DNA from: Manis javanica
Taxonomy: Eukaryota > Chordata > Mammalia > Pholidota > Manidae
Direction of reading: 5' to 3'
Assembly: GCF_040802235.1 (NCBI RefSeq)
Contig: NC_133159.1
Span: forward strand, 75,194,501-75,258,500
DNA length: 64,000 nucleotides
In this document: positions 1-64,000 of the stretch, piece by piece
Numbering within the stretch: position 1 is the first letter of the stretch
Layout of the letters: every line of letters starts with the position of its first letter
Notes under the pieces: generated by a model
Told to the model about the DNA's origin: nothing
Databases searched by the model: none
What the model saw: the letters and a program-made list of their open reading frames with translations, nothing else
Translations under genes and position numbers: made by a program

Positions 1-1790
1 TACAAAATCAACATATACAGAAATTGGTTGCATTTCTATATGCTAATAATGAGCTATCAGAAAGAAAGATTAATAAAACAATCCAATTTACAATTGCACC
101 AAGAAGAATAAAATTAACTAAGCAGGTGAAAGACCTGTACTATGAAAACTATAAGACACTCAAGAAAGAAATTGAAGGCGACACAAATAAATAGAAAGAT
201 ATTCCATGATCATGGTTTGGAAGAATTAATATAGTTAAAATGGCTGTATTGCCCAAAGAAATCTACAGATTCAATGCAATTCCTATTAAAATACCAATGT
301 CATTTTTCACAGAACTAGAACAAATAATCCTAAAGATGGAACCGCAAAAGACTACAATTGTCAAAACAAAGCCAACTGAACAGCTGCATGCAAAGGATTA
401 AACCTGAATCACTTTCTTATACCATACACAGAAAAAAGTTCAAAATGGACTAAAGCCTTGAATGTAAGACCTGAAACCATAAAATTCCTGGAAAAAATAA
501 GGCAGTAAGCTCTTTGACATTGGTCTTAGCAATATTTTTTGGCCCAGTCTCCTCAGGCATGGGCAACAGAAGTTAAAATCAACAAATGAATTACATCAAA
601 CTAAAAAGCTTTTGCACATCAAAGGAAACCGTCATCAAAATGAAAAGGCATTTTATTGAATGGGAGAAGATATTTGCAAATGATGTATCTGGTAAGGGGT
701 TAATATCCAAAATATATAAAGAACTTAGGCAATTTGAAAAAAACAAACAACTCAATTAAAAAATGGGCAGAGAAATTGAATACACATTTTCCCAAAGATG
801 ACATACAGATGACCAACAGGTACATGAAAACTTGTTCAACCTCACTAATCACCAGGGAAATACAAATCAAAGCCCTGATAAGATATCACCTCACACCTGT
901 CAGAATGGCTAATATAAAAAAGATAAGAATAGCAAGTGTTGCAGAGAATGTGGAGAAAAGGGACCACTCATACACTGCTGGTGGGAATGTAAATTGGTGA
1001 AGCCACTATAGAAAATAGTATGGAGGTTCCTCAAAAGATTAAGAATAGAACTACCATATTATCCAGTAGTTCCATTTCTGAGTATTTAACTGCAGAAAAT
1101 GAAGACACCAATTAGAAGAGATATATGTGCCCCTATGTTCATTGCAGCATTATTTACAATAGACAATTTATGAAAGCAACCTAAGTGACCATCAATAGGT
1201 GAATGCATAAAGAAGATGTAGATATATACCCACACACAATGCAATATTACTCAGCCATAAAAAAGAACAAAAACATTGCCATTTGCAATGACATAGATAG
1301 ACCTACAGGGCATTATGCTAAGTGAAATAAGTCAGACAGAGAAAGAGAAATATTATATGAGTTGATTTTTATGAGGAATCTAAAAAAGAAAACAAACAGA
1401 AACAGACTCATAGACATAAGAAACAAACTATTGTTCACCAGGGTAGGGAGTGGGAAAAATAGGTTAAGGGGATTAAGAGGTACAAACTTCCAATTATAAA
1501 ATAAATTAGTTATGGGGATGAAAGTATAGCATAGGGAATATAGTCAATAAAAGTACAATGTTTTTGTATATTGACCGATGGTAACTACACATCATTGTGA
1601 GCATTTTATAATGTATATAATTGTCAAATCACTGTTATACACCTGAAACCAATATAATAGTCTATGTTTGGTGACAGATGGTCACTTAGACTTATCATGG
1701 GGATCATTTCATAAGATATAAAATCAAATTAGTATGATGTACACCTGAAACAAATAGGATATTGTATGGCAATTATACTTCGAGGAAGGA
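1..1790 (+). mobile_element. LINE-1 3' half, truncated by window edge, decayed
   Basis: This is plus-strand L1 sequence. The opening 1.3 kb reads as the C-terminal half of ORF2 with many stops and frame changes; 734-1000 is the longest open piece and shows the usual region ahead of the Cys/His motif. The 3' UTR follows, with the repeated 'acacctgaaac' segments typical of laurasiatherian L1 3' ends, and it finishes near 1,785. It is not a functional gene. The 5' part lies outside the window. Confidence 0.85.
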
Positions 1791-2435
1791 AGCAAATGTT
1801 AGTAAGAACATGGAGAAATTGGAATCTTTGTGTACTGTTGGTGAGAATGTAAAATGGAATAGCCAGTATGGAAAACAGTACAGTGGCTCCTCAAAATACT
1901 AAAAATAGAAATAGCATATTATCTATCAATCCATTTGTGGGTACATACCCCCAAAAATTACAAACACAATCTCAAAGAGATATTTGTACACCTATGTTCA
2001 TAGCAGTACAATTTGCAATGGTCAAAAGATAGAAGCAACTCAACTGTCTATAAACATATAAGTGGATAAAAAAAAAATGTGGTTCATATACACATACAAT
2101 GGAATATTATTCAGCCTTAAAAAGGGAGGAAATTCTCACATGTGTTACAAATATGGTTGAGTCTTGAAGAAATTATCTTAAGTAAAATAAGTCAGTCACA
2201 AAAAGACAGTGTATGATTCCACCTACATAAGGTACTTACATGAGGTAGTCAAATTCATAGGGACAGAAGGTAACATGGGGGTTGCCAGGAGCTAGGGCCT
2301 AGGGGAAGAGGGAGATGGTATAAGATGAAAAGAGTCCTATTACTATTACTATACTATTAATGTGTACACTTTAAAATGGTTAAGATGGCAGATTTATGTT
2401 ATGTGTAGTTTACCAAAATTAAAAATTAAAAAAGG
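1791..2435 (+). mobile_element. Old L1 (L1M-type) 3' end
   Basis: This is a second plus-strand L1 3' end directly abutting the first. It has the ORF2 tail ('ggaatattattcagcc' region near 2,100) and a 3' UTR with the older L1MB-like signature ('cactttaaaatggttaagatgg' region near 2,370), ending in an A-rich stretch. No coding potential remains. The subfamily is assigned from memory of the consensus only. Confidence 0.7.
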
Positions 2436-2867
2436 AATATAAGAAAAATGAGCATCATTGAACAAGAGAAGAGGGTTATTGACAGGAAAGCGCACAACAA
2501 AGTGTATAGGTATACTACAGTATACAAAGTATACTGTACTATATATATTTTATATGTATAATATAAAATACTAGGGTATTTTTGGTGCTTTTTTTTGACC
2601 AGGGTATTAATTACAGGAATGTGTTCATTTTATGGTATTTCACCATACACCTTTATGCTGAACTTCTTTTTGTTCCTATTTTATACTTTAAAATACAAAC
2701 AAAACAAAAACCTACCAGCATAAGTTCTTACAATAGAAAGGCCATTTGTGTCCTTTAACTATAAATGTTTTTTGTCAAAAAAAGAAAGAAAACAAACATG
2801 TTCAGAACTTTCATCTCTTTTGTGTCACAGGTAACTAATAGAATTTGAACTTGTAGAATCATGATGA

Positions 2868-3430
2868 TAAAGAAAAAATTATTCATGACACTTAAAATAG
2901 TAAGGAAGACCTTTATTCAAGGGGGATTATCGTGATAGGTATAGGGACTACCACAATGGAATTTTGCAGTAGGGAAGAGATAGGGCTCAACTCCAAATTA
3001 AGAAAAAGTGGGAATTTAAAGCCAAGGAACAGGATGGAGTTTTCCATCAGTGGATGGAAAATTACTAAGAGGAAACTTCAGGATTAAGGGAGGATTCTGA
3101 CTAGGCCAGCCTACCAGGATTCTCGGTAAGGGCAGGCCAGAGTGAGCAGACATCTCCTGGGAGATGGTGGAGAATGAAGAACCTGATCGTATATTGACAG
3201 TGGTCAGATATCAAGAGTGAGGGATTCTGGCTAAAGTAATTTAGCAGAGTTCCTCCTAAAACTGGACAATGCAGAGACAAACATGGATGCACAAAAGTCA
3301 AGGCCTACTTGAAAGAGAATTCAAAGGAACCTCACTAAAGTTTTGTCAAGTACAGAATCTTTGTCACTGGACAATTTTACAACTCATCCAAACTTAAGTT
3401 TCTTACCCAGATCATCAGGATGTAGGCTCA
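2868..3430 (-). mobile_element. Probable old solo LTR (ERV-derived)
   Basis: Read on the minus strand, this ~560-bp block starts near 3,430 with TG and ends near 2,868 with CA. It carries AATAAA close to the 3' end (plus-strand tttatt near 2,912), as LTRs of the MER34/ERV1 kind do. No internal retroviral genes flank it. The family name is a guess from general appearance, and a non-LTR origin is possible. Confidence 0.4.
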
Positions 3431-6430
3431 GAATCTAAAATGCCCATTCAGTATGTCAATGGAATTTATGGCTATATTCAAATCTTTAATCTGAGAAAAA
3501 CCAGGCCAGAGCTTGCTGATTAAGCTCGTGTCTCCTGTTGCCTTCCCTACCTTTCTTAGTTTGTGATGAATACGTTGTAAATGATAAAGTTTATGGTTTA
3601 TATCCATTTTTTTAAAGTAAATTTTGTGTTGGCATTAGGATGAATTTTTGAACTTTGCTTTTTATTCTTATAAGTAAGACTGAAAAGGAAAGTAAGGGCA
3701 GGGCTATTTTGAAATAAAACTAATGCTGAGAAATCAGTTACTTTTTCTTCTGACAAAAGAAGCTATTGTTCATATTAGGCATCAAAAATAGTTCTAGACA
3801 CTACTGAATCTTTATGTGAACTTTGTTTATAGAGAAACTAAATTCCCTGCCTACCCTTCCAACCCCTTCTCAGAAAAAGTAAATTTATTGTCTGTGGATA
3901 AATTTGGAAATATTGCTGAGTAATTTGGTTCCTGGTATATATAGTACAATTCTATTTGGAAAAATACTTATAAACCAAGAATGCATAGATAAACTCTAAA
4001 ATCATATATGCTCCCAAATTAACAGTACTGCTAGCTTTTTGAAAGGATTAAGTTTTTTTAGAGTTTTTAGAATTATGAATTTTTCAATGAATGTCAGTTA
4101 TTTTTATAACAGCCACACACACATAATAAAATACTTTCCATTTTTAAAAGAAAATAATTTTTTTCAGTAAACATTTTCTGAGTAGCTTCTATGTATTTGA
4201 TTAATGATTTTCAATTAGTTCATTTTTTAAACTTATTGAAGAAGCAATGACCATATATATAAAACTCATACATTTGACTATATAGAAAACAATGACTATG
4301 TAAAAAACTCATACATTAGGGTTTAACTGGACACATTTGAGTTATTTCTAGTAAGGTATAAGTCCTAGTAAGTAAAGTTCAGATAAAAAGGCTGCTTAGA
4401 ATGAAGGATTGTACCAGTCCTCTGGTTTGGACAGACACCAGGAGCTTTTAATATAGTTACTTGGCGAAAAAGGTATTTTATCCTGGTGAACAAATAAAGG
4501 AGACAAAACTGTATGAGAGTTGCCATTTGGAACTGGGGTAAGTTATTATTTTATTAATGTGGAAATTTACATTAAAATATTTCAGAATAAGCAATGTGCT
4601 GTATGTGGTTAGATGCCAATGCCAATTTACAGCGTTGGTGTGATTGATGAGCATGTGAAGTGCCCTAATCTATAATGATCACATTAAGAGCTGGTGATTT
4701 AGCACAGGAAGCATGTTTTTCTGAGCTAACACTTTGTTTAGCATTTGTTAATTGCCACAAAGGTTGGCATAAGTAATTAAGTCAGTGGGGGTTAAAGTAT
4801 GGAAAAGATTAAGAGAAGTGAACAAGATCTGATACCTTTGCATGAACAAGACATGAGGTATACCAGGTCCAGTAGCTCAGGCCAGCTGTGCCTTGCTCCA
4901 GGCATTGAGGCTATTGCACTTTTATATTTAGACCCCAGAGATCAGATAATACAGTGAAAACATGACAAATGGGGGCCCTGTTGGATGGTAGTGGCCAACA
5001 TTTTTTGAACACTGTGTGATTATATGGTGGGCTCTGTAAGAGCTGAAGAAGAAGACCAAGTACCTGAAATCAAGAGACAGCAGGGGAGACAGCTGGAAAT
5101 AGGTCATTTTAATTTCACATAAAAATTGCTATGGGAGGAATGACAAGTTGCAATGGCAGTACAGAGAAGGGTCACCTTATCCAGTCCCAGGAAGTCAGGA
5201 GATAGGAGACCTAAAGGAAGAACAGACTAGCATATAAACAGTATCAAGTGAGGAAGCAGGTCTGTTTTAACAAGTCTCTATATTGTGTGCAAAGGCCCAC
5301 AGTCAAGATAAAATGTGAAGTTTCCAGAACAAGGAACTCATTCTAGTTAAAGCAGACTCTAAAGCACTGTACAGCTGGAAAGGAATTCCACAGAAGTTGA
5401 GTTAAATTAAAAGGAAAAATTTTTTTCTCTTTTATCCATGTTATCAATTTGAATGGAATTCAGAGGTTATTCCAGAAGACTTCCCAAATGACTTTATATC
5501 TGTAAAGAAATTAGGGACTAGAATTTTCAGGCTTTATTGAAAAGTCATGATGAAAAAGGATTTGGGTGCATGCCTTGTATATTTCTAGTTTCCCATTCTA
5601 CTGAGCAGACTCTTTCTGTTTCCCCATATTCTTACTAACCTAGTCTTCTGTCAAATATTTTTCTCTTTGCAAATCATAATGGTGAAACTGGTATCTCAGT
5701 TTTACTTTACACAGCTCTTATTATCAGCAAAATCAACTGTGTTTTCTACTTAGAGTATTGTGCATTTTTAATGGGGATGTTTTCTTTTCTCATTGATTTG
5801 TAAGTGCTCTTATAGCTAAATACAATATTTTCATTGTGATATAAATTGTAAATGTTTTCTTCATATTGCCATTTGTCTTTTTGCTTTTCTTGTATCTTTT
5901 CTATGAATAATTTCATTATTTTTATGTAGTTTGAATGTATTAATCTTCTCTTTTATATCATCCTCTTATTCATACTGGAAGAGTACACCTCTATTTCAAA
6001 ACTGTTCTAAAAATTTTCAACATATTACCTAATTTTACAATTTCATTTTCATTTTTAAACCTTTGATACATTTGAAGTTTGTTTTGGTATGAAGTATAAG
6101 GAAGACTCCAATTTTATTTTTTCTGGATGCCTACATGTAGTGCAAATTCTATTTACTGAATGAATATTCCCTATCCCTTCACTAATGGGAAGTGTCAAAT
6201 TTATCATATACTAAATGTCTGTAGGAACTTTTTTTAATGTCCAAACTTTGAATTCACTTTTACTGATTTTTGAATATTCAAATGTCAGTACCACTAATTA
6301 TTGGCATGTTTTAATGTACAGTTAGAGATAGCTGCCCATCACTATTCTTCCCTTTAAAGAATTGTATTGGATATTTTTGCATGTAGTTTTTCAATATAAG
6401 GATATATCGAAAATAAAATAAATTTATTTA
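3431..6430. other. Intergenic, no gene recognised
   Basis: This is AT-rich unique-looking sequence 3' of the GBP gene. There is no long open frame, RNA gene or confidently recognised repeat. Poly-T/poly-A short tracts and diffuse old-repeat texture are all I see. Confidence 0.5.
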
Positions 6431-6477
6431 CTTCCAAAAAAATGTTTGACATATTTACTGAAATCACATTAAATGTG

Positions 6478-6482
6478 TATAC

Positions 6483-6524
<42 letters not shown>

Positions 6525-6540
6525 GCACATATACACATAC
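6478..6540. repeat. (AC)n/(AT)n microsatellite
   Basis: Alternating AT then AC dinucleotides run from about 6,480 to 6,540 ('atatatata', then ten or so 'ac', then 'atatatat'). The short antisense open frame rich in Tyr/Cys/Val across it is a by-product of the repeat. Confidence 0.9.
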
Positions 6541-6755
6541 CATATATGACTTACAGGGATTGATATATTTTCTTAGGTCCATTGTTATATATTTCCGAGT
6601 TTTTCAGTAATATTTAAAACATATCTTTATGTGAATTTTACAAATTTATTTATGATTTTATTCAGAAGTATTTTATTTGTTGTGACAGTATACCAAACTT
6701 AGTTTTATCTTCCACTGTATTTCCATTCAATTTGTTTCCCATTTCTCTAAATTAA

Positions 6756-6825
6756 TTTATTCAATCAAAATTAAGTTTGTTTTTTTGTATACCAAACACT
6801 GACATATTTTGAATCACTTTTTATT
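6756..6825 (-). terminator. Candidate poly(A) signals of the GBP gene
   Basis: Two AATAAA hexamers on the minus strand lie about 120 bp (6,820-6,825) and 190 bp (6,756-6,761) beyond the stop codon at 6,947. The region is AT-rich, so chance occurrence is likely, and the true cleavage site could be further away. Confidence 0.3.
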
Positions 6826-6946
6826 TTTTAACTTCTGTTGTATGAAAGTAGCATGACATGTATTTCAAAAATGAAAACAGTATTACACTATTAAAAGAAG
6901 CCTCGTTTTAAAATATCCTTAAGAAACCTAAGCCTATTTAATTTCT

Positions 6947-7153
6947 TTAGTCAAGAATTTTCTGCTCTCCATACCATAGTTTAAAAATTTCAGGTAGTGC
7001 AATAATTAGCACATTCCCAGCCATTTCAATAGCCTTCAACATACATGAGTCATTGTTTTTAGTTTCTTCAATCTCTTTTCTTAATCGATTTATCTCCATA
7101 GCCAACTCATGGGATTTCTTCTTAAATTTTTCATTAAGCAATTCTTCTTGGAT
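6947..7153 (-). CDS. GBP6/7-like: GBP coding exon 10 (last): C-terminal helices and stop
   Basis: The acceptor is ttttatag at the 7,154 side, and the frame enters in phase 0 with [10 protein letters not shown]. The segment encodes the end of the coiled coil and a hydrophobic stretch ([13 protein letters not shown]) before the terminal ILD and TAA. There is no prenylation motif, so membrane binding, if any, would rely on the hydrophobic tail. The similar GBP7 tail is longer (family knowledge), so this one ends early. Confidence 0.88.
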   Translation of the reverse strand: MQEELLNEKFKKKSHELAMEINRLRKEIEETKNNDSCMLKAIEMAGNVLIIALPEIFKLWYGEQKILD

Positions 7154-10100
7154 CTATAAAAAAGAATTCACTTTTGAAAAATTTCCAATTACCATGACTT
7201 AGGGTTTTGTATTTAATAAACAGCAAAAAGCATATTCTATTTTTCTGCCACTTCAGATTGCTCTTTAGGGGATGTCTAATGTATCCACACCTTTCGACCA
7301 GCATAATGAAGGGATCAATGATTTACAACTTTCTAAAACTTCCTTAGCACCATCTCTCTGGTGGTGGGGAGCTGTCAAGGTAGGTCAAACTTGAGAATTT
7401 GCCCCATTATGGGTTCCAGTCCAAATTATGCCCTTTGGGTGGAATAGAGTTTTGATTCTAATTAGTTCTCAGTTCCACTCGAGGCAGCATGGTCATAACT
7501 AACAATATGTGGTAACTCCTGATACTATGTAGAACACTGGTTATCAAGCTCCACGTTGGACCAATGGAGGATTTTCCTCCCTTTATAGTAACCCCAGTAT
7601 ATTCAAACAGATCTGGAAATAAACACAGCAAGATTTAGAGCATTCAGTATCCTGCATTTCACATCATACCTAACCTGATACTTTCAAGACCAAACCGATA
7701 TACTTCAGATCTCTTCAGTGGTTTTATCAAGAATCCTAAGGATCATAAGACTAACAGATAAGAACCCTGTTCAATTGAGGTTCACGAGACCATCCTATAA
7801 TCACCACAAACAGCAGCACAGTTCCCTGAGAGGTATTATTTGTATACTCCAGAAGGTGCTGGAATATTGTGGATTTAAGAGCTACAACAGAATCCAGGTC
7901 GATTTGAGACAGTTAGTAAATCATTTACTATTTTTGTTTCCCTCTTGAACCTTGATTTTGCTCAAATTTTGTCCTTCCTTTCCCAAGGAAACAGGGAATT
8001 GTCTGTCAGGTACTGCCCTGATTCGGGCCATACTTACCCTTAGATAATGAGCCAATATCTTTTCCAGCATCTCCTGAAGTCTTTCTTGTTCCTTCTTTAT
8101 CTTTTCTTCCAGCTGGGCTAGGTTTTCGTTGAAGCTTCTTTCTTGAGCCTCCAATTTTTGCTGTTGCTCATTCTCTTTCTGCTTTAGCCGCTCCTGTTCT
8201 TTCTCAGCTGCTTCCTTTTTGGTCCGTTCCACTGTCCCATGACAGTTTTTAAAGGGAAGAAAATAACAGGTCAGGCCTGACCCTCCTGAGCTCAGAGACT
8301 AAATTGACTTTGAAAAGGTGACTGGGAAATCTCTAAATTCATGTGATGGCCACACCATCGGCAAGTTTCTAAATGTGCAGAAACAGGCTCTGCCTGTCTG
8401 GTTGATGTACAACTATAGTTTGCCTTGTTAGTTTCAGGTTTGACTTAACACAGTGTGTGTTCTGCAGGAGAGGAAGCTCCTTGTTTCAGGAAAGTCTTCT
8501 GGTTGCATTTGTCAGAGGGCACTGCAGGAACCTACCCACCCCTCTGTGAGCTGAGCCCTCTCCTGTACCTGCAACGGCCTTCTCCTGAGCAGTGAGGGCA
8601 TTGTCTGAATGCAGGATGCATTCCTCTACTGTTGCCTGTGACTGTAGAAAGCCCTGGAGGACCTCACTTGCCTGAGGAACCAATAAGGAGCAAAAACATG
8701 TTAGGGAACAAAGATCTAGTCTAATGCTAGGGAAATTATTGTTCAACAAAATCCAACGTTTGACCCTGTAAATTGTGTATCTCTGAATGATTTACTTCCT
8801 TCTGTGTCCACAATATAAATTCCAAAGCTATTGATGGTACATGGAACTCCATCACCACCTTTCTAGCTTTTCAGACCCCTTTCTCACTGATGCCCCCCAA
8901 AAACCACTATGGGTTACACTGAACCATATTCTATTCTTGTGCTAGCTCCTCTAGCCTTTCTCAACAGAGCTATATATGGATACTTCATCTAATATCTCCT
9001 GGAACTACCTTCTAGAACATTTTATAAGCTGCTATCTGGGCTTTGAATGGTCACCAAGTTTATTGAGCTGCCTACCAGCTCCATCACTTAGTCTTAGGCA
9101 AGTAATCACCTTCTTTGTACATCACATTTCTCAACTGTATAATGCAGATAGCAGTAGTTCCTATTCATAATATTACTCTGAGGATTAAACTGTTAATCCA
9201 ACAAAAGCACCTAAAACCATGAGCGATATAGTGAGTATTCAATATATATTAACCATTATCATCATCATCATCACCATTGGTATCTTTGCATACCAGTATG
9301 ATAACCCTTATCACAACACATCCAGTTCACTATTTGCATCTTTGGTAAGATCATCAGTATCTTAAGAGCAAAGTTGTGTTTCTAATATTTGCATTCTGTG
9401 GACTTAGCACAGATATTGTTACATGTCCCATAAATGAAAATGAAATTAATATTTTATTTCAACTGGATTCATGATTCCAAATCATTTCTTTGTAAATGTC
9501 TTTACATTTACAATACCTTTAAAAATACCTAATTAATTGTGGATATGAAAACTAAAAATGTGGAAATATTGCCTTACTCTGATTTCTCCCCATAATCAGT
9601 GCTGAGGTCTTAGATTTTCAGAGGGAGTAATAAAGACCATCTGTCTCCACTCTGTTGTCCATCATCTCTCCCCTTATTCTCACCTTAACTCCTTTTCTGG
9701 GCACTAGCTTGTAGCCATGCTCAACCTTCTTCTTTGCTTCTAAGTAGAGCTTGTGTCCTCCAGAAACAAAGAAAGTTTTCTCTTTAATGTTTTCCATCAG
9801 GGGCTTTGAAAGCTGCTTCAGCATAGCCTGACAGTATTTGACAGATGCCTCTTCATTCTGCTGCAAGAAATATTCCTTCTTTTCCTCTATGGCTTCCTGC
9901 CGGGGAAACATAGAGAAATCCAACAGAAAGAGGCTGTTAGAGGGGAAAGTCCAGCAGTGATCCTCTTGGAAGAAGCAGTCTGATCACCTAGTGGACTGGA
10001 ACATGGAAGGGACCAAAAGTCAAGACACTTTTAGTCTTAGTTCTAACCAATCCTCTGTGTGATCTCTGAAAAGTCCCTTTACTTCCTTGGGGCCAGGCTC

Positions 10101-13100
10101 ATCAACTGCAAAATAATGGGATTGGAAGACATGAACTCTATGGTTCCTTAAGCTGTAGTATGATTAACAGTGACCCAATCACCAGCAATGAACAAGAGAA
10201 TGTTGAATTGTGGCTAGAAATAGACTTTCCTCAGAGAGCTTGGGTTGCTATGGATGGAAAAATATACAAAGAAAACCAACCATCCAGTAATGACTTGAAG
10301 TGTACTCTGAACAGTTTAGAACTCTTCATGAATTCTTTTAATAAGGATTTGAGTGTGTGAAGATAAAGAAATGGAAATTTCCCTTGCTCTTGAAAGTTAC
10401 AATATAGTTGACTTTCTGGCACTTCCTCAATATAAACTGCGAGATTTTTTTCACTTGCAGGCTGGTCACAGATTGAAAGAAAAACTTCCAATGAAGGTGC
10501 CTGTGGAAAGCAGAATTAAGGCGTCTCCCAAGATTTCCTTCCTGTGATGAATACTCCTTGCATAGTCCTGGAGCCTGTGAACTTGATAAATTTTATTTCA
10601 CTGGTTAGGCTATATTATATAGCATAATTTGAGTTTAGGGGGTAGGGATAGGGAACCTTAAATAAGAATTTGAGGTATTTAAAAGCAGAGAGTTTTCCCC
10701 AGCTCCAAGCAGAAGAGGAAGTCAAAGAGACTAAAACATGCAAAAATATTTGATGTGTTGTTGGCTTTGATGATTTGATGATTATTGGCTTAAAGATGGA
10801 AGGGAGAACATGGAGATACATGAAAACTGCTCCTAGGAACTGAAATGCCCCCTGTCTAACAGTCAGCAAGAAAGGGAGCATGAATCATACAACCAAAAGG
10901 AAGTGGATCCAGTCAACAACTGGAATGAATTCGGAGCCACCTCAGAGCCTGAAGCTGAGAATTCATTTTGGCCAACATCTTGTTTTCAGCCTTGTGATAC
11001 TCTGAGCAGAGCACCCAGTCATCCTGTGCCTGCCTTCTGACCTACAGAATGGATGGTGAGGCTTCTAGATTAATGGCATTTTTTAAAATGCAGCAACAGA
11101 AAATCAATAAAAGGTAAACAGTAGCCTTGTAGAGCCCTGTCACTTAGAAATCCAGGCTCCTTCTACCATGAGTAGATGAACCACAGAGTAAAAAATACAC
11201 AGTCTAAGCATTAGTTCAGAAAGGAGGAATCAAGAGGGATAAATGCTAAGACAAGTTACCACAAGCTTTTTTTGGAATTTCCGTTCATCATCCCTGAAGG
11301 AGTTCTCTATGAAGACTGCAATGGCTTCCTTCTCACAGTCTCCATGCTTCTTTAGCAACTCCTGGAGCGAATCTGTGGGAAGGCTTACTACTTGGGTCAT
11401 CTCCTTGCTGTAGTGGTTGACTGCCTTCTGCACAGCCACTGAGTTCTCATGCTCAGCCAGAGTTGTCACAGCATTCTCCAAACAAGGAACTACACCACTC
11501 TTGATGGCATTCACATAGGCTTCCACCAGAGCCCCCAGCCCTGAATAAGTCAGGAAATTTGGGGATAAATATCGATGTCTCACTCACAGGATTCCAGATT
11601 TTATGGAACATTATTCTAAAATTACAAAAACTTATCTACAATGAAATTTTATTTTCTTCTGTCAGGAATCTTCTAATAACATTTTTGTTTTTCCTGCTCC
11701 CTCTCTTACTGTTCTTCACTTTCTTATATTACAATTTTAATTACTGATTACAACCAATATGCCCGTGGGTCACTGGTTTCCCATTCAAAGTGTCTATTCA
11801 CATAAAATAAAGAGGAATCGATTACATAGGCACAGTGGCCTTCACAAACAAGATCAGCTACACAGTTTATATGGGACAGTACAAAATGAAAATGTGGGCT
11901 CCTAGTTAAAAATGATCAAGAATTCAAAACAGTGATAGAGAGTATTAAATCAAGCATGGACTCCTCTTTGCACAGGATACCATGGGACTTTATAAGTCTC
12001 ATGCCCTGGGTATAAGATTATAGGCAGTTTTGTTTTTCAGTGGGTTTGCAGGAACTCATAGCTTCCTATTTATTATCTGACTCATGTAAATTTATAAAAT
12101 ATCTACTATATCCTTATGGATAAGAAGTTACCCCATGGGATTCTTCAGTGTACAGATAATATGTCTTTAACTTCATTGGTTTTTTTGTAATTAGTGGATT
12201 AGGTTCTTGAGATAATAATTAAGTTTCAGCAAACCCTCATTTAGGAAGACTTTAATAAAGTCTATTTGCAGTGTGAATATCTGCTACTCTGTAGCCATAT
12301 GCAGATGTAAACAAAACTACTGACAAAACCTATAATCAAAGCTCCAAGACACACACTGACACAGAGACATGCTTTGGGGCAAACTTACGATTTCCAGTGA
12401 CAATGATTCCCTCTCTCAGGGTCTTGGTCCTTGAATTGTCTAAGATATAGGAACGAAATTTTTTTGATTGCACCTGGAAACTACTATCCAGATGGTCTTC
12501 TTGCACATTCTCAATATGGAATAAGAGATTTTTGTCACTTGTAGGCCGGTCAAAGATGAAGCACTTTCGGTTCGGAAAGAACTCCCTAATACATTCTCTG
12601 GGCATGTTGGAATTTTGGACTCTGGGATTTTTGCCTGCAGAAGTGGAAAAAAATAGATTATTGGAGGGCAGCTTGCAGTGAAGAGGTCTGAGGGCTTTTG
12701 ATTTCCAAAAATCTTTGCATCATTACATCTCCTATGTATGTAAATCTCCTTTAATCCAATCACTTCAAATCAACCTATGCCAATCACCAAAGGTAAGAAA
12801 AATCCATTTCTGCATAGAGCAGAGTCAAGAAAGTATTTCAGGAGGAGGAGAGGCATCCAGCCAAGTGAAGAAACTTACGGTTGATTTCCTTAGCACTGTA
12901 CGCAGTTGGGTGAATTAAGTATTAAATGTTTATTGAATGACTGACAAATGAAAAAAAATGGTCAGAATTTCTTTTTGTGATCCTACTGTCCCCATATTAG
13001 AAATAAAATCTGGACCTTAAAATAAAGTAGTGACAGAAAGAAGGATAAGATGTTGATTGTGAAAATATCAGGAGGACAAATGATACCAAGGTAAGAAAAA

Positions 13101-16100
13101 AAAATCACATACTCAATAAATATGTTTAGAATTATTTTAACAGAAAGGTCCACAGGATAAAGTTAACCCAAAGTAATTTGGAGATGTTATCACTTATGTA
13201 TAGCAGACTATATTTGACTTGACAAGTACTTCACAGAATGATTCTAGGGATATGTCAGATGCCCAATAAATACTTTTTGAAAGAATGAGTGAATAAATGA
13301 ATGATTAAATAAAATGTGTATGACTTCTTCTTAGCTACAGCAATCAATAAAAAGAATTAAAGGCATCCAAATTGGTGAGGAAGAAGTAAAATTGTCCCTA
13401 TTTGCAGGTGACATGATACTTTATATTGAAAGCCTTAAGGCTCTACCTTAAAACTTTAGTTTAAAAAAATAAAATTGCAGAACATAAAATTAATCTAAGA
13501 TCTGTTGTGTTTCTTTACAAATTATGAACTTAGCAGAAAGGCAAATCAAGAAAAAAATCTTATTTAAACTTGCATCAGAAAGAATAAAAATACCCGGGAA
13601 TAGATCTAACCAAAGAGGTGAAAGACCTGTATCTGAAAACTGTAAGACATTGATGAAAGAAATTGAAGATGGCATAAATAAATGGAAAGATATTCCATGC
13701 TCATGGATTAGAAGAATTAATATTGTTAAAATGGCCATCCTGCCCAAAGCAATTTCAGAGTCAATGCAATCCCTATCAAAATACCAAGGACATTTTTCAC
13801 GGAACTAGAACAAATACCCTAAAATTTGTGTGGAATCAAAAAGACCCAAACAGTCACAGCAATCTTGAGAAAGAAGAACAAAGGTGGCGATATTACTCCC
13901 TGATTTTAAACCATACCACAAAGTTACAGTAATCAAAACAGTATGGTATACTGGCATAAGAACAGATACATAGAACAGTAGAATAGAATAGAGGGTCCAG
14001 AAATAAACCCATGCTTACAGGGTCAAGTAATATATGACAAAGGGGGCAAAAATAAACAATGGGGAAAAGATAGTCTCTTCAATGAATGGTGCTGGGAAAA
14101 CTGGACAGCAACATGCAAAAGAATGACATGGTATTTGTTTCTTACATCATGTACAAAAATAAATTCAAAGTTGATTAAAGACTCAAATATAAGATATGAA
14201 ACCATAAAATTCCTAGAAGAAAACAGACAATAAATTCTTCAGCATCAGCATTAGTAATTTTTGCCTGGAGTCTCCCTGGGCAAGAAGAACAAAAACAAAA
14301 TAAACAAGTGGGACAACATCAAACTAAAAAGCTTCTGCACAGCAAAAGAGACCAACATAAGTGAAAAGACAAGCTACTGAATGGGAGAATATATTTGCAG
14401 ATGACATATCTGATAAGGAGCTAATATCCAAAATATAAAAAGAACTCATAAAACTCAACACCAAATAATAGGAATAATCATAATCTGATTTAAAAATAGG
14501 TAGAGGACCTAAATAGACATTTTTCCAAAGAATACAGATGGCCAACAGGCACATAAGAAGATACTCAACATCACTAGTCATCAGGGAAATGCAAATCAAA
14601 ACAACAATGAGATATCAGCTCACATCAATCACAATGGCTAATACCAACAAGACAAGAAACAACAAGTGTTGGTGAGAATATGAAGAAAAAGGAATCCTCT
14701 TACACTACCAGTGGGAATGTAAATTGGTGCAGCCACTATGGAAAGCAGTATAGAGGTTTCTCAAAAAATTAAAAAGAGAAATGATCCAGCAATTCCATCT
14801 CTGGGAATCATCCAAAGAAAACAAAATCACTAATCTGTAAAGATATATGCACTCCTGTGTTTATTACAGCATTATTTACAGTGGCCAAAGTAGGTAACAA
14901 CCCAAATGCACATCCCAAGATGAACCGATAAAGATGAGGTGGTATATATACACAAAGGAAATATACACTAGGTGAAATAAATCAGAGAAAGACAAATACC
15001 ATATGATTTTATTTATATGTGAAATAAAAAAAAAAGAACAAAACAGAGAGCAGATTGGTAGAACTATGGGTGAAATAAGTGAAAGGGATAAAGAGGTACA
15101 AATGTCCAATTAGAAAATAAATTAGTCATGGGGATGAAAATACAGTATAGGGAACATAGCCAATAACATTGTAGTACCTTTGTATGGTGACAGATGGTAA
15201 CTATACTTACGGTGAGCATTTAGTAATGTATGTAATAGCTGAGTCGCTATGTTGTACAACCAAAACAATATAATATTCAATATCAACTATATTTTAATGT
15301 GGAAAAAGTTTATGCTTTCCAGGTGCTGTCAGTTATCCATCTTGCTAAAATAAAACTAAAAAAAGTAAAAAAAAATGAATGTAAAATGTATATGTAGTTA
15401 ATATTAAGTTAATAAATTGCAATATAATGTGGAAGCATGTAAGAATGAAGAAAGTGAAATCATGAGAAAGGTAAATGTGGATTTGAAAGCCTTCCTAGGA
15501 GGGCATGTCATTTTTTTTCCAGACACTTATTGTATAAGTATCCTTTCTCTGAAATATGTGTTATTCCAGCACTAGTAAAATATTCTACATGAAATATACT
15601 TTATAATTAGGTCATTTAAATATGGTATGTACATACAATAGAATAATATTTCAGTCTCAAAAAGGAAAGAAATTCTAACATCCTACAGCATGGACTAATC
15701 TTGATGACATTATAGTTAATGAAATAAGCTTGTCACAAAAAGACATGTAGTGTATGATATCACTTATATGAGGTTACCAATATTGAGGCAGAGAGTGGAA
15801 TGGTGGCTGCCAAGGGATGTGGGTTGCAGGTAGTAGGGAGTTAGTGTTTAATGGGTACAGAGTTTCTGATGAGGAAGGAGTTGGCAGGTGGTGATGGCTG
15901 CACAACAATGTGAATGTACTTATCGCCACAGAGCTGTGCACTTAAAAAGGGTTAAAATGGTAAATTTTAAGTTTTGCATTTTTTCTGTAACAAAATGTTT
16001 GGGTGATTTTATTTCTTATGAATCCATGTTTACTGGCTTTTCATATGATGAGTTATTTTTGTCAGCATGGAACAGGAGTGGCACATAATAAGGAACACAA

Positions 16101-19100
16101 GAAATTACAGCACAGTTTATAACCTGGAAAAGGTCTACAAGTCCCCTTTGGTCTAAAAGCATTTGGTTCAACACTGGTCCTTAAGTTTTCTTAGTGAGCT
16201 TACTCTAGTAGCTGGATTTTGAAAGGAATAACCCATGACAGACAAACACTGATCACCATTCAACCACCACCACTCACTGTTAGGATGCATCTTAATCCAA
16301 CATCAAATAAAAATTGAATTCAAGTACTGAATGAGAAGGCACAGGTGACCTTCTGCCACCCAGGCCATGGCTCCGATACCTGGAATTAGCTTCAAGGCAT
16401 CCTCCAGGTACTCATCTTCAGTGATGGGCAAGTCATCTATCTTCATCTCCAGGGTGAAATCACGAACAGTCCAAACAAAGTCTGGAAAGAAACTCACAAA
16501 CTCGATGGAGTCCTTTACCTTATCAGGTGCTGAGGAGGACTTTGCTTTGATTAGCTCTGTGAGTTCAGTCACATAGCTGAGAATGAAGCTAAGGAAGGAG
16601 AAACGCTTTACAATTTCTGGACCTGATACACACACAAAGTTTATAAATACCATTTCCTGTGCCCCCTCCTCAATCATGACAATTAAGTCACAGGGAAGTC
16701 GACAGTCTCACTTGCCATTCCTATAAACTCACAAAACTTGGTGGTTTGGTTCCTGGAAGGATATTGCAGCTGCTCCAGGGCCTGGTGGTTGATGGTGTTC
16801 ATGCTGTTGTAGATCAGGGTGCTGCTCAGAAGCACCGTCAGGGCAAAGATCCATGAGTCATTTTTAGGGTCACCCTAGAAAGCATATTAGAGCAAAAGAC
16901 CAAGGAGTCTATCGATCTTCCCATTCATTAATATATTGACTAGAACATAGTACATATGTACTAATAAGCAGTAAATGATTTCTATTACAAATTGCATGTG
17001 TCACAGTCAACATTAAAAACACAATGTATTCACGGGGCATCTTCTAAATGCTAGGCAGTATATTTGGTTGTACGGGTGCATGGTTCCATGTGACAGTCCC
17101 TGCCCTCAAATGACTTTCTGGATGAGCAGACCAATAAGTTAATTTGCAACCAAGTAAATAATCTCTGCCAGGACTTCAACCAAAGGTGATAATGTAAAAA
17201 AAAATAAAGGGGTAAATCTAATAAATGAAAAAAAGGGCCCTGTGAATGTTGAGCAAGAAGAGACTACATTTCACTGTGAAGTGACAGCAAGCAGGAAAAA
17301 TAGTGGGTTTTAAAGAAATGACAGAATGTGGACTTGTAGAAATAAAGAGATCATGCAGGTGAAACTACCCACACAAGCTGAGTCAGAATTGTTAAAAGCA
17401 GAAAAGGTGTTATGGAGTCATTCCATTTGACTGAAGCCATGTGTAAAAAATGCGTGGGTGTAGACGACAGGCTGGAAAGGAGACTCAGGACAAGATGTGA
17501 AGGACACTGAAGTTCAGCCAAACAGAATTAGATACAACCCAAATTATATCACATGTTATAAATTCAGCAAGTGGTTCTGCTGTCATCAGTCATTAGTAAT
17601 TTGGTATGTTTTGATCCCTGGAACAAATGTAATTAGATTAAAAAAAATTTTTAGGCCAAAGCACAATATAATTCAGCATCAAGAGTTCATCTTCACATTT
17701 TTTGCAGGGTTGATCAATAATTAGACTACACTTAATTCATGGGGAATTAGGTTGAGGGGCCCTGGAATAATAAGTAACAAGTTGTTAGTTTTGTTTTAGT
17801 TTGAAAAATTGCTGGTACATTCAAAGAAGGGACAAACTTGTGAAAATTCAAGCATATGATAACATGATTCATGAGGTCTAATAGATATTGTTATAGTTCC
17901 TCTTCCACCTTAGTTTTATACTTTTTTTATATTGAGAACTTTTGAACTTTTGAAGTTTTAAAACATTAAAAATTTTAACTCAGAATTTCCAAATCTTTCC
18001 TCCATCTTATTTTGCACTAATACAATGAGTCTACTGCTGCAATGTAGACACAGACTTATATAAAATGAGAAATGACTGCATTTAACACTGTAAAGACAAC
18101 ATACCTAAAATTATCCTTTTACAGTGTTTATTTGCCAAGATTGTGCATTTTACAAGTCAGTGAAGAATTAATCTTCAAAGTCCAGAAACTTAGACTAAAA
18201 CCATAAGGAATGTTCCTAGAATAACCAAAGCTTTTCTGTAGTTTATTTAAATAGACTACTTCACTCACATCCTATTTTCTATGCTGCTATAGCCAAACTT
18301 ATCAATCCACACACTTTGGTTGGTAGACCCACTGACCTGATGGGTTACAAGTTAGATAATTTGCGTGTTATTTCACCAGCAAACTTTCTCTAACCCTGCA
18401 ACTAGATTGCATCCATAGCAACCAGTACTGATTATAGTCTGTATTCGCCTCTAGGTCTTTACTGTTTTCACTGCTGTGTCTGTGGTACTTAGCACAGAGT
18501 CCTAGATTCAGCTGCTCAGTAAGTATTTCTTAAATTGTGTCAGTAACCCTGGTGTTAAAAATAAGATGAAAATCTTGCCCTAAAATACCAAAATATTTAT
18601 GCTCTCAGAGTGTAAGTTCAAAATAAGAGAATTTAACCTCATTATCCATAATTTGCATTTGTTATTTGCAGGAATATGTCACAGAAGTTGAACTAAGATG
18701 AAGTTAAAAGGCAAGGGCAGAGCTGACTTCTCAACCTTCTGTCTTACCTTTTTCACATCACCCAGGCCCTCAGTGTCCAGAAGGACCAAGGTGTGGTTCA
18801 GCTTGGTGGGGTGGGGTATACACCACATCCAGATGCCCTTAGTTTCAGATCTGACTGTGGAGCCCAGACTAAAGCCTGCAAGGAAGGAGTAAACAACATA
18901 CAGTGACATACAGTGACAAAGGATATTCCAGGAGTGACAATGGTTAAACTGGTACAATAGTAAGGGCCTAGCAGGGAGAGTAGTTGCTTTCATTTCAGGA
19001 AAGACAGTCAACACAACTGTTATACATATAAGGACTTTTTAAAGAAACACTTTGGGTCCCCTAACCCTCATACCTTTATGGGCTCAAGAGATCACATTAT

Positions 19101-22100
19101 AGATTAATGTAAAACTCTATTAGCCTGTGTATTTTTAGCTGACCCTTCAAAGGAAGGAAAAGCATGCATTCATAAGTAGAATTAGAAAGAGGGCAGAGAT
19201 GAGAACTCTGGGTTTCTATTCACCTTATGTAGTTCACCCTTTTTTTACATGGGTCGTTGTTAAGAGAAGAAGATGCTAATATGGAAAGGACAGTATTGAG
19301 GTGCCACTCTAGGCTTGTTCTCTGCAACAGTCTTCTAGTTTGGGTGTAGTGAGGACTGATTTTTGAAATGTAACCATGTAATCAGTAATGTGAGGATCTT
19401 AACACCTACATAAGTAGACAAGGTTTGTTAGATAAGAAATCATCTAAGTTTTTGAGATGGACAGTAACAAAATCAAAAATATATTTAGAAAAGTTAGTAT
19501 GGTATTGGAATAGGGGAGAAACTAGGAATTGAGATCCTGGAGTAGTTAGAAGGCTTCTGGAATTTTAGAGCTGTTATGGACTCAAGTGACCATTTAGTCC
19601 ACTGGGAGATTACCTGGTTATTACCTGATGCCATCTTGAGTAGAAAATATAAGGGACATTGTTGAAACTCCCTAAATAATATTGATCTATCATTTAAAAA
19701 ACTTGTTTAGTCCCTCAAATAAAACCTATGAATTTACTTGGGTCAGACAAGGAAAATTGTTCTCTGATGGTGGACAAGAATTCTCGTGAAAGAAAGATAA
19801 AGACAAAATATTTTGCTTAGAAGCTAATGGGAGATTGGAAAGTAAGAGGGGAGAGAGAGGGAAGGAGGAAATAAAGGTTGAGAGAGGAGGGAAGAGAGAA
19901 GGAGGGGGGAAAAGAGAGAGATTGAGAGAGATAGCGGGTTGGATGTATGGGATCCAGAGTTTAGTGGACTGCAGTTCAACCCTAGTAGTGCTGAGTCAGC
20001 GAGGAATTAATAGATTCGAAAATAATGTCTGCATGTTCTAAACAGAAAATCCTACACGACCATGGGGAGATTCTCCTAAAAAATCAATAAGAACCATAAG
20101 AAACAACCTAACCAAGTTAAAAACAAACACAAAAAACAAACTCCACACCAGTGAGTAATAAGAACATTCACATTGTGCTGAACTACAGAGTACATTGACC
20201 CTGAACTATTCTTTTTGTTTTCATAGAGACCATAACATTGAAGGGAAAGCTCAATGCTTTTTAGTAATTAACACAATCTTTGAAAGTGTTCAAGACCTAG
20301 AAGTCACTTAGAGACTTCTTGTGGCTCTTGGGATACTTACCAGTGATGACTCAACACTATACAATTGAACAAGACTTCAGACATTTATTCTCAAATAAAA
20401 AGGCATGCCTTACTATCAGAATCAGCTAAAGTAAGTGAATACTGTAGATTTATCCTAAATTTGCTGTTACTATGGGGAAGGGAGTTGAAATTTTAAGTTG
20501 ATTTAGTGTTTTTTTTTCCCTCACATTTTACATAACTAATTACAGATGATAAAAAAAAGAATGCTGTGCATCAAGTAAAATTTCAGATCTAAAGTTGGGG
20601 GGAGGGGAAACAAAGGAGAAATATAATATTTGCACTGAAAAAAATAGGAAATACAAACGTCAAATAAATAAAGGTTCTCCATTATTTATAATCAATTAAT
20701 TATTTATAGTGAAGCATATGACTATGCAGTTACCAGATTAGTAAAAGCTAAAATGTGTGACAGGAAGCAGGTCCAAGGTGGTGGCATAAAGGAGCCTGAA
20801 CACACCTCGTCCCACAAACACACTGAATCTTCATTTACACACAAAGCAATTTATTTTTATGAAGAACTGAGGCCTGAGTAACACCTTCTGAACAACAAGG
20901 AATAAAAAGACAACATTAAAAAATGGCAGGAGATACAGAGACAAGAAATGGAGGGAGCCCTACCCACAGAGTGGCCCTGCAGTAGAGAGGGATATTGCTG
21001 AGTTACAGGAGCACACACTTGCCTGCCTTTGGGCAAGGAAGAAAAGCTGTGAGTTGGAGGGTTTAAAGCCAACCATGATTATACCAGAAGGAAAGTGACT
21101 TTCAGAACTTAAGTGCCTACCAAATGGCAGGGGAACTGATGGAAACTCTGGGACTAGATATGCTAGTGAGCACCATTGTTTGCATTCCCCACAGACACTG
21201 CTAGTGTGGAAAGGAGCAAGGTGAGCACCATTGTTCATGTTTCCCATGCACATTGATTGCATGGACAAGAGCAGGGTCAGGTAATAACACCTGCTCCAGA
21301 TGTGATGGAGGTGTGATGGCCCTAAACATGCTTCTCAGAGATCTAGCAGTCCTACTAAGGTGGTACCAGTGTGATGCTCACACAGATTCACCCTACTAAT
21401 GCTGCTTCTGTCTCTGGTCACCCTGTTTTCACATTACCAGCCCAGTGCCAACTGGGGAGAACCCTGGACTGCACTCTCCATTAGCAGCCACACCATTAGC
21501 CCATTAGCATGGTCCTGGCTGGCACCCACTTAGGAGACCACTGGCCAAGCCCTCTACCTATAGTTCCCCACCAGCGAATCCTCAGAATGTTGCCTACCTG
21601 GGAGTTCTCTGGACTGTGCCCCTTGAACACTGGCTGCCAACTTGTCAGCATGGCAGCATGGCCCCAACTGGCAACCACACAATAAAGTCCCAGCCCATAC
21701 CCTGGGATCTCTGGCTCTGGGACACCATGGACTATGCCCACCAATCCTCCATCCATCCAGCTAGTTTTCCAGCTAGCCAACACTGCAAGGCACATGCAAT
21801 CTACCAAGGCGATGTCCTCACACAAGTTCACACCTTCAAGACTGGGAGAAGTAGCCCTCTTGCCTAATCTATAGAAACAAACACAGAAAGTCAAACATAA
21901 TGAGGGACACAGAGGAATATGCTTGAAACAAAAGAATAAGACAAAGCTTCAGAAAAAGAATTAAATGAAACTGTTAATCATTCTACCCAATAGAAAGTTT
22001 AATGTAATGGTTATAAAGATACTCACTAGACTTGAGAAGAGAGTGGATGAACTAATGAAAATCTTAACAGAGAGATAAAAAATATTTAAAAAAGGAACAA

Positions 22101-25100
22101 TAAATGAAGAATACAATAAATGAAATGTGAAGTACACTAGAGGGAATTGACAGTAGACTAGAGGATGCAGAATGGATCAGTGACTTGGGAAACAGAATAA
22201 TGAAGTGCAGTCAAGCTGAATAGCAGAAAGAAAAAAGAATAGAAAGAAGTGAGGATAGGTTAAGGGATCTCTGGAACAATATCAAGAATCCTAAAATTTG
22301 CATTATAGGAGTACTAAAAGAAGGAGAGAAAGCAAGGGGTGGAAAACTTATTTAAAGAAATAATAGCTGAAAACTTCCCTAGTCCAGGGAAGGAAACACA
22401 TTCAAGTCCAAGAATCACAGAGTCTCCAACAAGAAGAATCCAAGGAGGCCTATACCAAGACACATAATAAAGTATCAAAGATCGAGAGAAAGAGAGAATC
22501 TTAAAAGCAGCAAGAGGAAAGCAATGAGTTACCTACAAGGGAAACCCCATAAGGCTTTCAGGTGATTTTTTTTTCATCAGAAACATGACAAGCCAGAAAA
22601 GAATGGCATGATATATTCAAAGTGCTGAAACAAACAGACCTACAACCAAGAATACTCTACCAAGCAATGTTATCATTTAGAATTGAAGGAGAGATAAAGT
22701 TTCTCAGATAAATACAGGTCAAAGGAGCTTGCCACTACTAAACTAGCCTTACAAGAAATATTAAAGGGACTTTTTTAAAAGGAAAAGAAAAGGCCATAAC
22801 TAGAAGCAAGAAAAATATGACAAGAAAAATTTCACTAGTAAACAGATAGCAAAGATAGTAGATCAATCACTTAAAGCTAGTATGAAAGTTAATACAAAAT
22901 AGTAAAATCAATTATTTCTAAAATTAGTTCAGGGAATTACTAAATAAAAGATTAAAGAAGATATCATATACATAAAATGGGGATGAGGGGAAGTTAAAAA
23001 CATACTGCTGTTAGAATACATTTGAACTTAAGTGAACAACTTAACATGTATTGCTATATATGTAAGACATCATATATAAACCCCATGGTAACCACAAACC
23101 AAAAATCTATAATAGATATACAAAAAATAAAGAGAAAGGAATCTAACCATAACACTAAAGAAAGTAATCACTTTCTTTAAAGGGAGGAGAGCAAGAAGAA
23201 GAGATCAGAGATGAATGACAGAAACAACCAGAAAACATGTAACAAATTACAATAAGTACATGTTTATAAATAATTACTTTGAATGTAAATGGACTAAATC
23301 CTCCATTAAAATGTCAGGGTGACTGAATAGATTAAAAAAAAGAAAGACCCATCTATATGCTGCTTGCAGGAGACGCACTTCAGATCTAAAGACACATACA
23401 GACTGAAATGGAAGGGATGGAAAAAGATATTCTGTGAGAATAGAAATGAAAAAAGACAGCTGGTGCAGTAGTACTTACATCAGAGGAAATAGACCTAAAA
23501 CCAAAACTATGAAGAGACAAAAAAGGATATTATAAAATGATTAAGGGCTCAATCCAGCAAGAAGATATAACAATTAAAAATATCTACACACCCAACAGAG
23601 GAGTACCTAGATACATAGAGCAAATATTGTAGACATGAAGTGAGAAACAGACAACAATATACTAATAGTAGAGAACTTTAACACCACACTTACATCAATG
23701 GATAGATTATCCAGAGAGAAAATCAATAAAGAAACAGTGGCACATTAGAATGTCCCACTTTGAATGATGCATTAGATCAAATTGACCTAATAGATAAATA
23801 CAGAATATTCCATATAAAAACAGCAGAATAATCATTCTTTGAAAGTGTACATTCTCCAGGATAGATGAAATGTTAGGCCACAGAACAACTCTTAATAAAT
23901 TTAGTAAGACTGAATTCATAACAAGCATTTTTTTTGACCATGCAATATGAAATTGGAAATCAGTTATTGGAAAAAACAAAACACATGGAGGCTAAGCAGC
24001 ATCCTACCAAACAATCAATGAATCAACAAAGAAATTAAAGAGAAAATTAAAAATACTTGGAGAATAATGAAAATACAAACACAACAATGCAAAATCTTTG
24101 GGATGCAGCAAAAGCAGTTTGAAGAGAGAAATTTATAATTTTGCATGTCTATCTCAAGGAACAAAAATCTCAAATAAATCTAACCAACTCTTAAAGGAAC
24201 TAGAAAAAGAACAAAACCCAAAGTTAGTAGAATAAGGAAATTATAAAGTAGAAGAAGGAAATTAAAGGGAATTTATAATTATATTTGTATTTATATTTAT
24301 ATTACATTTATATAATTAATTTATATAAATATAAATATAATACAGACTAAAACATTTAGAAAAGATCAGTGAACTCAGATATGATTCTTTGAAAAGATAA
24401 ATCAATAAACATTTAGACAGACTCACAATAAAAAAAGAGCAGACTCAAATAAATAAAATCAGAAACAAAAAGGGAGAAGTTACAACTGACACCACAGAGA
24501 TAAAAACAATTATAAGAGATTACCATGAAAAATTATATGCCAAAACAGTGGACAACCTAGAAGTAGATAAATTCCTAGAAAAATACAACCTCCCAAGGTT
24601 GGCCCAGGAAAAAACAGAAAATATGAACAAACCAATTACTAGTAACAAAATCTAAGTGGAAATCAAGAACTCCCAACAAACGAAAGTTTTGGACCAGATG
24701 GCTTCACAGGAGACTCAACCAAACATTTAAACAAAAGTTAATACCTACCCTTCTCAAGCTATTCCAAAAGTTTGAGAGGTAGGAAAGCTTCCAAACTCAT
24801 TCTATGAGGCCAAAACCGCCTTGATAGCAAACCCAGACAAAGACACTACAAAAAGAAGAAAATTATAGGCCAATATCCCTGATGAACATAGATATAACAA
24901 AATATTACAGGACTGAATTCAAAAATACATTAAAAGGTCACTCACATGATCAAGTGGAATTTATTCCAGGGATGCAAGGATAGATAGTTCAATATCCACA
25001 AACCAATCAATGTGATACAGCATATTAACAAAAGGAAGGATAAAAACCATACGGTTATCTCAATTGATGCTGAGAACATTTGACAAAATCCAAGATCCAT

Positions 25101-28100
25101 TCATGATAAAAACTCTCAACTAGTGAGTATAGAGGCAACACATCTAAACATAATAAAAGCCATACATGACAAACCCACACCTAACAACATGCTCAAAGGT
25201 GAAAAGTTGAAAGTTTTTACTCTAAGATCAGGAAAAAGACAAAGATGCTTACTCTCACCATTTTTATTCATCACAGTACTGGAAGTCCTACCCATAGCAA
25301 TCAGGCAAGAAAAAGAAATGAGAGGTGTCCAAATTGATGGGGTAGAAGTAAAATTGTCACTACTTGCAGATGACTTGATACTATATAAAGAAAATGCTAA
25401 AAACTCCACCAAAAAGCTACTAGAACTAGTAAATAAATTCAGTAAAATTTCAGGATACAAAATCAATGTATAGAAACGTATTGTGTTTCTTATATACAAA
25501 TAATGAACTAAAAGAGAAATAAATTAACAAATCAACCCCATTTACAATTACATCAAACAGAATAAAATACCTATGAACAAATTTAACCAAGTTGGTGAAA
25601 GACCTGTATTCTGAAATCTCTGACATTGATGAAAGAAATTGAAGATAGGACAAATAAATGGAAAGATATTCCATGCTCATGGATTAGAAGAATTAATATT
25701 GTTGAAATGGCCATCCTGCCCAAAGCAATTTACAGAGTCAATGCAATCCCTATCAAAATACCAAGGACATTTTTCATGGAAATAGAAAAAATCCTAAAAT
25801 TTGTATGGAATCAAAAAGACCCAAACAGTCACAGCAATCTTGAGAAAGTAGAACAAAGCTGGTGGTATCACTCCCTGATTTTAAACCATACCACAAAGTT
25901 ACAGTAATCAAAACAGTATGGTATACTGGCATAAGAACAGATACATAGAACAGTGGAATAGAATAGAGGGTCCAGAAATAAACCCATGCTTACAGGGTCA
26001 AGTAATATATGACAAAGGGGGCAAAAATAAACAATGGGGAAAAGATAGTCTCTTCAATGAATGGTGCTGGGAAAACTGGACAGCAACATGCAAAAGAATG
26101 ACATGGTATTTGTTTCTTACATCATGTACAAAAATAAATTCAAAGTTGATTAAAGACTCAAATATAAGATATGAAACCATAAAATTCCTAGAAGAAAACA
26201 GACAATAAATTCTTGAGCATCAGCATTAGTAATTTTTGTCTGGAGTCTCCCTGGGAAAGAAGAACAAAAGCAAAATAAACAAGTGGGACAACATCAAATT
26301 AAAAAGCCTCTGCACAGCAAAGGAGACCAACCAAAGTGAAAAGACAAGCTACTGAATGGGAGAAGATATTTGCAGATGACATATCTGATAAGGAGCTAAT
26401 ATCCAAAATATAAAAAGAACTCATGCAACTCACACCAAAATAATAATAACAATAACAATAACAACAACAACAATAATAATAATTTGATTTAAAAATGGGC
26501 ACAGGACCTAGATAGACATTTTTCCACAGAACTACCGTACAGATGGCCAACAGGTACATGAAAAGATACTCAACATCATTAGTCATCAAGGAAATGCAAA
26601 TCAAAACGGCAATGAGATACCAGCTCACACCAATCAGAATGGCTTATATTAACAAGACAAGAAATAACAAGTGTGGTTAGAATATGAAGAAAAGGGAATC
26701 ATCTTACACTATCAGTGGGAATGTAAATTAGTGAAGCCACTATGGAAAGCAGTATGGAGGTTTCTCAAAAAATCAAAAATAGAAATACCATATGATCTAG
26801 CAATTCCATCTCTGGGAATCATCCAAAGAAAACAAAATCACTAATCTGTAAAGATATATGCACCCCTGTGTTTATTACAGCATTATTTACAGTGGCCAAA
26901 GTAGGAAACAACCTAAATGCACATCCATAGATAAACAGATAAAGATGAGGTGGTGTATATATACATTTACAAAGGAATATTACTCAGCTATAAAAAGAAT
27001 GAAATTTGCCATTTGCAACACCATAGATGTACCTAGAGGTATTAGGCCAAGTGAAATAAATCAGGCAAAGACAAATAGCATATGATTTCACTTATATGTG
27101 GAATCTAAAAAACAAAACAAGCAAACAATACTGAAACAGACTTATAAACACAGAGAACAGACTGTAGACTGCCACAGGGGAGTGTGGGAGAGTGGGTGAA
27201 ATAGACAAAGGGGAAAAAACTAGTGAGAATGTCGATATCTTGATCTGGGTGATGGTTATATACATACATACACATGTCAAAATTCATCAAGCTGTCCACT
27301 AAAATTTGTACAGTTTGTTGTATGTACCTCAATATAAAAAATTTTTTTAAAAGGCTTATATTACCAAATGGTGGTAAGAATGTGGAAAAATCTTAGTTAC
27401 TGCTAATAATCACACAAATTGTATATCAAGTTTGAAAACTGTTTCATATTATCTCGAAAGGCTGGAGACACACATACCCTGTGATCTTGCAATTCCATTA
27501 CTGGGTATAACAAATAGGTGAGGTTTGGGTCATGTATGCTAGGATATAAATAAGAAAACACTTCATAAAAAATAAAACCTGGGAATAATATCAACATCCA
27601 TCAATAATAAATGAGAAACAAATTGTGATATTTTCATACAATTGCACACTATAACCTAGTTAAAACAAATAAATTACAATACAAATAAGAATGTGGATGA
27701 TTCTTACAAACTTCTTGGTGAGAAAAACCAACAACACAAAAGAATACATACAATATAATTCCATTTTATATAGACTTTAAATGCAGGATAAATTAAACTG
27801 TGTTTTAGAAATACAGAGACTACAAAGCTATTTTAAAAAGAAAGAGGAAGAAGTGCCATGAAAATAAGAAATATTGGTAAGCACCAGTGAGACGTGAAAG
27901 GGTATATTTGGACTTGTGGGTGTTTGCACTGTTTTACTTCCTGGCCTGAGCAGTGGTTATGTGGGTGATCACTTTACATTTATTACCTTTATTGTACATG
28001 TATGTTTCACACACTCTTCTGTGTGTATTTTCACATATCAGAAAATACTAACTACAAAAAGAGAAGGTAGTATAACTTATCAAACTTTTGTTAAGAAATA

Positions 28101-28773
28101 GATCGAGCAAAAAAAACAGCTCTTGGCTCCCTTGAGATACAGGAATCACAGCTTCCTCCCTCTTTCCCTTTCCCCCTCCCCCTACTTTTTAAAAAGCAAA
28201 GAGGCTATTGTGTCTACAATAAACTAAATTTTTATGCTGCTGGGAATGACCCTGTAATTCGGGTAAATGGGATGCAGGAGAAAGGGAGTAATGGCAGAAG
28301 CTGAGCTCTTGAGCAGGTGAGAGTGGATGGGATCCAGAGGACTAGTGTAGGGCTCTTTCAGTAGGGTTGGGAGGCTCTTCTTTTGCATAAGATAAAAGAA
28401 TAAGATTTTGTGGACAAGCAGGGTTGAGGTTGTACATTTGGTGGTGAGAATTGGAGGTTTTCAGTAGCCGGGGTCAGGCTCTTCCTTAAGATGACACTAG
28501 AGAAGGTGTGATCAGCTCTGCAGGTGAGATCTACCTTCTCACTGTTTCCCAGCAAACAGCCCCTGTACCAGGACAACACTCACCATGGTTCTGCCCTGCC
28601 AGGAGGTTCATCAAGTAGGACTTTCCTGTCCGATACAGCCCTGCAATGGCCACCACCACCACAGGTTGAGATACCTCATAGAGAATCTGTAATGCTTCTG
28701 GATTTACCATCAGCTGCTCTTCCTGGTTTTCCACTAGACAAATGGGTGCTGTCTTGGTGGGTCCAGATGCCAT
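6947..28773 (-). CDS. GBP6/7-like: Guanylate-binding protein, GBP4/6/7 type (whole coding span, 10 coding exons)
   Basis: This is an interferon-inducible dynamin-family large GTPase that acts in cell-autonomous immunity at pathogen-containing vacuoles (family knowledge). Joining 28584-28779, 18748-18875, 16765-16874, 16380-16576, 12389-12634, 11260-11540, 9684-9896, 8569-8671, 8038-8231 and 6947-7153 (reverse order of coordinates, minus strand) gives an open frame of 622 codons from ATG at 28,773 to TAA at 6,947. Motifs: P-loop GLYRTGKS at residues 45-52, switch-I Thr75, DTEG at 97-100, and TVRD at 179-182 in place of the NKxD motif. A helical domain runs from ~310 and a charged coiled coil spans ~490-555. 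There is no C-terminal CaaX box, as in GBP4, 6 and 7. The N-terminus resembles GBP6 and the C-terminus GBP7, so orthology is open. The length agrees with the 620-640 residues of this subgroup. Confidence 0.93.
8038..8231 (-). CDS. GBP6/7-like: GBP coding exon 9: coiled-coil
   Basis: 194 bp in the GBP frame. It is flanked by acceptor gggacag and donor GTAAGT. It encodes a Lys/Glu/Gln-rich helix ([15 protein letters not shown] and following), matching the long alpha-12/13 coiled coil of GBPs. Confidence 0.9.
8569..8671 (-). CDS. GBP6/7-like: GBP coding exon 8: helical domain
   Basis: 103 bp, entered in phase 0 ([12 protein letters not shown]) and left in phase 1 after EKAVA. The acceptor is ttcctcag and the donor is GTACAG. 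It corresponds to the short exon ahead of the coiled-coil exon in GBP genes. Confidence 0.9.
9055..9275 (+). mobile_element. MIR SINE relic in GBP intron 7
   Basis: This matches the recognisable MIR order: a 'gctgcctaccagctccatcactta' type start, 'ggcaagtaatcacc', 'tctcaactgtataatg', 'gaggattaaactgttaat', then a TCA-rich tail. It is diverged. It lies antisense to the gene between exons 8 and 7 of the coding series. Confidence 0.75.
9684..9896 (-). CDS. GBP6/7-like: GBP coding exon 7: helical domain
   Basis: 213 bp, phase 0 at both ends. The acceptor is ccggcag and the donor is GTGAG. It encodes [22 protein letters not shown] onward to PRKGVK, a characteristic GBP helical-domain exon. Confidence 0.92.
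10015..10150 (+). mobile_element. MIR-like relic, also present in the GBP pseudogene
   Basis: The text 'ctgtgtgatctctgaaaagtccc ... ctgcaaaataatgggattgg' has the MIR middle and tail order. The corresponding copy at about 44,395-44,530 in the pseudogene is in the same position, so the SINE predates the GBP duplication. Confidence 0.6.
10151..11259. other. GBP intron 6, no further feature
   Basis: This is intronic sequence between coding exons 7 and 6. Its part near 10,150-10,350 is alignable by eye to 44,530-44,710 in the pseudogene. The short plus-strand open frames here (for example 10,160-10,360) have no family resemblance and appear to be chance. Confidence 0.6.
11260..11540 (-). CDS. GBP6/7-like: GBP coding exon 6: start of helical domain
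   Basis: 281 bp. The acceptor is ttattcag. A split Arg codon joins it to the previous exon and gives [16 protein letters not shown]. It leaves in phase 0 at FQKKLV with donor GTAACT. The [11 protein letters not shown] segment is a strong GBP family signature. Confidence 0.93.
11541..12388. other. GBP intron, no feature seen
   Basis: This AT-rich intron has no recognised repeat or RNA gene. Confidence 0.5.
12389..12634 (-). CDS. GBP6/7-like: GBP coding exon 5: guanine-cap side of the G domain
   Basis: 246 bp. The acceptor is ttctgcag and the donor is GTAAGT. It encodes [20 protein letters not shown], then CFIFDRP, and ends VTGN. FxFDRP is conserved across GBPs. The upstream intron carries L1 sequence. 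Confidence 0.93.
12635..13324. other. GBP intron 5 (distal part), old repeat texture
   Basis: No gene is seen. The stretch near 13,250-13,310 ('cccaataaatac...gaatgagtgaataaatgaatg') looks like an L2 or MIR 3' tail. Confidence 0.45.
13325..15310 (+). mobile_element. 5'-truncated L1 in GBP intron 5
   Basis: This is plus-strand L1 (antisense to the GBP gene). It starts inside the reverse-transcriptase domain (degenerate relative of FADDMILY near 13,410), runs through the ORF2 C-terminus, and ends with the 3' UTR near 15,300. It is broken by many stops and frameshifts. Its 13,892-14,239 segment is almost identical to 25,867-26,214 of the L1 in intron 2. Confidence 0.85.
15600..15995 (+). mobile_element. 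Old L1M-type 3' end fragment
   Basis: The segment has the ordered L1 3' marks: 'agaataatatttcagtc', 'gaaataagcttgtcacaaaaagaca', 'ggtggctgccaagggatg', and 'cacttaaaaagggttaaaatgg'. It is non-coding and older than its neighbour. Confidence 0.7.
16380..16576 (-). CDS. GBP6/7-like: GBP coding exon 4: G domain with TVRD
   Basis: 197 bp. It begins with the C that completes His143 and continues [13 protein letters not shown]. It contains [14 protein letters not shown], where RD is the base-recognition motif of GBPs. It ends in phase 1 after LKLIP with donor GTATCG. The acceptor side is TTCTCAG. Confidence 0.94.
16577..16764 (-). other. Probable U12-type (AT-AG) intron 4 of the GBP gene
   Basis: The 188-bp intron begins ATATCCTTCC on the minus strand, an exact match to the minor-spliceosome 5' site (A/G)TATCCTT, and has no usable GT nearby. 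Near its 3' end is TTCCTTAGC (16,588-16,596), close to the U12 branch consensus and about 13 nt before the AG. Splicing here is required by the homology: it restores LEQLHYVTEL in frame. The pseudogene copy keeps GCATCCTT and CCTTAGC in the same places. Confidence 0.8.
16765..16874 (-). CDS. GBP6/7-like: GBP coding exon 3: G domain core
   Basis: 110 bp. The acceptor is tttctag. It encodes [18 protein letters not shown] to HQALEQL and leaves in phase 2 into the non-GT intron described above. The sequence NDSWIFAL is near-invariant among GBPs. Confidence 0.94.
16875..18747. other. GBP intron 3
   Basis: No exon is recognised. Weak L2-like stretches are suggested near 17,030-17,200 and 18,400-18,540 ('cagtaagtatttcttaaattg'), both highly diverged. 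Confidence 0.45.
18748..18875 (-). CDS. GBP6/7-like: GBP coding exon 2: switch I and DTEG
   Basis: 128 bp. The acceptor is cttgcag and the donor is GTAAGA. It encodes [17 protein letters not shown], including switch-I Thr75, then [11 protein letters not shown], the G3 motif that coordinates Mg2+ and the gamma phosphate. It ends in phase 0 at VKK. Confidence 0.94.
18876..20759. other. GBP intron 2, proximal part
   Basis: No gene is seen. A purine-rich (GA)n-like tract lies at about 19,841-19,935 (gggagagagagggaaggagg and similar), which is low-complexity and explains the Gly/Glu/Arg-rich open frame over it. Confidence 0.6.
24270..24350. repeat. AT-rich low-complexity tract inside L1 ORF2
   Basis: About 80 bp of almost pure A/T (tatatttatatttatatta type) replaces or interrupts L1 ORF2 sequence. 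It probably arose by slippage. Confidence 0.7.
26440..26485. repeat. (AAT/AAC)n microsatellite in L1
   Basis: Imperfect trinucleotide repeats (aataataacaataacaaca) lie inside the ORF2 end of the intron 2 L1. They sit at the same place where the intron 5 copy has 'caccaaataatagg', so the array expanded after the copies separated. Confidence 0.8.
27351..28060 (+). mobile_element. Old L1M-type 3' fragment
   Basis: It follows the younger L1 tail directly and has ordered L1 3' marks ('cttgcaattccattactgggta', 'gaatgtggatgattcttac', 'gagcagtggttatgtgggtg'). It is diverged and non-coding. The younger element may have inserted in or next to it. Confidence 0.6.
28061..28583. other. GBP intron 2, exon-proximal part
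   Basis: Unique-looking intronic sequence. No exon, RNA gene or clear repeat is seen. Confidence 0.5.
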
Positions 28774-28779
28774 AGTGAC
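28584..28779 (-). CDS. GBP6/7-like: GBP coding exon 1: start codon and P-loop
   Basis: The acceptor TTACAG at 28,780 is followed after 6 nt by ATG at 28,773-28,771. The start was chosen because the splice site excludes the upstream in-frame ATG and because numbering then puts the P-loop GLYRTGKS at 45-52 as in other GBPs. Residues 12-24 [13 protein letters not shown] and 36-43 QPVVVVAI are family signatures. The donor GTGAGTG leaves in phase 1. Confidence 0.95.
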
Positions 28780-28886
28780 CTGTAACCCAGAAGAGCTCTT
28801 CAATAGAATAAAGATCCCAAAGTCATCTCTAATAGTTAGGTGAAGTACACATATATAGTGAATATAGTGAATAGCTTTCTGCTTAT

Positions 28887-28887
28887 G

Positions 28888-28922
<35 letters not shown>
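28887..28922. repeat. (TA)n microsatellite
   Basis: About 17 uninterrupted TA units lie in GBP intron 1. Confidence 0.95.
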
Positions 28923-28925
<3 letters not shown>

Positions 28926-29214
28926 CTCTATGTATCTCTCAATTTCCTTCATTTGTAGACTTCTAAGAGAATGTATGTAGCCTAGTGTGTCAAGGCCTGG
29001 TATAGATGCCATATGTCTATTGTCTATTGATCTTTAAGTGAACTCTAAAATAGCTTTGTCCTGGAAATGCACAAAGTGAATAGAATGAGTAAAGCAAAGG
29101 ACTGATGATGGAGTCCTGAGAAAACTAGCATTTCAGGGGTACAGAGCCAGAATGGGACATGAAGGAGATGAATAGTCAGAAGAATTTTTTTTTAGAGTTC
29201 CAGGACAATATGGT

Positions 29215-29600
29215 GTCTCATTCACTCTATAAATATTTGTTGAATATCTACCGTGTGCTGCACTATTCTAGGTGCTCGGTGTCCACAAGTGAACAAAATG
29301 GATAAAATCCTGCCTCATGGAGCTCTAGTCTAGTAGGGCCAGACAGGTATTTAGCAAAACAAACAAAGATCTATATGTGTTAGATGACGGTAAGTGTGCT
29401 GGAGAAAAATTAGTAAGTAATGAAACATGCGGCAAAAGGGCAGTGTGATTATATATATGATGTTCTGAGAAAGAGACCAAAGGAAGGTGATCAGTGACCT
29501 TCAAGAAGGCAGATTCAGTGAAAGGGTGCGAGGAGGCAGATGGATGGAGGGGTGGCCGTGAAAGCAGGCAGAAGAGACCGTGTAGCTTGCCTCAGCATGT
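29215..29600 (+). mobile_element. L2 LINE relic in GBP intron 1
   Basis: 'cattcactctataaatatttgttgaat', 'ctattctaggtgctcgg', 'tcctgcctcatggagctctagtctag' appear in the order of the L2 3' region. It is heavily diverged. Confidence 0.6.
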
Positions 29601-30326
29601 AAAGGGAAGATGTGTACGGTGCCGGAAAGCACATTTCTTGTTTATAAGCTTACAACAGAAAATTACACCTCACCATTCTTCCTAAGATCCCCTCTGGAAA
29701 ATATCTTAAAAAGTGTCAGCCTAAACGGTCCTCCCTGCGGTCCATGCATTTGCTGCGGGATGGTGAAGCCATGTGGAAGTGCAGTTTTGAGGCCATACCT
29801 CAAAAAGTACCATCCTCACACATTTTGAATGGTTAATAAAAATAATCAGTAATCCAAATTTTAGATTTAAATTGTCTCTAAGACAACGATCATCTTTTCT
29901 TTCTGTTTTCCCAATGCACAGCAGGGCAGGGTGCAGTTAGGACATTTCAGGAGGGGTGGGAGAGATGAAGGAAGTGACCCCACCCAGTGCCTCGGAAAGG
30001 CCTCCACTTTGGTTCCTCAATCAGAGAAAAGATTTACGCTCCCATGACTAAATTAGAGCAGGACGCACTCCTTCTCCCAAGCATTGCTAGGTAGATGTGC
30101 TCCAGGAAGGGCAGCGCGTCCCGGGGACTCACTCCGAGCACCGTCGCCTCGCAGCCGCCTCGGGTTCAAACCGAGACGCGGAGCCGCCGGGAACAGAGCG
30201 CCCGCGTCGGGCTCCGCGCTGTCCTCCTGCTCCCTCCCCACCCGCCGGGGTGAGTGTGCCCGGGACTTTGCTGTTAATTAGTTAACAGAAATGTGCACGC
30301 AAGACCAAGTTTAGGAGCGAACTTAC

Positions 30327-30440
30327 CTGATGCTGACGCTGCGGCCAGGGGCCGAGTTTTTAGCTGCCCTCGATCACCTCTTGCGCGCTGCTCTGCGTCT
30401 GCTCCTAGAGAAACCCACAGTTCTCTTTAGAAGTTAAGAG
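30327..30440 (-). other. GBP6/7-like: Predicted non-coding first exon of the GBP gene
   Basis: A strong donor CAG|GTAAGTT on the minus strand ends at 30,327, in a CpG-containing GC-rich patch (about 30,050-30,400). The 5' limit is inferred from a TTAAAA box near 30,463-30,470 and the ISRE just beyond it. GBP genes usually have a short 5' UTR exon far from the ATG exon (family knowledge), here 1.5 kb away. Confidence 0.6.
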
Positions 30441-30460
30441 TAAACCGGATATTACAACCA

Positions 30461-30502
30461 TTCTTTTAAGGTTGAGGATGAGGAAGAACTGAAATCGAAA
30501 GG
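30461..30502 (-). promoter_or_regulatory. Predicted interferon-responsive promoter (ISRE plus TATA-like box)
   Basis: The plus strand reads ctgaaatcgaaagg at 30,489-30,502, a perfect GAAANNGAAA interferon-stimulated response element (ISGF3/IRF target). Some 20-30 bp nearer the gene is CTTAAAAGAA (minus strand, 30,470-30,461), a TATA-like box. The position fits a start site near 30,440 and the known interferon induction of GBPs. I found no convincing GAS (TTCNNNGAA) next to it. Confidence 0.7.
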
Positions 30503-31590
30503 ACATGCTTTATTCGTGTTTCAGTTGTCACCCTTTTTAACCCAGTCAGCAAAGTTGGAACATCCTTGGTTCCTCCCGTCGCGCTTCAGTTCGGAAACCC
30601 AGGCCCGTAGATCTTCCACATTTCGAATTGGTTTCCTTGGCCTCCATAAATACAGAGCAGCAGACGTTCATGTGAGCAAAGTAACAGTAGGTTGGGAATA
30701 CTTCAATAGCTTGTCTCTCAGGGGTACTTTGTGAGGGAAAATTTTTCTACTTGCTCATTTCTTATCTCAACTGTTAAAAAAAAAGTATTCCTGTTATTAA
30801 CGCAGCCAGCATTTTTTCATAACAATAAAAATACATGTGTGTGTATCCCCCAATTTTAGAGTTTGGAAAAAAATCACTGTTATTTGAAGTTATATTTTTC
30901 CAACTTTTTTTTTAGTAGGGTGGATGCAGGGCAGATTCTGGGGGACAGGAGCTTATATATTTTAGGGTTCACTTAAATATATACCAAGAAAATTTCAGAA
31001 GGTATTTAAAATGAACAAAGAAATCAGAACAAAAAATGCTGGCAAATACTACAAACGTTTATTCCTTCAGCTTTCAGTTTTTTACTCCTATTAGGGTATT
31101 CCTTATATATTTGAATTTTTGGGTGAACATCACTCTGAGAAAATAAAATATATGAATTTAAGGCATTCCATGGTATTGAGCTATAGAACTAGACTGTGTA
31201 ATCACTCTTCAGGACATCTGTTGCCTTCCGGGTTGATACTGCTCGGAACCATGTCATGGAATCTCTAGGAGCATTGATTCACTGGCTGCTTTCCTGTGCC
31301 TAAAATGTTCTGAGTGGATTGAAAAGATGTTAAGTGTTAATTCATTGCATTTCACTATTATGTTTGTGTGAAATTGGCTGTTTGGTAACATGGTAAAAAA
31401 CTAAGTTCTAACAGACGTAGAGATTCACTTTTTAGAATACTATAAAAATGTTCCTTTAATCATAGATTTGAATCAAAGCTGTTTCGTGGAGTAAAAATCA
31501 CAAGACAAATTTCTAATTGCAAATTTTAAATAGTCCCATTTCTTTTTATATGTGATAAATGCAATCAAATGTTTAATTTTAATTGGGGTA
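30503..31590. other. 5' flank of the GBP gene
   Basis: No gene is recognised. The sequence is AT-rich and single-copy looking up to the old L1 3' end near 31,600. Confidence 0.5.
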
Positions 31591-31599
31591 AAAAAAAAA

Positions 31600-32452
31600 A
31601 ACCGCCCCTGCCTAACCATGTGTATAGTTAAGCACACAGTTCAATAGTGTTCAGGACATTCACATTCCTGTGCAACCCATTTCCAGAGCTCTTCTCACCT
31701 CGCAGAACTGAGGTTCTGCACTCATAAGCAACAAAAAAATCCCAACTTCCTTCTCCCTTGTTCCCTGGCAACCACCATTCTACATTGTTTTTATGAATTT
31801 GACTACTCCAGGTATCCCACATAAGTACAATCATATGGTTTTTGTCTTTTTGTTACTGGTTTATTTTACTTAGCATAACGTCCTCAAGATTCATCCATAT
31901 TGTAGCATGTGTAACAATTCCTCCTTTTTTTAGGCTGAATAATATTCCATTGTGTGTGTATACCACTTTATGTCTTTTTATTATTCATTGATGGACATTT
32001 GGGTTGCTTCCACCTCTTGGCTATTTTGAATAATGCTGCTATGAACTTGGATGTGCAAGTCTTTTCAAGATACTGCTTTCAAGTCTTTTCAATATATATA
32101 TACTCAGAATTGGTATCAGTGAATCATTTGATAATTCTTTATAAGGCACTGCCATACTGTTTTCCACTGTACTTGCACCATTTTACATTCTCACTAACAG
32201 TGTACAGGGTTCTAATTTTTCTACACACTTACCATCACTTGCTGTATTCCTTTTTTTTTAAATAGTAGCCATCTTAATGGGTATGAGGTGATACTATGGT
32301 TTTGATTTGCATTTCCCTAATGATTAGTGATGTTGAACATATATTTATATGTTTGTTGCCCATTTGTATATCTTATATGGAGAAATGTCTACTCAAGTTC
32401 TTTCCCCATTTTTAACTGAGTTTTTGTTTTTGTTGAGTTGTAGGAATTCTTT
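31600..32452 (-). mobile_element. Old L1, 3' part (left of the nested young L1)
   Basis: This is minus-strand L1: 3' UTR, then the ORF2 C-terminal coding region (plus-strand 'ggctgaataatattccattgtgtg' near 31,932). It breaks at the target site 32,435-32,452 inside ORF2 and resumes at 41,031. Confidence 0.85.
32435..32452. repeat. Target-site duplication, left copy
   Basis: gagttgtaggaattcttt here is repeated exactly at 41,031-41,048. The pair brackets the young L1 including its whole unusual 3' tail, so that tail arrived in the same insertion. Confidence 0.88.
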
Positions 32453-32464
32453 TTTTTTTTTTTT

Positions 32465-32560
32465 GCATTTACTTGTTTATTCAACCAGTATATTTTTACA
32501 GTTTTATTGAGGTATAACTGACATACTATAAGCTGCACATTTAAATCGTACAATTTGATG
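32465..32560 (-). mobile_element. 96-bp 3' transduction carried by the young L1
   Basis: The segment lies between two homopolymer T runs (A runs in sense). In sense it carries AATAAA at 32,481-32,476, about 11 nt before the terminal poly(A), as expected for read-through past the element's own signal to a downstream genomic one. It resembles an old L1M 3' end ('tattgaggtataactgacatac'), presumably from the source locus, and is not collinear with the host L1 at this site. Confidence 0.75.
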
Positions 32561-32573
32561 TTTTTTTTTTTTT

Positions 32574-32897
32574 GAGAGGGCATCTCTCATATTTATTGAT
32601 CAAATGGTTGTTAACAACAATAAAATTCAGTATAGGGGGGTCAATGCTCAATGTACAATCATTAATCCATCTCAAGCCTAACTCTCGTCAGTCTCCAATC
32701 TTCTGAAGCATAATGAACAAGTTCTTACATGGTGAACGAATTCTTACATAGTGAATAAATTCTTACATGGTGAACAGTACAAGGGCATTCATCACAGAAA
32801 CTTTCGGTTTTTGATCACGCATTATGAACTATAAACAATCAGGTCAAATATGAATATTCATTTGATTTTTATACTTGATTTATATGTTGATCCCACA
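32574..32897 (-). mobile_element. Retroviral LTR U3-R segment inside the L1 3' region
   Basis: In sense this starts TGTGGGATCAAC at 32,897, immediately preceded by the purine run AAAGGGAGAAA (32,908-32,898), the layout of a retroviral polypurine tract and U3 start. It ends at a poly(A) 20 nt after AATAAA (32,597-32,592), as an RNA polyadenylated in R would. No U5 follows. The ~60-bp R end recurs at 54,526-54,590. Confidence 0.68.
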
Positions 32898-32908
32898 TTT
32901 CTCCCTTT

Positions 32909-33530
32909 ATTATTATTATTATTTTTATTTTTAATAAAATGCTGAAGTGGTAGGTAGATGCAAGATAAAGGTAGAAAACATAGTTTAGTGTTGTAGGAGA
33001 GCAATTGTAGATGATCAGATGTGTGCCTGTAGGCTATGTGTTAATCCAAGCTAGACAAGGGCAATAAACCATCCATGGATGCAGAAGATTTCTCTCAAAG
33101 CAGGGGGGATGAGGTTCTGAGCCTCACCTCTGTTGATCCCCAATTTCTCACCTGATGGCCCCCCTGCGACTGTGCCTGTCTTAGGTTGTTCCTCCCTTGA
33201 GGAATCTTACCCGTCTCTGGCTAACCAGTCATCTTCCGGGGCCATACAGGGAAATGTAAAGTTGGTAAGTGAGAGAGAAGCCATATTGTTTGAAAAGGTT
33301 AGCTTTTTACTTCTTTGCAGATTTATGCCCTGTGGCTTCTATGCCCAGCACTTGTCTTGAGGTATCTTTACCACCTGGAGGAATTATGATACTCGGTAAA
33401 TTCGATATGAGGCACAAATTCTATTGAAGGGTTGTAATTAGGAAGGAAGAAGAAAAGCTATAGAGGTAGTATATGGAAGAAAACATGGGAGGATTGATTA
33501 TTTCTTTGACATAACTTCTTGTAGAGTACC
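32909..33530 (-). other. Non-coding stretch between env fragment and LTR in the L1 tail
   Basis: About 620 bp, with no open frame of note, precedes the polypurine tract. It may be retroviral 3' sequence downstream of env. Nothing else is recognised. Confidence 0.4.
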
Positions 33531-33983
33531 TTAAGTATGTATAGGTTTTAAACTACTAACTAATTTGTACACACATATTAACATAATAGGAATACGGTGA
33601 CATAAACAAAGCAAATCTATAATTACCATCCATCTCCAGTGAAGCCAAGAAAACCATTTAGGCACCCTAGGCATTTGTGAAAATTTGTCTATGATATGAT
33701 GGATATTGTCCAACTGTACTTGAACAGTCTGAGAGAAATCAGACAAATTAAAGCAGCCCATTTCTGGGTTCTATTCACCTCCCATATGTCCTTTTAACCG
33801 TAGATAGTCTGTAGTCACAAGATTTTGGAGTGCTACACCTTGCACCCCTCCCAACTCCTGGTTGAGTTCCAACAGTACAGATCCGGTCAAATTCGTTGTC
33901 TCACTGTATGCACATGCCAGCCTAAACATCTCCCTCCTCATTCCAATGGAAAGTCCAGGAAACAGTGGGGTGGACGCAGCCAC
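33531..33983 (-). pseudogene. env: Endogenous retroviral env transmembrane-subunit fragment
   Basis: Two open pieces (33,983-33,771 and 33,761-33,531) are in the same frame with one stop between. The first has a heptad-like helical stretch (ELNQELGGVQGVALQN); the second has GCFNLSDFSQT, the region of the disulfide (CX6CC-like) motif with cysteines partly lost. A tryptophan-rich membrane-proximal stretch (PKWFSWLHWRW) and a hydrophobic anchor follow. This order is that of a class I retroviral TM protein. It is an old, broken copy. The family is not assigned; upstream SU sequence may extend toward 34,228. Confidence 0.6.
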
Positions 33984-34228
33984 GACCGCAGCATCGCCCA
34001 GATCCCTGTGGAGGCTTTTTGATGATCATCCCCCGGCACGAGTCCTACAGAGAGTGCTGATGCCAGAAGCTCCTCCTCATTTCGTATCTTAGTTCATTTT
34101 CTGGGTAGCCAAGCTAGGCCTTGATCTTCTGCATAGAAACAAGCAGACCCTTTGCCCACACCTTGACATGCCCTCTATACCACTGTGCAGAACTCATTGG
34201 AGGTCAGCACACAGGGACTGCTTTTTTG

Positions 34229-34241
34229 TTTTTTTTTTTAT
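34229..34241 (-). repeat. Internal A-rich tract (fusion scar candidate)
   Basis: In sense, AATAAAAAAAAAAA followed by CAAAAAAG separates L1-type 3' UTR from the env/LTR-containing tail. It could be the relic of an earlier poly(A) end. Confidence 0.55.
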
Positions 34242-34753
34242 TAAGAGAAAGGAATATTATCAGAAAAGAGTACCTCCATAGCTGATCATCTGACACCCTT
34301 TAAGTGATCAACATTAAGGATATTTAAAGCATGCGTTCATCTTTGATTTACCAATAGTTTTATCCTATCAAGGAGTAATCCCCCTTTTCTTTCTTTCTTT
34401 CTTTTTTTTTTTAATCTTAAATCTACACTTACATGAAGAGTACTATGTTTACTATGCTCTCCCCTATATCAGGTCCCCCCTAACAACCACATTATGGTTG
34501 CTGTCCATCAGCTTAGCAAAATGTTGTAGAATCCCTACTTGTCCTCTCTGTGTTGTGCAGCCCACCCTCCCCTTTCTCCCTCCCCCCCATGCATGCTAAT
34601 CTTAATACCCCCCTTCTTCTTCCCCCCACTTATCCCTCCCTGCCCACCCCTCCTCCCCAGTTCCTTTCCCTTTGGTACCTGTTAGTCCATTTTTGGGTTC
34701 TGTAATTCCGCTGCTGTTTTGTTCCTTCAGTTTTTCCTTTGTTCTTATACTCC

Positions 34754-37700
34754 TCAGATGAGTGAAATCATTTGGTATTTCTCTTTCTCCGCTTGGCTTA
34801 TTTCACTGAGCATAATACTCTCCAGCTCCATCCATGTTGCTGCAAATGGTTGGATTTTTCCACCTCTTATGGCTGAGTAGTATTCCATTGTGTATATGTA
34901 CCACATCTTCTTTATCCATTCATCTACCGATGGACATTTAGGTTGCTTCCAATTCTTGGCTATTGTAAATAGTGCTGCGATAAACATAGGGGTGCATCTG
35001 TCTTTCTCAAACTTGATTGCTGCATTCTTAGGGTAAATTCCTAGGAGTGGAATTCCTGGGTCAAATGGTAGGTCTCTTTTGAGCATTTTGATGAACCTCC
35101 AAACTGCTTTCCACAATGGTTGAACTAATTTACATTCCCACCAGCAGTGTAGGAGGGTTCCCCTTTCTCCACAGCCTCGCCAACATTTGTTGTTGTTTGT
35201 CTTTTGGATGGCAGCTATCCTTACTGGTGTGAGGTGATACCTCATTGTAGTTTTAATTTGAATTTCTCTGATAATTAGCGATGTGGAGCATCTTTTCATG
35301 TGTCTCTTGGCCATCTGTATTTCTTTTTTAGAGAACTGTCTGTTCAGTTCCTCTGCCCATTTTTTAATTGGGTTATTTGTTTTTTGTTTGTTGAGGTGTG
35401 TGAGCTCTTTATATATTCTGGACATCAAGCCTTTATCGGATCTGTCATTTTCAAATATATTCTCCCATACTGTAGAGTTCCTTTTTGTTCTATTGATGGT
35501 GTCTTTGGCTGTACAGAAGCTTTTCAGCTTAATGTAGTCCCACTTGCTCATTTTTGCTGTTGTTTTCCTTGCCCGGGGAGATATATTCAAGAAGAGGTCA
35601 CTCATGTTTATGTCTAAGAGGTTTTTGCCTATGTTCTTTTCCAAGAGTTTAATGGTTTCATGACTTACATTCAGGTCTTTGATCCATTTTGAGTTTACCT
35701 TTGTATATGGGGTTAGACAATGGTCCAGTTTCATTCTCCTACATGTAGCTGTCCAGTTTTGCCAACACCATCTGTTGAAGAGACTGTCATTTTGCCATTG
35801 TATGTCCTTGGCTCCTTTATCAAATATTAATTGACCATATTTGTTTGGGTTAATGTCTGGAGTCTCTAGTCTGTTCCACTGGTCTGTGGCTCTGTTCTTG
35901 TGCCAGTACCAAGTTGTCTTGATTACTATGGCTTTGTAGTAGAGCTTGAAGTTGGGGAGTGAGATCCCCCCTACTTTATTCTTCTTTTTCAGGATTGCTT
36001 TGGCTATTTGGGGTCTTTGGTGTTTCCATATGAATTTTTGAATTATTTGTTCCAATTCATTGAAGAATGTTGCTGGTAATTTGAGAGGGATTGCATCAAA
36101 TCTGTATATTGCTTTGGGCAGGATGGCCATTTTGACGATATTAATTCTTCCTAGCCATGAGCATGGGATGAGTTTCCATTTATTAGTGTCCCCTTTAATT
36201 TCTCTTAAGAGTGACTTGTAGTTTTCAGAGTATAAGTCTTTCACTTCTTTGGTTAGGTTTATTCCTTTTTGATGCAATGGTGAATGGAATTGTTTTCCTG
36301 ATTTCTCTTTCTATTGATTCATTGTTAGTGTTTAGGAAAGCTACAGATTTCTGTGTGTTAATTTTGTATCCTGCAACTTTGCTGTATTCCGATACCAGTT
36401 CTAGTAGTTTTGGAGTGGAGTCTTTAGGGTTTTTTATGTACAGTATCATATCATCTGCAAATAGTGACAGTTTAACTTCTTCTTTACCAATCTGGATTCC
36501 TTGTATTTCTTTGTTTTGTCTGATTGCCGTGGCTAGGACCTCCAGTACTATGTTAAATAACAGTGGGGAGAGTGGGCATCCCTTTCTGGTTCCCGATCTC
36601 AGAGGAAATGCTTTCAGCTTCTCGCTGTTCAGTATAATGCTGGCTGTGGGTTTATCATATATGGCCTTTATTATGTTGAGGTACTTGCCTTCTATTCCCA
36701 TTTTGCTGAGAGTTTTTATCATGAATGGATGTTGAATTTTGTCAAATGCTTTTTCAGCATCTATGGAGATGATCATGTGGTTTTTGTCTTTCTTTTTGTT
36801 GATGTGGTGGATGATGTTGATGGATTTTCGAATGTTGTACCATCCTTGCATCCCTGGGATGAATCCTACTTGGTCATGGTGTATGATCCTTTTGATACAC
36901 TGTTCAATTCTGTTTGCTAATATTTTATTGAGTATTTTTGCATCTACATTCATCAGGGATATTGGTCTGTAATTTTCTTTTTTGGTGGGGTCTTTGCCTG
37001 GTTTTGGTATAAGGGTGATGTTGGCTTCATAGAATGAGTTTGGGAGTATTCCCTCTTCTTCTATTTTTTGGAACACTTTAAGGAGAATGGGTATTATGTC
37101 TTCTCTGTGTGTCTGATAAAATTCCGAGGTAAATCCGTCCGGCCCCGGGGTTTTGTTCTTGGGTAGTTTTTTGATTACTGTTTCAATTTCTTTGCTCGTA
37201 ATTGGTTTGTTTAACTTTTGTGTTTCTTCCTTGGTCAGTCTTGGGAGGTTGTGTTTTTCTAGGAAGTTGTCCATTTCTTCTAGGTTTTCCAGCTTGTTGG
37301 CATATAGGTTTTCATAGTAGTCTTTAATAATTCTTTGTATTTCTGTGGAGTCTGTCATGATTTTTCCATTCTCATTTCTGATTATGTTGATTTGTGTTGA
37401 CTCTCTTTTTCTCTTAATAAGTTGGGCTAGAGGCTTATCTATTTTGTTTATTCTCTCAAAGAACCAGCTCTTGGTTTTGTTGATTTTTGCTATTGTTTTA
37501 TTCTTCTCAATGTTGTTTATTTCTTCTCTGATCTTTATTATGTCCCTCCTTCTGCTGACTTTAGGCCTCATTTGTTCTTCTTTTTCCAGTTTTGATAATT
37601 GTGATGTTAGACTATTCATTTGGGATTGTTCTGCCTTCTTCAAGTGTGCCTGGATTGCTATATACTTTCCTCTTAAGACTGCTTTCGCTGCGTCCCATAG

Positions 37701-38582
37701 AAGTTGGGGCTTACTGTTGTTGTTGTCGTTTGTTTCTGTATATTCCTTGATCTCTATTTTGATTTGTTCATTGATCCATTGATTATTTAGTAGCATGTTG
37801 TTAAGCCTCCATGTGTTTGTGTGCCTTTTTGTTTTCTTTGTAGAATTTATTTCTAGTTTTATACCTTTGTGGTCTGAAAAATTGGTTGGTAGAATTTCAA
37901 TATTTTGGAATTTACTGAGCCTCTTTTTGTGAGCTAGTATGTGGTCTATTCTGGAGAATGTTCCATGTGCACTTGAGAAGAATGTATATCCTGTTGCTTG
38001 TGGATGTAGAGTTCTATAGATGTCTATTAGGTCCATCTGTTCTAGTGTGTTGTTCAGTGCCTGTGTGTCCTTACTTATTTTCTGCCTGGTGGATCTATCC
38101 TTTGGGGTGAGTGGTGTGTTGAAGTCTCCTAGAATGAATGCATTGCAGTCTATTTCCCTCTTTAGTTCTGTTAGTATTTGTTTCACATATGCTGGTGCTC
38201 CTGTATTGGGTGCATATATATTTAGAATGGTTATATCCTCTTGTTGGACTGAGCCCTTTATCATTATGTAGTATCTTTCTTTATCTCTTGTTACTTTCTT
38301 TGCTTTGAAGTCTATTTTGTCTGATATTAGTACTGCAACCCCTGCTTTCTTCTCACTGTTGTTTGCCTGAAATATGTTTTTCCATCCCTTGACTTTTAGT
38401 CTATGCTTATCTTTGGGTTTAAGGTGAGTTTCTTGTAAGCAGCATATAGATGGGTCTTGCTTTTTTATCCATTCTATTACTCTATGTCTTTTGATTGGTG
38501 CATTAAGTCCACTTACATTTAGGGTGACTATTGAGAGATATGTACTTATTGCCATTGCTGGCTTTAGATTTGTGGTTACCAA
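34754..38582 (-). pseudogene. L1 ORF2 (endonuclease-reverse transcriptase), one frameshift
   Basis: The ORF starts at 38,582 ([11 protein letters not shown]). The N-terminal AP-type endonuclease shows [23 protein letters not shown] and SDHKG. The reverse transcriptase shows LFADDMILY. The C-terminus has the Cys/His motif [18 protein letters not shown]. The frame breaks near 36,255, where 14 bp present in the 48-54 kb copy are missing between short direct repeats. Otherwise the length (~1,275 codons) is that of a complete L1 ORF2. It would make a truncated protein lacking the C-terminal third. Confidence 0.92.
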
Positions 38583-38750
38583 AGGTTCAAGGTTAGCTTC
38601 TTTAGTATCTTACTGCCTAACTTAGCTCGCTTATTGAGCTGTTATATACACTGTCTAGAGATTCTTTTCTTCTCTCCCTTCTTATTCCTCCTCCTCCATT
38701 CTTCATATGTTGTGTGTTTTGTTCTGTGCTCTTTTTAGGAGTGCTCCCAT

Positions 38751-39638
38751 CTAGAGCAGTCCCTGTAGGATGCCCTGTAGAGGTGGTTTGTGGGAAGCAA
38801 AATCCCTCAGCTTTTGCTTGTCTGGGAATTGTTTAATCCCACCATCATATTTAAATGATAGTCGTGCTGGATACAGTATCCTTGGTTCAAGACCCTTCTG
38901 TTTCATTGCATTAAGTATATCATGCCATTCTCTTCTGGCCTATAGGGTTTCTGTTGAGAAGTCTGATGTTAGCCTGATGGGTTTTCCTTTATAGGTGACT
39001 TTTTTCTCTCTAGCTGCCTTTAAAACTCTTTCCTTGTCCTTGATCCTTGCCATTTTAATTACTCTGTGTCTTGGTGTTGTCCTCCTTGGATCCTTTCTGT
39101 TGGGGGTTCTGTGTAATTCCATGGTCTGTTCGATTATTTCCTCCCCCAGTTTGGGGAAGTTTTCAGCAATTATTTCTTCAAAGACACTTTCTATCCCTTT
39201 TCCACTTTCTTCTTCTGGTACCCCTATAATACAAATATTATTCCTTTTGGTTTGGTCACATAGTTCTCTTAGTGTTGTTTCATTCCTGGAGATCCTTTTA
39301 TCTCTCTCTATGTCAGCTTCTATATGTTCCTGTTCTCTGGCTTCTATTCCTTCAATGGCCTCTTGCATCTTATCCATTCTGCTTATAAATCCTTCCAGGG
39401 ATTGTTTCACTTCTGTGATCTCCTTCCTGACATCTGTGATCTCCTTCCGGACTTCATCCCATTGCTCTTGCATTTTTCTCTGCATCTCATCCCATTGCTC
39501 TTGCATTTTTCTCTGCATCTCTGTCAGCATGTTCATGATTTTTATTTTGAATTCTTTTTCAGGAGGACTGGTTAGGTCTGTCTCCTTCTCAGGTGTTGTC
39601 TCTGTGATCTTTGTCTGCCTGTAGTTTTGCATTTTCAT
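38751..39638 (-). pseudogene. L1 ORF1 (RNA-binding chaperone), one nonsense codon
   Basis: Open from ATG 39,638 for 232 codons, with an N-terminal coiled coil, an RRM-like centre (RELCDQTKRNNICIIGVPEEE) and the start of the C-terminal domain. A CAG-to-TAG change after STETL (38,942-38,940) ends it. The normal C-terminus continues in frame to 38,751. The coiled coil holds two in-frame tandem duplications: an 11-residue unit (QRKMQEQWDEM/V) and a 7-residue unit (RKEITDV/EV). Confidence 0.9.
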
Positions 39639-39639
39639 G

Positions 39640-41030
39640 GTGATAGAGATAGTTTGCAGACCTGGTACGAGTGACCGCTGGAAGAGCTTCCCTTCTTGTT
39701 GGTTTGTGGCCTTCCTCTCCTGGGAGAATAGCGACCTCTAGTGGCTTATGCTTGTCAGCTGTGCACAGACATGGCTTCTGCTACCTGCCCGTTTGCTATG
39801 GAGTTTATCTCCACTGTTGCAGTGGGCGTGGCCTGGCTGGGGCTGCTACTCCAAAGTGGTGGAGCCCCGTTGGAGGGGGAGCGGCCAGGAGGCTATTTTT
39901 CTCTGTAAGGGGCCTCTGTGCTCCCTGTTGCACAGGGGGTTAGAGTGCCCAGGGATCCCCAGATTCCCTGCCTCTGGTCTAAGTGTCCTGTCCTGCCCCT
40001 TTAAGACTTCCAAAAAGCACTCTCCAAACCAAAACAACAACAGCAACAATGAGAGAGGGAACAGAAAAAAAAAAAAAAGGAAAAAACATGCGATTTTTTT
40101 TTTTTTTCCTCAGGCGCCGGTCCCAGGCACCCGCTCACTGGTCCTGCTGCCCTGCCTCCCTAGCACCGGGGTCCCTGTCCCTTCAAGGCTTCCAAAAAGC
40201 ACCCGCCCACCGGTCCCGCAGGGAAAAACACGCTATATTCTTTGTCTTCAGGCACCGGTCCCAGGCACCCTCTCACCGGTCCTGCTGCTCTGCCTCCCTA
40301 GCACCGGGGTCCCTGTCCCTTTAAGGCTTCCAAAAAGCACTCGCCAAAAAGAGAAAAAAAAAGGGGAAAAACGCGCGATTTCCTCCATCCTCATGCGCCG
40401 GTCTCATGCACCTGCCCTCCTGTCCCGCAGGGAAAAACACGGGATAGTCTTTGTCCTCAGTCACCGGTCCCAGGCACCCGCTCACCAGTCCCGCTGCCCT
40501 GCCTCCCTAGCACCGGGGTTCCTGTCCCTTTAAGGCTTCCAAAAAGCACTTGCCAAAAAAAGAAAAAAAAAGGGGAAAAACGCGCGATTTCCTCCATCCT
40601 CAGGCGCCGGTCTCAGGCACCCGCCCACTGGTCCCGTAGGGAAAAACACGTGGTAATCTTTGTCCTCAGGCACTGGTCCCAGGCACTGCTCACCGGTCCC
40701 ACCGCCCTGCCTCCCTAGCAACGGGGTCCCTGTCCCTTTAAGGCTTCCGAAAAGCACTCGCCAAAAAAAAAAAACAAAAACGCTCCGGTTTCTTTCCACC
40801 CGCCGGGAGCCGGAGGGAGGGGCGCCTGGGTCCCGCCGGGCCGGGGCTTGTATCTTACCCCCTTCGCAAGGTGCTGGGTTCCTTCATGTGTGGATGTGGT
40901 CTGGATGTTGTCCTGTGTTCTCTGGTCTCTATTTTAGGAAGAGTTTTGTTTGTTATATTTTCATAGCTCTATGTGTTTTTGGGAGGAGATTTCCACTGCT
41001 CTACTCACGCCGCCATCTTGGCTCCGCCTC
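39640..41030 (-). promoter_or_regulatory. L1 5' UTR with tandem monomers
   Basis: The shared landmark ttccaaaaagcac occurs at about 40,008, 40,190, 40,328, 40,537 and 40,745 (the last with one change), giving spacings of about 182, 138, 209 and 208 bp. Each unit holds a GC-rich block (caccggtcccaggcaccc) and an A-rich block with cgcgcgattt. The sense 5' end has the CAAGATGGCGG motif, a YY1-type site used by L1 promoters. Plus-strand open frames of 261 and 149 residues here are Pro/Ser/Arg-rich artefacts. Confidence 0.8.
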
Positions 41031-41048
41031 GAGTTGTAGGAATTCTTT
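41031..41048. repeat. Target-site duplication, right copy
   Basis: An exact repeat of 32,435-32,452, abutting the L1 5' end (…ggctccgcctc). Confidence 0.88.
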
Positions 41049-44000
41049 ATATATTCTAGATATTAATCCCTTAAAACATATGGTTTGCAATTATATTTTC
41101 CCATCCTGAAATTTGTGTTTCACTCTGCTTTGAAGTATAGATGTTCAACATTTTTTATTTTAATGTACTCCAATTTATCTATTTTTCTTTTGCCTTTGCT
41201 TTTTGTGTCATACCCAAGACATCATTTCCAAATCCAATGTCATGAAATTTCCCTTATGTTTTAAGAGTGTTATAGTTTGGGTCTTACATTTAGGTTTTTG
41301 ACTCATTTTGAGTTAATTTTTATGTATGGTATAAGGAGGGTCTAATTTCATTCTTTTGCATGTGGATATACAGTTTTCCCAACACTATTTGTTGAAAAGA
41401 CTGCCTGTCATTCCCTCGTTGAATAATCTTGGCATCTTTATTGAAAATCATTTGATCATAAATGCTAAGGTTTATTTCTGGGTTTTCTCTTCCATTGGTC
41501 CATACGTCTTTCTTTATGCTAGTACCACACTGTTTTGATTACTATAGTTTTTAGTAAGTTTTGAAATCAGGAAGTGTGAGACCTCCAAGTTTGTTGTTTC
41601 TTTTTGAGATTCTTCTAACTATTTGGATCCCTTGAAATTCCATGTCAATTTTAGGGTGACATTTGTTGAATTTGATTGTTTAAGTGTGTTTCTATTTCTG
41701 CAAAAATGACATTGACATTTTGATAGGGATTGTATTGAATCTATAGATCTCTTTGGAAAGTATTGACCACTAAACAATATTAAATCTTGCAACCTATGTA
41801 CACGAGATGTCTTTTCCATTTGTTGTCTTCTGTGTGTTTTATAGTTTTGAGTGTACAAGTCTTTAGCTTCCTTGCTTGAGTTTCTTCCTAAGAATTTACT
41901 ATTTTTGGTGCTATTGTAAATGGAAATGTTTTCTTAATTTCTGTTATAGTTTGTTGATTGTAAGTTTTAGAAATGCAGCTGATTTTGAGTGTTGATTTTG
42001 TATCCTGAAACTGATGCATTATTTGATTAATTGTAACAATTTTTGGTAGAATATTTAGAATTTCCTTCATACAAGATTATGTCTTCAAACAGGATAATTT
42101 TAATTTCAAATTTCAACAGCTATTATTTCTTTTCCTAGGCTAATTGTTTTGGCTAGGACTTCCAGTATTATGCAGAATAGAAGTGGTAAAAACAAGGGTC
42201 CTTGTCTTATTTCTGATCTTAGAAGAAAATTAGTCTTTCACCACTCAGTATTATGCTAACTATGGGCTTTTCATATGTGGCCTTTACTGTGTTGAGATAA
42301 TTTTCTTCTATTCCTAATTTGTTTTGTATTTTTATCATGAAATGGTGGCAATGCCTTTTCATCAATTGATATGATCAGGTGTTTTTTTTCCCTGCATTGT
42401 GTTTGTGTGGTGTATTCCACGGCTCCATTTTCCTAAGTGTACCATCCTTGCATCCCAGGAATAAATCCTATTTGCTCATGGTGTATGATTCTTTTAATTC
42501 TGTTTGCTAGTATTTTGTTGAAGACTCTCAGTGTGGATCAGGGATATTGGTTTGTAGTTTTCTTTTCTTGTAATGTCATTGTCCAGTTTTAATATTAGAG
42601 TAATGCTGAATTAATTGAATGAATTTGGTGTTTCTTCCTCTTCAGTTTTTGGAAGAGTTTGAGGAGGACTGGTTTTCATTCTTTTTTAAATTAAAGAATT
42701 TCATTTGATGGTATTTGATAGAATTCACCAGTAAAGCCACCTGGTCCTGGGTTTTTCTTTGTTGGGAATTTTTTGGTTACTGATATAATCTCCTTGTTAG
42801 TTATAGTTAAGATTTTATTTCTTCATGACTCAGTCTTGGCAGAGCTTGTATTTCTAGGAATTTAACCATTTCATCTAGATTATCCAATTTGTTAGCATAC
42901 AATTTTTCATAGAATTCTCTAATTCTCTATTTCTATAGAATTGGTTGTAATGTCTTCTCTTTCATTTGTGATTTTGAGTATTCTCTCATTTTTCTTAGTT
43001 AATCCAGCTAAGGGTTTGTCAAATTTGTTGATATTTTTGAAGGACCAACTTTGGTTTTACTGATTTTCTCTATTATTTTTCTATTCTCTATCTCGTTTGT
43101 CTCTGCTTTCATCTTTATTACTTCTTTCTGCTAGCTTTGCATTTAGTTTGTTCTTTTTAGTTCCTTAACATGTAAAGGTAAGTGGTTGATTTGCAATATG
43201 TTCTTTTTTAATGTAAGCATATATAGCAACAAATCTTCCTCATAACACTGCTTTTGTTGTATCCTATAAGTTTTAGTATTCATTTCTCTCCAATTTCTCT
43301 TAAATTTCTTAGACCATTTATTGTTTAAGTGTGTGTTGTTTAATTTCCACGTATTTGTGAATTTTACAGTTTTCCTTCACCTGACTTTTAATTCCTTGCC
43401 ATTGTGATCAGAAAATATAGTTTGTATGATTTCAATAATTTTAAATGTATTAAGACTTGTTTTGTGCCATCACATAAAGTTTACTCTAGAAAGTGTTCCA
43501 TTTGTGCTTGAGAAAAATGTTTATTCTATTGTTTTTGGGAGTAGTGTTTTATATGTTTGTTAGGTCCAGCTGGCCTATAGTGTTGTTCAACATTTCTTTA
43601 TTGATCTTGTTTCTAGTTATTCTATTCATTGTTAAAAGATGTATGGTGCAATCTTCTATATTAAGACATATTATGCAAATATATCTATTTCTCCCTTCAA
43701 TTCTGTCAGTATTTGCTTCTAATATTTAGCTCTGATTTTGGGTACATATCTATTTATAATTGATATATCTTCTTGGTGAATTGACACAGTCATCATAATA
43801 TAATATCTTCCTTTGTCTCTGATAGTCTATTAAAGTCTGTTTTGTGTGATATTAGTATATCTACCCCTACTCTCTTTTGGTTACTACTTACACAGAATAT
43901 CTTATTTCATTCTTTAATTTTCAACCTGAATGTGTCCTTAAACTGAGTCTCTTGTAGACAGTGCACAGTTGGATCCTGTTTTTTTAATACATTCAGACAA

Positions 44001-44285
44001 TCTGTGTATTTTGATTGAGGATTTCAATCCATCTACCTTTAAAATAATTACTGATTGGGAAGGACTTACTGCTTCCATTTTTTTAATTGTCTTTTGCTCC
44101 TTATTTCCTCCCTACTGACTTCCTTTGTGTTTAATGTTTTGTAGTGAAAGTTTATTCCCTTCTCGTTTCCTTTGTGTATGTACTTTAGTTATTGTCTAGT
44201 GTCCTTTCATTGCAACTTGAATGATTCCATTTAGCATTTTTTTAGGGCATTTCTACTGCTAATAATTATGTCAACTTTTGACATC
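41031..44285 (-). mobile_element. Old L1, 5' part (right of the nested young L1)
   Basis: It continues from 32,452 after the duplicated target site: ORF2 reverse-transcriptase and endonuclease regions in a badly decayed state, ending near 44,280 without a recognisable 5' UTR or ORF1. Beyond that point homology to GBP intronic sequence starts. Confidence 0.85.
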
Positions 44286-44289
44286 TTGG

Positions 44290-47005
44290 CAAGTTTGTTA
44301 GAAGGGATGGTACAGGACGTTTAGAAGGGATGCTCTGGAAGAAGCAGTCTGATGCCAACAGAGTAGACTGGGACATGGAATGAGCCAGGAGCCAGGAAAT
44401 ATATTTCTGCACCAGCTCTTACCAGTTTTCCATGTGACCTGTGAAAAATCTCATAGCTTTCTTGGGGTCAGACTCACCTTCTGTAAAACTGGGCATTTCA
44501 GTTCCATGAGTGCTGTTTCCTTCAGGTATAGTATGATTAACAGGGATCCAACTATTAACAATTACCAAAGAAAATTGAATTGTGCCTGCAAATAGAGTTT
44601 CCTCAGAGCACCTGAGTTGCTATGAATGAAAAGGAATATAAATAAAATGCAATCTATCAAGAAATGATTGTACACTGACAGAGTTGGAACTCCTCGTGAA
44701 TTCTTTCAATGAGAATGTCTGTGTCTGCTGTTTCCCCCCCTGTGACCAAATGGATTTCGAGAGAACACTTTCACAGAAAAAGTGAAACCCAGGCTCCTTC
44801 TATTGTGAGGTTAAAAAGTGGACTCTTAGCCTTATTCCTGAAGGGTAGGAATCAAGAAAGTTAAATATTAAGAAACAGAACCATGAGACTCTTCTGGAGC
44901 TCCCACCTGTCATCCTTGAAGGAGTGCTCCATGAAGAGTGCAACAGCTTCCCTCTCACTCACCGCGTGTACTCACAACAGCTCCTGGAGCACGTCTGTGG
45001 GAAAACTCACTTGCTGGGTGATCTGCATGTTGCCACGATTGCCTTCTGCAGTGCTGAGTTCTCACACTGGGTCAGATTTGCTACTGTGTTCTCCAAATAA
45101 GGAACCATTCCATTCGATGGTATCCATGCAGGTCTCTACCAGATTCCCCAGCTCTGAATGAGGCAAGGGATTTGGGGAGGACAAATAGCAGGTATTCATT
45201 CATTGATATTTCAAGCTTGAGAGAAGTATTCTAAAATCATCAAGATGCTAATGAGCATTAACAATTTAATATGTCCCACCTCCTTTTAACAGAATCACTT
45301 TTCCTTATATCCCTTCTTTTATGATTTTCCATATCCATATGTTAAACATTACATTTCTGACTGAAATTAATATGCTCAGAAATGTTCAAAAAATGATTTC
45401 CTATTAAATTTAAAAAGGAAGAAAAGTATATTACATTACATTTGAAGCTTTCAAAAAATGTTCTTAAATTTGCCTGAAAGAACTCATGACCACATTTAAT
45501 TAACTTTATTAATAATCAGAAATACTTACCTGGTCTTACTTTCCACCATAAAAGAACTGAACTATGGGACCTAAATTAAAAGATGTCAAAAAATAGAACA
45601 AGTGATAGAAAGGTTAGGAAGACAACAGAAGACATCTAGAGGTCAGGAAAGAAAAAACATGCTTTTGATGAAGCCAAATATAATTCACCCAGTATAAAAT
45701 GGTTTAGGGATTCACTAAGCAGAAAGTACTAAGAACAAAACTACCTGCTGGAGATAAGGAGACCTCACTGGTACTCTACCACCCACATGGTTAAAGGGAT
45801 ATATTTTAGTGACAATTCCTCCACTCTTGGTAGAGTATCTCCTGGAACAGAATAAGGGTTCACCATGTATCTATTAAGAGAATGAAGAAATGAAAATTGA
45901 TACTTTTAACAAGGCTCCTAAGTGAAATCTGACACAAATATATGATCTTAGAATTATAAATTATAGAAGTGTGTTGTAATGAAGTGGAAACACAATAAGG
46001 AAGTATAATGAAGGAAGTGATAACTACAATGAAAGTCTGTGTGGTATCTCCTCATGACTGTTCATGCTATATACACTGTTCATTGGAGAATATAACTATA
46101 CAGATACTGAAAAAATATATTCCCACCAGACAAAAGCAATCTTTGTAATACATATTACAACCAGGTAATGTTTTTCATTATTATTCTTTGCTTGTTAAAT
46201 GCCTACCTGATGGGCAGTTTTTCTAAATATAGAATGAGAACTCTTTAATAAGAAAAGTGTTTGCTTTTAGGATTGTAGGAATTCAACCTGAAGAAATGGT
46301 CTTTATGAGACAAATTGGCCTTAAAGCATTTGGCCCTACTTTGGGCCCTAAACTTCCTGTGTGAATTTCAATCTTGAAGATTTTTGGAATAACAATATTC
46401 AAGATTATGTTCACCTCTAGTGTTCAATCTGGCCTCACATAACAATTTAAGTCCAGAAGTAACTGACCAGGCTAAGTTGATCCCAACCCTACCTGGACTA
46501 TCTACAACCTAGGCGGAGCTTACGTATCTGGATTCAGCTTCAAGGCATTCCCCAGATATTCATCTTCAGTGATGGATAGTCCATTTAATTTCAACTTCGA
46601 ATTAAGTCCCGTATAGCCCAAAGCCTGGAAAGAAGCTCACAAACTTAGTATTGCCATCTTCTCCATCAAATCTGGGAAAGGTCTTTGCCTTGATAAGCTC
46701 TGTTAGTCCAGTCACATAACTAGGACCCAGCTAAGGGAAAAATGCTCACTACATGACAATTTCTATATCTCACTTAAGAGCAATTAATATAACAGCAGCT
46801 TTTCCTTGTGTCTGACTAAGACAACTGAGTCAGAGGAAAGAATAAATAGATGAAGTTGCCATTTCCATAATTTCTTCATTTAATAACATGTTGGTTTGAT
46901 TTTGGGAAGGATGCTGCAGTGTCTCAATGGCCTGGTGGTCTAAACATACTATTTTAGACAAAGGTATGGCTCAGAAGCGTGGCCAGAGCAAAGAGCCACC
47001 ATATA
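44290..47005 (-). pseudogene. Second GBP copy, 3' remnant (exon 6-, 4- and 3-equivalents)
   Basis: Exon-like blocks match the intact gene in order and orientation. 44,883-45,153 equals the 281-bp helical exon, with an in-frame TGA after LQELL. 46,528-46,719 equals the TVRD exon, 192 bp against 197, with its donor GT changed to AT. 46,915-47,003 equals the NDSWIFAL exon, cut short. The 246-bp exon between the first two is absent. 44,340-44,710 also matches intronic sequence at 9,970-10,350. Homology stops near 44,290 at the old L1, so the last four exons are gone. Confidence 0.85.
45160..46527. other. Pseudogene interval lacking the expected exon
   Basis: I see no counterpart of the 246-bp guanine-cap exon. 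The sequence is AT-rich with no recognised repeat. Confidence 0.5.
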
Positions 47006-47007
47006 TA

Positions 47008-47200
47008 TGTATTTTTAAAAAAGAGAACCATTGAGGTATAATTGTTATTAAAATAAACTTCACATATTTAACATATATGATTTGATGAACTTAGACATAG
47101 GCATATACTCATGATGTCATTACCACCATCAGGGTAATAGATTTATCTATCACCTCCAAAAGTTCTTAGAACCAATTTAGAAAGCATGTTTGAGTGGGGG
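47008..47200 (-). mobile_element. Old L1M 3' fragment truncating the pseudogene exon
   Basis: 'ttgaggtataattgttattaaaataaactt' and 'atttgatgaacttagacatag' are minus-strand L1M 3' end text. It begins exactly where homology to the GBP exon is lost. Confidence 0.55.
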
Positions 47201-48344
47201 ACATAGGAGTCTATTTGTCATTCATTCATTCATTTATTCTTTAGCTATGAAATAGCTAATAATTAGAGGGAATGACATAACCTTTGAAAGCACGTATGAA
47301 TTAAAATCTCCAATTTATTTATTATGTAGTTTTCCTGTAAAAAGGCGCTAGTGACATTTAACTTTCTTTTTCAATTTTATGGTGATGAAATTAATTCATG
47401 CAAAATATATACAGTGCTTAATGCCTAGTCAGTTCTCAGGACATTTTAATGATCATGGGCCACCTACAGAGTTCTACTCCAGATGCTAATGGTAGATACT
47501 CCAATACTCTTTAATTATCATCAAATGTTGAACACTGGCTATGTGCTCTCTAATTGATTTTAATGATTCAAATTTATTTATGACAGGCCCTCATTCAAGA
47601 AGATGAAAGTCAAGATACATTTTTAAAAATACAACAAACATGATAATGTCTACCAAGGATTTATATTCTAGTAATGGTTAAGTGCTATTAATTCAAGAGC
47701 TGTAATAGCAAATATATATTGGTGAGCCTGATAAATAAGAACAAGTGCAATGGGAATTCAAGGTGAAAAGAGAATACTTCTGACTGTGGGAGACTATGGC
47801 AGCATGTTTTAAAAGCTTGCTGGAAGACTTGAATTGTTTTTGTATTTTTGATAAAGTGTAGAAATGATGGGATAATGAATACAGGTGGGTGTTCCAGCAC
47901 AAACCAAATCAGAAATATTTGAAAAGCAGGTCTTGCTCAGTACTTATTGAGGAATCTTTAATTGAAGCACTGTAAAGAATGAGGTGTCAGAACTAAGGTG
48001 GAAAACTAACATCAGTCAGATCATTAAGACCTTTGAAGGCCAGACCAGGGTTAGCAATGCTTGTGCTGCGGTAAGGTTAGAATTTAGTGTGCTTTGGGCC
48101 CTAAGCAAAGGCAGAGTCTGAAATATTAGAAGACTATCAGCAAGATTACAATGAATATTCTGTTAATTTACCAAACCTTATTACATTATTTCTAACTATT
48201 TATATGAAAAGGTACAGAAATTGTAACAAGCTACAATACATTTCAACACTGAGACTACACTTTAATTTGATTTTTTAAATGTTATAACACAATATATTTT
48301 CAAAGGCTAACTGGCAAACTATAGTTGCCAGGCCAACTACCTGT
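47201..48344. other. Pseudogene intron-like sequence
   Basis: No gene is recognised. Two overlapping 70-residue open frames near 47,690-47,900 have no family resemblance. Confidence 0.5.
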
Positions 48345-48786
48345 TTTTTTTAATTTTTGTGGGGTTTTTTTGTTGTTTATTTTTATTTTTAATAAGGTAT
48401 CATTAATGTACAATCTTATGATGGTTTCACATGAACAACATGTGGTTTCAACATTCACCCATATTACCAAGTTCCCTCCACCCCATCCCATTGCAGTCAT
48501 ATCATTACATGTCTTCTCCATGCTGTACTGCCTTCCCGGTGACCTGCTTACATTGTGCTTGCTAATTATAGTGTCCCTTAATCCCCTTCTCCCTTCCTCC
48601 ACATCCACCCTCCCCAACCCCTTCCTTTTGGTAACAGCTAGTCCCTTCTTGGAGTCTGTGAGTGTGATGCTGTTTTGTTCCTTCAGTTTTGCTTTGCTGT
48701 TATACTCTACATATGAGTGAAATCATTTGGTACTTGTCTTTCTCAGCTTGGCTTATTTCACTGAGCATATTACCCTCTAGCTCCAT

Positions 48787-51700
48787 TCATGTTGTTGTAA
48801 ATTGTAGGATTTGTTTTCTTCTTATGGCTGAATAATATTCCATTGTGTGTATGTACCACATCTTCTTTATCCATTCATCTACTGATGGACACTTAGGTTG
48901 CTTCCATTTCTTGGCTATTGTAAATAGTGCTGTGATAAACATAGGGGTGCATCTGTCTTTTTCAAACTGGAGTGCTGCATTCTTAGGGTAAATTTGTAGA
49001 AGTGGAATTCCTGGGTCAAATGGTAAGTCTATTTTGAGGAAACTCCATATTGCTTTCCACAATGGTTGAACTAATTTACATTCCCACCAGCAGTGTAGGA
49101 GGGTTCCCCTTTCTCCACAACCTCGCCAACATTTGTTGTTGTTTGTCTTTTGGATGGTGGCGATCCATACTGGTGTGATGTGATATCTCATTGTGGTTTT
49201 AATTTGCATTTCTCTGATAACTAGCAATGTGGAGCATCTTTTCATGTGTCTGTTGGCCATCTGAATTTCATGTTTGGAGAACTGTCTGTTCAGTTCCTCT
49301 GCTCATTTTTTAATTGGATTATTTGTTTTCTGTTTGTTGAGGTGGGTGAGCTCTTCATATATTTTGGATGTCAAGCCTTTATCAGATCTGTCATTTACGA
49401 ATATATTCTCCCATACTGTAGGGTATCTTTTTGTTCTATTGATGGTGTCTTTTGCTGTACAGAAGCTTTTCAGCTTGATATAGTCCCACTTGTTCATTTT
49501 TGCTTTTATTTTCCTTGCCTGGGGAGATATATTCATGAAGAAGTCGCTAATGTTCATGTCCAAGAGATTTTTGCCTATGTTTTTTTATAAGAGTTTTATG
49601 GTTTCATGACTTACATTCAGGTCTTTGATCCATTTTGAATTTACTTTTGTGTATGGGGTTAGACAGTGGTCCAGTTTCATTCTCTTACATGTAGCTGTCC
49701 AGTTTTGCCAGCACCATCTGTTGAAGAGACTGTCATTTTGCCATTGTATGTCCATGGCTCCTTTATCAAATATTAATTGACCATATATGTTTGGGTTAAT
49801 TTCTGGGGTCTCTAATCTGTTCCACTGGTCTGTGGCTCTGTTCTTGTGCCAGTACCAAATTGTCTTGATTACTATGGCTTTGTAGTAGAGCTTGAAGTTG
49901 GGGAGTGAGATCCCCCCTACTTTATTCTTCTTTTTCAGGATTGCTTTGGCTATTCGGGGTCTTTGGTGTTTCCATATGAATTTTTGAATTATTTGTTCCA
50001 ATTCATTGAAGAATGTTGCTGGTAATTTGAGAGGGATTGCATCAAATTTGTATATTGCTTTCGGCAGGATGGCCATTTTGACGATATTAATTCTTCCTAG
50101 CCATGAGCATGGGATGAGTTTCCATTTATTAGTGTCCCCTTTAATTTCTCTTAAGAGTGACTTGTAGTTTTCAGAGTATAAGTCTTTCACTTCCTTGGTT
50201 AGGTTTATTCCTAGGTATTTTATTCTTTTTGATGCAATGGTGAATGGAATTGTTTTCCTGATTTCTCTTTCTATTGATTCGTTGTTAGTGTATAGGAAAG
50301 CTACAGATTTCTGTGTGTTGATTTTGTATCCTGCAACTTTGCTGTATTCCGATATCAGTTCTAGTAGTTTTGGAGTGGAGTCTTTAGGGTTTTTTATGTA
50401 CAGTATCATATCATCTGCAAATAGTGACAGTTTAACTTCTTCTTTACCAATCTGGATTCCTTGTATTTCTTTGTTTTGTCTGATTGCCGTGGCTAGGACC
50501 TCCAGTACTATGTTAAATAACAGTGGGGAGAGTGGGCATCCCTGTCTTGTTCCTGATCTCAGAGGAAAAGCTTTCAGCTTCTCGCTGTTCAGTATGATGT
50601 TGGCTGTGGGTTTATCGTATATGGCCTTTATTATGTTGAGGTACTTGCCTTCTATATCCATTTTGCTGAGAGTTTTTATCATGAATGGATGTTGAATTTT
50701 GTCGAATGCTTTTTCAGCATCTATGGAGATGATCATGAGGTTTTTGTCCTTCTTTTTGTTGATGTGGTGGATGATGTTGATGGATTTTCGAATGTTGTAC
50801 CATCCTTGCATCCCTGGGATGAATCCCACTTGGTCGTGGTGTATGATCCTTTTGATATATTTTTTGAATTCGGTTTGCTAATATTTTGTTTAGTATTTTT
50901 GCACCTATGTGCATCAGGGATATTGGTCTGTAATTTTCTTTTTTGGTGGGGTCTTTGCCTAGTTTTGGTATTAGGGTGATGTTGGCTTCATAGAATGAGT
51001 TTGGGTGTATTCCCTCCTCTTCTTTTTTTTTGTAAAACTTTAAGGAGAATAGGTATTACATCTTCTCTGTATGTCTGATAAAATTCCGAGGTAAATCCAT
51101 CTGTCTCAGAGGATTTTTCTTGGGTAGTTTTTTGATTGCCGCTTCAATTTCTTTGCTGGTAATTGGTTTGTTTAGATTTTGTGTTTCTTCCTTGGTCAGT
51201 CTTGGAAGGTTGTATTTTTCTAGGAAGTTGTCCATTTCTTCTAGGTTTTCCAGCTTCTTAGCATATAGGTTTTCATAGTAGTCTCTAATAATTCTTTGTA
51301 TTTCTGTTGGGTCCGTCGTGATGTTTCCTTTCTCATTTCTGATTCTGTTGATGTGTGTTTATTGTCTTTTTCTCTTATTAAGTCTGGCTAGAGGCTTATC
51401 TATTTTGTTTATTTTCTCAAAGAACCAGCTCTTGGTTTCATTGATTTTTTCTATTGTTTTATTCTTCTTAATTTTATTTATTTCTTCTCTGATCTTTATT
51501 ATGTCCCTCCTTCTGCTGACTTTAGGCCTCATTTGTCCTTTTTTTTCCAATTTTGATAATTGTGTTGTTAGATTGTTCATTTGGGTTTGTTCTTCCTTCT
51601 TTAAATAAGCCTGGATTGCTATATACTTTCCTCTTAAGACTGCTTTCACTGCATCCCACAGAAGTTGGGGCTTTGCGTTGTTGTTGTCATTTATTTCCAT

Positions 51701-52550
51701 ATATTGCTGGATCTCCATTTTAATTTGGTCATTGATCCACTGACTATTTAGAAGCATGTTTGTTAAGCCTCCATGTGTTTGTGAGCCTTTTTTGCTTCCT
51801 TGGTACAATTTATTTCTAGTTTTATACCTTTGTGGTCTGAAAAGTTGGTTGGTAGGATTTCAATCTTTTTGAATGTACTGAGGCTCTTTTTGTGGCCTAG
51901 TATGTGGTCTATTCTAGAGAATGTTCCGTGCGCACTTGAGAAGAATGTGTATTCTGTTGCTTTTGGGTGTAGAGCTCTATAGATGTTCATTAGGTCCATC
52001 TGTTCTAGTGTGTTGTTCAGTGCCTCTGTGTCCTCACTTTTTTTCTGTCTGGTGAATCTGTCCTTTGGAGTGAATGGTGTGTTGAAGTCTCCTAAAATGA
52101 ATGCATTGCAGTCTATTTCCTCCTTTAGTTCTGTTGGTATTTCTTTCACATATGCTGGTGCTCCTGTGTTGGGTGCATATATATTTATAATGGTTATATC
52201 CTCTTCTTGGACTGAGCCCTTTATCATTATGTAATGTCCTTCTTTATCTCTTGTTACTTTCTTTGTTTTGAAGTCTTTTTTGTCTGATAGTAGTACTACA
52301 ACACCTGCTTTTTTCTCCCTATTGTTTGCATGAAATATCTTTTTCCATCCCTTCACTTTTAGTCTGTGCATGTCTTTGGGTTTGAGGTGACTCTCTTGTA
52401 AGCAGCATATAGATGGGTCTTGCTTTTGCATCCATTCAGTGACTCTATGTGTTTTGATTGGTGCATTCAGTCCATTTACATTTAGGGTGATTATTGATAG
52501 TTATGTACTTATTGCCATTTCAGGCTTTATATTTGTGGTTACCAAAGGTT
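48787..52550 (-). pseudogene. L1 ORF2 of the second element, several frame breaks
   Basis: Readable blocks are the endonuclease 51,763-52,431 (NIYAPN, GDFN, SDHKG), the linker 51,359-51,808, the reverse transcriptase and thumb 49,585-50,829, and the C-terminus with [18 protein letters not shown] in 48,787-49,260. They occupy different frames or are separated by stops, so no complete enzyme is encoded. Confidence 0.88.
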
Positions 52551-52829
52551 CCAGTTTACTTTCCTTACTAAGAGTCTAACTTAACTCAGTATGCTGTTAC
52601 AAACACAATCTAAAGATTCTTTTCTATTTCTCCTCCTTTTTCTTCCTCCATTCTTTATATATTAGGCATCAAATTCTATACTTTTTCTCTATCCTTTGAT
52701 TGACTATGGGGATAGTCAATTTAATTTTGCATTTGCCTTGCAATCAGCTGCTCTACCCTCCCTACCATGATTTTACTACCTCTGGTGACAGCTATCCAAT
52801 CCTAGGAACACTTCCATCTATTGCAGTCC

Positions 52830-53669
52830 CTACAAAATAGACTGCAGAGATGGTCTGTGGGAGGTAAACTCTCTCAGCTTTTGCTTATCTGTAAATTGTT
52901 TAATCCCTCCTTCAAATTTAAATGATAATCTTGCCGGATAAAGTAATCTTGTTTCCAGGTCCTTCTGCTTCATGGCATTAAGTACATCATGCCACTGCCT
53001 TCTGGCCTGTAAGGTTTCTGCTGAGAATTCTGATGTTAGTCTGATGGGCTTTCCTTTGTGTGTGATCTTATTTCTGCCTCTGGCTGCTTTTAACAGTCTG
53101 TCCTTATCCTTGATCTTTCCTATTTTAATTACTATGTGTCTTGGTGTTGTCTTCCTTGGGTCCCTTGTGTAGGGGGATCTGTGGATCTCCATGGCCTGAG
53201 AGACTCTCTCCTTCCCCAGATTGGGGAAGTTTTCAGCAACTTCCTCCTCAAAGGCACTTTCTATCCATTTCTCTCTCTCTTCTTCTTCTGGTATCCCTAT
53301 AATGTGAACATTGTTCCATTTGGATTGGTCACACAGTTCTCTCAATATTCTTTCATTTTTAGAGATCCTTTTTTCTCTCTGTGCCTCAGCTTCTTTGTAT
53401 TCCTCTTCTCTAGTTTCTATTTCATTTATTGTCTCCTCCACCATATCCAACCTGCTTTTAATACCCTCCATTGTGTTCTTTAACGATTGGATCTCTGACC
53501 TGAATTCATTCCTGAGTTCTTGGATGTCTTTCTGTACCTCCATTAGGATGTTGATGATTTTTATTTTGAACTCCCTTTCAGGAAGAGTCATGAGGTCCAT
53601 ATCATTTAAATCTTTCTCAGGAGTTGTATTAACAATTTTACTCTGGACAAGGTTCCTTTGGCGTTTCAT
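52830..53669 (-). CDS. L1 ORF1, open 279 codons
   Basis: An uninterrupted frame from ATG 53,669 to stop 52,830. It has an N-terminal coiled coil (~35-115), an RRM-like domain with ILRELCDQSKWNNVHIIGIPEEE (~125-150), and a C-terminal domain with PRHIVIKI, THKGKPIRLTSEFSAETLQARR and YPARLSF. The basic C-terminal domain that binds RNA is intact. Without a working ORF2 in cis it is probably not under selection. It is still the only complete L1 protein frame in the window. Confidence 0.85.
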   Translation of the reverse strand: MKRQRNLVQSKIVNTTPEKDLNDMDLMTLPEREFKIKIINILMEVQKDIQELRNEFRSEIQSLKNTMEGIKSRLDMVEETINEIETREEEYKEAEAQREKRISKNERILRELCDQSKWNNVHIIGIPEEEEREKWIESAFEEEVAENFPNLGKERVSQAMEIHRSPYTRDPRKTTPRHIVIKIGKIKDKDRLLKAARGRNKITHKGKPIRLTSEFSAETLQARRQWHDVLNAMKQKDLETRLLYPARLSFKFEGGIKQFTDKQKLREFTSHRPSLQSIL

Positions 53670-54525
53670 GTTTGTATATGGCGCCCTCTAGTGTCCAGAA
53701 GCTCTATTCTGGAGCTGCTGAGCCCCTGAAGCAATGTCGGGGGTCACAGGGGAGCAGTACTTGGGGTAGGAAAGAGCTGTTCCCCGCCTCCCAGCTGCTG
53801 TGCCTGTCTCCACTGCCTGAGCCAGTGGGCCGGTCACACAGGTTTAAGTTTTTGTCCCAGAGCAGCCAGATATGGATCCCTGCTTTCCACAACCAGCTGG
53901 AATCCCAGTCTTCCCAAGAACTCTGCCTGTTAACTTTCCAACCCAGTAGTCATGCGAGTCTCAAGAAAGCACCATGAAATGTAGGTTTGTGCTCCCACAG
54001 CAGATCTCTGGAGCTAGGTATTCAGCAGTCCCAAGCCTTCCACTCCCTCCCTGCTCCATTTCTCTTCCTCTCACGGTGAGCTGGGGTGGGGGAGGGGCTC
54101 AGGTCCTGCAGAGCCACAGCTCTGGTACATTACCCCATTCGCTGAGGTCTGCTCTTTTCTCCAGGTGTGTGCAGTCTGATGCCCTCCTCTCTCCTGTTGC
54201 TCTCTCAGGATTAGTTGCACCAATTAAATTTTCTAATTGTATCCAGTTTTAGGAGGAAGCCCCTGTCTCTCCTCTCACGCTGCCATCTTTTTTTTGATTT
54301 GTCGATTTGTTTTCTTTTTTATGGCTGAATAATATTCCATTTAATTTGACTTTTCAATTTGTTATACAAAGTTTCAGAAAGCAATCACAGAATTTTATGT
54401 CTGGAATGGAAACTTACAGATACATGGTACCACATTCAACTTGGACTCAATGTAGGATAAAAGAAGGACAACTTATTCTTTTCATCTAATGCAAAGTACC
54501 TAGTATTTTTTCAACTTAACATTAA

Positions 54526-54630
54526 CCCTCCTATACTGAATTTTATTGTTGTTAACAACCATTTGATCAATAAATATGAGAGATGCCCTCTCAAAAAAAA
54601 AAACGAAGATTAAAAAAAAAAAAAAAAGGT
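54526..54630 (+). mobile_element. Isolated copy of the retroviral R end with poly(A)
   Basis: Plus-strand ctatactgaattttattgtt to gagatgccctctc matches, in reverse complement, the end of the LTR segment at 32,574-32,640. It is followed by A11, a short insert and A15. It is about 65 bp of element sequence plus tail, which looks like a drastically 5'-truncated retrocopy of the same tail. Confidence 0.7.
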
Positions 54631-54699
54631 CATCCCTAGATCTAGGAAAGGTAAATCAAAGCCTTTATGAAGGGTTTTTGTGTGGTTTTGTGACTTTTA

Positions 54700-55040
54700 C
54701 CATTTTTCTAACACCCCATCACCCTCACATACTTCTGTGATCTCCTATTTATCTTTGAAGTTCAGTTTAAAGGTCTTTTAAATCCAGGAGGATTTACCTG
54801 ACCTCCAGGTTTGGGCTGGATGCCACTCACCTATGTACCCATTGCACAACATACTTACCTGTTTTGCAGCACTGGTGACACTGATTTAAATAGACTGCTA
54901 ACCTTTTGTCTCTCCTACTAGCCTGTAAACTCTGCTGACAGAGCTTTTCCCTTGTTCACTCTCACATCTGGAGTATGGGGCACAGGACCCTGAAACTGAG
55001 CTGTTCACTAAAGTGTTAGAAAATCGAATCATTAAATTAG
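54700..55040 (+). mobile_element. L2 LINE relic
   Basis: 'gatttacctgacctccaggtttggg', 'agcactggtgacactg', 'ctactagcctgtaaactctgctgacagagc' are in the order of an L2 3' region. It is diverged. Confidence 0.5.
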
Positions 55041-55218
55041 GAAAGAGGGAGGGGTTGCCCTAAATTTGTACCATTTTAGCTCTCATCTGGCAGTGAATAT
55101 CAAGGAATCAGATTTGCAGACTTTGGGAACAGTTCTCAGATATTGAATTATTGAGGCAAAGAGGCATCGAGAATTAAAGAGGAAATCAAGACCAAAGAAA
55201 CCTTTCTTTGTAACTTAC

Positions 55219-55316
55219 CTTTCCTATATGCCCTAGACCTTCAGTGTTGAGAAGGGCCACGGCATGACTTGTCTTGGAGAGGTCACAAATATACCAATCT
55301 TCAGTTGGAGTCTGCC
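55219..55316 (-). pseudogene. GBP exon-2-like remnant (DTEG exon)
   Basis: The minus-strand translation ends ALLNTEGLGHIGK followed by an intact donor GTAAGT, matching the [12 protein letters not shown] end of the 18,748-18,875 exon. The catalytic Asp of DTEG is Asn, and the 5' third and the acceptor are not recognisable. It continues the pseudogene at 44.3-47.0 kb beyond the L1 insertion. I found no P-loop exon further upstream to 58.3 kb. Confidence 0.7.
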
Positions 55317-55699
55317 TCTAGGGTCACAGAGGAAATGTGCAGTAAATGCAAGATGCAAGAAAATGTATGAGAACTGAAAATAGTGAAAGAAATAGTCATT
55401 ATTTTCAAGTTATATGAAGTTATATGATTCTGTAGATAAAACATTGAAAGAAACTCATGTATAAACTTCAAATTCAAAGAATTTGTGAGATGTAAAATCA
55501 GCAGCAATAAATCAATTATTTTTCTACTTCATTAACTCTAAGAAGTTAAAATTCAGGTATATAAAATTGATACATACCATTTACAAGAGCACCAAAAACA
55601 TGCTGCAAATAAGAATATTTTGGCACAGAAGTGTACCTTCATCTTCATAAAGGCAGGGAAGTTATTTCTCATATGATGAAATTGTTATTTTATGATTAA

Positions 55700-56270
55700 A
55701 TGAAATACCTAAATAAAAAACAGGCATCCTCATCCAAAAAAATAACTTGGACTTTTACTTTACACCATATATGGAAAATCATTTCTCAGTGTGTTATGTC
55801 CTAAATGTGAAAGACAAATAAAAGACTGTTAAGTCTGTCTAAATTAAAGTTACTTCTTTTCATTGAAAATACCATTAAAAACTAAACTGCAAGTCACTGA
55901 CTGTGAGAAGACATTTGCAGATCATCTAACAATGAATTCATATTCCCAATACATAAAAACTACTATAAATCAAAAAGAGGACAGACTACATATTATAAAA
56001 AAATATTGAACAGGCACATCACAGGAAAGGAAAAAGTAAAATACAAAACAGTCATACAAGAAAGTGTTTGACCTCATTTGTAATGAGGAAAATGCAAATT
56101 GAGGTCTCAATGACATACCAACTATGTAGCTGCCAGATTAGTGAAATATAAAAATTCTGAGGATTTCTAAGCTTTGTGAAGGATATGGAAAACAATCTTA
56201 TGCTGCGATGTGCAAATTGCTACAGCAAATTTGAAATGTCATTTAATATAATCTAGCTTAGCAGGTGGTG
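55700..56270 (+). mobile_element. Very old L1/HAL1-like ORF2 relic
   Basis: It carries plus-strand L1 C-terminal landmarks ('gagaagacatttgcagatcatc', 'atattcccaatacataaaaactac', 'gaaaatgcaaattgaggtc') in the usual order, strongly diverged. Confidence 0.6.
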
Positions 56271-56379
56271 CAGCTCTTTTCATCACTATGCACCTAATCC
56301 CTGGTGATACTAGTGATGGTATATTACTAGTCTCCACAGACTTCTTCTGTAATAACAAACTGACTTCTGTAATAACATT

Positions 56380-56600
56380 CTAGTGTTGTTTACCATTTAT
56401 TGAACCCTCTCTATGTCAAGCACTCGTCAGGTGCCTTACATACACTATCTTATGAATTCTTACAAGCACTTTCCTGTTAAAGACTTTTATTCCTCTTTAA
56501 TAGATAAGGTAAATGTAATATATAAAGGCTGAAATATTTGTCCAAGATTACAGAGACACAGAATCCAGGAGTAAACATTGATCTATTTTTATTTCACTAT
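56380..56600 (+). mobile_element. MIR SINE relic
   Basis: 'ccatttattgaaccctctctatgtcaagcac', 'ttacatacactatctta', 'gtccaagattacagagac' follow the MIR/L2-related consensus order on the plus strand as read here. Confidence 0.65.
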
Positions 56601-58325
56601 ATTTCAATTGCCAAGACTTGTAATTCCTATAGGAGAAACATGTTTTAAAAATATGTTTTTCAATCTGATTATAGAAGAGTATATTGGCAAGAGCAAAACT
56701 GTAATCAAAATGTTTTCCTAAAGTGATAAAGGGTAATTAGAGTCAGTTTGATTGAGTTGGTACAATGTTCTTTTGTGCCCTATGCATTTAATTTAATGAG
56801 CTTTATTTAATGAATTTAATACACTCTGGAAAAGCTGGTCTAGCACCTTGCTTTGGAATGAGTTATTATTTGATACCTAATAGTTTCAGTTTTTGGCTTT
56901 AGTGGACATTCCCAGACAAGAATAGTCTTATTCTGAACCATCATGCAACAAAACGAGAAGCAGCACAAAGCTGATGACACCTTGATCTTCATTGGGTTTC
57001 TGGAAACAGTCTTGAAGCAGTTTCAGCTCAGAAGTGTGTTCAGTGCAATTCAACAGCAAATGCAAGTATCAAGATAGAGGAATACATGGTTTTTTTGGTC
57101 CATGTTTATAAGATTAGAGAATTTCTAAGCAGGAGAAAGACAAACTAGGCTGTGACAGGATTCTAAAAGCAACACAAGAGACACTTTGGATACAGCTGTG
57201 AATAAAGAAATAAGGACACTGTTACTATACAAAATACGAGGCAATGAACCAGGTTGGTGAGTTGTCGGTTTTACAGTCCAAGGAGGGACTGAGCCTCTGT
57301 AGAGGAAGTCTGCTTTTGGGTCAGCAGTCAGGCTACCTAAGGCCTGGGAGTGAGAGGGACATGAGAATGCAGTAGACTTTAATATGTGTAGGATGGATAC
57401 TGAGACTAAAAATGAGGCTTCCTCTAAGACCAGGACACTGGGTGCTAGTATTACGTATTTGTGAATGACGAGGATAAAAGTGTTTCTTATGCTACCGCCT
57501 GAGAGGCCTTGGCATTCCTCTATTCCTTGTACCTCACTGCAGCTTCACCCTCTCCCACCGCTACTTAGTGTAATTATTCATGCCACTTTATTAATAAGGT
57601 ATTGCTGAGCTATATCCCTGGATCTTGGCCATTCTTTAGCTTACCATGACCCCAGTCCCTAGAAACAGATTCAGTGCCTTCAAAGGGAGGCTAATTGGAA
57701 AGGGTATCTTCACCCTTAGTTTCAACATCCAATCAGTTAGTTTGGTCTCCGCTCATTGCTTGCAACACCTGGTTTGTGATGGGAATGTGTATGTATGTAG
57801 ATTGTTGTTCATCTTTACTGCCAAAAGAGCCTCCTATACAGTCTCTTAAAACTTTTCAAGGATAGTTCATTTTAGGTTATGGAATTTTTGAATTTGTGAC
57901 TCTGGCATCATGTCAATCACACTCTACTTTCAAAAGCAATTGATTTGCATTTCGCCTATTTGTCATCATTATGGTTCCAAGGCCTTCAATGCCAGCATTT
58001 GCGTTGATTAACAGGGAGTTAATTAGAGGCAGAGCAGTCTAAGTAACATTCTTACACCAGGAAGTATAAAAGCACTGAATTCTCTGATCCACGTTCCTTC
58101 CAAGAGCTCTCTCAGGGCTTCAAGGGCCAGAATTGTGTTGGCGATGGGCTTCTTCTATATAGCTTGAGGGGCTCCCACCCCAACCTGAACACTGAACATA
58201 GGTCACTGAGTGAACCAGCTACCCAGGAATAATCCTTCCTAAACCTCCTGGAGGGATGACCCAACACGAAGAAGGACATCAATTCCCCTAACGGAGGATA
58301 GCCATTGATATACACTTTTATGTGT
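56601..58325. other. No gene recognised
   Basis: Sequence between the pseudogene and the third L1. The 67-residue frames near 57,646 and 58,112 show no family signature. I looked for a GBP P-loop exon here and did not find one. Confidence 0.5.
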
Positions 58326-58329
58326 CATT

Positions 58330-61300
58330 GTTATACACTTTTATGAAGCTTTCACATGAAAATTAATTTGGTTACTACATTCACCCATATTATCAAGTCC
58401 CCCCCCAAACCCACTGAAGTCACTATCCATCAGTGTAATAGATGCCACAGAGTCACTACGTGTCTTCTCTGTGCTACACTGTCTTCCCCATGACCACTAC
58501 ACTCCATGTGTACTAATCATAATACCCCTCAATCCCCTTCTCCCTCCCTACCCCCCCAACCTTCCCTACCCCTCACCTTTGGTATTCGCTGGTCCCTTCT
58601 GGAGTTTGTGAGTCAGCTGCTGTTCAGTTTTGTTTCATTGTTACACTCCACAAACGAGGAAAATCATTTGGTACTTGTCTTTCTCTGCCTGGTTTATTTC
58701 ACTGAGCATAATACCCTCTAGCTCTATCCATGTTGTTGCACATGGTAGGATTCGTATCTTTCCTATGGCTGAATAGTATTCCATTGTTTATATGTACCAC
58801 TTCTTTAACATTCATCTACTGATGGACCCTTAAGTAAATACTGCTGCAATAAACATAGGGGTGCATATGTCTTTTTGAATCTGAAAACTTGTTTTCTTTG
58901 GATAAATACCTATGAGTGGAATTCCCCGTTCAAATGTTATTTCTAGTTTTAGTTTTTCAAGGAACCTTCAGATTGCTTTCCACAATGGTTGAACTAATTT
59001 ACATTCCTGCCATCAGTGTAGGAGGGTTCCCCTTTCTCTGCATCCATGACAGCATTTGTTGTTCCTAGTCTTTTGGATGTTGGCCATCCTAACTGGTGTG
59101 AGGTGATATCCACTGTGGTTTTAATTTGCATTTCCCTGACAATTAGTGATGTGGAGCATCTTTTCATGTGCCTGTTGGCCATCTGAATTTCTTCTTTGGA
59201 GAAGTATCTGTTCAGATCCTCTGTCCATTTTTTAATCAGGTTATTTGCTTTTTGGTTGTTGAGGCATGTGAATTCTTTATGTATTTTGGATGTTAACCCC
59301 TTGTTGGATATGTCATTTACAAATATATTCTTCCATACTGTAGGATACCTTTTTGTTCTGCTGGCAGTATCCTTTGCCGTACAGAAGCTTTTAAGCTTGA
59401 TGTAGTCCCATTTGTTCATTTTTGCTTTTGTTTCCCTTGCCTGAAGAGATGCATTCAGGAAAAAGTTGCTCACATTTATATTCAGGAGATGTTTGTCTAT
59501 GTTTTCTTCTAAGAGTTTTATGGTTTCATGACTTACATTCAGGTCTTTGATCCATTTCAAATTTACTTTGTGTAGGGAGTTAGATAATAATCCAGTTTCA
59601 TTCTCTTACATGTAGCTGTCTAGTTTTGCCAACACCAGTTGTTGAAGAGGCTGTCATTTCCCCATTGTATATCCATGGCTCCTTTATTGTATATTAATTG
59701 ACCATATATGACTGGATTTATATCTGGGCTCTCTAGTCTGTTCCACTGGCCTATGGATATGTTCATGTGCCAGTACCAAATTGTCTTGATTACTGTGACT
59801 TTGTAGTAGAGCTTGAAGCCAGAGAGTGTAATCCCCAGCTTTATTCTTCCTTCTCAGGATTGTTTTGGCTATTTGGGGTCTTTCATGGTTCCATATGAAT
59901 TTTAGAACTATTTTCTCTATTTTGTTGAAGAATACTGTCGGTATTTTGATAGGACTTACACTGAATCTATAGATTGCTTTAGGCAGGAAGGCCATTTTGA
60001 CAATATCAACTCTTCCTATCCATGAGCATGGGATGTATTTCTTTTTATTGGTATCTTCCTTAATTTCTCTCATGAATGTCTTATAGTTTTCAGGGTATAG
60101 ATCTTTCACTTCTTTGGTTAGATTTATTCCTAGGTATTTTATTCTTTTTGATGCAATTGTGAATGGAATTGTTTTCCTGATTTCTCTTTCTGCTAGTTCA
60201 TCAATAGTGTATAGGACTGCCACAGATTTCTGTGTATTAATTTTGTATCCTGCAACTTTGTTGAATATAGATATTAATTCTAGTAGTTTTGGAGTGGATT
60301 CTTTAGGGATTTTATCAACAATGTCATGTCATCTGCAAACAGGCACAGTTTAACTTCTTCCTTACCAATCTGGATGCCTTTTATTTCTGTGTAATCTGTT
60401 TGCTGTGGTTAGGACCTCCAGAACTATGTTGAATAAATGTGGAGAGAGTTGGCATCCTTGTCTTGTTCCCAATCTTAAAGAGAAAGCTTTCAGCTTCTCG
60501 CTGTTAAGTATGACATTGGCTGTGGGTTTGTCATATATGGCCTTTATTATGTTGAAGTACTTGCCCTCTGTACCCATTTTATAGAGAGTTTTTATCATGA
60601 ATGGATGTTGAAATTTGTCAAATGTTTTTCAGCATCTATGGAGATGATCATGTAATTCTTGTCCTTCTTTTTGTTGATGTGGTGTATGATGTTGATGCAT
60701 TTTCAAATGTCGTACCATCCCTGCATCCCTGGAATAAATCCCACTTGATCATGATGTATTATCTTTTTGATGTATTTTTTATTTCGGTTTGCTAATATTT
60801 TGTTGAGTATTTTTGCATCTTTGTTCATCAGGGATATTGGTCTGTAATTTTCTTTTTTTTTTGTGTGGTGTCTTTGCCTGGTTTTGGTATTAGAGTGATG
60901 CTGGCCTCATAGAATGAGTTTGGAAGTATTCCTTCCTCTTCTACTTCTGGAAAACTTTGAGGAAGATGGGTATTAGGTCTTCACTAAATGTTTGATAAAA
61001 TTCAGTGATGAAGCCATCTGTTTCAGGGATTTTGTTCTTACATAGTATTTAAGTTGCCAATTCAATTTCATTGCTGGTAATTGGTCTGTTCATATTTTCT
61101 GTTTCTTCTTGAGTCAGTCTTGGAAAGTTGTATTTTTCTAGAAAGTTGTCCATTTCTTCTAGGTTATCTGATTTGTTAGCATATAATTTTTCATAGTATT
61201 CTCTAATAATTCTTTGTATTTCTGTGGTGTCCATAGTGATTTTTCCTTTTTCATTTCTGATTCTGATCATGTGTGTCAACTCCTTTTTTTTCTTGATAGT

Positions 61301-64000
61301 TCTAGCTAGGGGTTTATTTTGTTATTTTTTTTTCTCAAAGAACAAGCACCTGATTTCATTGATTCTTTCTATTGTTTCATTCTTTTAGATTTTAGTTATT
61401 TCTGCTTTGATGTTTATTATGCCCCTCCTTCTACTGACTTTGGGCCTCATTTGTTCTTCTTTTTCTTGTTTCATTAACTGTGAGTTTAGACTGTTCATAT
61501 GGGGCTGTTCTTCTTTCCTGAGGTAGGCCTGTATTGCAGTTTACTTCCCTTTTAGCACGGCCTTTGCTGTGTCACACAGATTTTGTGGTGTTGAATTATT
61601 GTTGTCATTTGTCACCATATATTGCTTGATCTCTGTTTTTTTGGTCATTGACCCATTGATTATTTAGGAGAATGTTGTTAAGCCTTCATGTGCTTGTGGG
61701 CTTTTTCTTAATTTACTTCTAGTTTCATACCTTTGTGATCTGAGAAGCTGGTTGGTACAATTTTAATCTTTTTGAATTTACTGAGGTTCTTTTTGTGGTC
61801 TAGTATATAATCTATTCTTGAAAACGTTCCATGTGCACTTTAGAAAAATGTGTATCCTTCTGCTTTTGGGTGGAGTGTTCTGTAGGCATCTGTTAGGTCC
61901 ATCTGTTCTAATTTGTTGTTCAGTGCCTCTGTTTCCTTACTTCTTTTCTGTCTGGTTGATCTGTCCTTTGGACTGAGTGGTGTGTTGAAGTGTCCTAAAA
62001 TAAATGCTTTGTATTCTATTTCCCCCTTTACTTCTGTTAGTATTTGTTTCACATATGTAAGTGCTACTGTGTTGGGTACATAGATATTTATAATGGTTTT
62101 ATCTTCTTGTTGGATTGACCCCTTTATCATTATGTAATGTCCTTGTCTCTTGTGACTTTCTTTGTTTGGAAGTCTATTTTTTTTAAACAAGTACTGCAAC
62201 TCCTGCTTTTTTCCCCCTATTGTTTGTATAAAATATCTTTTTCCATCCCTTCACTTTTATTCTGTGTATGTATTTGGGTTTGAAGTGAGTCTCTTGTAGG
62301 CAGCATATAGATGGGTATTGTTTTTTATCCATTCAGTGTCTCTATGTCTTTTGATTGCTGTATTCAGACCATTTACATTTGGGGTGATTGTCAATTGGTA
62401 CGTACTTATTGCCATTGCAGGCTTTAGATTCATGGTTAACAAAGGTTCAAGGGTAACTTCCTTACTGTCTAACAGTCTAATTTAACTCACTTACTATGCT
62501 ATTACAAACATAATCTAAAGGTTCTTTTTTTCCCCCCCTTTTTCTTCTTCTTCCAGTCTTTATATATTAGGAGTCCTACTCTGTATTCTTTTTCTGTCCC
62601 TTGACTGACTTTGGGGCTAGTTGATTTGATTTTGCATCTGTTTAGTAATTAATTGTTCTACTTTCTTTACTGTGGTTTCATTTACTCTGGTGAAAGCTAT
62701 TTAGCCTTAGGAATATGTCCATCTGTAGCAGTCCCTTCAAAATACACTATAGAGATGGTTTGTGGGAGGTAAATTCTCTCAGATTTTGCTTATCTGGAAA
62801 TTATTTAATCCCTCCTTGAAATTTAAATGATAATCTTGCCAGGTAGAGTATTCTTGGTATGAGGCCCTTTTGTTTCATTGCATTAAATATATCATGCCAT
62901 TCTCTTCTGGCCTGTAAAGTTTCTGCTGAGAAGTGTGATGATAGCCTGATGGGTTTTCCTTTGTATGTGATCTTTTTTCTCTCTCTAGCTGCTTTGAGAA
63001 GTCTGTCTTTATCCTTGATATTTTGCCATTTTAATTATTATAGGTCTTGATGTTGCCTTCCTTGGGTCCCTTGTGTTAGGAGATCTGTTCATCTCCATGG
63101 CCTGAGAAGCTATCTTGTTCCCAAGATAGGGGAAGTTCTCAGTAATTACCTCCTCAGAGACACTTTCTATCCCTTTTTTTCTCTCTTCTTCTTCTCGTAC
63201 CACTGTAATGTGAATATTGTTCCTTTTGAATTGGTCACACAGTTCTCTCAATGTTTTTTCATTCCTAGAAATCCTTTTTTCTCTCTGTGCCTCAGCTTCT
63301 TTTTAGTTCTATTCTCTAATTTCTATTCCATTTATCATTTCAGATACTGTATTCTTCAATGTTTGTATTTCATTCTTGAATTCTTCCCTGAGGTCTGAAT
63401 ATTTTTCTGTATCTCCATGAGCATGTTTATGATTTTTATTTTGATATCTCTTTCAGGAACATTGATGAATTCAGTTTCACTTGGCTCTCTTTCTGGTATT
63501 TGTGGGATTTTGGTTTTAACCCAGTTCCTTTGATGTTTCATATTTGTCAGTGGTGCCCTGTGGTGCCCAGAAGCTCTATTCTCTGGAGCTGCTCAGCCCC
63601 TGGAGTGATTGGAGGGATCTCAGGCCTGGGTGCTGGTACCTGTTGGTAGGAAAGAGTTCTTTCCTTTTTCCTGGCTGCTGTGCCTGCCTCCACTGCCAGG
63701 GCCAGTGGGCCAAGTGTGCAGGGAGAAGCCTCTATGCTTTGTGCTTGTAGCTGCCATAGGTGGGGCTGCCCTCTGGCTGCCCTTGTGCAATGGCAGGGGC
63801 AGCCAGTTGCTAGCTGGTGTCAGCTGGGTGGAAGACAGAGCAGGCTGTGTATCACAGTGGGGGTTTCATAGCTGTGTAGCTAGCCAGGGGGATGGAGCTT
63901 CTGAAGCTCCTGAAAGTTCCCAACCTGCTGGGCTGAGTGTGCCTGGACAATTTTGTCTCCCTGTACTTTCTCCTGAGCAGCAAGCTCTGTGCAGTCCTTG
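58330..64000 (-). mobile_element. Third L1, oldest of the three full-length minus-strand copies, runs off the window
   Basis: The 3' UTR starts near 58,330. ORF2 lies in fragments from about 58,760 to 62,442: 58,994-59,560, 59,684-60,223, 60,362-60,598, 61,049-61,279, 61,840-62,199 and 62,257-62,442. ORF1 lies in fragments up to 63,541, and a GC-rich 5' UTR runs from 63,545 to the edge. Its 5' UTR start (gccctgtggtgcccagaagctctattct) is related to that at 53,680 in the second L1. Confidence 0.88.

Follow-up and report, generated by a model that had tools for sequence, protein, structure and literature searches.

The DNA analyzed here (64,000 nucleotides of the Manis javanica genome, hereafter the window) contains an L1 element whose 3' end is extended by the end of a retroviral env gene and part of an LTR. 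This extension is layered and probably arose through stepwise 3' growth of the L1 RNA by serial read-through, with the env-LTR sequence included. A broader proposal, which is only slightly favored, is that a whole L1 lineage swapped its own 3' end for the env-LTR and ends its transcripts at the retroviral polyadenylation signal, so that the viral sequence spreads as a permanent component of an autonomous L1. The observation made in an initial, sequence-only reading of this DNA is real, well preserved and correctly read in outline, and the interpretation offered there is partly supported by the results described below.

The Outer Insertion and the L1 Body

The element is flanked by an 18-bp target-site duplication (TSD), with one copy on the 3' side of the element (32435–32452) and the other on its 5' side (41031–41048), neither being assigned a strand. 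The two copies are identical at 18 of 18 positions, confirming the claim that a TSD encloses the L1 and the endogenous retrovirus (ERV) part together. When the flanks are joined with one TSD copy kept, an older L1 aligns across them with 65% identity over 3,886 columns and without a gap at the join. The target of the outer insertion is this older L1, and the TSD together with the gapless alignment over the joined flanks indicates that the TSD-bounded unit (32453–41030, 8,578 bp, minus strand, read from 41030 to 32453) is one outer insertion that includes the ERV part. Both the TSD and a poly(A) tail are present, as expected of target-primed insertion.

The sequence-only reading had gone from a single TSD to a single RNA. 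While the single outer insertion stands, the second step does not follow from it, because a retrocopy that later entered the A-tail would not alter the outer TSD, and its own duplication would consist of A residues alone; the outer TSD alone is therefore not decisive. Such a nested insertion would involve an L1-made retrocopy of a retroviral mRNA, 5' truncated within env and ending at the R poly(A) site, that entered the A-tail of this L1 after it had landed, placing the tail outside the L1 lineage. The retrocopy would share the orientation of the L1 because its target was an A-run, A-runs flank both sides of the ERV part, and a non-A duplication is not required. Furthermore, U5-less, poly(A)-tailed ERV retrocopies made by L1 are a known class, as exemplified by HERV-W (PMC6995185). 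This explanation is nonetheless unlikely, as the retrocopy must have hit a run of less than 30 bp in this single copy, and a limited scan, blind to an all-A duplication, saw none at the borders of the ERV part. Separate readable TSDs around the ERV part, which the sequence-only reading had named as the sign of a later insertion, were accordingly rejected within this narrow scan, although an all-A duplication may have escaped it.

The L1 body (34413–41030, minus strand) consists of a 5'UTR with tandem repeats of ~209 bp, ORF1, ORF2, and a 3'UTR with a G-rich tract, as delineated by the ORFs, the tandem repeats, and the alignment of the 3'UTR to two other L1s in the window. We take the ORFs to be those of an L1. 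Their homology to other L1s in the window and the 3'UTR alignment, which extends up to the A-run at 34412–34402 with a mean column identity of 72%, identify the element as a mammalian L1, which is near full length. ORF1 (38940–39638, minus strand) encodes 232 aa before an in-frame stop, beyond which the frame is open for another 62 codons, and ORF2 (34754–38582, minus strand) is made up of two overlapping frames of 785 and 507 aa with one frameshift near 36.25 kb. Of the normal ORF2 and 3'UTR described initially, only the 3'UTR is borne out by alignment, as ORF2 is frameshifted and ORF1 is also broken by a stop. Since both ORFs are broken, this copy is uninformative about present activity. The GC-rich 209-bp repeats of the 5'UTR (~2.8 copies with 89% matches, 40199–40780) probably represent a promoter array.

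Layers of the 3' End

In the sense of the element, the L1 3'UTR is followed by an A-run, a segment of ~142 nt, an A-run, the ERV part, an A-run, a 96-nt segment and a final A-run, such that four A-runs set apart three non-L1 segments (all on the minus strand). The first A-rich run (34385–34412) is a remnant of the old L1 poly(A) and is composed of A11 (34412–34402) followed by AAAG repeats, with an ATTAAA at 34415. It is followed by the first extension, a non-L1 segment of ~142 nt (34243–34384) whose L1-proximal 45 nt are common to another copy (P0021, described below). The second A-rich run (34222–34239) has the form A11 C A6, with the A11 at 34239–34229 and an AATAAA at 34242, and it precedes the captured retroviral 3' part (32574–34221, 1,648 nt), which was recognized by sequence reading and a profile of the env transmembrane (TM) region. 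The third A-run (A13, 32561–32573) is a poly(A) located 18 nt past the AATAAA of the LTR and is now internal. Beyond it lie a further 3' extension of 96 nt (32465–32560) with an AATAAA at 32481–32476 and the terminal A-run (A15, 32450–32464), the last 3 residues of which overlap the TSD. An ATTAAA or AATAAA thus overlaps each of the first two A-runs; for the third and fourth, the signal precedes the run by 18 and 11 nt, respectively.

This arrangement corrects the sequence-only reading in two respects. The ERV part had been placed directly after the L1 3'UTR; it begins at ~34221, and the ~142-nt segment and A-runs intervene. Similarly, the poly(A) reported about 20 nt after an AATAAA is present as the A13 at 18 nt, but it is not the end of the element, which lies 96 nt later at a second poly(A). 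Both the ~142-nt and the 96-nt segment were absent from that description. The narrow scan for TSDs gave only a 6-base AAAAAG match around the ~142-nt segment, and an Rfam search of 32300–34900 returned zero matches. The 96-nt segment resembles the 3' terminus, in antisense, of what may be an ancient L1M-type repeat, and it may mark the source locus. The AAAG repeats after the first A-run (34385–34401) look as though a microsatellite had developed from the former poly(A).

In L1 3' transduction, the element's own poly(A) site is read through and a downstream signal is used, which leaves internal A-runs inside one outer TSD. The element studied here likewise contains non-L1 sequence past the L1 3' end that is bounded by A-runs and lies within the TSD, and its A-run-separated layers inside one outer TSD are like those of L1 3' transduction, including the serial form. 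Unlike in usual L1 3' transduction, one of the transduced sequences is an env-LTR whose own signal set the new 3' terminus, after which yet another layer was added. In contrast, template switching normally puts foreign RNA at the 5' side of the L1, whereas the foreign parts here are located 3' of the L1, each after an A-run. It is very improbable that an ERV RNA was set behind the L1 RNA while reverse transcription was under way, by RNA joining or template switching, even though L1 is known to form chimeras with other RNAs, in which the two parts share one orientation, as they do here, when RNA processing or template switching produced them (PMC13174262). A definition of L1 3' transduction is given in PMC12593883.

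Anatomy of the Retroviral Part

The captured part carries, in the same orientation as the L1, a remnant of the env TM region (about 33531–33998, minus strand), which was delineated by profile search and translation and retains one frame with one in-frame stop and a degraded CX6CC motif. A TM-like fragment had been reported at 33,531–33,983, and its retroviral nature is upheld by a profile match to the TM of avian-type ASLV entries described in the next section, the frame running from about 33998 to 33531. Further downstream, sequence reading identifies a polypurine tract, AAAGGGAGAAA (32898–32908, minus strand), directly before a 324-nt LTR portion (32574–32897, minus strand) that starts with TG at 32897, contains an AATAAA at 32597–32592 and is without U5. 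From this anatomy, the LTR portion appears to be U3-R, and the polypurine tract and TG can be seen in the sequence just as initially claimed. The polypurine tract followed by the TG of the LTR, the poly(A) signal in R and the env TM homology together identify the 3' part of an ERV. The LTR is cut at the poly(A) 18 nt after the AATAAA, with U5 absent, which is where a retroviral RNA ends. A complete provirus, with gag and pol between a pair of LTRs, is not present, as the captured part spans 1,648 nt and comparison of the tail with the window revealed no second LTR copy in it. A 19-bp repeat is found within the LTR (3.3 copies, 32714–32776).

Relatives of the TM Fragment

The identity of the env fragment was probed by searching a 76-aa TM piece from the window against 5.8 billion proteins; of the 21 candidates returned, 20 are relatives at E ≤ 0.1. 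Combining the window piece with 14 of them gives a 15-sequence profile that matches two ASLV TM entries, with E = 8.2e-9 and 8.5e-9 (the best 2 of 10 hits), while the next hits are an unrelated one at 0.24 and another envelope glycoprotein at 0.27. By its sequence, the env part is a retroviral TM, and a chance resemblance to env is rejected on the basis of this profile search. A 75-aa window TM piece alone reached ASLV TM only at E = 1.3, and a PDB search with the 76-aa piece gave 3 hits, all unrelated (E ≥ 0.45). The match to env profiles anticipated in the sequence-only reading was therefore obtained with the 15-sequence profile but not with Pfam, where two window TM pieces matched 0 families at E ≤ 10. 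Results were similar for 8 of the 20 relatives, as four gave no Pfam hits and the other four gave hits only below the curated cut-offs (P0015: TLV_coat 0.016 and Colicin_Ia 0.15; P0012: Babuvirus_MP 0.25; P0003: GP41 0.094; P0008: Gpi1 0.0017, GP41 0.055, CoV_S2 0.095 and Babuvirus_MP 0.25).

Of the 20 relatives, 19 display the CX6CC region (read by eye in P0009), and P0013 lacks it. The whole motif is kept in three of these 19 (P0005, P0008 and P0010), and nine of the 19 have the first C of the CC changed to G, which is the same change found in the window piece. None of the branches in a tree of 16 TM pieces is well supported (0 of 13 starred, 9 open), so the tree was used for nearest neighbors only; by path length in this poorly supported tree, these are P0001, P0020 and P0004, while the highest identity to the window piece is that of P0011, over 47 columns. 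Among viral contigs, protein searches yielded no confirmed relative and two DNA words yielded none, and phage records gave zero matches. Prokaryote contigs gave 0 matches for a 30-mer; two matches of a 20-mer were judged to be due to chance, as local BLAST shows only 20–23 matching bases.

Other Copies in the Window and Elsewhere

When the 1.65-kb tail was used as a query against the window, it matched only itself and another copy of the LTR 3' end that is truncated on its 5' side (54520–54603, plus strand; 97.6% over 84 nt, E = 6e-36). This copy, a second retroposed LTR end, is poly(A)-terminated, and no clear TSD was seen at 54520–54603. At 84 nt, it is too short to show linkage to an L1. 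Within 54520–54640, this copy carries an A-run followed by CGAAGATT and a second, longer A-run, which could reflect an extension of 8 nt or a tail altered by mutation.

These copies bear on whether the env-LTR is a stand-alone, non-autonomous retroposon that L1 moved in trans, like the SINE-R of SVA, with the link to L1 being incidental. The second LTR-end copy has no visible L1, and the database holds 20 TM relatives, with the damaged CC motif shared by nine of the 19 in which the region is visible. However, the copy at 54.5 kb is 5' truncated and would also be expected from an L1-linked family, and the stand-alone explanation seems quite improbable.

The tail is not an ordinary L1 3'UTR. This possibility was rejected because two other L1s of the window that were read at the 3' end (48370–53600 and 58300–63460, in the same orientation) lack the env-LTR tail. 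In the aligned parts, identity to the L1 studied here is 90.8% for the 48-kb L1 (4,105 columns) and 79.6% for the other. The 3' end of the 48-kb L1 is an A-rich stretch, and that of the 58-kb L1 has no clear poly(A).

A copy of the first junction was found outside this locus. P0021, a protein from another contig (836 bp), was the sole match with E ≤ 1 among 4 candidates (E = 6.8e-33), and its alignment (80% over 140 aa) begins at the ORF2 stop, covers the L1 3'UTR and the first A-run, and reaches 45 nt into the 142-nt segment. Because P0021 corresponds to a noncoding frame open by chance, it acts as a tracer of DNA, and its sequence indicates, as a single protein, that the L1/142-nt junction is present elsewhere. 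A protein search for the 142-nt/env junction with the ORF at 34093–34278 gave no candidate, a result that is weak either way, since it requires that noncoding frame to be open in other copies. For an L1 lineage sharing the L1/env junction, there is therefore one further copy with the L1/142-nt junction and an env-junction search without a candidate.

Proposed Origin of the Chimera

The favored route is serial 3' transduction, in which each A-run would be a former end of the element that was later overrun. First, an ancestral L1 would have overrun its own poly(A) site and gained ~142 nt of flank. Next, a later L1, located within the env region of a provirus or a short distance upstream of it (or next to a retrocopy of an env-LTR), would have read on in the same direction, and cleavage at the poly(A) signal of the LTR R region would have made the retroviral end the new L1 3' end. 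A descendant would then have read through again, adding 96 nt of flank. Finally, target-primed reverse transcription would have inserted the present copy into the older L1. The internal A13 suggests that, prior to the final round, there was a molecule whose end lay at the LTR, and we infer that the env-LTR and L1 moved as one RNA, more than once, and in this order of events. Read-through to the retroviral poly(A) site, as proposed initially, is consistent with the A13 at the LTR signal and the extra 96-nt layer; the adjacent provirus of that proposal is not distinguished from an env-LTR retrocopy that was present in the A-tail beforehand. The sequence-only reading also supposed that the tail is very abundant in pangolins and that the chimera would thereby have founded a successful L1 lineage.

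Should the env-LTR serve as the functional 3' end of an L1 family, this would show that 3' transduction by L1 is able to create a new element that persists. Such a lineage would be an autonomous counterpart of the SINE-R of SVA and would explain the multiplication of a broken env fragment without a virus. Additionally, it would offer a series of 3' extensions that can be dated and used to test the costs and benefits of having a strong poly(A) site downstream. To our knowledge, a recruited L1 3' end is less familiar than a recruited 5'UTR. The repeated recruitment of new 5'UTRs by L1 families is described in PMC5872511.

Comparison with Known Systems

No L1 lineage with an env-LTR 3' end was found among the top-ranked papers of a literature search whose coverage excludes most subscription journals. 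The main text of a 2026 study of L1 chimeras does not contain 'endogenous retrovir' or 'ERV', though the study names SVA as a fusion involving an LTR sequence (PMC13174262). According to PMC12593883, the SINE-R of SVA derives from the env end and 3' LTR of HERV-K10; the same proviral stretch is thus reused in both cases as the 3' end of an L1-mobilized element. Unlike in the non-autonomous SVA, the env-LTR described here is fused to an L1 that contains ORF1 and ORF2 (both broken) in one TSD-bounded unit. The viral sources also appear to differ, as the TM in the present element resembles that of an alpharetrovirus (ASLV).

The processed pseudogenes of HERV-W, as described in PMC6995185, similarly have a 3' LTR without U5 followed by poly(A), but they have no joined L1 body. 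Finally, the available part of PMC12584738 describes ERV-Gamma.b9-Mpen, a provirus of the Chinese pangolin in which a near-complete L1 lies between env and the 3' LTR. This provirus, likened here by description, is reported as an L1 insertion into a provirus and not as a mobilized chimera, and its L1 upstream of the 3' LTR is the kind of arrangement that the read-through model needs.
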